64,000 nt of DNA from Arcobacter sp. CECT 8986. Its GTDB lineage: Bacteria > Campylobacterota > Campylobacteria > Campylobacterales > Arcobacteraceae. Made by a program: the position numbers and the translations under genes. The stretch spans positions 1 through 64,000 of the forward strand of contig NZ_PDKG01000002.1 of assembly GCF_004116725.1 (NCBI RefSeq), in the 5' to 3' direction. A model generated the notes under the pieces. That model saw only the letters and a list, made by a program, of their open reading frames with translations, did no database searches and was not told the DNA's origin. Positions 1 through 64,000 of the stretch are shown here, piece by piece (position 1 is the stretch's first letter; each line of letters starts with the position of its first letter).

Positions 1-115
1 AGTTTTCACTAGCAATCATTTCTAAATGTTTAGTTTGTCTTTCAAGTTCATTTTCAATTATTGAAAATACTTCATTATCTGCTTCTTTTAACTTTGCACT
101 TGTTATGTAACTCAT
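1..115 (-). CDS. glyA: Serine hydroxymethyltransferase, N-terminal fragment (runs off the window edge)
   Basis: Only the first 38 codons lie in the window. The start is ATG at 115, preceded by an AGGAGAAG ribosome site. The reading ends in LEMIASEN, which matches the conserved N-terminal block (ELIASEN-like) of the PLP enzyme that interconverts serine and glycine with tetrahydrofolate. The gene follows lysS on the same strand with a gap of about 20 nt, so the two are probably co-transcribed. A lysS-glyA pairing is also what I remember from Campylobacter. The identification rests on a short but diagnostic segment. Confidence 0.85.
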
Positions 116-135
116 ACTTCTTCTCCTATAAATTA

Positions 136-1650
136 CTATTCTTGATCTTCATAAAGATCAATTTCAGCTTTTAATGGTTTCATTGCAGGGAAAAGTAATA
201 CATCTCTAATTGAGTGTTGGTTTGTAAGCATCATTACTAATCTATCAATACCAATACCTTGTCCTGCTGTTGGAGCCATACCATATGATAATGCATTTAC
301 AAAATCTTCGTCCATTTCGTGTGCTTCATCATCACCTTTATCTTTTGCAGCCATTTGTCCTTCAAATCTTTTTAATTGGTCAAGTGGATCATTTAACTCA
401 CTAAATGCATTAGCAATCTCTTTACCTGCAATAAATAATTCAAATCTATCTGTTAAGTGAGGTTTCTCATCACTTCTTCTAGCAAGTGGTGAAATCTCAA
501 CTGGATATTCAGTAATAAATGTTGGGTTGATTAATTTTTCTTCAACAAATTCATCAAAAAGTTCACCTTGAAGTTGTCCAAGATTTAAGTTTTCATCAAC
601 TTCTATGTTGTTTTCTTTTAAATAAGCAATTATTTTTTCTCTATCTTCAGTAATATCAGCTGGAACTCCTCCAACAGTTGTAAGAGATTCAATAAGTGGA
701 ATTTCAGTAAAGTTATCAAAGTCAATTTTTAAATCACCATAAGGTAAGATAGTTGGTAAATCTAAATGTTCAAATAAGAAATCAAAGTACTCTTTAGTAA
801 TTTCAATTAGGTCTTTATATGTTTTATAAGCCCAATAAAATTCAATTGAAGTAAACTCAGGATTGTGTGTTGCATCCATACCTTCATTTCTAAAGTTTCT
901 ATTTATTTCAAATACTGCTTCAAATCCACCTACAATTAATCTTTTCAAATATAATTCAGGTGCAATTCTTAAGTATCTATCTACACCTAAAGAGTTGTGG
1001 TGAGTAACAAAAGGTTTAGCATTTGCTCCACCTGCAATTGGGTGCATCATAGGAGTTTCTACTTCTAAGAAACCTTTGTTTTCAAAAAATCTTCTAGTTA
1101 AAGATATAACTCTACTTCTAATTTGAAAAGTTTTTCTTACTTGAGAGTTCATAATTAAATCTAAGTATCTTTGTCTATATCTTAACTCTTTATCTTGAAT
1201 ACCATGATATTTTTCAGGTAGTGGAGATATAGATTTTGTAAGAATTACTAAATTATTTACATGAAGTGATAATTCACCTTTGTTTGTTACAAATGGATAT
1301 CCTGTAACTTCAACAATATCACCAACTTCTACATTCTTTTTGAAGATATTATTATAAAAACCTTCTGGTAAGTTATCTCTTGCTACATAAATTTGTAAAA
1401 TACCACTTTCGTCTTCAACTTTCAAAAAACTTGCTTTTCCCATTAGTCTGAAGAACTTAATTCTTCCAGAGATTGTATAACTTCTATTTTCATCTCTTCT
1501 GTTTTCTAATTGAAAAATATCTGTATTAACATTTATATATTTTGCAATTGTTGTATTTCTTTCACTTTTATTTGAATATGGATTTACACCTAGTTCTCTT
1601 AATGTATTCGCTTTTTCTATTCTTTGTTGTATATATTTATTTTCAAACAA
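136..1650 (-). CDS. lysS: Lysyl-tRNA synthetase (class II)
   Basis: This enzyme charges tRNA-Lys with lysine in the cytoplasm. The 504-residue product has the normal family length. An N-terminal OB-fold anticodon-binding domain spans about residues 50-150. The class II core follows, with motif 2 around [14 protein letters not shown] and motif 3 [12 protein letters not shown] near residues 465-476. The start is TTG at 1650, with AAAGGA about 8 nt upstream and no better in-frame ATG. It lies 17 nt downstream of the cvpA-like gene and just upstream of glyA, suggesting one minus-strand operon. The identification is secure. Confidence 0.97.
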
Positions 1651-1667
1651 TCTATATATCCTTTATT

Positions 1668-2369
1668 CTATTTATTTTCTTGTGTATTTGTATTATTTTG
1701 TTCTGTTTGTTTTTCTTCAAGTTTTTTTGAAACTTCTTCTTTTATTTTTGTTGCTTGTTCTACTGTATTTTTTGTTGTCTCTTCGATTTGTTCTGTTACT
1801 TTTTTCTCTATTGTTTTATTTAAAGTATCTTTAGTTTTATCTACTACGTTATTTACTCCATCTTCAATAGATTTAGAAACTTTTGTAGTATCTAATTTTA
1901 CTATATATCCACCAACATCTACTAAATATGGGAATGTAATTGAAGTTCCAATTTTCTCATCAATAAAAGATTTAAATGATTGTACTTGATAAACTGCATA
2001 AATAATTACAGAAAAAATTAAAAATATTTTAGCACTACCAAATAAAAATCCTAAAACTCTATTAACTGCACCAAGACCACTTATGTCTGTTATTTTATTT
2101 AAAATAATTGTAATAACATAAACAACCAGCCAAAATCCAACTAAAGCAGCAATAAATCCAATTAACTTGATAGTAGCTTCATTTTCTAATGCTAATATTG
2201 AAGCTAATACATTTCCTACTTCAAGTGAAAATCTAGAAGCGATAAAAATACCACCAATAATTCCAACAAGTCCTAAAACTTCTTTAATAAAACCTCTAAA
2301 AAGTCCCTTCAGTCCCAAAATAACTGTTAAACCTACAACGACCATATCAAAAATAGTAAAATCTTGCAA
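1668..2369 (-). CDS. cvpA: CvpA family inner-membrane protein
   Basis: The first 160 residues contain about four hydrophobic segments with the CvpA-type opening DFTIFDMVVVGLTVILGLKG and a glycine-rich loop (FRGFIKEVLGLVGIIGG). The last 60 or so residues are a Lys/Glu/Thr-rich, probably coiled-coil cytoplasmic tail ending in Gln/Asn-rich sequence. CvpA proteins are linked to colicin V production and envelope stress in enterobacteria, but their biochemical role is unclear, so I assign family only. The start is TTG at 2369 with AAGGAAATAAG directly upstream. It probably heads the operon with lysS and glyA. Confidence 0.85.
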   Translation of the reverse strand: MQDFTIFDMVVVGLTVILGLKGLFRGFIKEVLGLVGIIGGIFIASRFSLEVGNVLASILALENEATIKLIGFIAALVGFWLVVYVITIILNKITDISGLGAVNRVLGFLFGSAKIFLIFSVIIYAVYQVQSFKSFIDEKIGTSITFPYLVDVGGYIVKLDTTKVSKSIEDGVNNVVDKTKDTLNKTIEKKVTEQIEETTKNTVEQATKIKEEVSKKLEEKQTEQNNTNTQENK

Positions 2370-2423
2370 CTTATTTCCTTTCTAAATAATGTGAATTATA
2401 ACTAAGTTTTTCCAAATAGAAGT

Positions 2424-4646
2424 TTAATTAAAATTAATGATAATTTCAGCACCTTTATAGTTGTTTTTTTGGTACGAAAATTCACAATTTCTTATATCTA
2501 TTTGGTAGTGCATATGTTCACTCAAAAGTTCATGCACCATATACAATCCCATACCCATTCCAAAGGTTTGATGTTTTGTAGTAAAATATGGTTCAAATAT
2601 TTTAGAAATGTTATCTTTATCTATTCCTTCACCCGAATCTTTTATATAAAGTTTTTTATCTTTTAATTCAACTAAAATAACTCTATTTTCTGAATCTTTG
2701 TTTTTTATCACTGCAAATATGGCATTATCTAATAAGTTTGTAATACATTGTTGAAATTCAGTTTTATAGCCATTTATAATAAAATCATCATCATAAATAA
2801 ATTCAGTTTTAATATAATTTTCTTTTATTGTTGAGTCCAAAAATTTTATAGAATTATTTATAGCATCAACAATACTAAAATTAATATGACATTTTTCCTC
2901 AACAAAATAGTTACTAAAATTATCAATTGTTTTAGAGAGTTTTGCTGTGTTTTCTACAATCACATCGCAAGTTTTATTAAAGTCTTCATCACTTAATATA
3001 TTCATCTCTTTTTGAAGTTGCATACCACTTGTTGCTGTACTAATTGTACTTAAAGGTTGTCTCCATTGATGAGCAATATTTTTTAAAGTATCTGCTATTG
3101 CAGTGATTTTTGATTGTTGGAAAAGTAATCTATCTTTCTCTTTACTTTTTTTAATCTCTTTTTGAATTTTTTCTTCTAATGATTCATTTAATTTTTTTAA
3201 TTCACTTGTTTTATCTTGAACTAATTTTTCCAAATTATTATTTAAATATCTTAGTTTTTGTTTTTGTTTAATTATTTGTGTAATATCAGTTAATGTAACA
3301 ATTAAATATTTATCTAATTGCTCTTTTGAACAATTTATAGAAAAGTGTCTTAATTCTTCATTTGTATCATATATTGCTACTTTAAAGTTTTCATCTTGAT
3401 TTTCAAAAATATATTCAGCCCAATTTTTACCATCATAATCTTTATTTATAACATATGTTGAATCTTCCATCTCTACAAAAGTATGGCAAATACAAATATA
3501 TTTTTCTTTAAACTCTTTTTGTGTTTTTACATCAGTAAAGAAATTTAGTAACTGCATATTTGAGTTTATGATTGTTTTTCCATCTGTTATGATAATAATA
3601 TTTGATTGTGAATCTAAAATTGATTGTCGTTTAGCTTCTTGTACTTTTAGCTGTTTTATATGATTTTTTAATTTTCTGTTTAATTTTTTTGAATGGGAAT
3701 TATTTAAGAAATTTACATACATAATAAAGAAAAATAGTAAAATCAAAATAATAATTGAGGCTAACATAATCATCTGTTTTTGATTATTATTAATAACTTT
3801 AGTATCAATAAATTTTAGTGGTAAAAAAGATATAATAGAGCCTAAATACTCGCCATTCTCATCTTTTAACTCATAAGTATTAATAAGTTTATTATCTAAA
3901 ATGGTAAATTTTTTAAGATGTAAAAAATCTTCAACTTCTCTATTTTTAAAGAAGTCAATATATTCAGTTGAAGCACTTTGATTTGCAATATAATAATCTT
4001 TTACATATTTTTTTGTAAAAGGAAATTTAATTCTTTGATTATACTTTTTATCAACAATAACTAAAGAGTGTATATTATGTTTTTTTAATTGTTTAGTAAT
4101 AGAGTTAAAATGTGTAATAACTTCAATAAATCCTAAAAAATTATTTTCTAAGTCAAAAATGGGAGTTCTTGCTTTTATACTTAAATCATAATGACCAACA
4201 CTAATAGAAGTTGAAATATCTTTTTTCTTTAATATTTTTCTAACATCTTTTCTAAATTGTAAGTTGTCATTTCTTAACTCATCCCAAGATCTATAAATAG
4301 AGTGACCTTGATTATTTACTATTTGAATCCATACATTTTTGAATTTTGTATATTTTTGAATTTGTGAAGATATCTTTTTGTACTCAAATTTATTGAACTC
4401 TTTGTTTTTCATATATGAGTATAATCTATCATCTTTAGCCAATGAAATAGCCATTGTTAAAGTTGCATTTTGTTTCTCTTCTATTAAGCTTGATATAAAT
4501 TTTGTAATAGTTTCAGAAGAGTGTTGAAATCTTGAATTTAATAAATCTTCTTTCTCTTTTTTTATGTATAGTACTATAATGAATATGATAAATAGTGATA
4601 GTAAAATAAATAGATACAGAATTTTATTATTTTTTTTGTAAAGCAT
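2424..4646 (-). CDS. Membrane-bound sensor histidine kinase with a periplasmic sensing domain
   Basis: The product has a transmembrane helix at about residues 7-28, a periplasmic region of about 260 residues that looks like a Cache-type sensor, and a second helix near 295-315. A PAS-like region and a coiled coil follow, then the kinase core. The H-box is IAHQWRQPLSTIST, the N-box QCITNLLDNAIFAV, and the ATP-lid glycines are in DSGEGID and GMGMGLYMVHELL. All catalytic boxes look intact. No response regulator is adjacent, so the partner and signal are unknown. I chose ATG at 4646, with AGAAG upstream, over an in-frame TTG at 4682 that lacks a ribosome site. It is divergent from ispG. Confidence 0.85.
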   Translation of the reverse strand: MLYKKNNKILYLFILLSLFIIFIIVLYIKKEKEDLLNSRFQHSSETITKFISSLIEEKQNATLTMAISLAKDDRLYSYMKNKEFNKFEYKKISSQIQKYTKFKNVWIQIVNNQGHSIYRSWDELRNDNLQFRKDVRKILKKKDISTSISVGHYDLSIKARTPIFDLENNFLGFIEVITHFNSITKQLKKHNIHSLVIVDKKYNQRIKFPFTKKYVKDYYIANQSASTEYIDFFKNREVEDFLHLKKFTILDNKLINTYELKDENGEYLGSIISFLPLKFIDTKVINNNQKQMIMLASIIILILLFFFIMYVNFLNNSHSKKLNRKLKNHIKQLKVQEAKRQSILDSQSNIIIITDGKTIINSNMQLLNFFTDVKTQKEFKEKYICICHTFVEMEDSTYVINKDYDGKNWAEYIFENQDENFKVAIYDTNEELRHFSINCSKEQLDKYLIVTLTDITQIIKQKQKLRYLNNNLEKLVQDKTSELKKLNESLEEKIQKEIKKSKEKDRLLFQQSKITAIADTLKNIAHQWRQPLSTISTATSGMQLQKEMNILSDEDFNKTCDVIVENTAKLSKTIDNFSNYFVEEKCHINFSIVDAINNSIKFLDSTIKENYIKTEFIYDDDFIINGYKTEFQQCITNLLDNAIFAVIKNKDSENRVILVELKDKKLYIKDSGEGIDKDNISKIFEPYFTTKHQTFGMGMGLYMVHELLSEHMHYQIDIRNCEFSYQKNNYKGAEIIINFN

Positions 4647-4775
4647 AATACTTCTACTTGTTTTTTCCTTATCATAGCACAACTATGCTTTTTGTCTAGT
4701 AAAAAGTAACATAAAAATAACATAAATTAAGAATAATATAAATTTAAAAAATTCATAAAACATTAATAATATTTA

Positions 4776-4783
4776 GATAAAAT
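4776..4783 (+). promoter_or_regulatory. Probable -10 box of ispG (leaderless transcript)
   Basis: GATAAAAT lies only 6 nt before the ispG ATG at 4790. The usual -10 to start-site distance places transcription initiation at or next to the A of the ATG. No Shine-Dalgarno sequence is present in the short gap (TTTGAC). Confidence 0.5.
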
Positions 4784-4789
4784 TTTGAC

Positions 4790-5848
4790 ATGATAAAAAG
4801 ATATCCAACAAAAAAAATATACGTAGGAAATGTTCCTATTGGTGGTGATGCACCAATTTCAGTACAATCAATGACTTTTTCTAAAACATCTGATGTAAAA
4901 GCTACTGTTGAGCAAATAAATAGATTACATTTTGCAGGAGCTGATATAGTTAGGGTTGCAGTTCCAGATAAAGAAGCAGCAAACGCATTAAAGGAGATAA
5001 AAAGCCAAGTGGCTTTACCGCTTGTTGCAGATATTCATTTTAATTATAAATTAGCTTTAATTGCAGCTGAAGTAGTAGATTGTATTAGACTTAATCCTGG
5101 TAATATCGGGGATAAAAAAAGAGTTGAAGAGGTTGTAAAAGCTTGTCAACAAAGAAATCTTCCTATTAGAATCGGTGTAAATTGTGGTTCTTTAGAAAAA
5201 GAGTTTGAGAATAAATATGGTCAAACTGCACAAGGTATGATTGCTAGTGCTGATTATAATATTAAGTATCTTGAAGATTTGGGATTTACTGATATTAAAG
5301 TATCTTTAAAAGCTAGTGATGTTCAAAGAACAGTAGAAGCTTATAGAGGATTAAGACCTTTAAATAACTATCCTTTTCATTTAGGAGTTACAGAAGCTGG
5401 AACTCAATTTCACTCAACAGTAAAATCTTCAATAGCTCTTGGAAGTCTACTTCTTGATGGAATAGGAGATACTTTAAGAGTATCTATGACTGGTGAACTT
5501 GAAAAAGAGATTGAAGTAGGGCGAGCAATTTTAAAAGATGCTGGTTTAGTAAAAGAGGGATTAAATATTATCTCCTGTCCAACTTGTGGGAGAATTGAAG
5601 CTGACTTAGTAAGTGCTGTAGCCCAAGTAGAAGAAAAAACAAAACATATAAAAACACCTTTAAATGTATCTGTAATGGGATGCGTTGTAAATGCACTAGG
5701 TGAAGCAAAAAGTGCAGATGTTGCAATTGCTTATGGAAAAGGAAGTGGCCTTATAATCAAAAAAGGTGAAACAATAGCAAAACTACCTACAGATAAACTA
5801 CTTGAAAGATTTTTAGAAGAAGTAGAAAAAGAAGCTAAAAACAAATAG
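4790..5848 (+). CDS. ispG: 4-hydroxy-3-methylbut-2-en-1-yl diphosphate synthase
   Basis: IspG (GcpE) is the 4Fe-4S enzyme of the methylerythritol phosphate pathway. It converts cyclic MEcPP to HMBPP for isoprenoid synthesis. The 352-residue length is typical. The TIM-barrel part begins with [20 protein letters not shown]. The cluster ligands are visible in [13 protein letters not shown] and in [14 protein letters not shown], giving three cysteines and a glutamate. The ATG at 4790 lacks a ribosome site and sits almost on the transcription start, suggesting leaderless translation. It is divergent from the histidine kinase and 68 nt upstream of dnaB. Confidence 0.97.
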
Positions 5849-5880
5849 CTCTCTTTTTTCTTCTTTGTTAGCTACTATTA

Positions 5881-5888
5881 GATATAAT
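5881..5888 (+). promoter_or_regulatory. Probable -10 box of dnaB
   Basis: GATATAAT, preceded by ATTA, lies 28 nt upstream of the dnaB ATG. A GGAGA ribosome site follows at about 5909-5912. The spacing fits a conventional sigma-70 promoter with a short leader. Confidence 0.5.
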
Positions 5889-5916
5889 CAAATCCTTATA
5901 TAAATTTGGAGACTTA

Positions 5917-7356
5917 ATGGATAGTGTATATAGCATTAATATAGAAAGAGCAGTACTTAGTTCAATACTTTTTAACCCTGATGAAATAGAAGAGATATTA
6001 GCAGTTTTAAAACCAAAAGATTTTTATCTTCCAGCACATCAAAAAATATTTGAAGTTATGACAAAACTTTATCGTGATGATATGCCAATAGATGAAGAGT
6101 TCATTAGAAAAAGAGTTAGTACAAAAGATGTTGATGATTCTATTTTAATAGAGATACTTTCTGCAAATCCAATCACAAATACGTTAGCTTACGTAAAAGA
6201 GATTAAAGATGGAAGTGTAAAAAGAGAGCTTGCATCTTTAGCAACAACAATAAAAAAAGTTTCAATTGAAGATGAAGTTAGTGCAAATGATGCACTTGAT
6301 ACTATTCAAGGTGAACTTTACAAAATCTCAACAGATAGCGCAACATCTGAGTTAAAAGATATGCAATTAATAACAGGTGATACTTTAGCTTACATCAAAA
6401 AGATGAAAGAGTTAGGTAATCATCACTTAATTGGTGAAACAACGGGATTTTTTGATTTAGATAAAAGAACAACAGGATTTAATGAAGGGGATTTAGTAAT
6501 TATCGCAGCGCGTCCAGCGATGGGAAAAACAGCTTTAGTTTTAAATATGGCTTTGGCCAATGTTGAAGCAAATAAAGGTGTAATTTTCTTCTCACTTGAG
6601 ATGCCAGCAGAACAACTTATGCTAAGAATGCTTGCAGCTAAAACATCTATTCCTTTACAAAATCTAAGAAAAGGTGATTTAGATGACCAACAATGGAGTA
6701 ATCTATCTGGTGCATTTGAAGATTTAAATCAAAAAAAACTGTTTGTTGATGATGGTGGAAGTGTAAATATTAATCAATTAAGAGCAAGAGTACGAAAACT
6801 TGCACAAAATGAAGATAATAATATCTCATTAGTAATCATTGACTACTTACAACTTATGCAAGGAACTGGAAATAAAGATAGACACCAAGAGGTATCTGAT
6901 ATTTCAAGGGGACTTAAAATGCTTGCAAGGGAGATGAAAATTCCAATTATTGCACTATCTCAGTTAAATAGGGGACTTGAAAATAGACCTGATAAAAGAC
7001 CAATGTTATCTGATTTAAGAGAGTCTGGAGCAATTGAACAAGATGCCGATATTATTATGTTTGTTTATAGAGATGATGTATATAAAGAAAGAGATGAAGC
7101 TAGAAAAGAAAAAGAAGCAAAAGATAAAGGTGAAGAGTATAAATCTACATTTGTTAATAAACCAGTAGAAGAAGCAGAAATAATAATAGGAAAACAAAGA
7201 AATGGACCAATTGGTACTGTTAAGCTTGATTTCCAAAAACAATATACTAGATTTGTTAATAAAGAGAATAGAGCAGATGCTCCAATTGAAGTAGTATTTG
7301 AAAGTGTAGCAGATACAAGTAAAGAGACAAATATTGATGTACCACAAATTCTTTAA
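5917..7356 (+). CDS. dnaB: Replicative DNA helicase DnaB
   Basis: This is the hexameric helicase that unwinds DNA at the replication fork. The 479-residue protein has the N-terminal alpha-helical domain at about 1-115 (starting SINIERAVLSSILFNPDEIE), a linker, and a RecA-like motor domain. Walker A is AARPAMGKTALVL and Walker B is LVIIDYLQLM. The C-terminal signature SQLNRGLENRPDKRP precedes LRESGAIEQDADIIMFVYRDD. There is no intein in the P-loop or elsewhere. The ATG at 5917 has GGAGACTTA upstream. It is followed after 50 nt by galU on the same strand. Confidence 0.97.
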   Translation: MDSVYSINIERAVLSSILFNPDEIEEILAVLKPKDFYLPAHQKIFEVMTKLYRDDMPIDEEFIRKRVSTKDVDDSILIEILSANPITNTLAYVKEIKDGSVKRELASLATTIKKVSIEDEVSANDALDTIQGELYKISTDSATSELKDMQLITGDTLAYIKKMKELGNHHLIGETTGFFDLDKRTTGFNEGDLVIIAARPAMGKTALVLNMALANVEANKGVIFFSLEMPAEQLMLRMLAAKTSIPLQNLRKGDLDDQQWSNLSGAFEDLNQKKLFVDDGGSVNINQLRARVRKLAQNEDNNISLVIIDYLQLMQGTGNKDRHQEVSDISRGLKMLAREMKIPIIALSQLNRGLENRPDKRPMLSDLRESGAIEQDADIIMFVYRDDVYKERDEARKEKEAKDKGEEYKSTFVNKPVEEAEIIIGKQRNGPIGTVKLDFQKQYTRFVNKENRADAPIEVVFESVADTSKETNIDVPQIL

Positions 7357-7406
7357 TGAATTTTTCAATAAAATAAAAATAATTATAGTTTAATAGGATT
7401 TTATAG

Positions 7407-8225
7407 ATGATAAGAAAATGTTTATTTCCAGCAGCAGGATATGGGACAAGATTTTTACCTGCAACAAAAGCAACTCCAAAAGAGATGCTACCAGTTCTTA
7501 CTAAACCACTTATTCAATATGGTGTAGAAGAAGCAATAGAAGCTGGAATTGATACAATGGCAATAGTAACAGGTAGAGGTAAAAGAGCAATAGAAGACCA
7601 TTTTGATATTTCATATGAATTAGAACATCAAATTAAAGGTACTAATAAAGAACACTATTTAAGAGATATTAGAAAAGTTATAGAAAATTGTACTTTTTCA
7701 TATACTAGACAAACACAAATGAAAGGTCTAGGACATGCAATATTAACAGGACAAACTCTAATAGGAAATGAGCCTTTTGCAGTTGTTTTAGCAGATGATT
7801 TATGCGATAATGAAACAGATGGTGTTTTAAAACAGATGGTAGATTTATATGAAAAATATCAATGCTGTATTGTTGCAATAGAAGAGGTTCCAAAAGAGCA
7901 TACAAATAAATATGGTGTTATATCTGGAAGAGAGATAGAACCAGGTATTTATATGATAGATAATATGGTAGAAAAACCAGAACCCCAAGATGCACCATCA
8001 AATCTTGCAATAATTGGAAGATATATCTTAACACCAGATATTTTTGATATTATTAAAGATACTAATCCAGGAAAAGGTGGGGAAATTCAAATTACTGATG
8101 CACTTTTAACACAAGCTAAAAAAGGTATGGTTTTAGGATTTAAATTTAAAGGTGTTAGATTTGATTGTGGAAGTATTGATGGGTTTGTAGAAGCTACAAA
8201 TCATTTTTATAATAAAAGTAAATAA
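7407..8225 (+). CDS. galU: UTP--glucose-1-phosphate uridylyltransferase
   Basis: GalU makes UDP-glucose from UTP and glucose-1-phosphate. UDP-glucose supplies the surface polysaccharide pathway downstream, including Ugd at 19162. The N-terminal nucleotide-binding loop AAGYGTRFLPATKATPKEML is intact. VLADDLCDNE and VEKPEPQDAPSNLAIIGRYI match the family, and the 272-residue length is usual for Campylobacterota. AGGATTTTATAG precedes the ATG. It is 13 nt upstream of pgi, so the two probably form one unit linking hexose phosphate supply to sugar nucleotides. Confidence 0.95.
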   Translation: MIRKCLFPAAGYGTRFLPATKATPKEMLPVLTKPLIQYGVEEAIEAGIDTMAIVTGRGKRAIEDHFDISYELEHQIKGTNKEHYLRDIRKVIENCTFSYTRQTQMKGLGHAILTGQTLIGNEPFAVVLADDLCDNETDGVLKQMVDLYEKYQCCIVAIEEVPKEHTNKYGVISGREIEPGIYMIDNMVEKPEPQDAPSNLAIIGRYILTPDIFDIIKDTNPGKGGEIQITDALLTQAKKGMVLGFKFKGVRFDCGSIDGFVEATNHFYNKSK

Positions 8226-8238
8226 TATAAGGTAGAAG

Positions 8239-9447
8239 ATGCAATATAGCAAAAGTTTTTATCAAATAAAATCAAATGAAACAATTTTTGAAAATGTAAA
8301 AAAGGAAATAGGTCAAATAGGTTATTATTCACTACCTTTTCAAGATACTACAAAAGTAAAAGAGTTTGCTAAAGATGTAAAACAATCTCATGTTGCAGTT
8401 ATTGGTATAGGTGGTAGTACTTTAGGTACATTTGCTATTTATCAGTTTTTGAAAAGAACAAATGATTTTACAAAAAAACTTCACTTTTTTGAATCAACAG
8501 ATCCAACAGATATTAAACAAAGAGTTAAAAAACTTGATTTAGAAGATACAATTTTTTTAATTATTAGTAAATCTGGAACTACAATTGAGACAATATCAAT
8601 TTTTAAATATCTATCAAGTTTAGTAACAATGAATGAAAATAATTGTGTGATTGTTAGTGAAACTGATAGTAAACTAACAGCTTTTGCAAAACAAAATAGT
8701 ATGCAAACTTTTGAAATACCCAAAAATGTTGGTGGAAGATTTTCTGTATTTTCAAATGTTGGATTACTTCCTTTAGCAATTTTAGGTGTAAATATTGATG
8801 AGCTACTTCAAGGTGCAAAAGAGGTACACAATAGCTTTTTTGATGAAGAAAAATATTATGATATTTTGATGGAAAAAGCAAGATTTATGATTGAAAATAA
8901 AAATAGATTTAATATAAATGTAGTTTTTTCTTATTCTGCTAGTTTAGAAGGTTTTAATAAGTGGTATATTCAACTTTGGGGTGAGAGCTTAGGTAAAATA
9001 AATATTAATGGTACAAAACAAGCTTTAACACCAATAGGACTTATAGGCCCAGTTGACCAACACTCGTTTTTACAATTAATTGCACAAGGTAAAAGAGATA
9101 AAACAGTAACTTTTATAAAAGTTGCAAATTTTGAAGATGATACTATAATTCCTACAAATACTTTAAAAGGTTTTCAGGAGTTAACATATGTTGATAATTT
9201 ATCTTTTGCAAAATTAATTGATGAGCAAGCAAATGCAACAATTCAGTCAATAAAAGAGCTAAGTGATATTCCATATGATATAATAACTATAAATAAAGTG
9301 GATGAATTTAATATTGCAAAACTTATGTATAGTTATCAATTATTAACTTCAATTGTAGGAAAATTTGTACAAATTGATACTTATAATCAACCAGGAGTTG
9401 AAGCTGGTAAGATTATATTAAAAGAGAAATTAAATAATAAGGCTTAA
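8239..9447 (+). CDS. pgi: Glucose-6-phosphate isomerase (short form)
   Basis: Pgi interconverts glucose-6-phosphate and fructose-6-phosphate. The protein has 402 residues, shorter than the roughly 550-residue enterobacterial form, but keeps the SIS-fold signatures. These are IGIGGSTLGTFAIYQF, IISKSGTTIETISIFKYL and GGRFSVFSNVGLLPLAILG, with DQHSFLQLIAQG towards the C-terminus. AAGG lies upstream of the ATG. It follows galU by 13 nt and precedes an uncharacterised nucleotidyltransferase-like gene by 2 nt. Confidence 0.93.
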   Translation: MQYSKSFYQIKSNETIFENVKKEIGQIGYYSLPFQDTTKVKEFAKDVKQSHVAVIGIGGSTLGTFAIYQFLKRTNDFTKKLHFFESTDPTDIKQRVKKLDLEDTIFLIISKSGTTIETISIFKYLSSLVTMNENNCVIVSETDSKLTAFAKQNSMQTFEIPKNVGGRFSVFSNVGLLPLAILGVNIDELLQGAKEVHNSFFDEEKYYDILMEKARFMIENKNRFNINVVFSYSASLEGFNKWYIQLWGESLGKININGTKQALTPIGLIGPVDQHSFLQLIAQGKRDKTVTFIKVANFEDDTIIPTNTLKGFQELTYVDNLSFAKLIDEQANATIQSIKELSDIPYDIITINKVDEFNIAKLMYSYQLLTSIVGKFVQIDTYNQPGVEAGKIILKEKLNNKA

Positions 9448-9449
9448 TT

Positions 9450-10184
9450 ATGGTTTATGAAAAACTTTGGCAAAAATATGATGATTTTATTCCATATGAA
9501 TTACAAATGAGTTTTGATATTAGACTTTGTAATGTTGTAAATATGTTGAACTATTTTTTTCAAGATTTAATAGTTAGAAAGCCAAGTTTTTCAAAAGTAC
9601 ATTTTTATTTAGCAGGTTCTTGTATAAAAAAAGATACTTTTAGAGATATTGATATGATTTTTCCATCAAAAGAGATGATGAGCGAGTTAAATCAATGTTT
9701 AGACCAAAGTTATTTTGAGTATGAAAATAACTCAATGACATATAAATTTAATGATGAGATTTTTCAGTTAGTATTTAGACCAAAATTTGAAGATAAATCT
9801 TTAGAGTTTACTGTAAGTGGATTTGATTTTGACTCAACAAAAATAGGTTTTGAGTGTTGTTTAGATATTGATAAAAAAGAAGTTGAAATAATAAAAGGTG
9901 ATATTAGAAAAGAGTTCATCTCATATATTGATACAAAAGTAAATAACTTAAGTAAAATAAGTGTAAATCCTTTTGTTTCACTTCAAAGAGCAATTCATTT
10001 TCTAAAAAGAGGTGATGAGGTTCCTTATAGTGTATTTTTAGATATTTGTTCTAGTATTGCAGATATAAAAATAAAAGAGAATGAAGATATAAATAAACAC
10101 TTTCAAAGACTTCAAGGTAATCCTAAAAAGTTAGAAAATATAAAAGAAGCTATTAGTGAATATATAGAAGACCATAAAAAATAA
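9450..10184 (+). CDS. Uncharacterised protein with a nucleotidyltransferase-like motif
   Basis: I do not recognise this 244-residue protein. Residues 54-71 (LAGSCIKKDTFRDIDMIF) carry the Gly-Ser...Asp-x-Asp pattern of polymerase-beta-type nucleotidyltransferases (G56, S57, D66, D68). A further acidic residue would be expected in a later strand; FECCLDIDKKEVEI is a possible source. The C-terminal part (about 160-244) is helical and charged. It starts 2 nt after pgi and was probably translated with it. Nucleotidyltransferase fold is an inference from one motif; substrate and function are unknown. Confidence 0.6.
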   Translation: MVYEKLWQKYDDFIPYELQMSFDIRLCNVVNMLNYFFQDLIVRKPSFSKVHFYLAGSCIKKDTFRDIDMIFPSKEMMSELNQCLDQSYFEYENNSMTYKFNDEIFQLVFRPKFEDKSLEFTVSGFDFDSTKIGFECCLDIDKKEVEIIKGDIRKEFISYIDTKVNNLSKISVNPFVSLQRAIHFLKRGDEVPYSVFLDICSSIADIKIKENEDINKHFQRLQGNPKKLENIKEAISEYIEDHKK

Positions 10185-10214
10185 TAAATAAACTTATTTT
10201 TATTTAAAAGTATA

Positions 10215-10220
10215 TATAAT
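10215..10220 (+). promoter_or_regulatory. Possible -10 box upstream of the pseudopilin gene
   Basis: TATAAT, inside an alternating TA run, lies 28 nt before the ATG at 10248. An AAAGG ribosome site is at about 10237-10241. This suggests the pseudopilin and gmhB genes can be transcribed separately from galU-pgi. Confidence 0.4.
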
Positions 10221-10247
10221 CTTTAAAATTATTTTTAAAGGTTTTAT

Positions 10248-10643
10248 ATGAAGCAGGCTTTTTCACTATTAGAGTTAGTTTTTGTTCTTGTTATTCTTGC
10301 ATTGATTGGAAGTTATGCAATTCCTAAATTCATGAATACAAAAGATGCAGCTGTTATTACAACAGTAAAAAGAGATGTTACTACAATTTTAAACTCCATT
10401 CAATCTCAATATTTATTAGATGGAAATATAGAAAATATTTCTGATACTATAAAAATTAATAGTTCAAATTGGTTTTTTGAAAATAATTCTATTGTTTATA
10501 AAAGTAATAATAGTAATTGCATAACTATTCATATAGATAAAGCTAGTCAAAAGTTAAAATTAAACATTAATGAAACAAATGATACCATTTGTACAAAGCT
10601 AAAACAATCAGGAATTGAAAACAGTTCAATTGATTTATATTAA
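10248..10643 (+). CDS. Type IV pilin/pseudopilin-like protein
   Basis: The N-terminus MKQAFSLLELVFVLVILALI is a class III (prepilin) signal. It has a short charged leader, Phe at +1, Glu at +5 and a hydrophobic helix of about 20 residues. The residue at -1 is Ala rather than the usual Gly, which prepilin peptidases tolerate less well. The 131-residue remainder is a small Asn/Ser-rich head with two cysteines (in NSNCITIHI and NDTICTKL) that could form a disulfide. No other pilus or type II secretion genes are nearby. It is a stand-alone minor pilin candidate, possibly for competence or secretion. Confidence 0.75.
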   Translation: MKQAFSLLELVFVLVILALIGSYAIPKFMNTKDAAVITTVKRDVTTILNSIQSQYLLDGNIENISDTIKINSSNWFFENNSIVYKSNNSNCITIHIDKASQKLKLNINETNDTICTKLKQSGIENSSIDLY

Positions 10644-10651
10644 GGATAAAA

Positions 10652-11170
10652 ATGCATAAAGCCTTTTTCTTAGATAGAGATGGTGTAATAAATGTTGATA
10701 AAAGTTATGTTTATAAAGTAGAAGATTTTGAGTTTATTGATGGAGTATTTGATACTTTAAAATATATTCAATCAAAAGGTTATAAACTTTTTATAGTTAC
10801 AAATCAATCAGGAATTGGAAGAGGTTATTATACAATAAAAGATTTTTTAAACTTAACTTTATGGATGAAAAATGAGTTTAAAAACAATGATATAAATATA
10901 GAAGAGGTTCAGTACTGTCCCCATGCACCAGAAGAGAACTGCAATTGCCGTAAACCAAAAACAGGTATGATTGATAATATTCTACAAAAATTTGATATTG
11001 ATTTAGAAAACTCATGGTTTGTAGGTGATAAAGATTCTGATATAAAGTGTGCAAATAGTGCAAATATTAAAAATAGTGTACAAGTAAAATCTGGTCAAGA
11101 TTTTGATGAAAATAAAACAGATGCAAAATATGTATTAAATAGTATAAAAGAGATAAAAAATTTAATTTAA
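10652..11170 (+). CDS. gmhB: D-glycero-beta-D-manno-heptose 1,7-bisphosphate 7-phosphatase
   Basis: GmhB removes the 7-phosphate from heptose bisphosphate on the way to ADP-heptose for the LPS inner core. The HAD motif I is FLDRDGVINVD and motif II VTNQSGIG. The zinc-binding cysteine cluster is in CPHAPEENCNCRKPKTGM and motif IV is WFVGDKDSDIKCA. The 172 residues match the family. It begins 8 nt after the pseudopilin gene. The other heptose genes hldD and hldE lie further on, separated from it by an oppositely oriented ligase gene. Confidence 0.93.
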   Translation: MHKAFFLDRDGVINVDKSYVYKVEDFEFIDGVFDTLKYIQSKGYKLFIVTNQSGIGRGYYTIKDFLNLTLWMKNEFKNNDINIEEVQYCPHAPEENCNCRKPKTGMIDNILQKFDIDLENSWFVGDKDSDIKCANSANIKNSVQVKSGQDFDENKTDAKYVLNSIKEIKNLI

Positions 11171-11174
11171 TTTT

Positions 11175-11981
11175 TTACTCTTTTTTTCTTACTCTTAAAA
11201 ATGAAGCAAATTTTGGTTTATTATTTTTTGTAAATCCATAATACTTAAAAGTTACAGTAGTCCCAACTTTAGGTGGATTATATCTTTGTTTATTTGTAAA
11301 TCCTCCTCCTAAGTTAAATATTACACCATTTCCTAGTTTTATTTGTAGACTTTTCATTCTTTTTGTATTGTTTTTATCATAATTAATAGTTATAACTTTT
11401 CCTTCTTTATCAAAAAACTTTTTTACTTTTAAAATATTGTTATTTCTTCCTTTAAAGTAAGATAATTTCCCATTTTTTACAATTACGCCTTCTGCTTTTT
11501 GTGATACTAATTTATTTAAAAATTTATCTAAATCTTTTTTACTATTACATTTTATTTGAGGTATGAATTTTATAAATTTATTTGGATGTTTTTCAAACCA
11601 TATTTTTGCTTTTGAAAGTCTTTTTAAAAAGTCTCCTTTTGCATTTGGAACTTCAAAAATATTATAAGTTATTTGATTCCATTTATTTGTTGGTATTTTA
11701 TCAAGTACAATACTTTGAATGTTTTCAAAATCATCCCTTTTTGTCCATAACTCTCCATCAAGTTTGAATTTAGGAAAGTTTTTTGTAAACTCCTTTGGTA
11801 TATTAATTTTATTTCCATTTTTTGTTAGAAGGTTTTTTCCATTCCAATATGCTCTAATTCCATCAAGTTTTTCACTCATATACCAACCTTTAATATTCTG
11901 ATTTTTATATATTTTAGGTTTTTGTAATGAGCTTGAATTTAAAAAACTAATTAATAAAAAAATAAAAATAACAATTTTCAT
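11175..11981 (-). CDS. ligE: Secreted (periplasmic) ATP-dependent DNA ligase, LigE type
   Basis: The N-terminus is a signal peptide (KIVIFIFLLISFLNSSS). Motif I is KLDGIRAYW with Lys38 as the AMP acceptor, motif III is KLDGELW, motif IV AEGVIVKNG and motif V LKVKKF. A small OB-fold domain forms the C-terminus (TVTFKYYGFTKNNKPKFASF). At 268 residues it is a minimal ligase without extra domains, as in the Lig E group of Gram-negatives. Such ligases seal nicks in DNA and are thought to act in the periplasm or outside the cell. It lies between gmhB (stop codons 4 nt apart, convergent) and hldD (divergent), interrupting the heptose cluster. Confidence 0.88.
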   Translation of the reverse strand: MKIVIFIFLLISFLNSSSLQKPKIYKNQNIKGWYMSEKLDGIRAYWNGKNLLTKNGNKINIPKEFTKNFPKFKLDGELWTKRDDFENIQSIVLDKIPTNKWNQITYNIFEVPNAKGDFLKRLSKAKIWFEKHPNKFIKFIPQIKCNSKKDLDKFLNKLVSQKAEGVIVKNGKLSYFKGRNNNILKVKKFFDKEGKVITINYDKNNTKRMKSLQIKLGNGVIFNLGGGFTNKQRYNPPKVGTTVTFKYYGFTKNNKPKFASFLRVRKKE

Positions 11982-12065
11982 AAAATACCTTTAATAATTT
12001 TTTTAATTATATTTTAATTAAAAGATTTAAATAAAGCCCTTAAAAGCTAATTTAATTGATTTTTG

Positions 12066-12094
12066 GATAAAATATTTCACTTTAAGAAAAGTGA
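12066..12094 (+). promoter_or_regulatory. Promoter and 5'-leader hairpin of hldD
   Basis: GATAAAAT at 12066-12073 (first base G at 12066) is the probable -10 box. Directly downstream, TCACTTT (12077-12083) can pair with AAAGTGA (12088-12094) around a 4-nt loop. The 3' arm overlaps GTGAG, the only ribosome-site-like sequence before the ATG at 12101. The hairpin could therefore mask the start. This is a structural reading only. Confidence 0.4.
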
Positions 12095-12100
12095 GATATT

Positions 12101-13108
12101 ATGAAATATACTGATATAGACTTTAATAATAAAACTATTTTAATTACTGGTGCAGCAGGCTTTATAGGCTCAAATTTATGCTTTTATTTTCAAGAAAATT
12201 ACCCAAATGCAAATATAATTGCACTTGATTGTTTTAGGTCTGGTGAGACTTTTTCAAATGGAAATCTTAAAAGCTTTGGACACTTTAAAAATCTACTAGG
12301 TTTTAAAGGTGTAGTAATAAGTGGAGATATAAATGATAAAGAACTTTTAAACAATTTAGAAAACTCTTATACTTTTGATTATATCTTTCACCAAGCTGCG
12401 ATTTCAGATACAACTGTTCAAGAACAAGACTTGATGGTAAAAACAAATGTTAATGCATATGAAGATTTATTAAAAATCGCAATAAAACATAAAGCAAATA
12501 TGGTTTATGCAAGTAGTGCAGCAACTTATGGAGATAGTGATAGATTTGAAATAGGCTATGAGCAACCAAATAATGCTTATGGCTTTTCAAAAGTAATGAT
12601 GGACAATATTACATACAAATATTTAAAACAAGGTGTTGATATAAGTATTGTTGGACTTAAATATTTTAATGTGTATGGGCAAAGAGAATTTTTCAAAAAC
12701 AAAACAGCTTCAATGGTAGTTCAGTTTGGACACCAAATCTTAAATAATCTTACTCCAAAACTTTTTGAAGGAAGTGATAAAATACTTAGAGATTTTATTT
12801 TTATTGAAGATGTAATTCAAGCAAATATAAAAGCTTGTTCTCCTAAAAAAAGTGGTGTTTATAATGTTGGTACAGGAAAAGCAAGAAGCTTTGAAGATAT
12901 TGTAAATATTCTACAACAACAATTAGAGATTGATAATGGAAAAGAGTATATTCCAAATCCATATATTGGAGCATATCAATTCTTTACTCAAGCAAATATA
13001 GAATCAACAAAAGAGAATTTAGGTTATGAACCAAGATTTGAGTTAGAAGATGGTGTAAAAGCATATATTCCAGAAATTAAAAGATTATTTGAATGTGAGG
13101 TTAAATAA
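12101..13108 (+). CDS. hldD: ADP-L-glycero-D-manno-heptose 6-epimerase
   Basis: HldD (RfaD) epimerises ADP-D-glycero- to ADP-L-glycero-D-manno-heptose, the donor for the LPS inner core. It is an extended short-chain dehydrogenase fold of 335 residues. The NAD(P) loop is GAAGFIGSNL, the catalytic Tyr-x3-Lys is in NAYGFSKVMMD, and family-typical FNVYGQREFFKNKTASMV and DKILRDFIFIEDV follow. It starts the tightly packed plus-strand operon running to pepA, and its stop overlaps the hldE start by one base. Confidence 0.95.
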   Translation: MKYTDIDFNNKTILITGAAGFIGSNLCFYFQENYPNANIIALDCFRSGETFSNGNLKSFGHFKNLLGFKGVVISGDINDKELLNNLENSYTFDYIFHQAAISDTTVQEQDLMVKTNVNAYEDLLKIAIKHKANMVYASSAATYGDSDRFEIGYEQPNNAYGFSKVMMDNITYKYLKQGVDISIVGLKYFNVYGQREFFKNKTASMVVQFGHQILNNLTPKLFEGSDKILRDFIFIEDVIQANIKACSPKKSGVYNVGTGKARSFEDIVNILQQQLEIDNGKEYIPNPYIGAYQFFTQANIESTKENLGYEPRFELEDGVKAYIPEIKRLFECEVK

Positions 13109-14529
13109 TGTTAAATTTACATAAAAAACCTAATATCTTAGTAATTGGTGATTTGATGATTGATCACTACTTATGGGGAAGTTGCGATAGAATTTCACCT
13201 GAAGCACCTGTTCAAGTAATTGATGTAAAAAAAGAGACAACAGTTTTAGGTGGAGCAGGTAATGTTATAAATAATTTACTTTCTTTGGGAAGTGATGTTG
13301 GAGTTATCTCTGTTGTTGGTGATGATGATGTTGCAAAAGAGTTAAAAACAATGCTTGATAAACAAGGTGCAAAATCTTTTTTAATTGAACAAAAAGGAAG
13401 AAAAACATCTAAAAAATCAAGAATAATGGCATCTCATTCTCAAGTTGTTAGATATGACCATGAGAGTAAAAACTCTATATCTTTTGATAGTGAAAAGAAA
13501 ATATTTGAAAAATTTCAAGAGCTAATAAATAGATATGATATTATCCTTTTTTCTGATTATGGAAAAGGTGTAATTACAAAAGATTTATCTAAAAAAATCA
13601 TAGATTATGCAAAAAAATATGAGAAGAAAGTAATAGTTGATCCAAAAGGTGAAGATTATTCAAAATATAGTGGTGCATATTTTTTAACTCCAAATAAAAA
13701 AGAAGCACAAGTTGCTTCAAAAGTCGAAATAGAAAATGATGAAAAATTAAAAGAAGCTCTTACAAAACTTAAAACTATTGCTTCTTTAGATTACTCAATT
13801 ATTACACTTAGTGAGCAAGGAATTGCACTTTTAAAAGATGATGAAGTTATAATTAGACCAACTGTTGCAAGAGAGGTTTTTGATGTAACTGGTGCTGGTG
13901 ATACTGTTTTAGCTTCACTTGGTTTTGCACTTAGTTTAGGAACAGATTTAGTTGAATCAATTGAGTTTGCAAATCTTGCAGCTGGTGTTGTAGTTGGAAA
14001 ACTTGGTAGTGCAACTGTAAGTTTAGATGAAATTGAAGAGTATAAAACAAGCTTAAATCAAAGTTCAATTGAGTTTCATATAAAAACTTTTAAAGAGATA
14101 GAAAAAATTTCAAATAGATTAAAAGAACAAGATAAAAAAATTGTTTTTACAAATGGTTGTTTTGATATTTTACATAAAGGTCATGTAAGTTATTTAAATA
14201 CTGCAAAATCTTTTGGAGATGTTTTAATCTTAGGTCTTAATTCAGATGATAGTGTAAAAAGATTAAAAGGTGAAAATAGACCAATAAACTCACAAGATGA
14301 TAGAGCATATATACTTTCAGCGCTTGAATGTGTAGATTATGTAGTAATATTTGATGAAGATACTCCATATGAATTAATCTCACTTGTTAAACCTGATGTT
14401 TTAGTAAAAGGTGCTGATTATGATGGAAAAGAAGTAGTAGGTAGCGATATTGCAAAAGAGACTAAACTAGTTGAATTTGTTGATGGAAAAAGTACTACAA
14501 AAACAATAGAAAAAATTCAAGGTAAATAG
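13108..14529 (+). CDS. hldE: Bifunctional heptose-7-phosphate kinase / heptose-1-phosphate adenylyltransferase
   Basis: HldE (RfaE) phosphorylates D-glycero-D-manno-heptose 7-phosphate at C1 and later adenylylates heptose 1-phosphate. The first 310 or so residues form a PfkB/ribokinase domain ending in the VTGAGDTVLASLGFAL signature. The last 140 or so form a nucleotidylyltransferase domain with TNGCFDILHKGHVSYL (His-x-Gly-His). The 473 residues match the fused form, so neither half is truncated. It overlaps hldD by 1 nt and abuts apt. The isomerase GmhA needed for the first step of the pathway is not in this window. Confidence 0.95.
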   Translation: MLNLHKKPNILVIGDLMIDHYLWGSCDRISPEAPVQVIDVKKETTVLGGAGNVINNLLSLGSDVGVISVVGDDDVAKELKTMLDKQGAKSFLIEQKGRKTSKKSRIMASHSQVVRYDHESKNSISFDSEKKIFEKFQELINRYDIILFSDYGKGVITKDLSKKIIDYAKKYEKKVIVDPKGEDYSKYSGAYFLTPNKKEAQVASKVEIENDEKLKEALTKLKTIASLDYSIITLSEQGIALLKDDEVIIRPTVAREVFDVTGAGDTVLASLGFALSLGTDLVESIEFANLAAGVVVGKLGSATVSLDEIEEYKTSLNQSSIEFHIKTFKEIEKISNRLKEQDKKIVFTNGCFDILHKGHVSYLNTAKSFGDVLILGLNSDDSVKRLKGENRPINSQDDRAYILSALECVDYVVIFDEDTPYELISLVKPDVLVKGADYDGKEVVGSDIAKETKLVEFVDGKSTTKTIEKIQGK

Positions 14530-15078
14530 ATGAAAGAGCTAAGCAGTCAAGATAAAACAAGAATATTAAGTAGTATTAGAGATATAAATGATTTTCCAAA
14601 AGAGGGAATTGTTTTTAAAGATATTACTACACTTTTAAATGATAAAGAGGCTTTTAATTTACTTATGAATCATTTAGAGGATAGATATAAAGATTATGAT
14701 TTGGATTATGTTGCAGGAATTGATAGTAGAGGATTTATCTTTGGAGCAGCACTTGCAGATAGATTAAAAGTTGGTTTTGTTCCAGTTAGAAAAAAAGGAA
14801 AATTACCTAGTACTACTGTTTGTGAAAAGTATGAGTTGGAGTATGGTTTTGATGAAGTTGAAATTCATTTGGATGCTTTCCATGAAAAAGTGGGTGCTAA
14901 AGTTTTATTAATTGATGATTTGATTGCAACTGGCGGAACTGCAAATGCAGCTGCTAAACTTATAAAAAAAGTTAAAGCTAATTTAGTTGAAGCATGCTTT
15001 TTATTGAATCTTTCGTTTTTAGATGGTAAAAAAAGAGTAGAAGAACATACAACAGTTTATACAATATTTGATGTGTAA
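14530..15078 (+). CDS. apt: Adenine phosphoribosyltransferase
   Basis: Apt salvages adenine to AMP using PRPP. Residues near the C-terminal half carry the PRPP loop [18 protein letters not shown]. The N-terminus ([18 protein letters not shown]) and [13 protein letters not shown] are family hallmarks. It has a normal length of 182 residues. It starts immediately after the hldE stop (no gap) and overlaps the region upstream of the Wzz-like gene. Its role here is metabolic and apparently unrelated to heptose, apart from sharing the transcript. Confidence 0.96.
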
Positions 15079-15088
15079 GGACAAAAGT

Positions 15089-15721
15089 TTGGAACAAAGA
15101 GTAAATAATATGATAGAAGACGATGAAATTGATTTAAGAGAACTTTTTAAAAAACTTTGGAAAGGTAAACTTTTTATTATTATTTTTACATTAGTTGTTA
15201 CAATATTAGCAGGTATTTACGCATTTTTGAAAACACCTATTTATAATGGAACAATTTCATATGAAATAGGACAAGTAATAACTGATAAAAATATAAATCT
15301 AAATAATAAAGAGATAAGTATAATTGATATTGATGATGCATCAAATTTAAAAGAGATAATTTCAAGAAAATTTTCTACAAAAGATGAAGAAAAAGGAATA
15401 TTTACTAATGCTCTAATACCAAGAGGAACATCAAATATAATAGTTGTCGATGTACAAAATAGTAATAAAGAAAAAATAAATAAAAAATTAGATGAAATAA
15501 CTAAGTTTATTGAAACAAGACAAGATAAAAGAATAAAGTTTTACTCTTTTAATAATGCAAAGATAAAAAAAACATCAGTACTTAGTAAAGATATTTCATC
15601 AAAAGCAATAAAACCAAATAAAAAAATAATCATTGCAGTTGCTTTTGTGAGTGGATTTATTTTATCAATTTTTTTACTATTTTTTATAGATTTTATTAAA
15701 AGTTTTAAGGAAGAGAAGTAA
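15089..15721 (+). CDS. Chain-length determinant (Wzz)-like membrane protein
   Basis: This looks like a small polysaccharide co-polymerase. A cytoplasmic N-terminus ([16 protein letters not shown], the typical Wzz entry) leads to a first helix at about residues 25-47 followed by PIY. A periplasmic region of about 110 residues and a C-terminal helix ([20 protein letters not shown]) follow. Wzz proteins set O-antigen length together with Wzy; the wzy gene lies at 41591. The start is uncertain. TTG at 15089 has AAGGA 7 nt upstream and is preferred over TTG at 15068 inside apt or ATG at 15110. It is shorter than enterobacterial Wzz (about 320 residues). Confidence 0.75.
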
Positions 15722-16929
15722 TGAGTAATTATATTCCCAAAAAAAGTAAGTTTGATCCAGATGAAAATGGACACTTTGGTATATTTGGTGGAAAATATGT
15801 TCCTGAGACATTGATTCCAATTCTTGAAGATTTGGAAAGCGAGTATAAAAAATATAGATTTGATAAGCAGTTTTGGAGTGAAGTAAATGCTTTACTTAAA
15901 GATTATGTAGGAAGAGAAACACCTTTATATCATGCAAAAACAATAAGTGAAGAGATTGGTGCAAAAGTTTACTTAAAAAGAGAAGACTTGAACCACACAG
16001 GTGCACATAAAGTAAATAATGTAATTGCACAAGGACTTTTAGCAAAAAAACTTGGTAAAACAAAAGTAATAGCTGAAACTGGCGCTGGGCAACATGGTGT
16101 TGCAACTGCTACAATTGCTGCACTTTTAGGACTTGAATGTACAGTATTTATGGGTGCAAAAGATGTTCAACGACAAGAATTAAATGTATTTAGAATGAAA
16201 CTTCTTGGAGCAAAAGTAATTGCTGTTGAAAGCGGTAGTAAAACTTTAAAAGATGCAATGAATGATGCAATTAGATATTGGGTTACAAATGCAAGAGATA
16301 CTTTTTATATTATAGGAACTGTGGCTGGGCCTCATCCATATCCAATGATGGTAAGAGATTTTCAAGCAATTATTGGTTACGAAGCAAGAAAACAAATACT
16401 TGAAAAAGAGAATAAACTTCCAGATTATGTAGTAGCTTGTATTGGTGGTGGAAGTAATGCTATTGGAATGTTTTCACACTTTTTAGAAGATGAAGAAGTT
16501 ACTTGCATAGGAATAGAAGCTGGTGGTCTTGGACTTGATACAAACAAACATGGTTGTAGCTTACAAAAGGGAAGTCCTGGAGTTTTACATGGACAATGTT
16601 CATATTTACTTCAAGATAAAGATGGACAAGTAACAGAAGCTCATTCCATTAGTGCAGGTCTTGATTATCCAGGTATTGGACCAGAACACTCTTTTCACAA
16701 AGATAATCATAGTGTTGAATATGATTCAATAACTGATGAAGAAGCTATTGAAGCTTTTGTGTGGTTAAGCCAAAAAGAGGGAATTATTCCTGCTTTTGAA
16801 AGTGCTCATGCAGTTGCTTACTTAAAAAAAGCAAAAGAAAAATTTAAAGATAAAACAGTAATTGTAAATCTATCTGGTCGAGGTGATAAAGATATGATTC
16901 AAGCAAAATCTCTTTTACATTTTGACTAA
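15721..16929 (+). CDS. trpB: Tryptophan synthase beta chain
   Basis: TrpB condenses indole with serine using PLP. The PLP lysine is in [16 protein letters not shown] and the phosphate-binding glycines are in [12 protein letters not shown]. The N-terminus ([18 protein letters not shown]) is the TrpB1 signature. It is full length at 402 residues. No trpA is adjacent; the gene stands alone between a Wzz-like gene (1-nt overlap) and dedA. It is therefore separated from the rest of the tryptophan pathway in this genome, at least locally. Confidence 0.97.
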
Positions 16930-16940
16930 AGAAGAATATA

Positions 16941-17630
16941 ATGGAAAAATATTTTAAAAAACTTCAAGCGCATTCAGGAAAGATACTTACAGTTGTATTG
17001 GGGGTATTTTTTATATTTTTAGCTTATAACTTATATGAAGCTCCTGTTAGTGGATTTGAAAACAAGTTTATGTATTTGCTTAAAGAGTATGGCTATATTA
17101 TACTTTTTGCTTGGGGAATGCTTGAAGGTGAAGCTGGTCTTGTAATGGCAGGACTTTTATCTCACACCGGAGATATGACTTTATACATAGCTATTTTTGT
17201 AGCTGGGCTTGGTGGATTTGCAGGAGATCAAGTTTATTTTTATATAGGAAGATTTAATAAAGCATATGTATATAAAAGGTTTAGAGGTCAAAGAAGAAAA
17301 TTTGCACTTGCTCATTTACTTTTAAAAAAACATGGATGGCCTATAATTTTTATGCAAAGATATATGTATGGAATGAGAACAATAATACCAATTTCAATTG
17401 GTATTACAAGATATAGTGGAAAAATGTTTGCTTTTATAAATCTTATTAGTGCTTGGTGTTGGGCTACTATTACAATTATGCCTGTTTGGTATTTTGGTGA
17501 AGAGATATTAGTAGTATTGCATTGGGCGAAAGAACATTGGTATTTTGCATTGCCATTTGCACTTATATTTGGTGGAAGTATAATTTACTATTTTAATAAA
17601 GCTTCAAAGAAAAAGGAGAAAGAACTATGA
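16941..17630 (+). CDS. DedA family membrane protein
   Basis: The 229-residue protein has about five hydrophobic segments and the DedA/VTT features. These are an acidic pocket (GMLEGEAGLVMAGLL), GGFAGDQVYFYIGR, and the QRYMYGMRTIIPISIGITRY block corresponding to the F-x-R-x-x-P-x-x-R region. DedA proteins act as lipid carrier or membrane-homeostasis transporters, including undecaprenyl phosphate recycling in some members. That role would suit the neighbouring polysaccharide genes but is only inferred here. It sits in the hldD-pepA operon, with the pepA start overlapping its last 4 nt. Confidence 0.87.
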   Translation: MEKYFKKLQAHSGKILTVVLGVFFIFLAYNLYEAPVSGFENKFMYLLKEYGYIILFAWGMLEGEAGLVMAGLLSHTGDMTLYIAIFVAGLGGFAGDQVYFYIGRFNKAYVYKRFRGQRRKFALAHLLLKKHGWPIIFMQRYMYGMRTIIPISIGITRYSGKMFAFINLISAWCWATITIMPVWYFGEEILVVLHWAKEHWYFALPFALIFGGSIIYYFNKASKKKEKEL

Positions 17631-19030
17631 AAATAAATTTAGTTGAAAGAACTAAAAAACTTAAATCTTCAATTGAGATAATAGTACTAAATGATATAGA
17701 AGAATCAAAAGATAAAAAAGTTTTAAAAACTTTAAATTTTGAACCAAAAGATGAATCAAGTGTTTTTTTAGTAGAGAGTAATAAAATATATGTAGGATGT
17801 GAAAATCAAGATTATGATAGTGTTGCAATAGCAACTGCAACTGCTATTAAAAAGTTTATTTCAACTACTACAAAAAGTGCAAAAATTGTTTTGAGTGATA
17901 CAACACTATTAAATGCAATTGTTGAAGGTGCACTTTTAGGAAGCTACTCTTTTACTACATATAAATCAGATAAACAAAAATGTAAAAAACAAGAATTAAA
18001 TATCGTTGTAGAAAAAGTCACAACTGAACTTGAAAAAATAGTTGAAAATTCTATTATTATCTCTGATAGTGTAAATAAAGTAAGAGATATGGTAAACACT
18101 GCACCCGCTGATTTTTATCCAGATGTTATGGCTAAAAAAGCAGAAGAAATAGCAGTTGAAAATGAATTAGAGTGTAAAATATTAGGTGAAAAATATTTAG
18201 AAAAACACTCAATGAATGCAATGCTAAGTGTTGGTAGAGCTTCAGTTCATGAATCAAAACTTATTCATCTATCTTATAAACCAAAAGATGCAAAGAAAAA
18301 AGTTGTATTAGTTGGAAAAGGTCTTACTTATGATTCAGGCGGACTTTCACTTAAACCAGCTGATTATATGACTACAATGAAATCTGATAAATCAGGTGGA
18401 TGTGCAGTTTTAGGAATAATAAATGCAGTTTCAATTTTAAAATTACCTATTGAGATTCATGCAATTGTAGGTGCAGTTGAAAATATGATAGGTGGAAATG
18501 CTTATAAGCCAGATGATGTATTAACAGCTAGAAATGGTAAAACAATAGAAGTTAAAAATACTGATGCTGAAGGAAGACTTGTACTTGCAGATTGTCTATG
18601 CTATGCACAAGATGAGATTGAAAATATAGATTATATTTTTGATTATGCGACACTTACAGGAGCTTGTGTAGTTGGAGTTGGTGAATATACAACTGGAATT
18701 ATGGGAAATTGTGAAAAACTAAAAAGAAAGGCAGTATCAAATGCTTTAATATCTGGAGAATATGCAACATCTCTTGATTTTAATAGATTTTTAAGAAAAA
18801 CACTAAAATCTGAAGTTGCAGATATAAATAATATATCAAGCACAAGATATGGTGGAGCAATAACAGCTGGAATTTTTCTTGATAACTTTATAAATAAAGA
18901 GAATAAAGATAAATGGCTACATTTTGATATAGCAGGTCCAGCTTATGTTGAAAAAGCATGGGGATATAATCCTTTTGGAGCAAGTGGTGCAGGTGTTAGA
19001 ATGACACTTGAATTATTAAAAAACTTATAA
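17627..19030 (+). CDS. pepA: Leucyl aminopeptidase (M17 family)
   Basis: This cytosolic dimetal aminopeptidase cleaves N-terminal residues from peptides. The C-terminal catalytic half shows VGKGLTYDSGGLSLKP (metal and catalytic lysine) and the M17 signature NTDAEGRLVLADCL. GGAITAGIFLDNFI lies near the C-terminus. At 467 residues it is complete, with a divergent N-terminal macrodomain-like half. It overlaps dedA by 4 nt and is the last gene before a strong terminator. Confidence 0.95.
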   Translation: MKINLVERTKKLKSSIEIIVLNDIEESKDKKVLKTLNFEPKDESSVFLVESNKIYVGCENQDYDSVAIATATAIKKFISTTTKSAKIVLSDTTLLNAIVEGALLGSYSFTTYKSDKQKCKKQELNIVVEKVTTELEKIVENSIIISDSVNKVRDMVNTAPADFYPDVMAKKAEEIAVENELECKILGEKYLEKHSMNAMLSVGRASVHESKLIHLSYKPKDAKKKVVLVGKGLTYDSGGLSLKPADYMTTMKSDKSGGCAVLGIINAVSILKLPIEIHAIVGAVENMIGGNAYKPDDVLTARNGKTIEVKNTDAEGRLVLADCLCYAQDEIENIDYIFDYATLTGACVVGVGEYTTGIMGNCEKLKRKAVSNALISGEYATSLDFNRFLRKTLKSEVADINNISSTRYGGAITAGIFLDNFINKENKDKWLHFDIAGPAYVEKAWGYNPFGASGAGVRMTLELLKNL

Positions 19031-19050
19031 TAAATAAAATTAATTTATTA

Positions 19051-19086
19051 AAAAGGGGTGTGAATATGTTCATACCCCTTTTTTTT
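19051..19086 (+). terminator. Rho-independent terminator after pepA
   Basis: AAAAGGGGTGTGAA and TTCATACCCCTTTT form an almost perfect stem (one G-T wobble) around a short ATATG loop, followed by a run of T. It lies 20 nt after the pepA stop and closes the hldD-pepA operon. Confidence 0.9.
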
Positions 19087-19161
19087 ATTCTGATTTAACC
19101 CACTTTTTACCAATAATTATATAGAATGTTAAAAATTTTTTTAAGGTACTATATAAATATT

Positions 19162-20346
19162 ATGAATAATAAAAAATACAAAATAGCAATTGCAGGAACT
19201 GGATATGTTGGACTTAGTAATGGTATTTTATTATCTCAACATAATGAAGTAATTGCTTTAGATATAATTGAAAAAAAAGTAGAATTATTAAATAAAAAAA
19301 TATCTCCAATTGAAGATAAAGAGATACAAGAGTATTTAACTTCAAAAGAACTTAATTTTAAAGCAACTTTAGATAAAAATGAAGCTTATAAAAATGCTGA
19401 TTTTATTATAATTGCAACACCAACTGATTATGATACGCAGACTAATTACTTTAATACAAAAAGTGTAGAAGCAGTTATCTCTGATGTGTTAAGTATAAAT
19501 CCTAATGCAACAATGGTAATAAAATCAACTGTTCCAGTAGGCTATACAAAATCAATAAAAGAGAAATTTGATACTGAAAATATAATCTTTAGTCCAGAGT
19601 TTTTAAGAGAAGGAAAAGCACTATATGATAACTTATATCCAAGTAGAATCATAGTAGGAGAACAAAGTCAAAGAGCAAAAACTTTTGCCTCTCTTCTAGC
19701 ACAAGGCGCAATAAAAGAAGATATAGCAACACTTTTTATAGATAGTACTGAAGCAGAAGCGGTTAAACTTTTTTCAAATACTTATTTAGCTATGAGAGTG
19801 GCATATTTCAATGAATTAGATAGTTATGCACAATCAAATAATCTAAATACAAGACAAATTATAGAAGGTGTTGGACTAGATCCAAGAATTGGAAGCCATT
19901 ATAATAATCCAAGTTTTGGATATGGTGGATATTGTTTACCCAAAGATACAAAACAATTAAGAGCAAACTATAAAGAAGTACCAAACAATCTAATTTCAGC
20001 AATTGTAGATGCAAATAGTACAAGAAAAGATTTTATAGCTGATAGTATTATTGCTAAAAATCCTAAAGTTGTAGGAATATATAGATTAGTGATGAAATCA
20101 GGAAGTGATAACTTTAGAGCAAGTGCAATTCAAGGAATAATGAAAAGAATTAAGTCAAAAGGCATTGAAGTAGTTGTTTATGAACCAGCTTTAAATGAAG
20201 ATGATTTCTTTCACTCAAAAGTTATAAAAGATTTAGAAGAATTCAAAAAAGTGAGTGATGTAATAGTAGCAAATAGAATATCACAAGATATAAAAGATGT
20301 AGAAGAGAAAATTTATACAAGAGATATTTTTAATAGTGATAGTTAA
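19162..20346 (+). CDS. ugd: UDP-glucose 6-dehydrogenase
   Basis: Ugd oxidises UDP-glucose to UDP-glucuronate with two NAD+. The protein closely follows the short Escherichia coli-type Ugd from [14 protein letters not shown] to the C-terminal [26 protein letters not shown] and the catalytic cysteine block [19 protein letters not shown] are intact. The start is uncertain. ATG at 19162 gives the family N-terminus (394 residues), while an in-frame ATG at 19126 would add 12 residues but lies against a probable -10 sequence (TATAGAAT at 19118-19125). It opens the surface-polysaccharide locus and supplies the next gene's substrate. Confidence 0.95.
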
Positions 20347-20407
20347 ATTATAAATTGGTTATAAAAATGTCATAAATTTTATATGATTTTAAATAATTAT
20401 TTAGTAG

Positions 20408-20413
20408 TATTAT
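20408..20413 (+). promoter_or_regulatory. Possible -10 box before the UDP-glucuronate epimerase gene
   Basis: TATTAT lies in the 84-nt gap after ugd, about 24-30 nt upstream of the next start. It is followed by a strong AAGGG site at 20424-20428. The gap has no terminator, so ugd and the downstream genes may also be read together. Confidence 0.3.
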
Positions 20414-20436
20414 CGTCTTAAACAAGGGAAATGGTT

Positions 20437-21525
20437 TTGAAAATATTAGTAACAGGAACAGCAGGATTTATAGGAAGTCATTTAGCTATTAAGCTACTTG
20501 AAAGAGGTGATGAAGTAGTAGGATTAGATAATATAAATGACTACTATGACCAAAGTGTAAAGTATGGAAGATTACAAAGAGGTGGAATAATTGATTCACT
20601 AGAAGAGGGCGAAAATATTCCATATGGTGAGATTCTAACTTCAAATAAAAATAGTAATTATAAATTTATAAAATTAAACTTAGAAGATAAAGAAAAAGTA
20701 ACTAAACTTTTTGAAGATGAAAAGTTTGATGCAGTATGTAATCTAGCTGCACAAGCAGGAGTTAGATATAGTCTTACAAATCCAGATTCTTATATCCAAA
20801 GTAATATAGTTGGTTTTTTAAATTTATTAGAAGCATCTAGACATAACAATGTAAAGAACTTTTCTTATGCTTCAAGCTCTTCAGTATATGGATTAAATGA
20901 GGAACTACCTTTTTCTACAAATCATAATGTAGATCATCCAATCTCACTTTATGCAGCAAGTAAAAAATCAAATGAATTGATGGCACATACTTATAGTCAT
21001 CTTTATGGTATCTCTACAACTGGACTTAGATTTTTTACTGTATATGGACCATGGGGTAGACCTGATATGGCGCTATTTTTATTTACAAAAGCAGCTTTAG
21101 AAAATAGAAAAATTAATGTTTTTAATAATGGTGAGATGCTAAGAGATTTTACTTATATTGATGATATTGTTGAAGGTGTTATTAGAGTTATTGATAATCC
21201 AGCAAAATCAAATGAAACTTGGGATAAAAAAGAAGCATCAACTTCAAGTGCACCATATAAAGTATATAATATAGGAAATAATAACCCTGTAAAACTTATG
21301 GATTTTATAGAAGCTATTGAAAATAAGCTTGGTAAAAAAATAGAAAAAAATATGATGCCAATACAAGCAGGTGATGTACCTGCAACATTTGCAGATGTAA
21401 ATGACTTAGTGCAAGATTTAGGTTATAAACCAGCAACACCAATTCAAAAAGGAATAGATAATTTTGTAGATTGGTATCTAGATTTTTTTGGATATGATGA
21501 AAAAGGAAATAAAATCAATGGATAA
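20437..21525 (+). CDS. UDP-glucuronate 4-epimerase-like protein (CapI type)
   Basis: This is an extended short-chain dehydrogenase of the CapI/UDP-glucuronate 4-epimerase group. It has the NAD loop [29 protein letters not shown] (a CapI-like insertion), [16 protein letters not shown], the catalytic Tyr-x3-Lys in [10 protein letters not shown], and [17 protein letters not shown]. The likely reaction is UDP-glucuronate to UDP-galacturonate, which would use the product of ugd just upstream. TTG at 20437 has AAGGG at 8-nt spacing and gives the family N-terminus MKILVTG. ATG at 20431 is only 2 nt from that site. The stop overlaps the next gene. Confidence 0.87.
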
Positions 21526-22762
21526 AATATGTATTATTGGCCTTGGGTATGTAGGTCTTCCTCTTGCACATGCATTTTCTGCTAAATATGAAGTAGTTGG
21601 TTTAGATATATATCAAACAAGAATTGATGAATTAAACAAAGCACATGATAGAACACTTGAATTATCAAGTGAACAGTTAAAAGAAGCACTTGATAATGGT
21701 ATTAAGTTTACATGTAACACTGAAGATATAAAAGATTGTAATATTTTTATAGTTACAGTTCCAACTCCTATAGATAAAAACAAACAACCAGATTTAACGC
21801 CTTTAGTAAAAGCAAGTGAAACTGTAGGAAAAGTACTTAAAAAAGATGACATAGTTATATATGAAAGTACTGTTTATCCAGGTGCTACGGAAGAAGTATG
21901 TGTACCAATACTTGAAAAGTTTTCAAATCTGGAATTTAATAAAGATTTTTATTGTGGATATAGTCCAGAGAGAATAAACCCAGGAGACAAAAAACACACA
22001 GTTACAAAGATACTTAAAGTAACATCAGGTTCAACACCAAAAATTGGACAAAAAGTTGATGAACTTTACTCTTCTATTATTACTGCTGGAACACATTTAG
22101 CTCCTACAATAAAAGTAGCAGAAGCCGCAAAAGTAATAGAAAATTCTCAAAGAGATATAAATATAGCATTTGTAAATGAACTATCAATTATATTTAATAA
22201 ACTAGATATTGATACAAATGCAGTACTAGAAGCAGCAGGTACTAAATGGAATTTCTTACCTTTTAGACCTGGACTTGTGGGAGGACACTGTATAGGTGTA
22301 GATCCATATTATTTAACTCATAAAGCACAAAGTATAGGATATAATCCAGAGATAATATTAGCAGGTAGAAGATTAAATGATAATATGGGAATTTATGTAG
22401 CAAATCAAGTTATAAAACTTATGATAAAAAAAGGACAAAAAATTGAAGGCTCAAATGTTTTAGTTCTTGGAATAACATTTAAAGAAAATTGTCCAGATAT
22501 TAGAAATAGTAGAGTTATAGATGTAATAGAAGAACTTCAAGAATTTGGATGTAATATTACAGTGTCAGATTATTGGGCAGATAAAGATGAAGTAAAACAT
22601 GAGTATAGTATAGATTTAAAAGATGAAGTTAATTTTGAAGATTATGAAGCAATAGTTTTAGCAGTTGCACATGATAATTATAAAGTTTTAAATTTGAAAA
22701 ATGATAATAATATTGTTTATGATATTAAATCTATTTTAGAAAAAAGTGATGGGAGACTTTAA
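21518..22762 (+). CDS. UDP-N-acetyl-hexosamine 6-dehydrogenase (TviB/WbpO-like)
   Basis: This is a nucleotide-sugar dehydrogenase of a different branch from ugd. It has the N-terminal [42 protein letters not shown], and the catalytic cysteine in [20 protein letters not shown]. The branch resembles TviB/WbpO enzymes, which oxidise UDP-GlcNAc or UDP-GalNAc to uronic acids. Its exact substrate cannot be read from sequence. ATG at 21518 with AAGGAAAT upstream is chosen over an in-frame ATG at 21488. It overlaps the previous gene by 8 nt and is followed by an epimerase, the same pairing as tviB-tviC. Confidence 0.87.
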
Positions 22763-22765
22763 TCC

Positions 22766-23698
22766 TTGAATATTCTAGTTACAGGTGCAGCTGGGTTTAT
22801 AGCTTCTCACATTATTGAAGAACTCTTGGAAAATAAACAAAACACTGTAATAGGTATAGATAATTTTTATAGTGGTACAAAAGAGAATATCGAATACATA
22901 ATATCGTGTGATAAAGATAAGAAATTCACTTTTATAGAAGCTGATATTAGAGACTTTGAAAAAATTAATAAAATTATCAAAGAGTTTAATATAATTTATG
23001 TATATCATTTAGCGGCAATAGTATCCGTGCAAGAATCTATTCAAAATCCACTTTTATCTAATGATGTAAATGTAAAAGGTACTTTGAATATTTTGGAAGC
23101 TTCAAGACAAAATAGTGTAAAAAGAATTCTATTTTCAAGTAGTGCTGCTGTGTATGGAAGTGAACCAACTCTTCCTAAAAGTGAAAACTCACCTACAAAA
23201 CCAATTTCTCCTTATGGTTATGATAAGCTTATGGGTGAACAGTATATGAAATTATATAGTGAATTGTATAATATTGAAACTGTAGTATTGCGGTATTTTA
23301 ATGTATATGGACCAAGACAAAGTGCTACAAGTGACTATAGTGGAGTAATATCTATTTTTGAAAAGAAGTTTCAAAATGATGAAATAGCAAATATTTATGG
23401 TGATGGAGAACAATATAGAGACTTTGTATATGTAAAAGATGTAGCAAACGCAAATATAATAGCAATGAATACTTCAAATATTTCAGGAGAAGTTATATGT
23501 GTAGGTACTGGAAATAAAACTTCAATAAATGATATTGTAAAAGTATTAAATGAGAAATATAATAAAAAGATAAAAGTCAAATACTTTAACTCAAGAGATG
23601 GAGATATTAAAGAATCAGTTTGTGAAAATTATAAGATAAAAAGAGTTTTGAATATTGCTACTTTTATAAAATTTGAAAATGGAGTGATGTATTTATGA
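22766..23698 (+). CDS. NAD-dependent sugar-nucleotide epimerase (GalE/TviC-like)
   Basis: This is an extended short-chain dehydrogenase of 310 residues. The NAD loop is GAAGFIAS (Ala in place of the last Gly), [15 protein letters not shown] is the family block, and the Tyr-x3-Lys lies in [30 protein letters not shown] places it near UDP-GlcNAc/UDP-GalNAc 4-epimerases. With the preceding dehydrogenase it could make a HexNAc uronic acid of galacto configuration. The start is TTG at 22766, with GGGAG 11 nt upstream. The stop overlaps the rfbA start (ATGA). Confidence 0.8.
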
Positions 23699-24585
23699 AA
23701 GGAATACTATTAGCAGGGGGAAGTGGGACAAGACTTTACCCAATCACAAAAGGAGTAAGTAAGCAATTAACTCCAATATATGATAAACCAATGATATACT
23801 ACCCATTATCAGTTTTAATGCTATCAGAAATAGATGAAATACTAATAATTACAACACCAGAAGACCAACAGAACTTTAAAAATCTTTTAGGGAATGGAAG
23901 TGATTATGGAATAAAGTTACAATATATTGTTCAACCAAGCCCAGATGGATTAGCACAAGCATTTATTTTAGGAGAAGAGTTTCTTAATGGAGATGATGCT
24001 TGTTTAGTTCTTGGAGATAATATTTTTTATGGACATGGTTTAACTCAGATGCTTGTACAAAGTGTAAAAAATGTTAAAGAAGAAAATAAAGCAACAGTGT
24101 TTGGTTACTATGTAACAGATCCTGAAAGATATGGTGTTGCAGGTTTCGATGAAAATGGAAATGTAACTTCTATTGAAGAAAAACCTAAAAACCCAAAATC
24201 AAACTATGCAGTTACTGGTCTTTACTTTTATCCAAATGATGTAGTTAAAAAAGCTAAAGAAGTAAAACCCTCACACAGAGGTGAATTAGAAATTACTACT
24301 TTAAATGAAATGTATCTTAATGAAGATAGATTAAAAGTAGAATTAATGGGAAGAGGTTATGCATGGCTTGATACTGGTACCCATGAATCTATGCTTGATG
24401 CAAGTAACTTTATTCAAACTATTGAAAAAAGACAAGGCTTAAAAGTAGCTTGCTTAGAAGAAATAGCTTATGAAATGGGTTATATCTCAAAAGATAAACT
24501 TCTTGAACTTGCAGAGCCTTTTAAAAAGAATCAATATGGACAATACCTAATCAATAGAGCAACTCAACCAAGGAAAGTTAGATAA
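23695..24585 (+). CDS. rfbA: Glucose-1-phosphate thymidylyltransferase
   Basis: RfbA (RmlA) makes dTDP-glucose, the first step to dTDP-L-rhamnose. The N-terminal [20 protein letters not shown] is the nucleotide-binding signature. [31 protein letters not shown] and [16 protein letters not shown] are also present. It has a full length of 296 residues. It is the first of four contiguous rhamnose genes, and each overlaps or abuts the next. Confidence 0.97.
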
Positions 24586-25160
24586 TGCAATTTATTAGAA
24601 CTAATATTACTGATGTAGTAATTATTGAACCAACAGTTCATGGTGATCATAGAGGATACTTTGTAGAAACTTTTCGAGAAGATAGCCTTACAGAATTTCT
24701 TGGATATAAAATAAACTTCTGCCAGGACAATGAATCTAAAAGTTCAAAGGGAGTGCTTCGAGGACTTCATTATCAATTATCCCCTCATGCTCAAACTAAA
24801 CTTGTACGTGTAATACAAGGAAAAGTTTTAGATGTAGCGGCTGATATTAGGAAGAACTCTCCTACATTTGGAAAATATGTAGCTGTTGAACTAAGTGCTG
24901 ATAATAAAAAACAACTCTTAGTTCCAAGAGGATTTGCCCATGGATTTGTAGTTCTTGAAGATGATACAGTATTTGCTTATAAAGTAGATAACTACTATAG
25001 CCCTGAATGTGATAGAGGAATAGCCTTTGATGATAAAGATTTAAATATAGATTGGATATTAAATCATGATGAATTAAATTTATCTGCAAAAGACACCAAA
25101 CAACCAAAACTTCACGAAACAAATGATTTATTTGAGTTTGGAGTAAATTATTATGCCTAA
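24585..25160 (+). CDS. rfbC: dTDP-4-dehydrorhamnose 3,5-epimerase
   Basis: RfbC (RmlC) is a cupin-fold double epimerase. It shows IIEPTVHGDHRGYFVETFRE, the catalytic-His region GVLRGLHYQLSPHAQTKLVR, and FAHGFVVLEDDTVFAYKVDN with YYSPECDRGIAFDD. Its 191 residues match the family. It overlaps rfbA by 1 nt and rfbD by 8 nt, consistent with translational coupling. Confidence 0.96.
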   Translation: MQFIRTNITDVVIIEPTVHGDHRGYFVETFREDSLTEFLGYKINFCQDNESKSSKGVLRGLHYQLSPHAQTKLVRVIQGKVLDVAADIRKNSPTFGKYVAVELSADNKKQLLVPRGFAHGFVVLEDDTVFAYKVDNYYSPECDRGIAFDDKDLNIDWILNHDELNLSAKDTKQPKLHETNDLFEFGVNYYA

Positions 25161-26037
25161 TTCTAACTCTTCTTTTAATATTTTAGTAACAGGTTCAAAT
25201 GGACAAGTTGGTTCAGAAATAAAAGAACTATCATCAAGCTATGATTATAACTTCTTTTTTACAGATAGAACAAATATAGATATTACAAATAAAGAAGATA
25301 TAAAAAGCTTCTGTCAAAATAATAATATCAATGTTATTATAAACTGTGCAGCATATACAAGAGTTGATAAAGCAGAATATGATGAATTAAATGCTGATTT
25401 AGTAAATAGAAAAGTAGTTAAAAAATTAGCCTTAATTTCAAAAGAGTTGAATATAAAACTTATTCATATCTCAACTGATTATGTATTTGATGGTAAAGCT
25501 TTTAAACCATACTGTGAAAGTTTCCAAACAAATCCACAAAGTATTTATGGTAAAACAAAACTTGATGGTGAAAAAGAACTTATTAATATTAATCCTAAAA
25601 ATTCAATTATAATTAGAACCTCTTGGGTTTATTCTTTTTATGGAAATAACTTTGTAAAAACAATGATTAGACTTGGACATGAAAAAAAAGAGCTAGATGT
25701 GATATTTGACCAAATTGGATCTCCAACTTACGCTAAAGATTTAGCAAAAGCTATTTTAGATATAATTCTACAAATTAATAATGAAAAAACACAAATATTT
25801 AATTTTTCAAATGAAGGTGTTTTATCTTGGTATGATTTTGCAAAAGAGATTATGAAAATGGCTAAGCTAGACTGTAAGATTAATCCAATAGAAACAAAAG
25901 ATTACCCAACACCTGCCAAAAGACCTTATTATTCACTATTAAATAAAAGTAAAATCAAATTTACTTTTAATATAGAAATACCATATTGGAAAGATGGATT
26001 GTATGATTGTTTAAAAAGATTGGAAGAAAGAAGATAG
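25153..26037 (+). CDS. rfbD: dTDP-4-dehydrorhamnose reductase
   Basis: RfbD (RmlD) makes dTDP-L-rhamnose in the last step. It has the NAD(P) loop GSNGQVGSEI, INCAAYTRVDKAE, STDYVFDG and the Tyr-x3-Lys in SIYGKTKLDGEK. RTSWVYSFYGNNFVKTM and DQIGSPTYAKDLA are family-specific. It has 294 residues and is complete. It abuts rfbB directly. Confidence 0.96.
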   Translation: MPNSNSSFNILVTGSNGQVGSEIKELSSSYDYNFFFTDRTNIDITNKEDIKSFCQNNNINVIINCAAYTRVDKAEYDELNADLVNRKVVKKLALISKELNIKLIHISTDYVFDGKAFKPYCESFQTNPQSIYGKTKLDGEKELININPKNSIIIRTSWVYSFYGNNFVKTMIRLGHEKKELDVIFDQIGSPTYAKDLAKAILDIILQINNEKTQIFNFSNEGVLSWYDFAKEIMKMAKLDCKINPIETKDYPTPAKRPYYSLLNKSKIKFTFNIEIPYWKDGLYDCLKRLEERR

Positions 26038-27123
26038 ATGTTTAATAATAGCAATAAGACAATATTAGTAACAGGATGTGCAGGATTTATAGGTAGTAAT
26101 TTTGTACCATATTTTTTAGAAAAATATCTACAGTATAATTTAGTAAACTTAGATCTTTTAACATATGCAGGTGATTTAGAGAATCTAAAAGAGTGTGAAA
26201 CAAATTCTAGATATAAATTTATAAAAGGTAATATCAGTAATAGAGAACTAATAGAATTTATTTTTAATGAATATGATATTAGAGGAGTAATCCATTTTGC
26301 AGCAGAATCTCATGTTGATAACTCAATAAAAAATCCAGGAGTATTTGTTGAAACTAATGTAAATGGTACTTATACTTTAGTTGATGTAGCAAAAAACTAT
26401 TGGATGGAAAAACCTTTCAAATATAAAAAAGAATATCTGCAACTAAATGGCGATATCCCCGGTTCTAAAGAACAAGTGGGGTACCAAGATTGTAGATTCC
26501 ATCATATCTCTACAGACGAAGTATATGGAACACTTACTGATAACCGAAAGGATTTGTTTACTGAAACTACACCATACACTCCAAACTCTCCATATTCAGC
26601 ATCTAAAGCATCATCTGATATGATTATAAAATCTTATGTTGAAACATTTGGAATGAATTGTGTTATTACAAACTGCTCTAATAATTATGGACCAAAACAA
26701 CATGATGAAAAACTAATTCCAACTATTATAAGAAATGCTCTACAAGGAAAGCCAATTCCAATCTATGGAGATGGAAAGAATATTAGAGATTGGTTGTATG
26801 TACTAGATCACTGTAAAGGTATAGACTTAGTATATCATACAGGTAAAAAAGGTGAAACATATAATATTGGTGGAAGAAATGAAAGAACAAATCTTCAAAT
26901 AGTAGATAAAATTTGTACTATTTTAGATCAATATGTTCCAAAAAAAGATAACTCTTCATATAAAGAGTTAATAACATTTGTAGAAGATAGAGCGGGACAT
27001 GATAGAAGATATGCAATAGATGCTACAAAGATAGAAAATGAACTTAGTTGGAAAGCACATGAAAATTTTGATACTGGTATAGTTAAGACTATTGAGTGGT
27101 ATTTGGAAAAGTATGATATCTAA
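26038..27123 (+). CDS. rfbB: dTDP-glucose 4,6-dehydratase
   Basis: RfbB (RmlB) converts dTDP-glucose to dTDP-4-dehydro-6-deoxyglucose. It has the NAD loop GCAGFIGSNFVPYF, HFAAESHVDNSI, STDEVYGTL with the catalytic Asp-Glu pair, and Tyr-x3-Lys in PYSASKASSDM. NCSNNYGPKQHDEKLIPTII and IYGDGKNIRDWLYVLDHC follow. At 361 residues it is complete. Its 3' end overlaps the flippase start by 11 nt. Confidence 0.97.
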   Translation: MFNNSNKTILVTGCAGFIGSNFVPYFLEKYLQYNLVNLDLLTYAGDLENLKECETNSRYKFIKGNISNRELIEFIFNEYDIRGVIHFAAESHVDNSIKNPGVFVETNVNGTYTLVDVAKNYWMEKPFKYKKEYLQLNGDIPGSKEQVGYQDCRFHHISTDEVYGTLTDNRKDLFTETTPYTPNSPYSASKASSDMIIKSYVETFGMNCVITNCSNNYGPKQHDEKLIPTIIRNALQGKPIPIYGDGKNIRDWLYVLDHCKGIDLVYHTGKKGETYNIGGRNERTNLQIVDKICTILDQYVPKKDNSSYKELITFVEDRAGHDRRYAIDATKIENELSWKAHENFDTGIVKTIEWYLEKYDI

Positions 27124-28324
27124 TATTAAAAACATTTCATATCTTACCTTTACACAAATATTTATTGTATTTGTAGGTTTATTAACAGGAATGATTTGGT
27201 CTAGATTTGGTAGTGTTGAAGATTATGGGAAATATCAACTTTTAATGTCTTTTGTTTCTATTGTCGGAATTTTTTCTTTGCCAGGGTTAGGAATGACAGC
27301 TCAGTTATCAGCAGGTAAAAATCAACATGGGAATTTGGAATATATTTTTAAGAAGAAAGTTTTATACTCGATAATAAGTAGTTTTATATTATTTTTTATT
27401 GGAAATTATTATCTTTTTATTAAAGAAAATACAGATATGACATACTTAATATATATTGCAGCATGTCTATATCCTTTATATAATTTAAAAGCATTATGGG
27501 AAGGATGGATAACGGCAACTGGAGAATTTAAAAAGTTATCATTGATACAAATATATTTTAGTTTAATAACTTTTATTGCACTATTTGGAAGTTTAATATT
27601 AACCAATAATATATATTTTGTAATATTAAGTATCTTTTTTGCAATCTCTTTGTCAAATATTATAATTATTAAATATGTTCAAACAAAAAGAAATAATGAT
27701 AATACAGATTTTGATTTAATTAATTATGGATATAAACTAAGTATACCTATGGCAATACCTATTATTATGTCTTTAGATAAAATATTGATTTCGGAGTATT
27801 TGACAATTGAAAAAGTTGCTATATATGCTATTGCAATGGCATTCCCTTCTTTTATTAAATCACTTTATTTAATAACTAATAGATTATTATCTCCAAAGTT
27901 TACATCATCAAATAGTATTTCTGAATCTTGGAAATATTTTAAGTCAAAATTTTTACTAATTGTTGTTTTTTTTACTACAATAGGTTTAGTGGGTTTTTTT
28001 ATTTTAGACTATTTGATAGTTTTGTTATATACTGATAAATATTTAGAATCAACATTATATGCAAAATGGATTTTTTTATTTACAGCACTTAGTGTTCCTT
28101 GTTCCTTTTTAGGAAATATATTAAGGACTCAAAAAATTTTAAAGTTTTCATATTATTATGAATCTTTTAATAGTTTTGGAAAATTATTCTTAATACTTGT
28201 GTTGATTCAAGAATATGGTTTGTGGGGAATAGTGTATGCTATTAGTTTGATGAATATACTATCTATTATATTTTTTATTAGTTATTTTAATTATGAGTTA
28301 AAAAAGGAGAGGCAAAATGTTTAA
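27113..28324 (+). CDS. wzx: Polysaccharide flippase (Wzx-like)
   Basis: This is a hydrophobic protein of about 403 residues with roughly a dozen membrane segments. It opens with a Wzx/RfbX-like stretch (TFTQIFIVFVGLLTGMIW) and has a conserved-type loop (SIPMAIPIIMSLDKILISEYL). Wzx flips undecaprenyl-linked repeat units across the inner membrane for Wzy polymerisation. ATG at 27113 is used because the longer reading starts inside rfbB without a ribosome site. It overlaps the next gene by 8 nt. The base composition is even AT-richer than the rfb genes, as is common for wzx. Confidence 0.85.
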   Translation: MISNIKNISYLTFTQIFIVFVGLLTGMIWSRFGSVEDYGKYQLLMSFVSIVGIFSLPGLGMTAQLSAGKNQHGNLEYIFKKKVLYSIISSFILFFIGNYYLFIKENTDMTYLIYIAACLYPLYNLKALWEGWITATGEFKKLSLIQIYFSLITFIALFGSLILTNNIYFVILSIFFAISLSNIIIIKYVQTKRNNDNTDFDLINYGYKLSIPMAIPIIMSLDKILISEYLTIEKVAIYAIAMAFPSFIKSLYLITNRLLSPKFTSSNSISESWKYFKSKFLLIVVFFTTIGLVGFFILDYLIVLLYTDKYLESTLYAKWIFLFTALSVPCSFLGNILRTQKILKFSYYYESFNSFGKLFLILVLIQEYGLWGIVYAISLMNILSIIFFISYFNYELKKERQNV

Positions 28325-29342
28325 AAATAAGATATTGTTAATTACTGGGGGAACAGGTTCTTTTGGGAATGCCATTCTTCGTAAGTTTCTAAGTACAGAT
28401 ATAAAAGAGATAAGAATATTTTCTAGAGATGAGTTAAAACAAGATAATATGCGTAAGAAATATAATCATAACAAATTAAAATTTTATTTAGGTGATGTTA
28501 GAGATGTAAACTCTTTAGATGATGCAATTAAAGGTGTAGATTTTATCTTCCATGCTGCAGCATTAAAACAAGTACCATCTTGTGAATTTTATCCAATTCA
28601 AGCTGTTCAAACTAACATTATTGGTACTGAAAATGTTCTTAATGTAGCTATAAAACATAAAGTGAAGAATATAGTTGTTTTAAGTACAGATAAAGCTGTT
28701 TATCCTATAAATGCAATGGGTATAAGTAAAGCTATGATGGAAAAAGTAGCTGTTGCAAAAAGTAGAAATCTTGATGATACTGGAATAGTGATATCTTGTA
28801 CAAGATATGGAAATGTAATGGCAAGTAGAGGTTCTGTGATACCTCTTTTTATCAATCAAATAAGAGCAGGTAACGATATAACTATAACAGACCCAAATAT
28901 GACTAGATTTATGATGAGTTTAGATGATGCAGTAGATTTAGTGATGTTTGCATTTAAAAATGCCAAAAATGGTGATATCTTTGTACAAAAAGCACCTGCT
29001 TGTACAGTAGAACTTCTTGCAAATACTTTAAAAAATATGTTGAATAAATCAGAACACAAAATAAATATTATAGGTACCCGACATGGTGAAAAGCTATATG
29101 AAACACTTCTTACTAGAGAAGAAATGGTTCATGCTGTTGATATGGATAATTATTATAAAATACCAGCAGATAATAGAAATTTAAATTATAGTAAATTTTT
29201 TGAAGAGGGTAAAGTGATAACTGAAGCATATGATTATAACTCACACAACACAAAACAACTAAATGAAGAAGAATTAAAAAATATGCTTTTAAATCTTACT
29301 GAAATACAAAATGATTTGAAAGAGTTTGGAGTAGTTGCATGA
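28317..29342 (+). CDS. UDP-N-acetylglucosamine 4,6-dehydratase/5-epimerase (FnlA/WbjB/CapE-like)
   Basis: This protein belongs to the short FlaA1-type dehydratases. It has GGTGSFGNAILRKF, FSRDELKQDNMRKKY, FHAAALKQVPSCEF, and the active site STDKAVYPINAMGISKAMME. There, Met replaces the catalytic Tyr of the Tyr-x3-Lys pair, a known trait of CapE/WbjB enzymes. The expected product is a UDP-2-acetamido-2,6-dideoxy-L-hexos-4-ulose. It is followed without gap by a 2-epimerase and an RmlD-like reductase, making a complete UDP-6-deoxy-L-HexNAc pathway. Confidence 0.9.
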   Translation: MFKNKILLITGGTGSFGNAILRKFLSTDIKEIRIFSRDELKQDNMRKKYNHNKLKFYLGDVRDVNSLDDAIKGVDFIFHAAALKQVPSCEFYPIQAVQTNIIGTENVLNVAIKHKVKNIVVLSTDKAVYPINAMGISKAMMEKVAVAKSRNLDDTGIVISCTRYGNVMASRGSVIPLFINQIRAGNDITITDPNMTRFMMSLDDAVDLVMFAFKNAKNGDIFVQKAPACTVELLANTLKNMLNKSEHKINIIGTRHGEKLYETLLTREEMVHAVDMDNYYKIPADNRNLNYSKFFEEGKVITEAYDYNSHNTKQLNEEELKNMLLNLTEIQNDLKEFGVVA

Positions 29343-30460
29343 AAACAGTAATGACTATAGTCGGTACCAGACCTGAAATAATAAAACTTAGTCGGGTGAT
29401 AGCAGAACTTGAAAAATATACAAATCATATATTAGTTCATACTGGACAAAACTATGATTATGAACTGAATGAAGTATTTTTTAATGATATGGGTATTAAA
29501 AAACCTGATTATTTTTTAAATGCAGCAGGAGAAAGTACTGCACTTACAATCGCAAATGTTATCAGTACTTCTGATAAACTTTTCGAAGAGTTAAAACCAG
29601 ATGCTGTTTTACTTTATGGTGATACAAATAGTTGCTTATCTGTAATTTCAGCAAAAAGAAGAAAAATTCCAATTTTTCATGTGGAAGCTGGAAATAGATG
29701 TTTTGATCAAAGAGTGCCAGAAGAGATAAATAGAAAAATTGTTGATCAATTAAGTGATATAAATATGACTTTAACAGAACATGCAAGAAGATATTTAATA
29801 TCTGAGGGAATAGCTCCTGAAACAGTTATAAAAACAGGGTCATCTATGAAAGAAGTTTTAGAATATCATAATAATGATATTTTAAATTCTAAAGTTTTAG
29901 AGACTTTAAAACTAAAAGAAAACGATTTTTTTATAGTAAGTGCACATAGAGAAGAAAATATTGATAGTGAACAAAATTTCAATGATTTTCTAGATTCATT
30001 AAACACAATCGCAGAAAAATATCAAAAAAGAGTTATTGTATCAACACATCCAAGAACGAGAAAAAAATTAGAGCTTTTAGATAATAAAGATTTTAATCCA
30101 TTAATTGAATTTATTAAACCACTTGGATTTTTTGACTATATTGCACTACAACAAAATGCTTATTGTGCAATAAGTGATAGTGGGACAATAACTGAAGAAT
30201 CTTCTATTTTAAGATTTCCAGCTATTACAATACGCCAATCCCATGAAAGACCAGAGGGAATGGACGAGGGAACTTTGATAATGTCTGGACTAAAAAGTGA
30301 AGATATTTTAAATGCTATAGATGTAGTAACTGAACAATCAAAAGAACAAAATATGAATATAGTGAAAGATTATGATACAAATACTGTTTCAAAAAAAGTG
30401 GTAAGAATTATTTTAAGTTATATAGATTACATAAATAGAACTGTTTGGAAGAAATATTAA
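29339..30460 (+). CDS. Non-hydrolysing UDP-N-acetylglucosamine 2-epimerase (FnlC/WbjD-like)
   Basis: This is a GT-B-like 2-epimerase of 373 residues. It has MTIVGTRPEIIKLSRVIAEL, VHTGQNYDYELNEVFF, the ligand loop FHVEAGNRCFDQRVPEEINR, SAHREENID and SDSGTITEESSILRFPAITI. In the WbjB-WbjC-WbjD type pathways this enzyme performs the last C2 inversion to give UDP-L-FucNAc or UDP-L-QuiNAc. A WecB role (ManNAc) is the alternative, but the flanking dehydratase and reductase argue for the L-sugar pathway. It overlaps the previous gene by 4 nt. Confidence 0.87.
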   Translation: MKTVMTIVGTRPEIIKLSRVIAELEKYTNHILVHTGQNYDYELNEVFFNDMGIKKPDYFLNAAGESTALTIANVISTSDKLFEELKPDAVLLYGDTNSCLSVISAKRRKIPIFHVEAGNRCFDQRVPEEINRKIVDQLSDINMTLTEHARRYLISEGIAPETVIKTGSSMKEVLEYHNNDILNSKVLETLKLKENDFFIVSAHREENIDSEQNFNDFLDSLNTIAEKYQKRVIVSTHPRTRKKLELLDNKDFNPLIEFIKPLGFFDYIALQQNAYCAISDSGTITEESSILRFPAITIRQSHERPEGMDEGTLIMSGLKSEDILNAIDVVTEQSKEQNMNIVKDYDTNTVSKKVVRIILSYIDYINRTVWKKY

Positions 30461-30473
30461 TAAGGGGTTGTAC

Positions 30474-31385
30474 ATGAAAAAAGAAAGAATACTTATACTT
30501 GGTGTAACAGGAATGCTTGGACATACTCTTTTTAAAGAAATGAATAAAAATACTTCTTTTGAAGTATTTGGAACTACAAGAAGTAAAAGTGGCCTTCAAG
30601 GTTATTTTACTGATGAAGAATTATTAAAAATTAGAGATGGAATAGATGCAGATAATTTTGATACTGTAATTAGAGCAATTGCTGGTGTTCAGCCTACCAT
30701 TATTATAAATTGTATAGGTATTATAAAACAACTTCCAATTTCAAAAGATCCACTAACAGCAATTACTGTAAATGCTCAGTTGCCACATAGGCTTTCTCTT
30801 GTTACGAGAACATCAAATGCAAGATTAATTCATATAAGTACTGATTGTGTATTTGATGGTAAAAAAGGAAATTATACTGAAAAAGATTCATCAAATGCTG
30901 ATGATTTATATGGTAAGACAAAATACCTTGGAGAAGTTCATTATCCACACTGTATTACACTTAGAACATCTATAATAGGGCATGAACTTAAAACAAATTT
31001 TAGTTTAGTAGACTGGTTTATGTCTCAAGAAAATGAAATTAATGGTTTTACAAAAGCAATTTATAGTGGTTTCCCTACTATTGAAATAGTAAATATAATA
31101 TCAAATTATGTAATACCAAATAAAGAGTTAAGCGGCCTTTATCATGTTTCAAGTGATGCGATTTCTAAATATGATTTATTAAATATTATAAAAAATGTAT
31201 ATAAAAAAGATATTAAAATAAATGCTTTTGATGATTTTGAATTAGACAGAAGTATGAATAGCGATAAATTTAAAAATGTTACGGGTTATAATCCTCCTTC
31301 TTGGCTAAAATTAGTTGAAAATATGCATCATCATGTAATGAGTGATAATTGTTACAAAAATAAATTTTTTAGAGAAACAATATGA
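30474..31385 (+). CDS. RmlD-like 4-reductase, probably for UDP-L-HexNAc (WbvR/QnlB-like)
   Basis: This short-chain dehydrogenase has ILILGVTGMLGHTLFKEM, NCIGIIKQLP, STDCVFDGKKGNY and the Tyr-x3-Lys in DLYGKTKYLGE. At 303 residues it lacks the C-terminal cupin of FnlB/CapF (about 370 residues). It therefore resembles the RmlD-like reductases that, with the same dehydratase and 2-epimerase, give UDP-L-QuiNAc instead of UDP-L-FucNAc. That distinction is an inference from length and motifs. ATG at 30474 has AAGGGG 6 nt upstream. Confidence 0.8.
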   Translation: MKKERILILGVTGMLGHTLFKEMNKNTSFEVFGTTRSKSGLQGYFTDEELLKIRDGIDADNFDTVIRAIAGVQPTIIINCIGIIKQLPISKDPLTAITVNAQLPHRLSLVTRTSNARLIHISTDCVFDGKKGNYTEKDSSNADDLYGKTKYLGEVHYPHCITLRTSIIGHELKTNFSLVDWFMSQENEINGFTKAIYSGFPTIEIVNIISNYVIPNKELSGLYHVSSDAISKYDLLNIIKNVYKKDIKINAFDDFELDRSMNSDKFKNVTGYNPPSWLKLVENMHHHVMSDNCYKNKFFRETI

Positions 31386-32431
31386 AAATAGCATTGGTAA
31401 ATACAGAATTAATTAATCCAACTGGTTATTATAAAGATTGGTTAAAAGCATTTTTAGAATATGAAAATATTAAAGTAGATTTATATGTAACTAATAAAAT
31501 GGGAATAATAGATTCTTTCGGATTAATACAAAAAAAATATGATTTAATTGTGCTATTACCATCAGTATATTCTAATGGATTAAGATTACCAAAAATTTTA
31601 CGATTTTTTTTATTTAAAATTAGGAAATCACCTTGCGCAGTTTTTTTTGTAAATGAATATAAGCATGCTCAAAGAAAAATAAATTTTATTAATAAATTTC
31701 AAATAGAATATGTTGTTTCTCAAATGCCTTTAGATATAGCTAGCTGGTTATATAATGAGACTAAAGCAAAAGTGATATCATTGCCTCCTGCCTTAAGTAA
31801 TATTAAATATGAAAATATCAAAAAATTTGAAGATAGAAAAATTGATTTGGGAACAAGATTACATAATGTACCTTTTTATTTAGGTTCAAAAGATAAATTT
31901 AAAGTATTGGAGTTTGCAAAATGTATAAATGATGATTTTATTGTAGATGTAAAAATGACAAATGGATATGAGTTTAAAGGGAATGAGTGGTTAGAGTTCT
32001 TAGGTAACTGCAAATTTACAATTGCTGCTCAAGCTGGTACTTCATATCTTGAAAAAGATGATACTTCTATGAAGCTAATTAAAAGATATCTTAAAGATAA
32101 CGAAGATGCAACATTTGATGAAGTATATCAAAGATTTTTTAAAAATTATTCTCATCAAATATCTGGGCAATGTATAACACCTAGACATTTTGAAGCGATT
32201 AAGGTGAAAACATGTCAAATTCTTATCGAGGGTAGGTATAATGATATATTAACTCCCAATGTACATTATATTGAGTTAAAAAATGATTTATCTAATATTG
32301 ATGATGTTATTGAAAAAATGAATGATATAGAATTTTGCAAATCAATTATTCAAAATGCTTATGAATATATAGCAGATAAGCATACATACTCTCATAGAGT
32401 ACAAGAATTTTTATCACAGGTTAGAATATAA
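31382..32431 (+). CDS. Putative glycosyltransferase, GT-B fold (CgeB-like C-terminus)
   Basis: The 349-residue protein starts MKIALVNTELINPTGYYKDW, as in GT-B enzymes. Its last 120 residues (SGQCITPRHFEAIKVKTCQI, then EGRYNDILTPNVHYIELKND) resemble the C-terminal glycosyltransferase module of CgeB-like proteins. There the Pro-Arg-x-Phe-Glu segment binds the nucleotide. The N-terminal half is divergent. It overlaps the reductase by 4 nt and abuts a kinase-fold gene. Acceptor and donor cannot be inferred. Confidence 0.65.
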   Translation: MKIALVNTELINPTGYYKDWLKAFLEYENIKVDLYVTNKMGIIDSFGLIQKKYDLIVLLPSVYSNGLRLPKILRFFLFKIRKSPCAVFFVNEYKHAQRKINFINKFQIEYVVSQMPLDIASWLYNETKAKVISLPPALSNIKYENIKKFEDRKIDLGTRLHNVPFYLGSKDKFKVLEFAKCINDDFIVDVKMTNGYEFKGNEWLEFLGNCKFTIAAQAGTSYLEKDDTSMKLIKRYLKDNEDATFDEVYQRFFKNYSHQISGQCITPRHFEAIKVKTCQILIEGRYNDILTPNVHYIELKNDLSNIDDVIEKMNDIEFCKSIIQNAYEYIADKHTYSHRVQEFLSQVRI

Positions 32432-33127
32432 ATGAATATATCTAAAATTGTTGAATTATTTATAAATGTAGATAGAACAATTTCTAAAAGCAAATTGCCA
32501 AATGGATTTCGACAGTTAAAAAAAGAGATTTTTTCAGATGGCAAAGTTGTTATAAAATTTACAAATTATAAAAGAAACAAAGGAATTGATGACTATGCTT
32601 ATTTAAATGAAGCTATTTGGTTGGATAGATTACAAAAGTTTGAGTTTGTACCTAAGTTTTATGGGCAGGAAAAAAGGGACAATAACATATATTTAGTTAT
32701 GGAAAATATTAAAGGTAGTAGTTTAGAAAATTTATCTTTTAAAGAATGGTTTTTTTTAAAAAAAAATATTAATATATTTGAGAATATATTAAAAGATATT
32801 TTACAGGCATTTAAAAAAGAAAAATTAATTCATAGAGATATCCGACCTCATAATATTATACTTTTTAATCAAGAAAATAAATTAAAAGTAAAAATAATTG
32901 ATTTTCAGTATATGATTTCAGTATATGAAGATTTGAATGTTCCAAAAAAGTCATTAGAACACTATCAGAAGGTTAAAGAAAATATTGGAGATATTTGGAG
33001 AAATAAAGAGATAGAACTTAACTCTTTTGAAAATGATGAGTTTGCTGTTAATAAAATTGTAGAAGATATTAAGAAAGAAAATATTATTAAGTTTATAATA
33101 AAAAAAATAAAAGGATATTTGAAGTGA
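32432..33127 (+). CDS. Small protein-kinase-fold phosphotransferase (LPS/glycan kinase-like)
   Basis: The 231-residue protein has the minimal kinase fold. Lys42 lies in VVIKF and Glu60 could pair with it. A hinge follows (LVMENIKGSSLENL). The catalytic loop is HRDIRPHN, with Asp136 and Asn141, and IIDFQ has the metal Asp157 with Gln in place of the DFG Gly. All expected catalytic residues are present, so it could be active. The type resembles WaaP/RIO/Bud32-like small kinases that phosphorylate LPS sugars. It abuts the preceding glycosyltransferase, and its stop overlaps the GTG of the next gene. A T8-A9 homopolymer junction lies at 32750-32766. Confidence 0.72.
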   Translation: MNISKIVELFINVDRTISKSKLPNGFRQLKKEIFSDGKVVIKFTNYKRNKGIDDYAYLNEAIWLDRLQKFEFVPKFYGQEKRDNNIYLVMENIKGSSLENLSFKEWFFLKKNINIFENILKDILQAFKKEKLIHRDIRPHNIILFNQENKLKVKIIDFQYMISVYEDLNVPKKSLEHYQKVKENIGDIWRNKEIELNSFENDEFAVNKIVEDIKKENIIKFIIKKIKGYLK

Positions 33128-34206
33128 GTCAATTAGGAGTTTTTATACTATGGCAATCAGGTGAAAAATATGCCCAAGATATTATTGATGATTTATCTAA
33201 AGAATTTTATTTTTTAAATGCCAAGTCTTTAAAATGGAACTATGAAGATGTTTGCACTAATTTAAATAAACTATACCCTCATAGAAAATTTGATTATTCT
33301 TCTGCAAAAGTAAAAGAGATAGGTGCTGATAAAATTGGAGTTAGGTTTCATATTTTAATCTTAAAAGATATTAATCCTTCATTTGAAGATGGAATAAACA
33401 AAAATTTTAAACAATTAAAAGAAAAATATAGAAAACAATATAAAACTAACTTTTTGCATGCTGCAGATAATGAAATAGAAGCTTTAGATAATATCTATCA
33501 ACTATTAAATCAAGATTATAAAGATTATGACGAAAAGAATGATAAGTTTGTAGTATTTGACAAATTTAAAAATAAATTCTTAGAATCAGAGATAAGAGAG
33601 TTTAATAATATAAAAGAAGTTTTTGAAATCTTAAATCAAAATAATGTTAACTATGTTGTACTTAGAAATTGGGAAGAGTTTGATGGTGAAATATTATCAG
33701 AAGAACATTCTGATATAGATATATTGACTGATGACTTGTATTTAATAGTTTCTTTACTAAATGCAAAAATACTAGTCTATTCGACAAATAGATTTAAGTA
33801 CGGAGTAAAGATAGATTATCAGATAATACCTTTAGATTTAAGAAGAATTGATGAAAAGTATTACGATAGACAATGGGCAAAAGAAATTTTAAAAACAAAA
33901 ACAAAATTTAAGTATTTTAATATTCCAGAAAATGAAAATTATTATTATTCATTATTATATCATGCTTTAATACAAAAGCCTTTTTTAATATCTGCTTATA
34001 GAAATAAGTTAAAATCTTTAAAAAATGATGAAATATCAATAAAAAATTTAAAAGAATTTATGGCAACTAAAAATTATAAATTTGTAAATCCTGAGGACAA
34101 AACTGGATTTTATAGATATAACATTCAGGGATATATCTTTATGTTAAAGTATTTTTTGAAAAAAATTGGTTTTGTAAAGGAGTTATTTAAGTGGATAAAA
34201 AAATAA
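33124..34206 (+). CDS. Two-domain protein with a nucleotidyltransferase-like C-terminal region
   Basis: I do not recognise the protein as a whole. Residues 1-130 form an unassigned domain ending LHAADNEIEALDNIYQLL. Residues 160-260 look like a nucleotidyltransferase fold: VNYVVLRNWEEFDGEI, then HSDIDILTDD with Asp197 and Asp199 as the metal pair, and KIDYQIIPLDLR as a later strand. The GTG start overlaps the stop of the kinase-fold gene by 4 nt, so the two are probably coupled and may modify the same glycan. No signal peptide is seen. Confidence 0.6.
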   Translation: MSQLGVFILWQSGEKYAQDIIDDLSKEFYFLNAKSLKWNYEDVCTNLNKLYPHRKFDYSSAKVKEIGADKIGVRFHILILKDINPSFEDGINKNFKQLKEKYRKQYKTNFLHAADNEIEALDNIYQLLNQDYKDYDEKNDKFVVFDKFKNKFLESEIREFNNIKEVFEILNQNNVNYVVLRNWEEFDGEILSEEHSDIDILTDDLYLIVSLLNAKILVYSTNRFKYGVKIDYQIIPLDLRRIDEKYYDRQWAKEILKTKTKFKYFNIPENENYYYSLLYHALIQKPFLISAYRNKLKSLKNDEISIKNLKEFMATKNYKFVNPEDKTGFYRYNIQGYIFMLKYFLKKIGFVKELFKWIKK

Positions 34207-35003
34207 CAATCTTAGCTGTAAATTATAAAACATCAGATTTTATTGATCTTATGCTTTATGCATTTGAAAAACTTACAAAAAATCCATATAAAGTAGTCAT
34301 TTGTGATAACTATACAAGTGATAATGAAGTTAAAAGAATCGAAACTTTAACAAAAAAATATAAAAATGTAGAAGCTATTTATAGAAAACAAACTCAAATG
34401 GGAAGTATAGGACATGCAGAAGCTATGGATATATTAGTTTCTAAAGTAGATACACCATATTTTGTAACTATGGATGCAGATTGTACCTTTTTACTTAAGG
34501 ACTGGGATGAGCTTTTAATAAATAAAATTGATGATACAATAAAAGTGATAGGAACGACATTACCAAAAACATTAAAAGGAAGTAAACCAATGGATTTTCC
34601 ACTAGTTTTTGCAGTACTCTATGAAACTAAAACTTTTAAAGAACTAAATCCATCATTTATGCCAGGAGATTTAACAATAGATAAATCAAAAGATACTGGA
34701 TGGGAAATTAGAAGTAAGTATTTATCAAATGGATTTGAAGGAAAAATTTTTAATGCAATAAATACAAAATTTGATACTATGACTAAGTATGAAAATATAT
34801 ATTGTGCTGTATATTATTTAGATTCACAACTCATTGCTTCTCATTTTGGAAGAGGAAGTAGTGATGGTGTTGGAAAGTATAACAATAAATTAATTTTTAA
34901 AATACCAATTTTTTCTAGGATAGTGAAAAACCATGTTGGAAAAAAAGAGCGTAAAGAATGGATTGATAAGTCTTATCAAATTGTGGATGGTAACGATAAA
35001 TGA
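34191..35003 (+). CDS. Glycosyltransferase family 2-like protein (GT-A fold)
   Basis: The N-terminus ITILAVNYKTSDFIDLMLYA and the nucleotide region KVVICDNYTSDNE are GT2-like. The metal-binding Asp-x-Asp is in YFVTMDADCTFLLKDW. The 270-residue protein has no membrane segment. The start is GTG at 34191 with AAAGGAG about 9 nt upstream, inside the end of the previous gene. It overlaps the following methyltransferase gene by 4 nt. Confidence 0.75.
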   Translation: MDKKITILAVNYKTSDFIDLMLYAFEKLTKNPYKVVICDNYTSDNEVKRIETLTKKYKNVEAIYRKQTQMGSIGHAEAMDILVSKVDTPYFVTMDADCTFLLKDWDELLINKIDDTIKVIGTTLPKTLKGSKPMDFPLVFAVLYETKTFKELNPSFMPGDLTIDKSKDTGWEIRSKYLSNGFEGKIFNAINTKFDTMTKYENIYCAVYYLDSQLIASHFGRGSSDGVGKYNNKLIFKIPIFSRIVKNHVGKKERKEWIDKSYQIVDGNDK

Positions 35004-35617
35004 GATTTTTAACATTTAGAAGATACTATCTCGATGAAGTTTTAATAAGTACAAAATTTTATGGAAAAGTTCTTGATGTAGGTGGTAAAAAAGATAATAA
35101 AAGAGGAATTTTTAGACCACCATTAGATACAGTTGTGAGTTGGGAGTATTTAAATATAGATGAAAGTACAAATCCTGACTATAGTTGTAGTGCTGATAAT
35201 ATTCCTGTAGATGATAATACTTTTGATATTATAATATTAGCTGAAGTAGTTGAACATTTGGAAAATCCAATTGATGTTTTGCAAGAATGTTATAGAGTCT
35301 TAAAAAAAGATGAAAGAATTATTATTACAATACCTTTTTTAAACGCATTGCATGCTGATCCTTATGATTTTCAAAGATGGACAGATGTTAAAATTGAAAA
35401 TGAACTTTCTAAAATTGGATTTAAGAATATTAACATTCAACCTATGGGTGGAAAAGCCGCCGTGATATATGATTTATTAAATTTTTCTCAAACTCCTTCT
35501 TCATTTAAAACAAGAATATTTAGAAAAATACTTCAAATGATTTCATCAATATTCAAAATTTTAGATAAACCGAATAGGTTTATTACAACAGGATATCTCA
35601 TTGAAGCAAAAAAATAA
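35000..35617 (+). CDS. Class I SAM-dependent methyltransferase
   Basis: The 205-residue protein has the Rossmann methyltransferase pattern. The SAM-binding loop is VLDVGGKKDNKRG, an acidic residue ends strand 2 (YLNIDEST), and DNTFDIIILAEVVEHLENP is motif II with the class I Glu-His. VLKKDERIIITIPF is motif III. In this locus it probably methylates a sugar or a glycan end. It overlaps both neighbours, the next start being a TTG within its last codons. Confidence 0.82.
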   Translation: MRFLTFRRYYLDEVLISTKFYGKVLDVGGKKDNKRGIFRPPLDTVVSWEYLNIDESTNPDYSCSADNIPVDDNTFDIIILAEVVEHLENPIDVLQECYRVLKKDERIIITIPFLNALHADPYDFQRWTDVKIENELSKIGFKNINIQPMGGKAAVIYDLLNFSQTPSSFKTRIFRKILQMISSIFKILDKPNRFITTGYLIEAKK

Positions 35618-36623
35618 AAAAGTATATATATTGGGACAAGAAGGTACTGGATGGTCTATCGATAAAGATAGGTACTATACACAAAAAGCAATAGAGCAAT
35701 TAGATGGATATGAGATTACAAATAGTATTTTTAATGCAGATATCATCTATGCTATTTGGTGGAATAAGTTGCTAACTATACCATTTAAAATTTTCAATAC
35801 AATCTTTAAAAAGAAAACTATAGCCACAATTACAAATGATTTATCTCATCAAGAAATTATGGCAAAAAAACTTATAGTCATGATAGATATATATGTATAT
35901 GCAAACTCTAAACAAAAAGATGTTTTAAAAAAATTAGGTGTTAAAAGTGAAAAACTTGTATATAATCCTTTTTATGTTGATGAAACTATATTTAAAAAGT
36001 TAGATATTTCAAAAAAGGAAATATGTCATAAGTTAGATGTTGACTATAAAAGTATTAAAGATAAGATAATAATTGGTAGTTTTCAAAGAGATTCTTTAGG
36101 CTCAGATTTATCTCAAGCAAAATGGCAAAAAGACCCTGACATGCTTATTGATATAATGAAAAAACTTGATAGCGATAAGTTTATTCTTTTATTAGCTGGT
36201 CCAAGAAGACACTATGTTATTGAAGAGTGTAAAAAATATAGTATTCCTTATATATTTTTAGGAGATAAAAGTTATATTGAAAATAATAAAGATGATATAG
36301 ATACTAATGGACTACCAATAGAAAAAATGCCATATCTTTATAATTTAATAGATATCTATATAGTCTCATCAAAATCAGAAGGTGGACCAAAAGCTATCCC
36401 TGAAAGCTTACTATGTAAAACCAAGGTTATATCTACAGACGTAGGTTTTGCATCTGATTTATTAGATATGCAACATATTTATATCTCACCACAAGATGCC
36501 ACTAATAAAATAAATAAACTTTTAAAAGATGATCTTCAACAAGAATCTAAAGTGAATGATTATTATAGTTTTAACCTATTTCAAAAAAGAATCGAAGATA
36601 TTTTACATAAGGTAACAAAATGA
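35601..36623 (+). CDS. Glycosyltransferase, GT4-like (GT-B fold)
   Basis: The C-terminal half has the GT4 nucleotide-binding block: SSKSEGGPKAIPESLLCKT with the Glu-x7-Glu type acidic pair, and KVISTDVGFASDLLD. The N-terminal half is divergent (VYILGQEGTGWSIDKDRYYT). The start is TTG at 35601 with AGGA 7 nt upstream. It is followed by a similar GT-B gene with a 4-nt overlap. Confidence 0.75.
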   Translation: MKQKNKKVYILGQEGTGWSIDKDRYYTQKAIEQLDGYEITNSIFNADIIYAIWWNKLLTIPFKIFNTIFKKKTIATITNDLSHQEIMAKKLIVMIDIYVYANSKQKDVLKKLGVKSEKLVYNPFYVDETIFKKLDISKKEICHKLDVDYKSIKDKIIIGSFQRDSLGSDLSQAKWQKDPDMLIDIMKKLDSDKFILLLAGPRRHYVIEECKKYSIPYIFLGDKSYIENNKDDIDTNGLPIEKMPYLYNLIDIYIVSSKSEGGPKAIPESLLCKTKVISTDVGFASDLLDMQHIYISPQDATNKINKLLKDDLQQESKVNDYYSFNLFQKRIEDILHKVTK

Positions 36624-37669
36624 AAATCTATATATTATATCCCTTTAAAGATGGACCATGGGGTGGTGCTAATCAATTTTTAAAGGCTGTAAGAGAATAT
36701 TTTATAAAAAAACAAAGCTACACAGAAAATATGAAAGAGGCTGATATAATATTATTTAACTCAAGTCCATCTAAAGAATTTAATGGATTGGTAGATATAG
36801 TTAAAAAGCTTAAAGTTAATTATCCAAATAAAATATTTGTAAACCGTATTGATGGCCCAGTTTTTTATATTAGAGATAGAAATTTATTTATTGATAAAGC
36901 ATTTTATAAATTTAACGACAAAATTTGTGACGGTACTGTTTTTCAATCTAATTGGAGTAGAGAGAAAAATATCTATTTAGGAATGAAGATAAATCACTTT
37001 GAAACAACAATTTTAAATGCACCAAATTTAGAAATATTTAATAGTAATGGCAAAAAATCTTTTAATAAGAATGAAAAAATAAAGCTTATAGCTACGAGTT
37101 GGTCAAGCAATATTAAAAAAGGTTTTGAAGTATATAAATGGATAGATAAAAATCTAGACTTTAAAAAGTATGAGATGACTTTTGTTGGCAATAGCCCATT
37201 TTCATTTAAGAATATTATTTTAAAAAAGCCTATGGCTAGTGAATTACTAGCTAGTGAATTAAAAAACCATGACATATTTATCACCGCTTCACAAAGTGAT
37301 CCATGCTCAAATTCACTTATAGAAGCTATGCACTGTGGTTTACCTGCGTTGGGATTAAATGATGGTGGACATACTGAAATCATTTCATCAGGAGGAGAAG
37401 TTTTTAAAGCTCATAGCGAAATACCTCAAAAACTAGATTTAATTACAAGTAACTATGAAAAGTACCAAAAAAACATAATCTTACCTACTATTGACGAAGT
37501 AGGAGAATTATATTTTAATTTTCTAAAAAGTATGTATGATAAGAAAGAAGTTGGTGGATATAAGCCAAAAAATCCAACTTTTTTTGATTGTTTAAAAATT
37601 AGAAGCTATGTTATTTTATGGAATTTTGAAGAAAAACTATATGCTATAAAAAGAAGGATATTTAAGTGA
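36620..37669 (+). CDS. Glycosyltransferase, GT4-like (GT-B fold)
   Basis: The N-terminus has the glycine-rich acceptor-side loop YPFKDGPWGGANQFLKAV. The C-terminal half has KLIATSWSSNIKKGFEVYKW and the GT4 donor block ITASQSDPCSNSLIEAMHCG followed by LPALGLNDGGHTEII. An in-frame 15-bp duplication (ASELLASEL) lies at 37236-37261, between the two domains. It overlaps both neighbours by 4 nt. Confidence 0.8.
   Translation: MKIYILYPFKDGPWGGANQFLKAVREYFIKKQSYTENMKEADIILFNSSPSKEFNGLVDIVKKLKVNYPNKIFVNRIDGPVFYIRDRNLFIDKAFYKFNDKICDGTVFQSNWSREKNIYLGMKINHFETTILNAPNLEIFNSNGKKSFNKNEKIKLIATSWSSNIKKGFEVYKWIDKNLDFKKYEMTFVGNSPFSFKNIILKKPMASELLASELKNHDIFITASQSDPCSNSLIEAMHCGLPALGLNDGGHTEIISSGGEVFKAHSEIPQKLDLITSNYEKYQKNIILPTIDEVGELYFNFLKSMYDKKEVGGYKPKNPTFFDCLKIRSYVILWNFEEKLYAIKRRIFK
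37236..37261 (+). repeat. 15-bp-period in-frame tandem duplication inside a glycosyltransferase
   Basis: ctagtgaatta at 37236-37246 recurs at 37251-37261, encoding two successive LASEL-type units. It is short enough to be a recent slippage product, and a loss or gain would keep the frame. Confidence 0.6.
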
Positions 37670-38754
37670 ATCAAGAATTAGCGTGGTTACATAATCTAAA
37701 AGATGAAGTAAAAGATTTTTTATCACATCAAAAGAGTATGATAAAAGAAGGTTACTATCATTATAGCTATAGTGGAGATATATATGATGAAAAAGTACAT
37801 TGGAATATCGGTAGCTCTGTTTTTGCTTTAAAACTTTATTATTTATTAGGAATAGAAAAAAATCAAGATATAGTAAATGCAATAAATTATATTAAAAGCT
37901 TTCAAAGAGAAAATAAAATATATGACCAATTTATTTTCAAAAAAGGGTTAATTAGAAATTTTTTAGGTTCTTTAAAAAATAAAAATTTTACAAATCTTTT
38001 GAATCATCAATATATTAGTGCAGAGACTAGACAAAGTTTAAGTGCTCTTATGCTTTATAATGAATTACCAAATAATTTAAAACTAAATATTCCAAATTCC
38101 AAAGAAGAAATTGAAAAGTATTTAAGTCTTTTAAATTGGAATGAACCTTGGGGTGCTAGTAGTCACTTTAGTCATTTGATGTTTTTTTATAGAGTTGCAA
38201 AAGAGTCTGGTCAAATATCTCTTAATGAATTTGAAAATTTTACAAATATAGCTATTGAGTGGATAGATAATATTTATCATGATGATACTGGAGGATGGTA
38301 TAAAGGCAATCAAATAAATAGATATATAGTAAATGGTGTTATGAAAATATTAACAGGACTTATTTCTGTTGATAAAGTACATATTCCAGCCCCAGAAGCT
38401 TTAATAGATACTTGTTTAAAGGCAACAAATGATTTAGATGCTTGTGATAATTTTAATATCATTTTAGTTTTAAATTACGCAAGTAAGCAGTTACAAAAAA
38501 ACTACAGACAAAAAGAGATAGAAAAATTTGCACTTAATAGACTACAAAAATATAAAGCTCATTATAAAAAAGAGCAAGGTGGATTTAGCTTTTTCTTAAA
38601 TGGTGCTAATACTAGATACTACGGAGCTAAAATAACAAAAGGACACAATGAAGCAGATATTCATGGTACTGTTTTATTTATGTGGGGTATATCAATAATT
38701 ATTCAGATACTAGGACTGGAAGATGAGTTTGATTTTAGAGAGTTCTTAACATGA
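37666..38754 (+). CDS. Uncharacterised all-helical protein, possible alpha/alpha-toroid enzyme
   Basis: I do not recognise this 362-residue protein. It is predicted almost wholly helical. Repeating features suggest an alpha/alpha-barrel: WNIGSSVFALKLYYL, HQYISAETRQSLSALML, NWNEPWGASSHFSHLMFFYR, DDTGGWYKGN, EQGGFSFFLNGANTRYYG and DIHGTVLFMWGISII. These Gly-Trp/Phe turns are reminiscent of glycan lyases, epimerases or terpenoid-cyclase-type toroids. The GTG start overlaps the previous gene by 4 nt, and it lies between glycosyltransferases. A glycan-modifying role is a guess from context. Confidence 0.55.
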   Translation: MNQELAWLHNLKDEVKDFLSHQKSMIKEGYYHYSYSGDIYDEKVHWNIGSSVFALKLYYLLGIEKNQDIVNAINYIKSFQRENKIYDQFIFKKGLIRNFLGSLKNKNFTNLLNHQYISAETRQSLSALMLYNELPNNLKLNIPNSKEEIEKYLSLLNWNEPWGASSHFSHLMFFYRVAKESGQISLNEFENFTNIAIEWIDNIYHDDTGGWYKGNQINRYIVNGVMKILTGLISVDKVHIPAPEALIDTCLKATNDLDACDNFNIILVLNYASKQLQKNYRQKEIEKFALNRLQKYKAHYKKEQGGFSFFLNGANTRYYGAKITKGHNEADIHGTVLFMWGISIIIQILGLEDEFDFREFLT

Positions 38755-39899
38755 AAATGGCCTTATTTTTTAGTAGAGGAGTATCCTTAAAATTATGGTT
38801 TGAAAAAGGTTTGTTTGATAGGGAAAAGCTTTTGTATGAAGAGTATTTAGAAGAAAATATGTTTCAAAATATTTATTGGTTTACTTATGGATCTGAAGAC
38901 TATGAACTTTCACTGAGGCTTAAAGAGGAAGGAAAACTTCATAAAAATATTGAGGTGATAGAGATGCCCAAAGTTTTTAAAATACCTAAAATAGGTTCAT
39001 ACATTTATTCTTTATTTTTGCCATTTTTGCAAAAAAAATATCTCCTCTGCTGTGAGCTATACAAAACAAATCAAACAGATGGAAGCTGGAGTGCTGTAAT
39101 TTCAAAAAGACTTTATGGAAAAAAATTATTATATAGAACAGGATATACAATATCTCAGTTAGAAAATAAATTAAAAAGATTTAATATAATAGTTCGACAA
39201 AGTATTGAGTTTTTTGAGAGATTAGCTTATAAAAATTGTGATGGAGCAACCGTTGCAAGTAAACATAACTTCGACTATGTAGTAAGAAGATATAATTTAG
39301 ATGAAAATCGCTTAGAAGTTTTATACAATTTTATAGATAGACACAAGTTTTATGACTTTGAACTGCAAAGGGAAGAAAAGATAGTATTTATAGGTAGATT
39401 ATCAAGTGAAAAGAATATTTTAAATCTAATAAAAGCTGTTGGCAAAACTGATTTGCAATTAGATATTTATGGATCAGGATATTTAGAGACTGAATTAAAA
39501 GAGTATGTGTCAAAACATAATTTAAAAGTAAGTTTCAAAGGCAATGTTTCAAACAGTGAATTACCTAGTATATTAAATAGGGCAAAATACTTTGCTCTTG
39601 TTTCAGAGCATGAGGGGATGCCAAAAGCATTGATAGAAGCAATGGCATGCGGATGTTTATGTATAGGTACGAATGTAACAGGAATAAATGAAGTAATAAT
39701 AGATAATAAAACAGGACTCTTAGCAAGAGATACAACTTCTATCGAGATAGAAAAAGTTATTTTAAAAGCTACACATCAATCACAAAGTGAGATAGATGAT
39801 ATTAAACAAAATGCAAAAAAGTATATAGATGGAAACTTTACATTAAACAGTATTTATGAAAAAGAAAAAGCTATAATTAGGAATCTTATTAATGAATAA
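38751..39899 (+). CDS. Glycosyltransferase family 4 protein
   Basis: A typical GT-B fold protein of 382 residues. The C-terminal domain begins KIVFIGRLSSEKNILNLIKA, then LDIYGSGYLETELKEYV and VSEHEGMPKALIEAMACGCL with the Glu-x7-Glu pair, followed by GTNVTGINEVIIDNKTGLLA. The N-terminal domain is divergent but contains YRTGYTISQLENKL. Its start overlaps the preceding gene (ATGA), and its end overlaps the next start by 8 nt. Donor unknown. Confidence 0.87.
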   Translation: MKMALFFSRGVSLKLWFEKGLFDREKLLYEEYLEENMFQNIYWFTYGSEDYELSLRLKEEGKLHKNIEVIEMPKVFKIPKIGSYIYSLFLPFLQKKYLLCCELYKTNQTDGSWSAVISKRLYGKKLLYRTGYTISQLENKLKRFNIIVRQSIEFFERLAYKNCDGATVASKHNFDYVVRRYNLDENRLEVLYNFIDRHKFYDFELQREEKIVFIGRLSSEKNILNLIKAVGKTDLQLDIYGSGYLETELKEYVSKHNLKVSFKGNVSNSELPSILNRAKYFALVSEHEGMPKALIEAMACGCLCIGTNVTGINEVIIDNKTGLLARDTTSIEIEKVILKATHQSQSEIDDIKQNAKKYIDGNFTLNSIYEKEKAIIRNLINE

Positions 39900-40782
39900 T
39901 CCAATAATAGTATCAGTAATAATGTCAGTTTATAATGATGAGAAATATGTTTCTATAGCTATTGATTCGATATTAAAACAGTCTTTTGAAAATTTTGAAT
40001 TTATTATTATCAATGATGGCTCAATAGATAGAACATTAGAAATTTTAAAAAAGTATAAAGGCAAAGATTCAAGAATAGTTTTGATTAATCAAGAAAATAA
40101 AGGTTTGACAAAGTCTCTTAACATTGGTATAGAAAAAGCCAAAGGTAAGTATATAGCAAGAATGGACTCAGATGATATTTCATATCCTGAAAGATTACAA
40201 AAACAAATAGAATTTTTAGAGAATAATGAAGAATATGGTCTTTTAGGTACAAATGTAGAAAAAATAGATAAAAATGAAAATCATATAGAATTTAATACTA
40301 CAAAATATACTAATGAAGAAATACAAAAAATACTATGTATTAGAAACTGTTTTGCTCATGGTAGTGTTATGATAAATAAAGAACTTGTTAGTAAAGACTT
40401 GTACTATGATGAAGAATTTAGATATGCTCAGGACTATAGACTGTGGACCAAAATTGCTAAAAAGTTTAAAGTGGCAAATTTAGATGAATCTTTATATAAA
40501 CTAAGACTTCATGAGAACTCTATAAGTAAAGAGAAAATAGAAGAGCAATCTACCTATGCAGGAATAGTTGCATATGAGTTTGAAAACAATGGCAAAGTAG
40601 ATAATCTAGAGTTAGAAATTAAAACAAATAAAAAACTAAAAGAAAAGATAGGAAAAATACTTTTGATGAATCAACAGCCAAGATTAGCAAAAAAGTATTT
40701 TAGTATTTTTTCATTGTATTATTTTGTATCAATTGTTTTTCAATATATCAATATTTATAAATTAAGAAGGTTTTTTAAATGA
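39892..40782 (+). CDS. Glycosyltransferase family 2 protein
   Basis: A GT-A fold protein with VSVIMSVYNDEKYVSIAIDS, FIIINDGSIDRTLEILKKY, and the Asp-x-Asp metal site in YIARMDSDDISYPERLQKQ. EEFRYAQDYRLWTKIAKKF supplies the ED/QD-R-W acceptor motif. At 296 residues it is complete. It overlaps the neighbouring GT4 gene and the next GT2 gene, with which it shares architecture. Confidence 0.9.
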   Translation: MNNPIIVSVIMSVYNDEKYVSIAIDSILKQSFENFEFIIINDGSIDRTLEILKKYKGKDSRIVLINQENKGLTKSLNIGIEKAKGKYIARMDSDDISYPERLQKQIEFLENNEEYGLLGTNVEKIDKNENHIEFNTTKYTNEEIQKILCIRNCFAHGSVMINKELVSKDLYYDEEFRYAQDYRLWTKIAKKFKVANLDESLYKLRLHENSISKEKIEEQSTYAGIVAYEFENNGKVDNLELEIKTNKKLKEKIGKILLMNQQPRLAKKYFSIFSLYYFVSIVFQYINIYKLRRFFK

Positions 40783-41591
40783 AAACAGCCGTGATAATGT
40801 CCGCATATAAAAATGACAAGTTAGAGTATCTCAAAGAGTGTTTGGAAAGTTTATACAATCAGACTTTTAAAGAGTTTGATATTTTGGTTCAGTGTGATGG
40901 AGTTTTACCAACTGAGCTTGAAAGTTATTTAGATAAAGAGTTTGAAAATCAAAGAATTAAGTACTTAAATAAAAGAGATGAAAATAAGGGTTTAGCATTT
41001 TCATTGAATGAGTTAGTTGAGGTTGGTTTGGACTTGGGTTATGAATATTTTATTAGAATGGATGCAGATGATATTTGTGTAACTGATAGAATAAAAAAAC
41101 AGATTGAACTTATGGAACGAAATCAAGACATAGATATTTGTGGTGGATTAATAGAAGAGTTTAATATGGATAGTGGTGAAAAACAGATTGTAAAATATCC
41201 TGAAAAGAGTGATGAAATATTAAAAGGAATGCAAAAGCGAAATTCAGTAGCTCATGTAACTACTTGTATGCGAAAAAGCTTTTTTGAAAAAGTTGGATTA
41301 TATGATAGTTCTAAAATGAATGAAGATTTTGACTTGTGGATAAGAGGTTTTGAAAAAGGGTGTAAATTTTATAATATTCAAGAAGTTTTAGTAAAAGTGC
41401 GAACAAATAATGCTTTTTTTAAGAGAAGAAAAAATATTAAAAGAGCAAAAGAAGTAATGCAATTAAAATTGAAAGCTACTAGATTATTTGGGTTTGGAGT
41501 TATAGGGTATATTTATGCAATAGGGCATTTTATACTTTTTATGCTACCTGGTGAAGTTAAAAAAATAATTTATAAGTTTATGAGAAAGTAA
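40779..41591 (+). CDS. Glycosyltransferase family 2 protein
   Basis: A GT-A fold of 270 residues. It has AVIMSAYKNDKLEYLKECLE, LVQCDGVLPTELESYL, the metal site YFIRMDADDICVTDRIKKQ, and MNEDFDLWIRGFEKGCKF as the acceptor/catalytic motif. The order and spacing match the preceding GT2. A short hydrophobic stretch (GYIYAIGHFILFMLPG) lies near the C-terminus and may contact the membrane. The stop overlaps the wzy start by 1 nt. Confidence 0.9.
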   Translation: MKTAVIMSAYKNDKLEYLKECLESLYNQTFKEFDILVQCDGVLPTELESYLDKEFENQRIKYLNKRDENKGLAFSLNELVEVGLDLGYEYFIRMDADDICVTDRIKKQIELMERNQDIDICGGLIEEFNMDSGEKQIVKYPEKSDEILKGMQKRNSVAHVTTCMRKSFFEKVGLYDSSKMNEDFDLWIRGFEKGCKFYNIQEVLVKVRTNNAFFKRRKNIKRAKEVMQLKLKATRLFGFGVIGYIYAIGHFILFMLPGEVKKIIYKFMRK

Positions 41592-42805
41592 TGTTAAATT
41601 ATGTAATTAATAAAAAGGATTTATTTACATATATTATATATATACTTGTTTTTTCTTTTTTTATAGGTAATGCAATTGTAATAAATTCAAATATTTATTT
41701 TTATAGAGTTGTTTTTTTATTATTTTTTACTGTTTGTTTTTTTTTGTTAATTTTTAAAAAAAATTTAATTATTAAAATTCCAAAAATTGCTAATTATTTA
41801 TATTTTTTGATTTTTTTATATATTTATAGTTCTATTTCTATGGCCTGGTCAAAAGTTATATATCAATCAGTTACTTATAATTTATATTTAGGTATAGGTA
41901 TTTTTACAACATTAATTATTTCTTTAGCTATAAAAACTAATACTACTTTGTATAGAATATTTTATATTTGGTACTTTATACTTTTTGCTCAATTATTATT
42001 AGCTTTTTTAGAAATTTTTTATGGAGTTCATATATCAAATTCAAGATACTATGGTAAAAATATAAACATACCAACAGGATTTTTTAATAATGAAAATGAT
42101 TTTGCAACCTTTATTGTTTTATCACTTCCTATTTTATTTATTTTTTCAAAGAAAAAAAATATTTTAATTAATTTGTTTATATTGTTTTTTTCTATATTTG
42201 TTATTTTTGAAACTAGTTCACGGACAAATATAATTACATTATTTTTTTTAATGATTTTATATTTAGAAATTTATAAAAAAAAGAAAATAAGCTTAATGCT
42301 CATTACCTTAGCATTTATTTTTTTAGCATATAAATATGAATTTCTTTTTAATTTAATTGAGAATGCTAGAATTTTAGATTTTATAGATGAAAGTATTATT
42401 ATACGCTTTAATAATATTTTATTATCCGTTAAGGCATTAATTCAGTCATATATGTTTGGGGTAGGAGCAGGAGGAATGGAAAATTTTATCTTAAATAATT
42501 CAAATTATGGAATAAAAGCAGTACACAATTGGTATTTTGAAATTTTAGGTAATCATGGATTAATTATATTTATTGGTTATTTGATTTTTATATTTTTTTC
42601 AATATTATCACTAGTTAATATAATTAATAAAGCCAACAATAAATTAAATAAAAAAATAGCTACTATTCTTTTATTTTCTAATATTGGATTTTTATTTGGT
42701 TGTGTAAGTATGAGTACAGTTATACATTTTTTGCCATATTGGATATTACTTGGTGTTACATTATGTTTCATTAATAATTATAGACAGGGGGTTAAATATT
42801 TATGA
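41591..42805 (+). CDS. wzy: O-antigen polymerase/ligase-like membrane protein (Wzy type)
   Basis: The 404-residue, very hydrophobic protein has about ten membrane segments. It has a large periplasmic loop containing GVGAGGMENFILN and KAVHNWYFEILGNHGLIIFI, the latter being the O-antigen ligase/polymerase (Wzy_C) signature with HN-x-x-x-x-x-x-x-x-G. FETSSRTNIITLFFL is also typical. Wzy polymerises lipid-linked repeat units. A WaaL ligase role cannot be excluded, but the position beside wecA-like and wzx genes favours Wzy. It has long T tracts, for example T9 at 41737-41745. Confidence 0.8.
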   Translation: MLNYVINKKDLFTYIIYILVFSFFIGNAIVINSNIYFYRVVFLLFFTVCFFLLIFKKNLIIKIPKIANYLYFLIFLYIYSSISMAWSKVIYQSVTYNLYLGIGIFTTLIISLAIKTNTTLYRIFYIWYFILFAQLLLAFLEIFYGVHISNSRYYGKNINIPTGFFNNENDFATFIVLSLPILFIFSKKKNILINLFILFFSIFVIFETSSRTNIITLFFLMILYLEIYKKKKISLMLITLAFIFLAYKYEFLFNLIENARILDFIDESIIIRFNNILLSVKALIQSYMFGVGAGGMENFILNNSNYGIKAVHNWYFEILGNHGLIIFIGYLIFIFFSILSLVNIINKANNKLNKKIATILLFSNIGFLFGCVSMSTVIHFLPYWILLGVTLCFINNYRQGVKYL

Positions 42806-43764
42806 TTTATTTAGGATTATTTATATTATCTTTTGTGTTAACTTATTTGATTAAAAATTTTTATATCAAAAAAGCACTTGTTGCACAAGTAAATGAAAGA
42901 AGTTCTCATACTACTCCTACTCCTCATGGTGGTGGAATTGCAGTTGCAATTACTTGGTTTATAGGGCTTTTTATTCTCTATTTTGATAATAGTATTGATA
43001 AAAATCTTTTTTATGCACTTTTAGTTGGATTTATTATCTCTTTTGTTAGCTTTTTTGATGATTTATTTGAGTTAAGTCCTAAATTAAGACTTTTTGTTCA
43101 AGCTTTAGTTGCTAGTTTGGGTCTTTATTTTCTTGGTGGATTTAATAGTTTAGATTTTGGATTATTTAGTATAGAAAATCAAATATTTACAAATATTTTT
43201 GCTTTTTTTATGATTATATGGTTTATAAATCTTTATAATTTTCTTGATGGTATTGACGGGTATGCAGGAAGTGAATCTATATTTTTAGCACTTGCTGGAT
43301 TTATATTGTTTGCTGATAGTCATTTTTTAGTACTTGTTGCCTGTGTTGCAGGATTTTTACTGTTAAATTGGCATAAAGCAAAGATATTTATGGGTGATGT
43401 TGGAAGTACACTACTTGGTTATAATATTGCAATTTTTACAATATATTACTCAAACTATGAGAGTTCAAACTTTTGGGTTTGGATAATACTATTTTCACTT
43501 TATTGGTTTGATGCAACTTTTACTCTTATTAGAAGAAAATTAAATAAAGAAAAACTTTCTCAAGCACATAAAAAGCATGCTTATCAAAGACTTCATCAAT
43601 CAGGATGGAAACATGATAAGATTGTAATAGCTTCTATTTTTGTAAATATATTACTTTTTGTATTAATTTTTACTATATCTAATATTTTTATTTCCTTTAT
43701 ATTTGCTATGATTATGTTATATGCTATTATGAAATTTATAGATAAAAGAAAGGCTTTTGATTAA
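42802..43764 (+). CDS. Undecaprenyl-phosphate HexNAc-1-phosphate transferase (WecA/WbpL-like)
   Basis: This polytopic GT4-type phosphoglycosyltransferase starts repeat-unit assembly on undecaprenyl phosphate. Its 320 residues contain SHTTPTPHGGGIAVA, the Asp-Asp site in SFFDDLFELSPKLR, NLYNFLDGIDGYAGSE, GDVGSTLLGY and the C-terminal HAYQRLHQSG (His-x-x-Gln-Arg). All are diagnostic for the WecA/MraY superfamily in the WbpL/WbcO branch. It overlaps wzy by 4 nt and the following dehydratase gene by 1 nt. Confidence 0.92.
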   Translation: MIYLGLFILSFVLTYLIKNFYIKKALVAQVNERSSHTTPTPHGGGIAVAITWFIGLFILYFDNSIDKNLFYALLVGFIISFVSFFDDLFELSPKLRLFVQALVASLGLYFLGGFNSLDFGLFSIENQIFTNIFAFFMIIWFINLYNFLDGIDGYAGSESIFLALAGFILFADSHFLVLVACVAGFLLLNWHKAKIFMGDVGSTLLGYNIAIFTIYYSNYESSNFWVWIILFSLYWFDATFTLIRRKLNKEKLSQAHKKHAYQRLHQSGWKHDKIVIASIFVNILLFVLIFTISNIFISFIFAMIMLYAIMKFIDKRKAFD

Positions 43765-45491
43765 TGTTTGGTATTGATAAGAGAGTTTTGAACTTCTTTG
43801 TTATTGTAATATTGTCTTTTATTACATTTTGGTGGACTTTTTTTATATTTCATCTTCCTTTTTCATATGATGTCGTTCTTGGTGTTATTTGCATTAGACT
43901 TATTGCATCACTTTTAATATTTAAAGATTACTCTATGTCTTGGAGTAAAGCTACACAAAAAACTTTTTTAATAAAAAGTATTGTCTATATTGTAGCTTTT
44001 ATAGTTTATATGCCTATTTATTATGGAAATCATAGACTTGCTTTTATGGCATCAGAACTTGCTTTTTATCTTTTTGCTATAAATTTTTCTATGTATGCAT
44101 ATTATTATTTTATTAATAGATGCAAAATAAATAAGACGAAAGTTGTAGTTATTTATGGAGCAGGAAAAGCTGGTATCAAGCTTGAAGAAGAGTTTAGAAA
44201 TAGTGAGTATAAAATAAAGTATTTTGTAGATGATGAAAAAATTTTGCAAAAAAGAACAATTGATGCAATTCCTATCCTTTCAAAAAAAGTTTTAAAAAGA
44301 AAAATGGCCAAGGAAAAGTATGATTTACTTGTAATTGCAATGCCAAGTGCACAAAAAGAGAGAATAAAACAGATATATAATAGTTTAAATAGTTTTTTTA
44401 AAGAAATTAGAGTTTTACCTTCTCTTGAAGAAATACTTGAAAACAAAGACTTTAGTTCTCAACTAAAAGATATAACAGTTGAAGATTTACTTGCAAGACA
44501 TCCACAAGATTTAGATAAACAAAAAATACAAGATTTTATAAAAGATAAAGTTGTATTAATCACAGGAGCTGGTGGAAGTATAGGTAGTGAGATAAGTAGA
44601 CAGTGTAAAAAATATGGGGCTAAAAAATTAATACTTCTTGACCATAGTGAATTTAACTTATATAAAATCACAGAAGAATTAGGTTGCTCTTCAGTGATAC
44701 CAGTTATGCAAACAGTTAGAAATCTTGGGTTTGTTGAAAATACTTTTAAAAAGTACAAACCACAAATCGTTATTCACGCAGCTGCTTATAAGCATGTACC
44801 TCTTGTAGAAGAAAATGTAATTGAAGGTATATCAAATAACATTATGGGTACAAAAAATTGTATTGATTTAGCTATTAAATATGAAGCTGAAAAGTTTGTA
44901 CTTATTTCAACTGATAAAGCAGTAAGACCTACAAATGTTATGGGAACAACTAAACGTATTTGTGAACTTTATGCTCAAAATGTAAAATCAAATAAAACAG
45001 AAATTGTTGCAGTTAGATTTGGGAATGTTCTTGGAAGTAGTGGAAGTGTTATTCCTAAATTTAAATCACAAATACAAAATGGTGGACCAATTACAGTAAC
45101 TCACCCTGATATTACAAGATATTTTATGCTTATTCCTGAAGCTTGCGAATTAGTTTTACAAGCTGCAAGTATAGGAAAAGGTGGTGAGATATTTATTCTT
45201 GATATGGGAGAACCTGTAAAAATTGTAGATTTAGCTAAAAAGATGATAACTCTAAGTGGAAATGATGATATAAAAATAGAGTTTTGTGGTCTGAGAGCTG
45301 GTGAAAAACTTTATGAAGAACTTCTTATCAATGATAGTGATAAAAAAACAGATTATGATTCTATTATGGTTGCCAAACCAACACCTTACGAAATAGATAA
45401 ATTAAATGACGATATAAATGAACTTTTAGTTTGTAAAGACAAGATAAAAAAACTAAAAGAGATAGTTCCAGAATTTACTCATAAAGCATAA
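43764..45491 (+). CDS. pglF: UDP-HexNAc 4,6-dehydratase, membrane-anchored (PglF/WbpM-like)
   Basis: The 575-residue protein has about four N-terminal membrane helices (1-125), then a CoA-binding-like Rossmann region (VVVIYGAGKAGIKLEEE). The catalytic short-chain dehydrogenase domain follows: LITGAGGSIGSEISRQ, HAAAYKHVPLVEENV, and STDKAVRPTNVMGTTKRICE with Met in place of the usual Tyr, as is normal for this class. RFGNVLGSSGSVIPKF is also present. It makes UDP-4-keto-6-deoxy-GlcNAc. No matching aminotransferase or dedicated reductase follows, and a terminator closes the locus just after it. Confidence 0.92.
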   Translation: MFGIDKRVLNFFVIVILSFITFWWTFFIFHLPFSYDVVLGVICIRLIASLLIFKDYSMSWSKATQKTFLIKSIVYIVAFIVYMPIYYGNHRLAFMASELAFYLFAINFSMYAYYYFINRCKINKTKVVVIYGAGKAGIKLEEEFRNSEYKIKYFVDDEKILQKRTIDAIPILSKKVLKRKMAKEKYDLLVIAMPSAQKERIKQIYNSLNSFFKEIRVLPSLEEILENKDFSSQLKDITVEDLLARHPQDLDKQKIQDFIKDKVVLITGAGGSIGSEISRQCKKYGAKKLILLDHSEFNLYKITEELGCSSVIPVMQTVRNLGFVENTFKKYKPQIVIHAAAYKHVPLVEENVIEGISNNIMGTKNCIDLAIKYEAEKFVLISTDKAVRPTNVMGTTKRICELYAQNVKSNKTEIVAVRFGNVLGSSGSVIPKFKSQIQNGGPITVTHPDITRYFMLIPEACELVLQAASIGKGGEIFILDMGEPVKIVDLAKKMITLSGNDDIKIEFCGLRAGEKLYEELLINDSDKKTDYDSIMVAKPTPYEIDKLNDDINELLVCKDKIKKLKEIVPEFTHKA

Positions 45492-45494
45492 TTT

Positions 45495-45523
45495 AAAAGT
45501 GCGAATAAAATCGCACTTTTTTT
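45495..45523 (+). terminator. Rho-independent terminator of the polysaccharide locus
   Basis: AAAAGTGCGA pairs with TCGCACTTTT around an ATAAAA loop, followed by TTT. It begins 4 nt after the pglF-like stop codon. Confidence 0.9.
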
Positions 45524-45561
45524 ACTATTAAACACTTTCAGCCTTCAACAAGTCAAATTTA

Positions 45562-45569
45562 GATAAAAT
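45562..45569 (+). promoter_or_regulatory. Probable -10 box of ychF
   Basis: GATAAAAT preceded by TTTA lies 31 nt before the ychF ATG. An AAGGAAA ribosome site lies close to the start. It follows the terminator at 45495-45523. Confidence 0.5.
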
Positions 45570-45600
45570 CACCCATAATTATAGAACAAAAAGGAAATAG

Positions 45601-46704
45601 ATGGGATTAGGTGTAGGTATAGTAGGACTTCCAAATGTAGGTAAAAGTACAACTTTTAATGCTTTGACTAAAGCACAAAATGCTGAAGCACAAAACTATC
45701 CATTTTGTACAATTGAACCAAATAAAGCAATTGTTCCAGTACCAGATAAAAGATTAGATGAGTTAGCAAAAATTGTAAATCCAGATAAAATCCAACACTC
45801 AACAATTGATTTTGTTGATATTGCAGGTCTTGTAAGAGGTGCAAGTAAAGGTGAAGGTCTTGGAAATCAATTCTTATCAAATATTAGAGAAGTTGAAGTT
45901 ATTTTACATATGGTAAGATGTTTTGAAGATGGAAACATTACTCACGTAGAAGGTGATGTAAATCCTATTAGAGATATTGAAATTATAGAAACAGAACTTA
46001 TTTATGCAGATATAACTCAAGTTGAAAAGAAAATCGATAGATTAAAAAGACAAGCAAAAGGTTCAAAAGAAGCAGCTGCACAATTAACTGTTTCAGAAGC
46101 ATTACTTGCGCATCTTTCAGAATTACAACCAGTAAAAACTTTTGAAGATATTGAAAACGAACACTTTATTACTTTAGATAAAGAGCTTAGATTCTTATCT
46201 AATAAAGATGTTATTTATGGTGCAAATGTTGATGAAGATTCATTAGCAGATGGTGGAAATAAATATGTTGATGAACTAAAAGCTCATGCAGATTCAGTTG
46301 GTGCAGATGTTATTATGCTTTGTGCAAAAATAGAAGAAGAGTTAGTTGGTCTTGAAGATGATGAAGCAAAAGAGTTTTTAACTGATTTAGGTGTACAAGA
46401 GTCTGGATTAGAGCAAATAATTCATACAGCTTTTGATAAATTAGGATTACAATCATACTTTACAGCTGGAAAAGTTGAAGTTAGAGCATGGACAATTAAG
46501 AAAAATACAAAAGCTCCACAAGCAGCAGCAGTTATTCATAATGACTTTGAAAAAGGTTTTATTAAAGCTGAGGTTATTTCATACGATGACTTTGTTGGTT
46601 TAGGTGGCGAATCTAAATGTAAAGAAGCAGGTAAATTAAGACTTGAAGGTAAAGATTATGTTGTTCAAGATGGTGATGTAATGCACTTTAGGTTCAACGT
46701 TTAA
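45601..46704 (+). CDS. ychF: Redox-regulated ATPase/GTPase YchF (Obg family)
   Basis: YchF is an Obg-like, ribosome-associated P-loop NTPase. G1 is GLPNVGKSTTFNAL, and the family block NYPFCTIEPNKAIVPVPD follows. G3 is DIAGLVRGASKGEGLGNQFL. The C-terminal TGS-like domain contains VRAWTIKKNTKAPQAAAVIH and ends RLEGKDYVVQDGDVMHFRFN. The 367 residues are full length. It stands as its own transcription unit between two terminator/promoter regions. Confidence 0.96.
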   Translation: MGLGVGIVGLPNVGKSTTFNALTKAQNAEAQNYPFCTIEPNKAIVPVPDKRLDELAKIVNPDKIQHSTIDFVDIAGLVRGASKGEGLGNQFLSNIREVEVILHMVRCFEDGNITHVEGDVNPIRDIEIIETELIYADITQVEKKIDRLKRQAKGSKEAAAQLTVSEALLAHLSELQPVKTFEDIENEHFITLDKELRFLSNKDVIYGANVDEDSLADGGNKYVDELKAHADSVGADVIMLCAKIEEELVGLEDDEAKEFLTDLGVQESGLEQIIHTAFDKLGLQSYFTAGKVEVRAWTIKKNTKAPQAAAVIHNDFEKGFIKAEVISYDDFVGLGGESKCKEAGKLRLEGKDYVVQDGDVMHFRFNV

Positions 46705-46727
46705 TTTTAAGTAGACATAACATAAGT

Positions 46728-46733
46728 TATAAT
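46728..46733 (+). promoter_or_regulatory. Probable -10 box of the HDOD gene
   Basis: TATAAT lies 28 nt upstream of the GTG start at 46762, with TAGGAG between them. Confidence 0.45.
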
Positions 46734-46761
46734 CAATGTACAAATAAAGTAGGAGTTTCAA

Positions 46762-47583
46762 GTGTCGCAAAATATTTTAGAAAAAATAGAATCATTACCA
46801 CCCTTACCAAAAACAATTGCAGAAATTGAAGAGTTTAGACAAAAAAGTGAGAAAGATGCTTTTGAACTATTAAAAATAATAGAAAAAGATGCACTAATTA
46901 TCTCAACACTACTTAAAGTTTCAAATTCAGCTATGTTTGGATTTAGAAGTAAAGTTGAAACTCCAAGTAGAGCAATAAATCTTTTAGGAATTAACTTTAC
47001 AATCTCTATTGCAATTGGTGGAACAGTTCAGAATTTATTAAAAGCAAACTTATCTGCTTATGGTATAAATAGTGATGATTTTATGAAAATATCAAATATG
47101 GCAACAACACTTGCAAATTTATGGTTAGGAAAAGTATCTTATGATTTAAAAGAAGAACTAATCCTTCCTGCACTTTTACAAGAAGCTGGAAAATTTGTAA
47201 TTGCAGATATTTTAGAACTTGAAAATAAAACACCAGAATTTAAAACTCTATTACATGATGGATATTCAACTGCTCAAGCAGAAAAAGAGGTTTTAGGTAT
47301 TACTACTTCTCAAGTTACTGCTCAGATTTTTAAACATTGGAAATTAAGTGATAATCTTATCAACTCAATTGAATATGTTGATGATATAGCAAATGTACCA
47401 GAAGAGTATAAACAAAAAGCTCAGATTTTAGATGTAATTAAAACAGCTTGTGAAGTTACAGATCCATTAAGTGATGATAAAATAGAAAAAGCAGTTACTA
47501 AAGCAAAAGAGTACTCTTTTGATGAAAAACATCTATTAAATGCAATAGAAAAACTTCAAGATAGACTTCTTGATGAACAATAA
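46762..47583 (+). CDS. HDOD domain protein
   Basis: The 273-residue protein is mostly one HDOD domain (about residues 5-205). It begins LEKIESLPPLPKTIAEIEEF, followed by LLKIIEKDALIISTLLKVSN, SRAINLLGINFTISIAIGG and LPALLQEAGKFVIADIL. Metal-binding His-Asp residues of true HD phosphohydrolases are absent, as usual for HDOD. Such proteins are signalling scaffolds in many Campylobacterota. The start is GTG at 46762 with TAGGAG upstream. It is convergent with the degenerate GGDEF gene across a perfect palindrome. Confidence 0.87.
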   Translation: MSQNILEKIESLPPLPKTIAEIEEFRQKSEKDAFELLKIIEKDALIISTLLKVSNSAMFGFRSKVETPSRAINLLGINFTISIAIGGTVQNLLKANLSAYGINSDDFMKISNMATTLANLWLGKVSYDLKEELILPALLQEAGKFVIADILELENKTPEFKTLLHDGYSTAQAEKEVLGITTSQVTAQIFKHWKLSDNLINSIEYVDDIANVPEEYKQKAQILDVIKTACEVTDPLSDDKIEKAVTKAKEYSFDEKHLLNAIEKLQDRLLDEQ

Positions 47584-47609
47584 TAATTAAGAGTTAACTC
47601 TTAATTATT
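47582..47609. terminator. Bidirectional terminator-like perfect palindrome
   Basis: A 28-bp perfect palindrome (AATAATTAAGAGTT and its complement) overlaps the stop codons of the two convergent genes at 47583 and 47605. It is AT-rich with T/A runs on both sides. It can act for both transcripts. Confidence 0.65.
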
Positions 47610-49995
47610 TAAACTCATAATACTTGTTTTCATCTTTTAAAGCAAGAGCCATACAATAAGCAGATTTTTCAAGTATGTTACTCTTATCTCCCCAAGAAAC
47701 TGCAAATGTAATATCAAAGTTGATCTTTTTATCATTATATAAAACAGGAGTACTTTTTATTCTTTTTATATAATTATCTATATTTGAATCAAGTGGCAAG
47801 ATAATACCAAATTTTGGGCCAGACATTCTATAAATATTTGCAAATAAGTCAATTTTATTAGCAAAAAGTTTTAATATTTCATCTGTTTTTCCATAACCAT
47901 ATTTAGTATTTATATCATCAATATTATTTATATAAAACTCAATAAATATGAAATCATTTTTAATCTCTTCTAAGTCTTTTTGTAGCTTATTTACATTTCT
48001 AAGTGCAGTTTTTTTATCATAAAACATTGGTATAGTTTTTTGATATGTTATTATTGCTGTTGTTATGTTTTTCTCTATGAATTCTTTACTTTGTAAAAAC
48101 ATATTATTAAAAACATTTTTATAAATAGTCGAGTATGATATTTTTACTTTAAATTTTCCAAACAATTCAATTGTTATTGTTTCATATCCTAAATCTAAAA
48201 TTTCACACTCTTTTTGGCATAGTCCTTCAATTACTACATTTGCAAGTCCATGAAAAATATCTTCAGAAACAAATGCTCCAATATAATCATTTATCTTTTC
48301 ATCACTTAGGTTTTTTTCATTTAAAATAGTAGTGATTAGATTTGAAAACTTTTGATTCATATAATATGTTTTGTTGATTTTATTTTGATGAATATGTCTT
48401 GATACACTTTTTTGTCCCAATTCAAAGTACTTATCTTTACTTATGTTTTCACCATCTAAATTAAGCTCACTAACTAAAGCTTTTCCATAATTTGTAAAAA
48501 TCTCATTATTTATCTTTTTGTATTCATTATCAAGCAATAATTGTCCATTAATATTTTTGTATGTAGCAAAGTAATTTTTTGATAATTCAGATGATTTAAA
48601 ATCACTAAAATAAGAGTAATACAAGCTCAAAGATAAAAATATCTTAGTATATGAAGAGATAAGATGTGAAGCGATACTATTTTTATTTATATATTCAACT
48701 AAATATTTTACTAACTCATCATCAAGTATAAAATCTCTTTGTCTAACTAATCTATTTATAATTACATCGCAAATATTTAGTTTATAAAATTCTAAATAGT
48801 CATTTTCAAATTTACCCATTGAAGTAAATTTTTTGATTATATTTAGTAATGCTTCATTTTCTACTTTTGAAGAGTATAAAACAATACAATAAATTATCAC
48901 AATACTAGAATTATCAAAATATTTATTCTCAAAAAAGTCATTTATCACAAGATTTATATTAAACTCTGTTGAGTTACTATATATAAATACATAGTTATTT
49001 ATCAAATGTTTTTTAAATTCAATTACAGTTTTAAAATCATCAACAGAAGTATGAATTACTGTCTGTTTATAAAGCTCTAAAATATTACTAAAAATCTCAA
49101 TATCTTTATAATCATTATATTCATATTCAGTTTGTAATTTATATATTAAATTTGAAAGTAAGGTTGTTATAGTATTTAGATATATTTTGTACTCATCTAA
49201 TTCATTTGAGTTACCAAAATTTGTACTTTTTGAAAGTTCATATCCACTATAAGCTTTTTCAAAATAGAAACAAAACTCTTCAGTTAAGTTAGCAACACTT
49301 TTTTTATCTGTATCAATATAAGGAATGTGTGCATAATAAAATAGAAGTTTTCCTAAAATATTATTTAATACATTTATTCTATTTTCACTAAGTGCAATTT
49401 TAAATTTTAATATATTAATTGTTTCTGTAAGTATTTCTAAAATAGCATTTATACTCTTTTTTCTTTCTACTTCATTTGAGTTTATTTTGCAAAGTACATT
49501 TATAGTCTCAATTAAAAGAGTGTAGTGCTCAAAAATTAATTCAAATTGTTCTTCATTATCTTTAGACTCTTCAAGTTTATTTTCATAATCTCTAAATAAA
49601 GAAGATAAGTTATCTAAATTATAGTCTATATAATTTACAAAAATTTTGTAGTTTTTCCCAAATGATAAAAGATTTACTATTGTTACTATTTCTTTAAATA
49701 CTAAAGTCTCTTTATCATAAAAAATATTATCTATTTTTAGTTTTATATTATCAATTAGATATTTTCTAAAATTTATATTGTTATTTAATTCATTATTTAT
49801 ATCTGCAGGTAAAGGTTCATCTTTTATATATAAACTACCAATATAGTTTATTAGTGTTTTATAATCATTTTCTATACTAAATAAAAATGAGTCATTTTCA
49901 GAATTTAATTCATATTTATTTAGAATGTTTGATACAGCTATATCTTCATCTTCTATATCTAAATATGAAGTTGCACTTTTTATTTCATGTAACAT
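47605..49995 (-). CDS. Large helical protein with a degenerate C-terminal GGDEF domain
   Basis: The 796-residue protein has about 640 helical residues of unknown type, with no membrane segment, then a GGDEF-like domain. In that domain DKKTALRNVNKLQKDLEEI and FIEFYINNIDDINTKYGYGK match the fold. The catalytic GGDEF has become SGPKF (about residues 725-729), so cyclic-di-GMP synthesis is not expected. Residues 560-680 contain a possible small sensor domain (ELFGKFKVKISYSTIYKNVF). The likely role is a regulatory or c-di-GMP-responsive scaffold. ATG at 49995 has GGGAGAG upstream. It originally followed recO directly, before the insertion at 50035-51363. Confidence 0.72.
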   Translation of the reverse strand: MLHEIKSATSYLDIEDEDIAVSNILNKYELNSENDSFLFSIENDYKTLINYIGSLYIKDEPLPADINNELNNNINFRKYLIDNIKLKIDNIFYDKETLVFKEIVTIVNLLSFGKNYKIFVNYIDYNLDNLSSLFRDYENKLEESKDNEEQFELIFEHYTLLIETINVLCKINSNEVERKKSINAILEILTETINILKFKIALSENRINVLNNILGKLLFYYAHIPYIDTDKKSVANLTEEFCFYFEKAYSGYELSKSTNFGNSNELDEYKIYLNTITTLLSNLIYKLQTEYEYNDYKDIEIFSNILELYKQTVIHTSVDDFKTVIEFKKHLINNYVFIYSNSTEFNINLVINDFFENKYFDNSSIVIIYCIVLYSSKVENEALLNIIKKFTSMGKFENDYLEFYKLNICDVIINRLVRQRDFILDDELVKYLVEYINKNSIASHLISSYTKIFLSLSLYYSYFSDFKSSELSKNYFATYKNINGQLLLDNEYKKINNEIFTNYGKALVSELNLDGENISKDKYFELGQKSVSRHIHQNKINKTYYMNQKFSNLITTILNEKNLSDEKINDYIGAFVSEDIFHGLANVVIEGLCQKECEILDLGYETITIELFGKFKVKISYSTIYKNVFNNMFLQSKEFIEKNITTAIITYQKTIPMFYDKKTALRNVNKLQKDLEEIKNDFIFIEFYINNIDDINTKYGYGKTDEILKLFANKIDLFANIYRMSGPKFGIILPLDSNIDNYIKRIKSTPVLYNDKKINFDITFAVSWGDKSNILEKSAYCMALALKDENKYYEFK

Positions 49996-50021
49996 TTCAA
50001 CTCTCCCGCAAAACTTAACTC

Positions 50022-50027
50022 ATTATA
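50022..50027 (-). promoter_or_regulatory. Possible -10 box of the degenerate GGDEF gene
   Basis: On the minus strand TATAAT lies 26 nt before the ATG at 49995, followed by GGGAGAG. It lies just beyond the left repeat of the inserted unit and was therefore likely present before the insertion. Confidence 0.4.
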
Positions 50028-50034
50028 TAATTTT

Positions 50035-50057
50035 TTAACTTATAAACCTTGCAGTAA
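50035..50057. repeat. 23-bp direct repeat, left copy (detached duplicate of the recO 3' end)
   Basis: This sequence, with core aaccttgcag, is identical base for base to 51341-51363. On the minus strand it encodes LLQGL and a stop, the recO C-terminus, but no recO gene precedes it here. It starts 2 nt after the stop codon of the ubiquitin-domain gene. Confidence 0.92.
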
Positions 50058-50059
50058 TC

Positions 50060-51280
50060 TTAATATGAAATTGACCAATTAAAAGCAAGCCATCTATCAA
50101 AAGAGTTGTTTTTATTGCTATAATTATAATATATATTAAATTTGCTATTTTCAAAAGTTTTACTAAATCCAATATTTAATTTTGTCCAGTTTTTATCTTG
50201 TTTATCTATATTGTATTTAAACTTATCACCATTATAAAATTTACCAGAAATATTTGCATCGCTTTCATATAATAGATGAGTTTGTTCTAAACCAAATAAT
50301 AAATCTAGTGATTTAATAATTTCATAATTAGAATTTATTCCTACTCTTATCTCACTACTATCTCTTTTTATAGTATCATAGTTTGCAGATTGTCTTTGTG
50401 TTGTACTCTCTTTATATGAGTCAATATTTGTTTTATACGCTGCAAATTCAATAAAAGGTATAAAGTTTATATTGTATTTTTCTATATAATTTTCTAAGTC
50501 TGCTCTTGCTCTAATTGAATATGATTTAATATCGCTACTACCTTTTACACTTTTTTTTGAAATATCTAAATATTCTCTTTTTATATTTGCATCTGATTTA
50601 TTATATACAAATGATATAGTTGCCCATAAGTTTTTATTAATTGATGATAAATTTGATAATGTTTCTAAAACAATAAAATTACCATTAATTTTTTGATATC
50701 CATTTGAACTTGTTTTTTCTTTTGAGTAGTTTTTACCTAAAGATAGATTTATTTGTATATCTGTATTTTTATAAATAGTAGAACCTATTTCTCCAATTCT
50801 AAAATAATCTACATTACTATCATTTCCACTATTTCCTAAGTCTCCTGCTACCCAAAAATTATTATTTGAATTTTTATCTTCTCTAAAATCAAGAGGATGT
50901 CCATGCAATCCATGAAGAATAAGGTTTGTAACCTTATGTGCAGTAAAAAGAATATTTTGTTGTTTTTTCATGCTAATATCATCAATTAATGGTTTTATTT
51001 TTAGAACAATTAAATCTAAAATACTCTCTTTTTGAATATTGTAATCTGCTAAAGTTCTTCCTTCTTCTAGCTTTTTAGATGAAAATAGTAACTGTTGTTT
51101 TGAAGGTAAAATTCCTGTCTTTTCTTCAATTTTAGCTTTGATATTTTCAATTGTATCATTTGCCTCAACTTCAAGTGCAGTAAATGGTATATCAGTACTA
51201 TTTATAAATATCTGCATTGCAAAAAGATTTATATTTGCTATGAAAATACAAAAAAATATGCACACTAATTTATTATTCAT
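50060..51280 (-). CDS. Secreted ubiquitin-domain protein with a C-terminal autotransporter-like beta-barrel
   Basis: Residues 1-21 are a Sec signal peptide ([20 protein letters not shown] then A). Residues 22-93 align without gaps to ubiquitin 1-72. Matching blocks are MQIF, LEVE, DTIEN, KAKI, GRTL and DYNIQKES, about 41 of 72 identical by hand count. The region matching ubiquitin 6-14 is divergent. Counterparts of Lys27, Lys29, Lys33, Lys48 and Lys63 remain, Lys6 and Lys11 are lost, and the Gly-Gly tail is replaced by Lys-Pro. A helical linker (about 97-140) leads to a roughly 265-residue beta-strand-rich barrel (from [10 protein letters not shown]) ending [10 protein letters not shown], a typical outer-membrane C-terminus. 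The expected outcome is export of ubiquitin as passenger, or tethering at the outer membrane; function unknown. ATG at 51280 has AAAGGA 6 nt upstream. It is bracketed by 23-bp direct repeats. Confidence 0.85.
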
Positions 51281-51300
51281 TATATTCCTTTAAAAGTGCA

Positions 51301-51306
51301 ATAGTA
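51301..51306 (-). promoter_or_regulatory. Possible -10 box of the ubiquitin-autotransporter gene
   Basis: On the minus strand GATACTAT (hexamer TACTAT) lies 20 nt before the ATG at 51280, inside the inserted unit. The AAAGGA ribosome site follows. The gene could be expressed independently of recO. Confidence 0.35.
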
Positions 51307-51340
51307 TCAAAAATATAATTAATTATTAGTATTAATTATA

Positions 51341-51363
51341 TTAACTTATAAACCTTGCAGTAA
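51341..51363. repeat. 23-bp direct repeat, right copy (3' end of recO)
   Basis: Identical to 50035-50057. It covers the last five recO codons, the stop codon and 5 nt beyond on the minus strand. The flanking bases differ on both sides, which fixes the repeat at 23 bp. Confidence 0.92.
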
Positions 51364-51963
51364 AATATTCCATAAGTAGTCAATCTCTTCTTCATCAAAG
51401 CTAATTAAAGAGTTTTCTTCAAACATCTCTTTTACTTTAAATAAATCAAATTTTTTAGCAAATGTACATTGAGGATGTGCAGGAACAAAGCTTCTTACAA
51501 GTGAAATTTTATCTTCAATCTCTATATCACATAAAAAGCAAGTATAATCAGTATGAAGTCTTCCTTCGTGCTCTAATAGTTTCAAATAAGCTTGTATTAT
51601 TGCTCTTCTTTCATTTTGTTTTATCATTAGGTGACTTAAAGCATCAAGAAGTTTAAAATAAAAATCATCAATCTCTTCAATATCTCTAAAGTGTGAATAA
51701 AATAGTTTGATAAATCTTTGCCAGCAATACATCTTTTTTGTATCTAAAATCCATTGGTAATTTAGTTGCATTACATCTCTTAATCTTCCAATATCACTTC
51801 TTAATGTATTTTCTAATTCAAAGTCAATTTTATACCCTACATTTATATTTGAGTGTCTTGCTCCATAAAATCTATAAGTAGTGTATATTCTATTTTCAGT
51901 TAAGATAGTTACTATTAAATCATCATCTTTAACAGGCTTCGTATCTAAAATGTATCCTTGCAT
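51346..51963 (-). CDS. recO: Recombination protein RecO (Campylobacterota type)
   Basis: RecO helps load RecA at gaps with RecR. The 205-residue protein has the N-terminal OB-fold (MQGYILDTKPVKDDDLIVTI, then YTTYRFYGARHSN). A helical domain and a Cys-rich site (YTCFLCDIEIEDKI, then FVPAHPQC) follow and may bind zinc. It is shorter than E. coli RecO (about 240), as I remember for this phylum. Its last codons lie within the 23-bp repeat and the frame is intact. Divergent from ppnP. Confidence 0.85.
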   Translation of the reverse strand: MQGYILDTKPVKDDDLIVTILTENRIYTTYRFYGARHSNINVGYKIDFELENTLRSDIGRLRDVMQLNYQWILDTKKMYCWQRFIKLFYSHFRDIEEIDDFYFKLLDALSHLMIKQNERRAIIQAYLKLLEHEGRLHTDYTCFLCDIEIEDKISLVRSFVPAHPQCTFAKKFDLFKVKEMFEENSLISFDEEEIDYLWNILLQGL

Positions 51964-52085
51964 CTAAATAAACTCTTTTTTTTTGTTACTTTTGTATAAA
52001 AAAATTATAACAAATATAATATAGATATCCGCTTCAAATAAAAAATATGATATTATATTAATTAAATAATAATAAAGGAAATTTA

Positions 52086-52400
52086 ATGCCAAGATTTGAA
52101 AATGTTAGTATTGCAAAAGCTGCAAATATTTTTTATGAAGGTAATATTACAAGTAGATCAATTGAATTTCAAGATGGTTCAAGAAAAACTTTAGGAATAA
52201 TGATACCAGGTGAATATGAATTAAATACTGTAAATAAAGAGATTATGGATATTCAAACAGGTGAATTAGAAGTAATGTTACCAGCAGAAGACTGGATGGA
52301 AGTTAAAGCACCTGCATCGTTTGAAGTACCTGCAAACTCAAAATTTAAATTAAGAGTTAAAAAATTAGTTGATTATTGTTGTACTTTTGTAAAAGAATAA
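52086..52400 (+). CDS. ppnP: Pyrimidine/purine nucleoside phosphorylase (PpnP, DUF1255)
   Basis: A 104-residue cupin of the PpnP (YaiE) family, which phosphorolyses a broad range of nucleosides. Family blocks are FYEGNITSRSIEFQDGSRKT, LGIMIPGEYELNT, IMDIQTGELEVMLP and VPANSKFKLRV, ending DYCCTFV. AAAGGAAATTTA precedes the ATG. It is monocistronic, followed by a hairpin shared with the convergent NosL-like gene. Confidence 0.92.
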   Translation: MPRFENVSIAKAANIFYEGNITSRSIEFQDGSRKTLGIMIPGEYELNTVNKEIMDIQTGELEVMLPAEDWMEVKAPASFEVPANSKFKLRVKKLVDYCCTFVKE

Positions 52401-52406
52401 TTTCCA

Positions 52407-52436
52407 TATACAATGCGATTTAAACCGCATTGTATA
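52407..52436. terminator. Hairpin between convergent ppnP and NosL-like genes
   Basis: TATACAATGCG pairs perfectly with CGCATTGTATA around an 8-nt loop, 7 nt after the ppnP stop and 7 nt after the stop of the minus-strand gene. T runs are weak, but the position fits a bidirectional terminator. Confidence 0.75.
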
Positions 52437-52442
52437 AATATT

Positions 52443-53555
52443 TTAATATAAAATATCTTCTGTTACTTCACTAAATTTTAATACTTTTTTTCCATAATGA
52501 TTTTTCATAAATGTATTTGCTTCTTTTTGTGTTTTAAAAGGAATCAACTCTTTTCCCATAGGTCCATATACATTTGAACCAATAACATAATAAGCTTTTT
52601 TTGCATCTATTTTTTCTAATGTATAATAATCACTTACGATTATATTATTCATCTCATCTTTTGAATGTACATGTGAGAATTTTGAAGGATTTAAATAGAA
52701 TTTAAACATATCTTTTGCTCCATCAAAATAGTGTGTATGTGTATTATTTACATTTATTAAAGCAGCCCATTTAGGATGTTTTGCTACATACATTCCACAA
52801 ACTGGACATTTTGCATCTTTTGGTATAGAGATTTTTTTATTTGAGTTATCTGCTAAAGAAGGGTTGAATTTATATATTGCAACTGCTTGTAACATCATTG
52901 GTTTTATATTTTTGCAAATATTATTATCCATTAAATATTTTTTTGCTTCACCTACTGTGTTAAAACTTGGAGTTTGTGTTTGTGTACACATTGACTCATA
53001 TATTTTTTTTCCTTTTTTTGCCATTTTAACTCTTTTTTTATCAATCATTGTATTATCTTTTGGCAAACCATTTATAGCAATATTTAAAGCTTCTTCAAAA
53101 GTTTTTATTTCTCCACCAAAACTTTTTTGAAAAGATACAGCATTTATCTTATCTTTAAAAGCATATTTACTTACCATACTCATTGTTCCAGCTTTAGAAC
53201 TACCTACAACATAAAAAGCTTTTTTTGCATCTATTAGATTAAGTGTTTTTGCATCTACAACTTGAATTGATTTAATATCATTTTTATGAGTTTTATAAAC
53301 TTCAGATAGACAGTGTAATGAACAAAATTGTTGTTTTTTACCATCTTTAAATTCAACTGCGTGAGATGTTTTATTAAATTTAACTAAGTCCATTCCACAA
53401 ATATCACAAGAATATTTTGTTTTGTCAGTTTTTACAAGTTTGGCATCTTTTTTGTCAACAGTTTGGAACATTTGGTGATTGTGCTGATGGTTCATATCCA
53501 TAGCAAATAAACTAAGATTAAAAAGTAAGAAAAAAAGAATTACTTTTTTATACAT
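52443..53555 (-). CDS. Exported protein with two NosL-like domains and a central degenerate cytochrome-like segment
   Basis: A signal peptide (ILFFLLFNLSLFA) is followed by a His/Met-rich stretch (MDMNHQHNHQM) and a NosL-like domain with Cys50 and Cys53 (YSCDICGMDLV), FCSLHCLSEVY and KAFYVVGSSKAGTM. The middle (GKKIYESMCTQTQTPSF) resembles a class I cytochrome c helix but lacks Cys-x2-Cys-His. A second NosL-like domain (KCPVCGMYVAKHPKWAA) ends the 370-residue protein. NosL proteins bind copper(I) for nitrous oxide reductase or similar maturation, so periplasmic copper handling is likely. No nos genes adjoin. AGGAGAG precedes the ATG. Confidence 0.75.
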   Translation of the reverse strand: MYKKVILFFLLFNLSLFAMDMNHQHNHQMFQTVDKKDAKLVKTDKTKYSCDICGMDLVKFNKTSHAVEFKDGKKQQFCSLHCLSEVYKTHKNDIKSIQVVDAKTLNLIDAKKAFYVVGSSKAGTMSMVSKYAFKDKINAVSFQKSFGGEIKTFEEALNIAINGLPKDNTMIDKKRVKMAKKGKKIYESMCTQTQTPSFNTVGEAKKYLMDNNICKNIKPMMLQAVAIYKFNPSLADNSNKKISIPKDAKCPVCGMYVAKHPKWAALINVNNTHTHYFDGAKDMFKFYLNPSKFSHVHSKDEMNNIIVSDYYTLEKIDAKKAYYVIGSNVYGPMGKELIPFKTQKEANTFMKNHYGKKVLKFSEVTEDILY

Positions 53556-53617
53556 ATAACTCTCCTATATTTTTTTATATTTTATAAAATAAGAGTTAAT
53601 TATGTGTTAAGTGAGAG

Positions 53618-53645
53618 TATAGAGATACTTTTGTGTATCTCTATA
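53618..53645. terminator. Hairpin downstream of the superoxide reductase gene
   Basis: TATAGAGATAC pairs perfectly with GTATCTCTATA around a 6-nt loop, 12 nt after the stop of the minus-strand gene at 53658. There is no clear T tract, so termination may be partial or the hairpin may protect the mRNA end. Confidence 0.55.
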
Positions 53646-53657
53646 TCTAATATAAAA

Positions 53658-54044
53658 TTACGCTTCTACTTCTACTTTTACAGGAGTTGATTCCCAAATC
53701 CCGTGTTTTGTACAGTAACCATGTGCAACTAAGTTAAGTTTTTTACCAGTTGGAATAATTGTAAAAGTTGTAGTGTTATGAGCTTTAACATTTCCTAATG
53801 TTCCTGGAACATAAGTAGCTTTTGCTAATAATGTTTCACCATTATATAGTGCAACAGACTCAATATAGTGATCAAAATCATCTGGATGAGAATATTCATT
53901 TCCCATTTTTACAGTTATTTCAAATGGCTCTCCAGCTTTTGCAGTTTCTGCACAGTGGATAAATGGCGAGTGTCTATCAATAAGATCTTTTTTCGCTTCT
54001 CTCTCAACAGTATCAATGTCAACATATTTATTAATTTTTGGCAT
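53658..54044 (-). CDS. Superoxide reductase, neelaredoxin type
   Basis: The 128-residue protein lacks the N-terminal desulforedoxin domain and has the catalytic iron site only. The ligands are His in RHSPFIHC, His residues in EYSHPDDFDHYI, and Cys and His in LVAHGYCTKHGIWES. The usual Lys of the Glu-Lys-His loop is replaced by Arg-His (DLIDRHSPFI). It reduces superoxide to peroxide without producing oxygen, fitting a microaerophile. AGGAGAAATA lies before the ATG. Divergent from thiL. Confidence 0.85.
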   Translation of the reverse strand: MPKINKYVDIDTVEREAKKDLIDRHSPFIHCAETAKAGEPFEITVKMGNEYSHPDDFDHYIESVALYNGETLLAKATYVPGTLGNVKAHNTTTFTIIPTGKKLNLVAHGYCTKHGIWESTPVKVEVEA

Positions 54045-54161
54045 TATTTCTCCTTAAAAAAATTGACATTATTATATAATAAAAATTATTAATTGATAAT
54101 CCTACTTAAAATTATAAAATAATAATTTAAGTTAAAAATTAGAATTATAGTCTTATTTTTA

Positions 54162-54169
54162 GATATAAT
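54162..54169 (+). promoter_or_regulatory. Probable -10 box of thiL (leaderless transcript)
   Basis: GATATAAT ends 6 nt before the thiL ATG at 54176. The gap (TTCGCC) has no ribosome site. Transcription would begin at or beside the ATG. Confidence 0.5.
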
Positions 54170-54175
54170 TTCGCC

Positions 54176-55000
54176 ATGAATAAAGAAGATTATTTTATAC
54201 AACAATTTACAAATCAAACAAATTTAATAGGTGATGATGCAGCAGTAGTTGGTGAAATGGTTTACTCTCAAGATGCTTTTTTTGAAAATGTACACTTTAA
54301 AAAAGAGTGGATGAGTTTAAAACAAATTGCTGCAAAATCAATGCTTGTAAATATTTCTGATGCAATTGCAATGAATGCAATACCTCAATATGCACTTTTA
54401 ACAGTAGGAATTCCTTCTTATTACTCAACAGCTGATATGAGAAAATTAGCAAATGGATTTAAGAAAGTAGCAAAAGATTATAATATCAAAATTATTGGTG
54501 GAGATACTATCTGTAATGATAAACTAGATATCTCAGTAACAATAATTTCTAAAAGTGTAGCTCCTATATTTAGAAGTGGTGCAAAAAAAGATGATTTAGT
54601 TTGTTATACTGGTGATTTGGGTAGTTGCAAAAAAGATTTAAAAAAACTTTTTAAAGGTAAAAAAATACCTTCAAAATCAAAGTTTATAAAACCTAAATTA
54701 AAAGGTGAGTTCTTTTATGAAGTTGCAAAATATGTAAACTCATCATTGGATATTTCAGATGGACTATTTTTTGAACTTGAAAGATTATCAAAATCAAGTA
54801 AAGTTGGATTTGAATTTTTTGAAAAAATACCAGAAAATATAGGAACATCAGGGGAAGAGTATGAGATGTTATTTACTTTTCCAAAGAAACATTTAGAAAA
54901 GATTATGCAAGCATCTAAAAAACACAATATTGCATTAAATATATTTGCTAAAGTAGTTGATGGAAAATATGAAACAAAGTATAAAAATCATCATTTTTAA
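54176..55000 (+). CDS. thiL: Thiamine-monophosphate kinase
   Basis: ThiL phosphorylates thiamine monophosphate to the active diphosphate. The 274 residues show the PurM-like fold. The N-terminal metal/ATP site is NLIGDDAAVVGEMVYSQDAF, followed by KSMLVNISDAIAMNAIPQYA, IIGGDTICNDKLDISVTII and LDISDGLFFELERLSK. It is shorter than the E. coli enzyme (about 325 residues). The ATG lies against the promoter -10 box, suggesting leaderless translation. truD follows 19 nt later. Confidence 0.92.
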   Translation: MNKEDYFIQQFTNQTNLIGDDAAVVGEMVYSQDAFFENVHFKKEWMSLKQIAAKSMLVNISDAIAMNAIPQYALLTVGIPSYYSTADMRKLANGFKKVAKDYNIKIIGGDTICNDKLDISVTIISKSVAPIFRSGAKKDDLVCYTGDLGSCKKDLKKLFKGKKIPSKSKFIKPKLKGEFFYEVAKYVNSSLDISDGLFFELERLSKSSKVGFEFFEKIPENIGTSGEEYEMLFTFPKKHLEKIMQASKKHNIALNIFAKVVDGKYETKYKNHHF

Positions 55001-55019
55001 TATAAATAAGGAATAATAA

Positions 55020-56084
55020 TTGGACAATTTACAAAGATACTTAAATCACTCAAAAATAGATGTAGTTTTCAAACAAAGTAAAGATGACTTCGTAGTAACA
55101 GAAGTGCCTTTATATGACTTCACAAATGAGGGTGAACACTTAATTATTAAGTTTAGAAAAAAAGAATTAACAACTTGGGATGCTGTATCTATTTTTGCAA
55201 ATCATTTAGGTTGCTCACCAAGAGATATTGGTTATGCAGGATTAAAAGATAAAAACGCAATGACAATACAAAGTATCTCTGTAAACAAAAAATATGAAGA
55301 GAAACTTGCTAGTTTTGAAAATGAAAAGATAAAAATATTAGAGACTACTTATCATAAAAATAAAATAAAAATAGGGCATCTTAAAGGTAACAAATTTTTT
55401 ATTAGATTAAAAAGAGTTTCACCTGTTGATGCAAGAATAATTGAGCAAGTTCTAGCACAATTAGCAATCTTTGGTATGCCAAATTATTTTGGTTTTCAAA
55501 GATTTGGAATAGAAGGTGATAACTACAAAAAAGGTGAAGAGATTGTAAATGGTCAAAGAAGAGAAAAAGATAGAAAATTAAGACAAATGTATGTAAATGC
55601 ATATCAAAGTTTTCTATTTAATAATTGGCTATCTAAAAGAATTGAAATCTCAAAATTAGTAGAAGCTTTTGAGCCAAAAGAGATTTATCAAAAATTACAA
55701 TTGCCACAAGATTTAGTAAAACAAATGAAAGAGCAAAAACACCCATTTAAGATTATGCTTGGGGATTTACTTAGTCATTACCCTTTTGGTAAGATTTTTT
55801 ATGCTGAAGATTTATCTACTGAAGCAACTAAGTTTTTTGATAAAGATAGAGTTCCAACTGGATTATTATGTGGAAAAAGAGTAAAAGTTGCACAAGATTA
55901 TGCACTTGAATATGAAAAAGAGTTCACTAAAACTTTAAAAGAAGATGGAGCAAGAAGATTTGCTTGGGTTTTCCCATCAGACATTGAAAGCAACTATAAA
56001 GAAGATAAAAACTGGATGGAATTATCTTTTTATCTACCTAAAGGCTCTTACGCTACTGAATTTATAGCTGAGTTAATTCATTAA
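55020..56084 (+). CDS. truD: tRNA pseudouridine(13) synthase TruD
   Basis: TruD makes pseudouridine 13 in tRNA-Glu. The catalytic Asp is in GYAGLKDKNAMTIQSISV, RLKRVSPVDARIIEQVLA and NYFGFQRFGIEGDNYKKGEEI follow, and MYVNAYQSFLFNNWLSKRI is the TruD-specific helix. The 354-residue length is normal. The start is TTG at 55020, with AAGGA upstream, and no in-frame ATG fits. It is co-oriented with thiL. Confidence 0.94.
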   Translation: MDNLQRYLNHSKIDVVFKQSKDDFVVTEVPLYDFTNEGEHLIIKFRKKELTTWDAVSIFANHLGCSPRDIGYAGLKDKNAMTIQSISVNKKYEEKLASFENEKIKILETTYHKNKIKIGHLKGNKFFIRLKRVSPVDARIIEQVLAQLAIFGMPNYFGFQRFGIEGDNYKKGEEIVNGQRREKDRKLRQMYVNAYQSFLFNNWLSKRIEISKLVEAFEPKEIYQKLQLPQDLVKQMKEQKHPFKIMLGDLLSHYPFGKIFYAEDLSTEATKFFDKDRVPTGLLCGKRVKVAQDYALEYEKEFTKTLKEDGARRFAWVFPSDIESNYKEDKNWMELSFYLPKGSYATEFIAELIH

Positions 56085-56140
56085 ATAATTAAAAATATAT
56101 TAAATAATGTCAATTTTCGTTATTTATGTTAAGTTAAAAA

Positions 56141-56170
56141 AAGATAGACTTATATAATAAAGTCTATCTT
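56141..56170 (+). promoter_or_regulatory. Inverted repeat bracketing the -10 box of the CheZ-like gene
   Basis: AAGATAGACTT (56141-56151) is exactly complementary to AAGTCTATCTT (56160-56170). The loop contains TATAAT (56153-56158), a good -10 hexamer. The ATG follows at 56182 with AAAGGT between. A repressor operator overlapping the promoter is one reading. On the minus strand the 56141 arm is followed by T7, so a terminator for antisense transcription is the other. Confidence 0.55.
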
Positions 56171-56181
56171 AAAGGTCATAT

Positions 56182-56541
56182 ATGAAATATGAAGAGCTTA
56201 TAAAAGAACTGTGTGATGTTATTAAAGAGTCTGAAAAAAATGCAAGTTTAATTTATGACAATTTTGAATCTATTCAAGATAATATAAATACTTCTTCTTT
56301 ATCAATGAAAGAAAAAAAGAAAATCTCAGATAAAATCTCAAATTCATTTGGTTTGTTACAACACCAAGATATGCATAGACAAAAAATCGAAAGAGTAGTA
56401 AACTTTGTTTGTGAAAAAAATAATATCGATAAATCTCAATATAACTTAGCAGATTCTGCTAAAACAATTGATAAAACTGATTCTACTGATGTTGTTAGTG
56501 AAGATGAATTAGAAGCTTTAATTAAACAAATGCAAGGTTAA
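56182..56541 (+). CDS. Small CheZ-like chemotaxis protein (putative CheY-P phosphatase)
   Basis: The 119-residue protein is helical (about 1-80) with an acidic tail. LLQHQDMHRQKIERVVNF has Asp63 and Gln67 in the Asp-x3-Gln spacing of the CheZ active site (Asp143/Gln147 in E. coli). The C-terminus (VVSEDELEALIKQMQG) resembles the CheY-binding peptides of CheZ and FliM/FliY. It lies tail-to-tail with a chemoreceptor gene. No full CheZ homology could be tested, and 119 residues is short for CheZ, so the assignment is an inference from two motifs and context. Confidence 0.55.
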   Translation: MKYEELIKELCDVIKESEKNASLIYDNFESIQDNINTSSLSMKEKKKISDKISNSFGLLQHQDMHRQKIERVVNFVCEKNNIDKSQYNLADSAKTIDKTDSTDVVSEDELEALIKQMQG

Positions 56542-56569
56542 TAAAAGAAGAGATTAATCTTCTTTTATT
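56540..56569. terminator. Bidirectional terminator between the CheZ-like and chemoreceptor genes
   Basis: AATAAAAGAAGA pairs with TCTTCTTTTATT around a 6-nt loop, with a T-rich 3' flank on the plus strand. The hairpin overlaps both stop codons (56541 and 56554). Confidence 0.8.
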
Positions 56570-58731
56570 TTTATATTATTTAACTCTTTGAATATTTGAG
56601 ATGATGTAACTTCTACATCTTTAGCTTTTTCATTTAAAGCTTTGTTATCTTCTTTGTTTGCATTTGCATCTACTAGTTTTTGTAGTTTATTCTCTAAAGT
56701 ACTATTTAGATTTTTAATAGTTTCAATATTTTGAGTTTTTGCATCTTGTGTTTGAGAGTATGCACTTACCCAATTATTTATTGATTTATTACTTTCTACT
56801 TTCCATGATTTATAATCACCTAGTTTTGAATATATTTCATTTTTTTGTTTTAATATACTAACTTTTACTTTTGCAGTGTCATAAACCAAATCAACATCAG
56901 ATACACCAGCTCTTGCTTCTTCTAAGAAACTTGCTTTTGAAGCAGCTGATACAAGTGAATCAGACATACTTGCAATATATCCAGACATTTTAGAAATATC
57001 TTCTGCAACTTTTGCATTATTTTGTGTTGCAATATCTAAACTATTAACGGCATCATTAATTTGAATAATACCTTTTTCTTGCTCTCTTGATGCAACTGCA
57101 ACACTATCAATCATATCAATTGTACTAGAAATATGAGAGTTTAGTTCTTTGTAACCTTCAATCATATTATCAGAGATTGATTTTCCTTCTGTTGTTTTTA
57201 AAGTTGCATCTTCAACAAGCTCTTTTATCTCTCTTGCTGCTTCTGCACTTCTATTTGCTAAGTTTCTTACTTCAGCTGCAACAACAGCAAAACCTTTACC
57301 AGCTTCACCAGCAGTTGCTGCTTCAACCGCTGCATTTAATGAAAGGATATTTGTCTGGAATGCAATTTGGTCAATTACTTCAATTGCTTCGTTAATTGCA
57401 GTTACTTTTTGATTTATCTCTTCCATAGAACTTGCAGTTGTATTTGCTAAGTCCATACCTTTTTTAGCTGAACCTGTTACATTCTGAGCAAGTTTTGACA
57501 TATTTACTGTCGCTTCTGTATTACCTTTTATATTTGCAGTAATCTCTTCAAGTGCAGCAGCAGTCTCTTCTAAGCTTGCAGCTTGTTCAGTTGATGAACT
57601 AGATAGATTATCTGAAGCTTTTGATAAAAGGTGAGTACTATTACTTAACTCATCACCAGTATTCATAATCATTGCTAAGATTTCAGATGTGTTATTTCCT
57701 ACTAATTTTATTCCAGCAGCTAAAGTACCTAAGTCACCATAAATCCCATTGTCATCAATTTTATAATCAAATTTTGATTCTGAATACTCTTTTAAAGTAT
57801 CATTGATTTTTGTAAGAGTTTCTCTTGTTGAGAAAATCATACTATTTAATTTATTTTTTAAGTCTTCAACATATGGATTTGCAGCAGTTGACTTAACATC
57901 ATAAACAAAGAAACCATTGCTTGTTTTTTCTAAAACATCATTTGCTTCTTCTATTACAATCTCATCTTTTTTAATACCTTCTCTTACTTTGTCCATGTAT
58001 TGATTAAATAAAGATGCAACCTCTCCAATTTCATCTTTTGACTCAATTTCTAATTTAATATTAGTATTGTTTGATGTAAGTAAGTTTTTGAATCCAATTT
58101 TTAATTTGTTTATTGGATTTGTAGCTCTTTTTACAACTACTAAAATAAGACCAATTGTCACCCAACCAAGAATTGTAGAAATAATTAATATCTCAAAAAC
58201 TAAATCATAAACTCTTGAATCAGCTTCATTAAGTGAGAAAGTTAAATCCATAACTCCAATAACATCACCTTCTTGTTGATTAGCATGACACATTAAACAC
58301 TCTTGACTTGCAATCATTGGCTTAATCATTCTTAAATTGTGAGCTTCATCTGTTTTAAGTTCAAGAATTTGTGATTTTTTAGTCTCAAATGATTTTAGAA
58401 TATCTTTATCATTTGTGAACTTTGTCTCAGGCGCATATAATTCTATTAGTGGTTTGCTTTTTGCAACAACTAATTTTTTTACACCTTTTATACCTCTTGC
58501 TTCTTCTTCAGCTTTTTGAATATGCTCTGGAATACCAGTATTCATAGCATTTCGTAAGCTTTGGAACATTGCAGTATTTAGCATTTCAAGGTTTTCTTTT
58601 GTGACAGCAATAGAATCTTTTTTTACACTTTCAGTTGTAAAATAAACGATTGTTAAACTACTCATTGTCATAAGAATCAGTAAAGAAAAAATTATTTTAT
58701 TACTGATTTTTTTCATTACAATATCGAGCAT
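56554..58731 (-). CDS. Methyl-accepting chemotaxis protein with a heme-binding-type CxxCH sensor domain
   Basis: The product has a transmembrane helix at about 12-32, a periplasmic region of about 140 residues with [20 protein letters not shown] (Cys-x2-Cys-His near 145-149, as in DUF3365/Tll0287-like domains), and a second helix at about 180-200. HAMP follows at 200-255, then the signalling domain with hairpin tip [20 protein letters not shown]. The last 90 residues are an unusual helical extension. A redox- or ligand-sensing covalent heme is likely. ATG at 58731 has AAGGGG 7 nt upstream and is preferred over an in-frame GTG at 58737. Convergent with the CheZ-like gene. Confidence 0.87.
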
Positions 58732-58856
58732 CCCCACGCCCCTTTTTTTTAAGTTTATTTATTATATAATGAATTTTATTTATAACAGATTATTGACACT
58801 GATAAATTATAATTTTTTTATAAAAATACCCAAAAGATAACAAAAGAGAATATTAA

Positions 58857-59420
58857 ATGATTGTTGGAATTGAAGGAAAAATAGAGAAGAAAGAACCGAC
58901 ACTTTTACATTTGAATGTAAATGGACTTATTTATGAAGTGTTTGTTTCTGTAAATTGTAGTTCAAAAATAACTAATAATGAAGTTAAACTTTTTACTACT
59001 CATATCATTAGAGAAGATGCACAAACTTTATATGGTTTTTTAGATATAAATGAAAAGAAACTTTTTGATACAGTAATAAAAATCAATGGAGTTGGGCCTA
59101 AAGTTGCTCTAGCTATTTGTTCTACTTTTACTCCTACTTCTTTTGCTCAAATTGTAAGTGCAAATGATGTTTCGATGCTAAAAAGAGTACCAGGAATTGG
59201 TCCAAAAGGTGCAAGTAGAATTTTAGTTGAATTATCTGGATTTGTTGTAGATGGTGATGGAAGTGATGATAATGCAGATGCATCTAGCACACTTGAAGCT
59301 TCTTTAGCTTTAGAATCACTTGGATTCAAAAAAGATGTGGTTGGAAAAATTTTAAAAACATGTAGTGCTACAAATACAAGTGATTTAGTAAAAGAAGCAC
59401 TAAAAAAATTACAAAGATAG
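58857..59420 (+). CDS. ruvA: Holliday junction branch migration protein RuvA
   Basis: RuvA binds Holliday junctions and recruits RuvB. The 187 residues show the N-terminal OB-fold ([20 protein letters not shown]), the helix-hairpin-helix pair ([16 protein letters not shown] and [19 protein letters not shown]), and a C-terminal RuvB-contacting helical domain after an acidic linker ([10 protein letters not shown]). It begins the ruvA-ddl-hydrolase-murF run, whose order matches what I remember from Campylobacter jejuni. Divergent from the chemoreceptor gene. Confidence 0.96.
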
Positions 59421-59438
59421 TATATTTAGGAGATTAGA

Positions 59439-60479
59439 TTGAAATTAGGTATAGTTTTTGGTGGAGTTTCATATGAACATGAGATTTCAATTGTTTCAGC
59501 AATAGCAATGAAAGATGTAATAAATACACAGTTAGTTTATATATTTTTAGATCAATATAGAGATTTTTATTTAATTCCAAATGACATAATCAAGTCAAAA
59601 CTATTCAGTAGTGGAGAATATAAAAAGTGTGAAAAATTAACTTTAGAAAAAGGTGCTTTCTTTACACAAAAAGCATTTTTGTCTAAACCAAAAAAGGTTG
59701 AAGCAGACCTATTTTTGAATATGATGCATGGTGGCGATGGTGAAGATGGAGTTATCGCATCACTTTTAGAATTTAATAATATAAAATATATTGGACCAAG
59801 AAGAGAAGCTTGTAGTGTAAGTTTTAATAAATTCTTGACTAAAGGTTATGCTTCAAGTGTAAATATTAAAACTATCGACTATAAATATTTTACAAAAAAT
59901 GATGAAGTTAAAATTGATAATTTTCCTGTTATTATTAAACCAGTAAGACTAGGAAGTTCTATTGGAGTATCAATAGTAAAATCTGAAAAAGAGTTATCAT
60001 ATGCTTTAGATGTAGCTTTTGAGTTTGATGATGCAATAATAGTTGAGCCTTTTATCTCTGGTATAAAAGAGTATAACTTAGCAGGTTGTAAAATAGATGG
60101 AGATTTTGAATTTTCTATAATTGAAGAGCCTCAAAAAGCTGAATTTTTAGATTTTGATAAAAAATATTTAGATTTTGCTAGAACAAGTACAGCATTAAAA
60201 GCTGATATTTCAGATGAACTTGCTACTAAAATAAAAGATAGTTTCAAAGCAATTTATAATACTTTATTTGATGGTGCATTAATTAGATGTGACTTTTTTG
60301 TAAAAGATAATGAAGTTTATTTAAATGAAATAAATCCAGTTCCTGGAAGTATGGCAAACTATCTATTTTCTGATTTTGATGGTGTTATTAAAAAATTATC
60401 AAATAACCTACCAAATACAAGAAATATTGTGATAAATTATGAATATGTAAATAAAATACAAGCGAGTAAAGGTAAATAA
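59439..60479 (+). CDS. ddl: D-alanine--D-alanine ligase
   Basis: Ddl joins two D-alanines for the peptidoglycan pentapeptide, the substrate of MurF encoded two genes on. The N-terminus is IVFGGVSYEHEISIVSAIAM and LNMMHGGDGEDGVIASLLEF follows. The ATP-grasp loop is PVIIKPVRLGSSIGVSIVKS and the metal site YLNEINPVPGSMANYL. The 346 residues are typical. The start is TTG at 59439 with AGGAGA upstream. It is 18 nt after ruvA and directly abuts the hydrolase gene. Confidence 0.96.
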   Translation: MKLGIVFGGVSYEHEISIVSAIAMKDVINTQLVYIFLDQYRDFYLIPNDIIKSKLFSSGEYKKCEKLTLEKGAFFTQKAFLSKPKKVEADLFLNMMHGGDGEDGVIASLLEFNNIKYIGPRREACSVSFNKFLTKGYASSVNIKTIDYKYFTKNDEVKIDNFPVIIKPVRLGSSIGVSIVKSEKELSYALDVAFEFDDAIIVEPFISGIKEYNLAGCKIDGDFEFSIIEEPQKAEFLDFDKKYLDFARTSTALKADISDELATKIKDSFKAIYNTLFDGALIRCDFFVKDNEVYLNEINPVPGSMANYLFSDFDGVIKKLSNNLPNTRNIVINYEYVNKIQASKGK

Positions 60480-61199
60480 TTGGCTGTAAAAAATATAGCA
60501 ATTTTTGAAAAAGATTTTGATATTTCTTATGAAATTGTAAACCCAACTGCAAAAAAAGATATAGTCTTTTTACATGGTTGGGGAAGCAATAAAAGCATAA
60601 TGAAAAATGCTTTTTTAAACACTTTAAAAGATTTTAGACATATCTACATTGATATGCCAGGATTTGGAAAAACTTCAAATGAATATATTCTTCAAACAAC
60701 TGATTATGTTATCATTATTGATAAATTCCTTCAAGCAATAGAATCTGTGCCAACTGCAATTGCTGGACACTCTTATGGTGGAAAAGTTGCTACATTATTA
60801 AAACCACAAAACCTTATACTTTTAAGTACTGCTGGTATTTTAGAAGAGAAAAGCTTTAGCGTAAAACTAAAAATCTTTTTTGCAAAAATTTTAAATAAAT
60901 TAGGTCTTAGAAATATTACAAAGATTTTTAGAAGTAAAGATGTTGACTCGATGAGTGAAAATATGTATGAAACTTTTAAAAATGTAGTAAATGAAGATTT
61001 TACTAATCATTTTAAAGATTTTAAAAATAATGCTTTAATTTTTTGGGGTGAAGAAGATACTGCAACTTCTTTGCAATCTGGTAAAAAGATATCACAATTA
61101 ATAGAAAAATCAACTTTCAAATCATATAAAGGAGATCACTATTTCTTTTGTAAAAATGCAGAAGATATAGCAAAACGTATAGAAAATGGAATACTTTAA
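60480..61199 (+). CDS. Alpha/beta-hydrolase fold protein
   Basis: The 239-residue protein has the oxyanion region IVFLHGWGSNKSIM, the nucleophile elbow AGHSYGGKVA (Ser in Gly-x-Ser-x-Gly) and a late His in YKGDHYFF. ALIFWGEEDTATS carries the likely acid. The catalytic triad is complete. The substrate is unknown. The conserved placement between ddl and murF suggests an envelope or cell-wall link, but that is association only. The start is TTG at 60480, directly after the ddl stop, with AAAGG 7 nt upstream. It overlaps murF by 14 nt. Confidence 0.85.
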   Translation: MAVKNIAIFEKDFDISYEIVNPTAKKDIVFLHGWGSNKSIMKNAFLNTLKDFRHIYIDMPGFGKTSNEYILQTTDYVIIIDKFLQAIESVPTAIAGHSYGGKVATLLKPQNLILLSTAGILEEKSFSVKLKIFFAKILNKLGLRNITKIFRSKDVDSMSENMYETFKNVVNEDFTNHFKDFKNNALIFWGEEDTATSLQSGKKISQLIEKSTFKSYKGDHYFFCKNAEDIAKRIENGIL

Positions 61200-62622
61200 T
61201 TTATTTACTGAGATAATTTTTATTATGGCTTTAGGTTGGTATTTGATTACCAACTTACAATGGTATAACTACAAGTTAGAAAGAGTTGTTTTAAAGCATC
61301 ATAAACAAGAGTGGCATTTTACTTATTTTGTATTTCCTATTTTAATCTTTTATGTTTTAGAGCCTATTGCTTTTGATATTTTCTTTTATGTATTTTATGC
61401 TGGATTATTCTATTTTTGGAATAAAAAATTAGATAGACCATTGGTTTTAACAAATAGAGTAAAAAGATTTTTAGCTATTTTACTTTTTATTACTTTTGCT
61501 ATACAAGCACTTTGTTTAGCTAGTGAAAGTTGTGCTTTTTTACCTATATTTATCCCTTTAATTTTAGCGTATGTAATCTCTATGATTTTAGAGAAAGTAT
61601 TTTTTATCTCTTTTAAAAATCAAGGTAAAAAACGTGTACAAAGTATGAGTGATTTAAAAATAGTTGCTATTACTGCATCATATGGTAAAACGTCGATGAA
61701 AAACTATTTATATCAAGTGCTTAGACACAAATTTATAACTTATAAAACTCCAAGGTCTGTAAATACTATTGCGGGAATAGTTTTAGATGTAAATAGAGAT
61801 TTACCAGCAAATACACAGGTTTATATTGCAGAAGCTGGAGCAAGACAAGAGGGTGATATTTTAGAAATAACAGAATTTTTAGAACCTCAATATTGTGTGA
61901 TAGGAAGTGTTGGAGAACAACACATTGAGTATTTCAAAACTTTAGAAAATATCATTAGAACAAAATCAGAACTTTTACAATCACCAAGAATGAAAAAAGG
62001 TTTTGTACACGAAAGTGTACCATTGCAATCTCATCCTTCAATTGTAAAATTTCCTGATAATTTAAATATAACACATAGTAATCTTGATGGAATTTGGTTT
62101 GATGTTCAAATAAATGGACAATTAGAGCATTTTCATGCACCATTGCTTGGTAGTTTTAATGCGATAAACCTTACTGCTGTTATTCATGTTGCTTTAGAAT
62201 TAGGTATGAGTTTAGATGAAATAAAAGTAGCTTTTGAAAAACTAGAATCAGTTCCTCACAGACTTCAACTAATAAAAGCTGGTGGAAAAGTAATAGTAGA
62301 TGATAGTTTCAATGGAAACTTAGAGGGTATGTTAGAAGCTGTAAATATTTGTTCTACTTATGAAGGAAGAAAGATAATAGTAACTCCTGGATTAGTAGAA
62401 TCAACAGATTCAGCAAATATACTTTTAGCAAAAGAGATTAATAAACATTTTGATGTTGCAATCATCACAGGAAAATTAAATTCACATCTATTAAGTGATA
62501 ATATAGATAAAGAAAAAGTGATTATTTTAAAAGATAAATCAATCTTAGAAGATACATTGGCTAAACAGACAAAATCTGGGGATTTAATTCTTTTTGCAAA
62601 TGATGCACCAAACTTTATTTAG
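61186..62622 (+). CDS. murF: UDP-N-acetylmuramoyl-tripeptide--D-alanyl-D-alanine ligase, membrane-domain form
   Basis: MurF adds D-Ala-D-Ala to the UDP-MurNAc tripeptide. Residues 1-145 contain about four membrane segments in place of the usual soluble N-domain. The Mur ligase core follows: ATP loop ITASYGKTSMKNYL (Ala-Ser-Tyr-Gly-Lys-Thr-Ser rather than the common GSNGKTT), AEAGARQEGDILEITEF, GSVGEQHIEYFKTLENI and the C-terminal domain VPHRLQLIKAGGKVIVDDSF. The 478 residues are complete. It follows the hydrolase with a 14-nt overlap. The tandem 64-bp repeats begin right after its stop. Confidence 0.9.
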   Translation: MEYFNLFTEIIFIMALGWYLITNLQWYNYKLERVVLKHHKQEWHFTYFVFPILIFYVLEPIAFDIFFYVFYAGLFYFWNKKLDRPLVLTNRVKRFLAILLFITFAIQALCLASESCAFLPIFIPLILAYVISMILEKVFFISFKNQGKKRVQSMSDLKIVAITASYGKTSMKNYLYQVLRHKFITYKTPRSVNTIAGIVLDVNRDLPANTQVYIAEAGARQEGDILEITEFLEPQYCVIGSVGEQHIEYFKTLENIIRTKSELLQSPRMKKGFVHESVPLQSHPSIVKFPDNLNITHSNLDGIWFDVQINGQLEHFHAPLLGSFNAINLTAVIHVALELGMSLDEIKVAFEKLESVPHRLQLIKAGGKVIVDDSFNGNLEGMLEAVNICSTYEGRKIIVTPGLVESTDSANILLAKEINKHFDVAIITGKLNSHLLSDNIDKEKVIILKDKSILEDTLAKQTKSGDLILFANDAPNFI

Positions 62623-62686
62623 TTTTATAAATCCTGCTAAAAGTGGAGTTATAAGATAAAGGTCCCTTCAAAACTGGGACAGTTTT
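62623..62686 (+). repeat. 64-bp direct repeat, copy A, with two competing hairpins
   Basis: It starts at the base after the murF stop. It is identical to copy B at 62736-62799 except for one base (G at 62645, A at 62758). AAAACTG (62670-62676) can pair with CAGTTTT (62680-62686), forming a terminator-like hairpin. Alternatively GTCCC (62662-62666) can pair with GGGAC (62676-62680). The two structures exclude each other. Confidence 0.85.
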
Positions 62687-62735
62687 AATAAAAACAACTC
62701 GTTTGTTTTCTTTAGAGTTTGCTACTTTAAGGATT

Positions 62736-62799
62736 TTTTATAAATCCTGCTAAAAGTAGAGTTATAAGATAAAGGTCCCTTCAAAACTGGGACAGTTTT
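62736..62799 (+). repeat. 64-bp direct repeat, copy B, with two competing hairpins
   Basis: The same element as copy A at an offset of 113 bp, separated by a 49-bp spacer. It ends 12 nt before the HIT gene start at 62812, whose ribosome site (AAGGA) follows immediately. The competing pairs are at 62775-62779/62789-62793 and 62783-62789/62793-62799, the latter followed by T. Confidence 0.85.
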
Positions 62800-62811
62800 T
62801 AAGGATACAAA

Positions 62812-63300
62812 ATGGAACATTTATACGCACCTTGGCGATATTCATATGTTACTGAGGAAAAAATAGAAGGATGTGTGTTTTGTCATATTTCAAAACATGT
62901 GTCAGAAGAAAAATATCAAGTTCTTTTTCATGATGAACTATGTTATGTCGTTATGAATAAGTTTCCATATTCACCTGGTCATTTGATGGTAATACCTCAT
63001 TTTCATACAGATAAAATAGAAGAATTACAAGATGATGTTTGGGCAAGAATGAGTATAAGAATAAGACAAGCAGTAAGCTTACTTAAAGATACTATGAATT
63101 GTGAAGGTGTAAATATTGGTATGAATTTAGGAAAAGCTGCTGGTGCTGGAATAGAACAACACGTTCATTATCATGCATTGCCAAGATGGCTTGGAGATAC
63201 AAATTTTATCTCTTCTATTGGTGGAGCTAGAGTTTATCCAGCTGATTTCAATGAGATATTTGAGAAACTTAAAAAAGAGGCTTCTAAGTATTTTATATAA
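62812..63300 (+). CDS. HIT family nucleotide-binding protein
   Basis: The 162-residue protein has the histidine triad in EQHVHYHALPRWLGD and the upstream CVFCHISKHVSEEKYQVLFH. The latter includes a Cys-x2-Cys-type pair with histidines that may bind zinc. YSPGHLMVIPHFHTDKIEEL is the family core. Such proteins hydrolyse nucleoside phosphoramidates, Ap4A-type dinucleotides or adenylated substrates. The substrate is not readable here. It lies downstream of the tandem repeats, which may control it. Confidence 0.9.
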   Translation: MEHLYAPWRYSYVTEEKIEGCVFCHISKHVSEEKYQVLFHDELCYVVMNKFPYSPGHLMVIPHFHTDKIEELQDDVWARMSIRIRQAVSLLKDTMNCEGVNIGMNLGKAAGAGIEQHVHYHALPRWLGDTNFISSIGGARVYPADFNEIFEKLKKEASKYFI

Positions 63301-63304
63301 AATA

Positions 63305-63324
63305 AGAAGAGCTTTTACTCTTCT
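63305..63324. terminator. Bidirectional hairpin between the HIT gene and a small acidic gene
   Basis: AGAAGAG pairs with CTCTTCT around a 6-nt loop, between the convergent stop codons at 63300 and 63315. Confidence 0.6.
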
Positions 63325-63590
63325 ATATTCTCTTCACTCTCTTCAAGTAATTTTTCAATTTTAGCATAAACTTCTTCTGCTTGTTTATCATCCATTTTAT
63401 TTTCATCTATTGCTTGTACAATATTTTGAAGTTCTACTAAGAAATCTTCCATCTCTTTTACTTCTTCCATATTGTCATCTGTTTGCTCACCTTTTTCTAT
63501 TATTTCGTGTAAGTCATCAATATAAGCTTCAACTTCTGGTATCATAACTGTTTGAACTACTTCTAATAAATCTTCTTTTATTTGACTCAT
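63315..63590 (-). CDS. Small acidic helical protein of unknown function
   Basis: I do not recognise this 91-residue protein. It is rich in Glu/Asp (for example the C-terminal LLEESEENIEE), predicted wholly helical, and probably coiled-coil, with no signal peptide or cysteine. ATG at 63590 has AGGAATATAT upstream, which supports a real gene. It is convergent with the HIT gene and divergent from the oxidoreductase gene. Confidence 0.65.
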   Translation of the reverse strand: MSQIKEDLLEVVQTVMIPEVEAYIDDLHEIIEKGEQTDDNMEEVKEMEDFLVELQNIVQAIDENKMDDKQAEEVYAKIEKLLEESEENIEE

Positions 63591-63754
63591 ATATATTCCT
63601 AATTTTTTCTTGATTATATAAAAGATACTCTTAATGTTACTGATTTATAATCAATAGAATAAAAATATTTTTATAAACAGATATTTTTTTTATAATTCAC
63701 AATTTTTTAGTATGATATATATTAGTAATAATATAAGTTTGTAAAGGATACTTT

Positions 63755-64000
63755 ATGAAAAAAGATATAGTAATAATTGGTGGGGGAATTGTTGGGCTTA
63801 ATTGTGCATATTTTTTACAAAAAGCTGGAAGACAAGTTACAATAATAGATGAAAATGATATTACAAACTCTACATCATTTGGAAATGCAGGTTTATTATC
63901 TTCTTATGATAAATCACCTTTGAGTTATCCAGGAGTAGTTTTAAATACATTAAAACTTATGTTAAAAGGACAATCACCAGTAATTTTACATCCAACTACT
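63755..64000 (+). CDS. FAD-dependent oxidoreductase, DadA-like (N-terminal fragment)
   Basis: The first 82 codons are in the window. They start KKDIVIIGGGIVGLNCAYFL, a dinucleotide-binding Gly-x-Gly-x-x-Gly loop, then TIIDENDI as the ribose-binding acid and SFGNAGLLSSYDKSPLSYPG. This pattern matches D-amino-acid dehydrogenase (DadA) and related glycine/sarcosine oxidases. The catalytic part is outside the window. ATG at 63755 has AAAGGA 8 nt upstream. Confidence 0.75.
   Translation, partial: MKKDIVIIGGGIVGLNCAYFLQKAGRQVTIIDENDITNSTSFGNAGLLSSYDKSPLSYPGVVLNTLKLMLKGQSPVILHPTT

Follow-up and report, generated by a model that had tools for sequence, protein, structure and literature searches.

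An exported ubiquitin fused to an autotransporter-type barrel in Arcobacter sp. CECT 8986, and related exported ubiquitins in many bacterial phyla

Introduction

Ubiquitin is the textbook intracellular tag of eukaryotes. What, then, is a ubiquitin domain doing between a signal peptide and a putative outer-membrane barrel in a bacterium? This question is raised by one gene of the window (the whole stretch of DNA analysed here, 64,000 nucleotides from Arcobacter sp. CECT 8986), in which a first-pass annotation had proposed a signal peptide, a eukaryote-like ubiquitin, a helical linker and an autotransporter-type barrel. A precedent for ubiquitin export is BfUbb, which Bacteroides fragilis secretes (PMC3352274, PMC5705921) and which has been described as a unique bacterial homologue (PMC3352274). 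A plant-parasitic nematode, Globodera rostochiensis, secretes a ubiquitin with a C-terminal extension (PMC5705921). In the open-access literature, no report of ubiquitin fused to an autotransporter or another anchor was found (only the BfUbb papers and unrelated ones), and no priority is claimed here for a surface-anchored bacterial ubiquitin.

Anatomy of the gene

The gene (Table 1) is a minus-strand ORF of 406 aa, whose ATG is preceded by a Shine-Dalgarno-like AAAGGA. The Sec-type signal peptide, called by eye and by alignment with seven relatives, ends in LFA, and the A preceding the ubiquitin start is invariant across the aligned signal peptides of these relatives. Structure prediction of the whole protein, one of the checks that the first-pass annotation had proposed, was performed with AlphaFold on eight sequences (the window protein and its seven relatives; pLDDT 83, pTM 0.69) and returned both a beta-grasp domain (residues 22-92) and 12 strands (140-405). 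What had been read as a helical linker is a single helix (95-123), separated from the ubiquitin by a short stretch only. The profile searches, the predicted structure and the superpositions on solved proteins all point the same way, and the three-part anatomy (exported ubiquitin, helix and autotransporter barrel) is thus confirmed.

Table 1. Features of the ubiquitin-autotransporter gene and its insertion site (window coordinates)
Feature	Position	Strand	Basis
Whole gene, exported ubiquitin-autotransporter fusion	50060..51280	-	ORF, Pfam, model, relatives
Signal peptide, residues 1-21, predicted cleavage before M22	51218..51280	-	inspection and alignment of relatives
Ubiquitin domain, residues 22-93, no terminal Gly-Gly	51002..51217	-	PF00240, identity, superposition
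Long helix, residues 95-123, presumed autotransporter pore helix	50912..50998	-	AlphaFold; structural alignment
12-stranded beta-barrel, residues 140-406, C-terminal aromatic Y406	50063..50863	-	model, VIA-align, NCBIfam EstP
Left copy of an imperfect direct repeat (34 nt, 85% identical) with TTAACTTATAAACCTTGCAGTAA as its identical end; copy of recO 3' end	50024..50057		repeat search
Right copy of the repeat, genuine recO 3' end	51330..51363		repeat search; empty/scarred sites
recO-like flanking gene, 205 aa	51346..51963	-	ORF; present in all six genus genomes

The ubiquitin domain aligns gap-free with residues 1-72 of human ubiquitin at 41/72 identical positions (57%), exactly the number that had been estimated by hand. 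It matches Pfam PF00240 with 60.7 bits, the cut-off being 25.4 (E 1.2e-16), its best single-domain PDB ubiquitin scores an E of about 1e-21, and the predicted domain superposes on solved ubiquitins at about 1.1 Å over 71-75 residues (Z about 15; Foldseek, VIA-align). The assignment to the eukaryotic type of ubiquitin and the HMM check proposed for it are therefore both borne out. It is the sole ubiquitin-family match in its own genome, and PF00240 has no match in 14 control bacterial genomes. Chance similarity is ruled out by the profile and PDB scores together with these silent controls, and eukaryotic contamination by the 485-kb contig, the matching GC3 (0.108 for the gene, 0.125 +/- 0.03 for 49 long window ORFs) and the occurrence of the same plan in two single-contig genomes (G004 and G120).

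Conjugation of ubiquitin, by the chemistry known so far, needs its terminal Gly-Gly. Gly75-Gly76 is absent from the window domain, the sequence of which runs on past the ubiquitin end, and a GG near positions 75-76 is found in only 6/88 relatives. The motif is missing in nearly all members, which makes conjugation unlikely in the family, and going by this chemistry its absence excludes conjugation of the window ubiquitin. A search for E2 enzymes (PF00179) matched nothing in its own genome, and was silent in the controls too.

The barrel class was assigned through homologues and the predicted structure. A Pfam search with the C-terminal part of the window protein matched neither PF03797 nor another barrel family, so that the autotransporter HMM check gave no match for the window protein itself. 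It did give matches for its homologues: the four checked (L094, L016, L060 and L035), from a set that aligns with the window tail over about 300 aa, match PF03797 (Autotransporter; E 6e-20 to 5e-15). The window tail also matches the NCBIfam EstP autotransporter barrel (E 5.4e-8, far below the whole-protein cut-off of that model). Using Foldseek and VIA-align on the predicted structure, the matching solved barrels are EstA (3kvn; Z 30.1, 306 residues, 2.8 Å), NalP (1uyn; Z 28.9) and EspP (3slj; Z 28), the aligned range covering the helix region of all three, and the autotransporter-type barrel first read from the sequence is thus upheld. Autotransporters of the EstA/EstP and NalP/EspP types share with the window protein the pore helix, the 12-strand barrel (Z 28 to 30) and an aromatic C-terminus, but sequence identity between the barrels is only about 10-13%, and their passengers are esterases, proteases or beta-helices, whereas that of the window protein is ubiquitin.

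In a small phmmer search set, the part following the ubiquitin matches the tails of seven proteins (E 1e-36 to 1e-43), from Pseudomonas neustonica, P. putida, Thauera (two adjacent genes) and three Akkermansiaceae. All seven begin with a signal peptide and a ubiquitin. The fusion is not confined to the window gene: it is one of many in many phyla, with seven homologous cases on the same barrel class. As the same barrel family also exists without ubiquitin (L121 of P. neustonica, L141 of Hoeflea), the ubiquitin has been swapped in as a passenger. The two side-by-side ubiquitin-autotransporter genes of the Thauera MAG (L060, 222-3001) carry ubiquitins that are 64% identical.

A wider family of exported ubiquitins

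An earlier genome scan built on the single window protein found no relatives, its patterns missing distant ones. When 84,980 species genomes were scanned with patterns based on five aligned exported ubiquitins, 116 ubiquitin-encoding loci emerged, belonging to Pseudomonadota, Bacteroidota, Verrucomicrobiota, Bacillota, Actinomycetota, Campylobacterota, Synergistota, Spirochaetota and other phyla. The best 80 of these 116 loci were read, plus 12 viral contigs; because this sample is biased by the patterns, one of the two demanding MQIF behind a signal-like end, and by the restriction to the best 80, its counts and the conservation at residues 1-4 and 21-28 should not be over-read. Phage records gave no match. 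Many loci come from metagenome-assembled genomes (MAGs), the contigs of which can be misplaced; named isolates are also present. Five loci of eukaryotic or viral appearance (L037 and L099-L102) were excluded from conservation counts; L037, from a Nitrospinota MAG, is a four-repeat polyubiquitin ending in RLRGG, most likely a eukaryotic contamination.

In most examined members, the signal peptide ends at ubiquitin residue 1 or no more than about two residues away from it. Among 53 members scanned, PF00240 is found in 53, PF03797 in 22, and SLH, Por_Secre_tail and IPTL-CTERM in four each; the anchors joined to ubiquitin thus include autotransporter barrels, S-layer, type IX secretion (T9SS) and IPTL-CTERM modules. 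No recurrent neighbour, operon partner or immunity gene was found beside the ubiquitin-barrel genes in 97 neighbourhoods.

Other arrangements were also met. Pedobacter cryoconitis (L028, 4228-5630) has four tandem genes, each encoding a signal peptide and a bare ubiquitin that stops at residue 72 or one past it (LVLR in one). Four actinobacterial MAGs (L050, L070, L072 and L078) carry two or three adjacent genes, with no obvious signal peptide, in which ubiquitin domains are followed by a shared tail of ~150 aa; among the genes conserved beside them is one for a protein that begins in a twin-arginine-like manner.

Distribution and insertion site in Arcobacteraceae

An exported ubiquitin is present in 3/6 Malaciobacter genomes, including that of the window. 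The other two, G004 and M. halophilus, carry a different version at a different locus, with ubiquitins 88% and 82% identical to human. The G004 gene has a PF03797 barrel (E 1.7e-47), and that of M. halophilus is interrupted by the contig end. A 475-aa version occurs in G120, from another genus of the family. The same architecture, which had been expected in other Arcobacteraceae, is therefore found there (G004 and G120), on a different barrel. Across Campylobacterota the exported ubiquitin is rare, with 4/397 genomes scoring over the cut-off; in the class of P. neustonica, 2/369 do. In another member of the family (G049; L011, 6958-10230), a signal peptide and a ubiquitin (57% identical to human) head a repeat protein of >1000 aa that is truncated by the contig end; similar tails are found in Saccharibacillus (L029) and on a Pseudoalteromonas plasmid (L013).

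The window gene lies between what are, by inspection, presumably recO and a large signalling-type protein, and the recO 3' end is duplicated so that one copy stands on either side of it. It is absent from this site in G001, G002, G003 and G004. G005, the closest genome by recO (92% identity), still has the two repeats together with some 25 nt from the 3' end of the gene, so that the gene was most likely carried by the common ancestor of G005 and the window genome (G000) and later lost from G005. The window gene is a resident with ameliorated codon use, neither fresh nor contaminating.

Selection, exchange and origin

The ubiquitin is better conserved than the attached tail in most of the pairs that were compared: identities are 81% versus 38% for L002/L008 (dN/dS 0.09 versus 0.51) and 94% versus 39% for L021/L047. 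The opposite trend is seen for L032/L051, L058/L084 and L068/L076. Judged from these substitution patterns, exported ubiquitins evolve under purifying selection; repeated capture of a near-invariant eukaryotic protein would also yield high identity between distant members. In two of the 12 pairs tested, synonymous divergence differs between ubiquitin and tail (0.33 versus 0.06 for L068/L076, p 5e-7; 0.01 versus 0.20 for L042/L044, p 2e-5), showing that the ubiquitin module is swapped by recombination. A module that faces a partner would be expected to show such separate exchange.

The tree of the ubiquitin domain (72 columns) leaves nearly all forks unresolved, the window row being its longest end branch; it resolves neither the donor nor the number of transfers, nor repeated capture versus slow change. 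Acquisition from a eukaryote had at first been proposed as the simplest origin. However, as Pseudomonas, Thauera and Akkermansiaceae carry ubiquitin on the same barrel class, direct uptake from a eukaryote is no more likely than transfer of the complete fusion from another bacterium.

The binding face

Conservation relative to human ubiquitin, computed outside the ascertained positions and with core and Ile44-patch positions of our own assignment, is 94% for the core, 82% for other non-core positions and 65% for the Ile44 patch, the latter being below the other non-core positions (p 0.008, random choice of positions). The most conserved positions are presumably largely the known structural ones, and the C-terminal tail of ubiquitin decays after residue 71 across the family. 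All of L8, I44, H68 and V70 are as in human in 42/85 members; six keep none.

The window copy has T8, L44, D68 and I70 at these positions. The suggestion that it might bind ubiquitin-recognising proteins of a host or protist is thus doubtful for this copy, in which the Ile44 patch, the C-terminal tail and Gly-Gly are gone. With L8T, I44L, H68D and V70I, its recognition by ordinary ubiquitin-binding domains is unlikely; such recognition is possible for the G004 and G120 copies.

Discussion

From its anatomy, its homology and the recurrent fusion of ubiquitin to surface anchors, the domain is very probably displayed on the cell surface. The gene product would be a monomeric, type Va-like autotransporter with a single ubiquitin domain as sole passenger. 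After Sec export, signal peptidase would cut at or beside ubiquitin Met1; the barrel would then insert into the outer membrane, and the passenger, carried outside, would remain attached and uncleaved, the pore helix keeping it at the mouth of the barrel in the manner of uncleaved EstA. The data show the anatomy, the relatives and the selection acting on the ubiquitin; from them, we infer surface topology, lack of cleavage and a role of the non-conjugable ubiquitin as a non-enzymatic surface ligand in cell-cell contact. Members that keep the Ile44 patch intact would most likely have a eukaryotic partner (protist or invertebrate), while the window copy, having lost the patch, would probably have moved to a different one; the identity of the partner, eukaryotic or otherwise, is a guess. 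The chances that this explanation holds in its entirety, as an autotransporter displaying ubiquitin as a contact ligand, are put at about even. A surface ligand is supported by the recurrence of export and anchoring by unrelated means (autotransporter, SLH, T9SS, IPTL-CTERM), by the purifying selection on the ubiquitin and by its separate exchange. The lower conservation of the Ile44 patch and the absence of conserved neighbour genes that could hint at a partner count against it, and the strongest conservation, at largely structural positions, fits a fold-only role.

Under that fold-only reading, ubiquitin would have no specific partner and would simply cap the N-terminus of a surface barrel as a small, very stable domain. 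The classical recognition face drifts, against 94% conservation in the core, and the window copy combines a lost Ile44 patch with a short stretch to the pore helix. Nevertheless, purifying selection is stronger on the ubiquitin than on the tail in most pairs, almost half of the members keep the four patch residues, and other stable folds would serve as well, yet ubiquitin recurs on four kinds of anchor; a mere cap is thus considered unlikely. It is still less probable that the domain folds in the periplasm and acts from there as a plug or regulator of the barrel. Ubiquitin folds fast, which could jam translocation or keep the domain periplasmic by blocking its outward transport. However, in its barrel and its pore helix the protein resembles classical autotransporters, which carry their passengers on the outside, and Gram-positive members anchored in the S-layer have no such periplasm.

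The closest known relative in kind is BfUbb (8hm2), which shares with the window gene a bacterial setting, a signal peptide ending right before Met1, a eukaryotic-type domain and the lack of C-terminal glycines. BfUbb is secreted, starts at Met1 after its signal peptide and antagonises other B. fragilis strains, no immunity gene being needed (PMC5705921). By analogy, the displayed or released ubiquitin could enter or touch related bacteria and inhibit an essential protein, and both the patchy presence (3/6 Malaciobacter, 4/397 Campylobacterota) and the module exchange are weapon-like. Such an antibacterial role is nonetheless improbable here: BfUbb is a free and diffusible protein of 76 residues, whereas the window ubiquitin forms one chain with an outer-membrane barrel, with no cleavage site identified, and it is nearer to human ubiquitin (57%) than to BfUbb (43% by structural alignment with 8hm2). 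The secreted nematode ubiquitins likewise combine a signal peptide, a ubiquitin and a C-terminal extension, but are eukaryotic, with a 12-residue extension that is removed in the plant (PMC5705921). Eukaryotic ubiquitin itself (PF00240) shares its fold and 41/72 residues with the window domain, which differs in being exported, in lacking Gly-Gly and in having lost the Ile44 patch.

Ubiquitin thus recurs as an exported module of bacterial surface proteins, kept by purifying selection, and its carriers live in many habitats shared with protists, animals or plants. Tentatively, extracellular ubiquitin may be a general mobile surface module, non-conjugable and derived from eukaryotes, which many phyla have each placed on their own anchors and directed at a common outside partner, e.g., a protist or animal surface. 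Should a partner be found, this would reveal a new way in which bacteria make contact with eukaryotes or with each other. Cultured carriers allow testing, namely in Malaciobacter, Pseudomonas, Paracidovorax, Pedobacter and Ruminococcus. The exported ubiquitin of Ruminococcus albus plasmid pRUMAL01 (L014, 2926-3666) lies near a dockerin gene and is already annotated as a 'ubiquitin family protein'.
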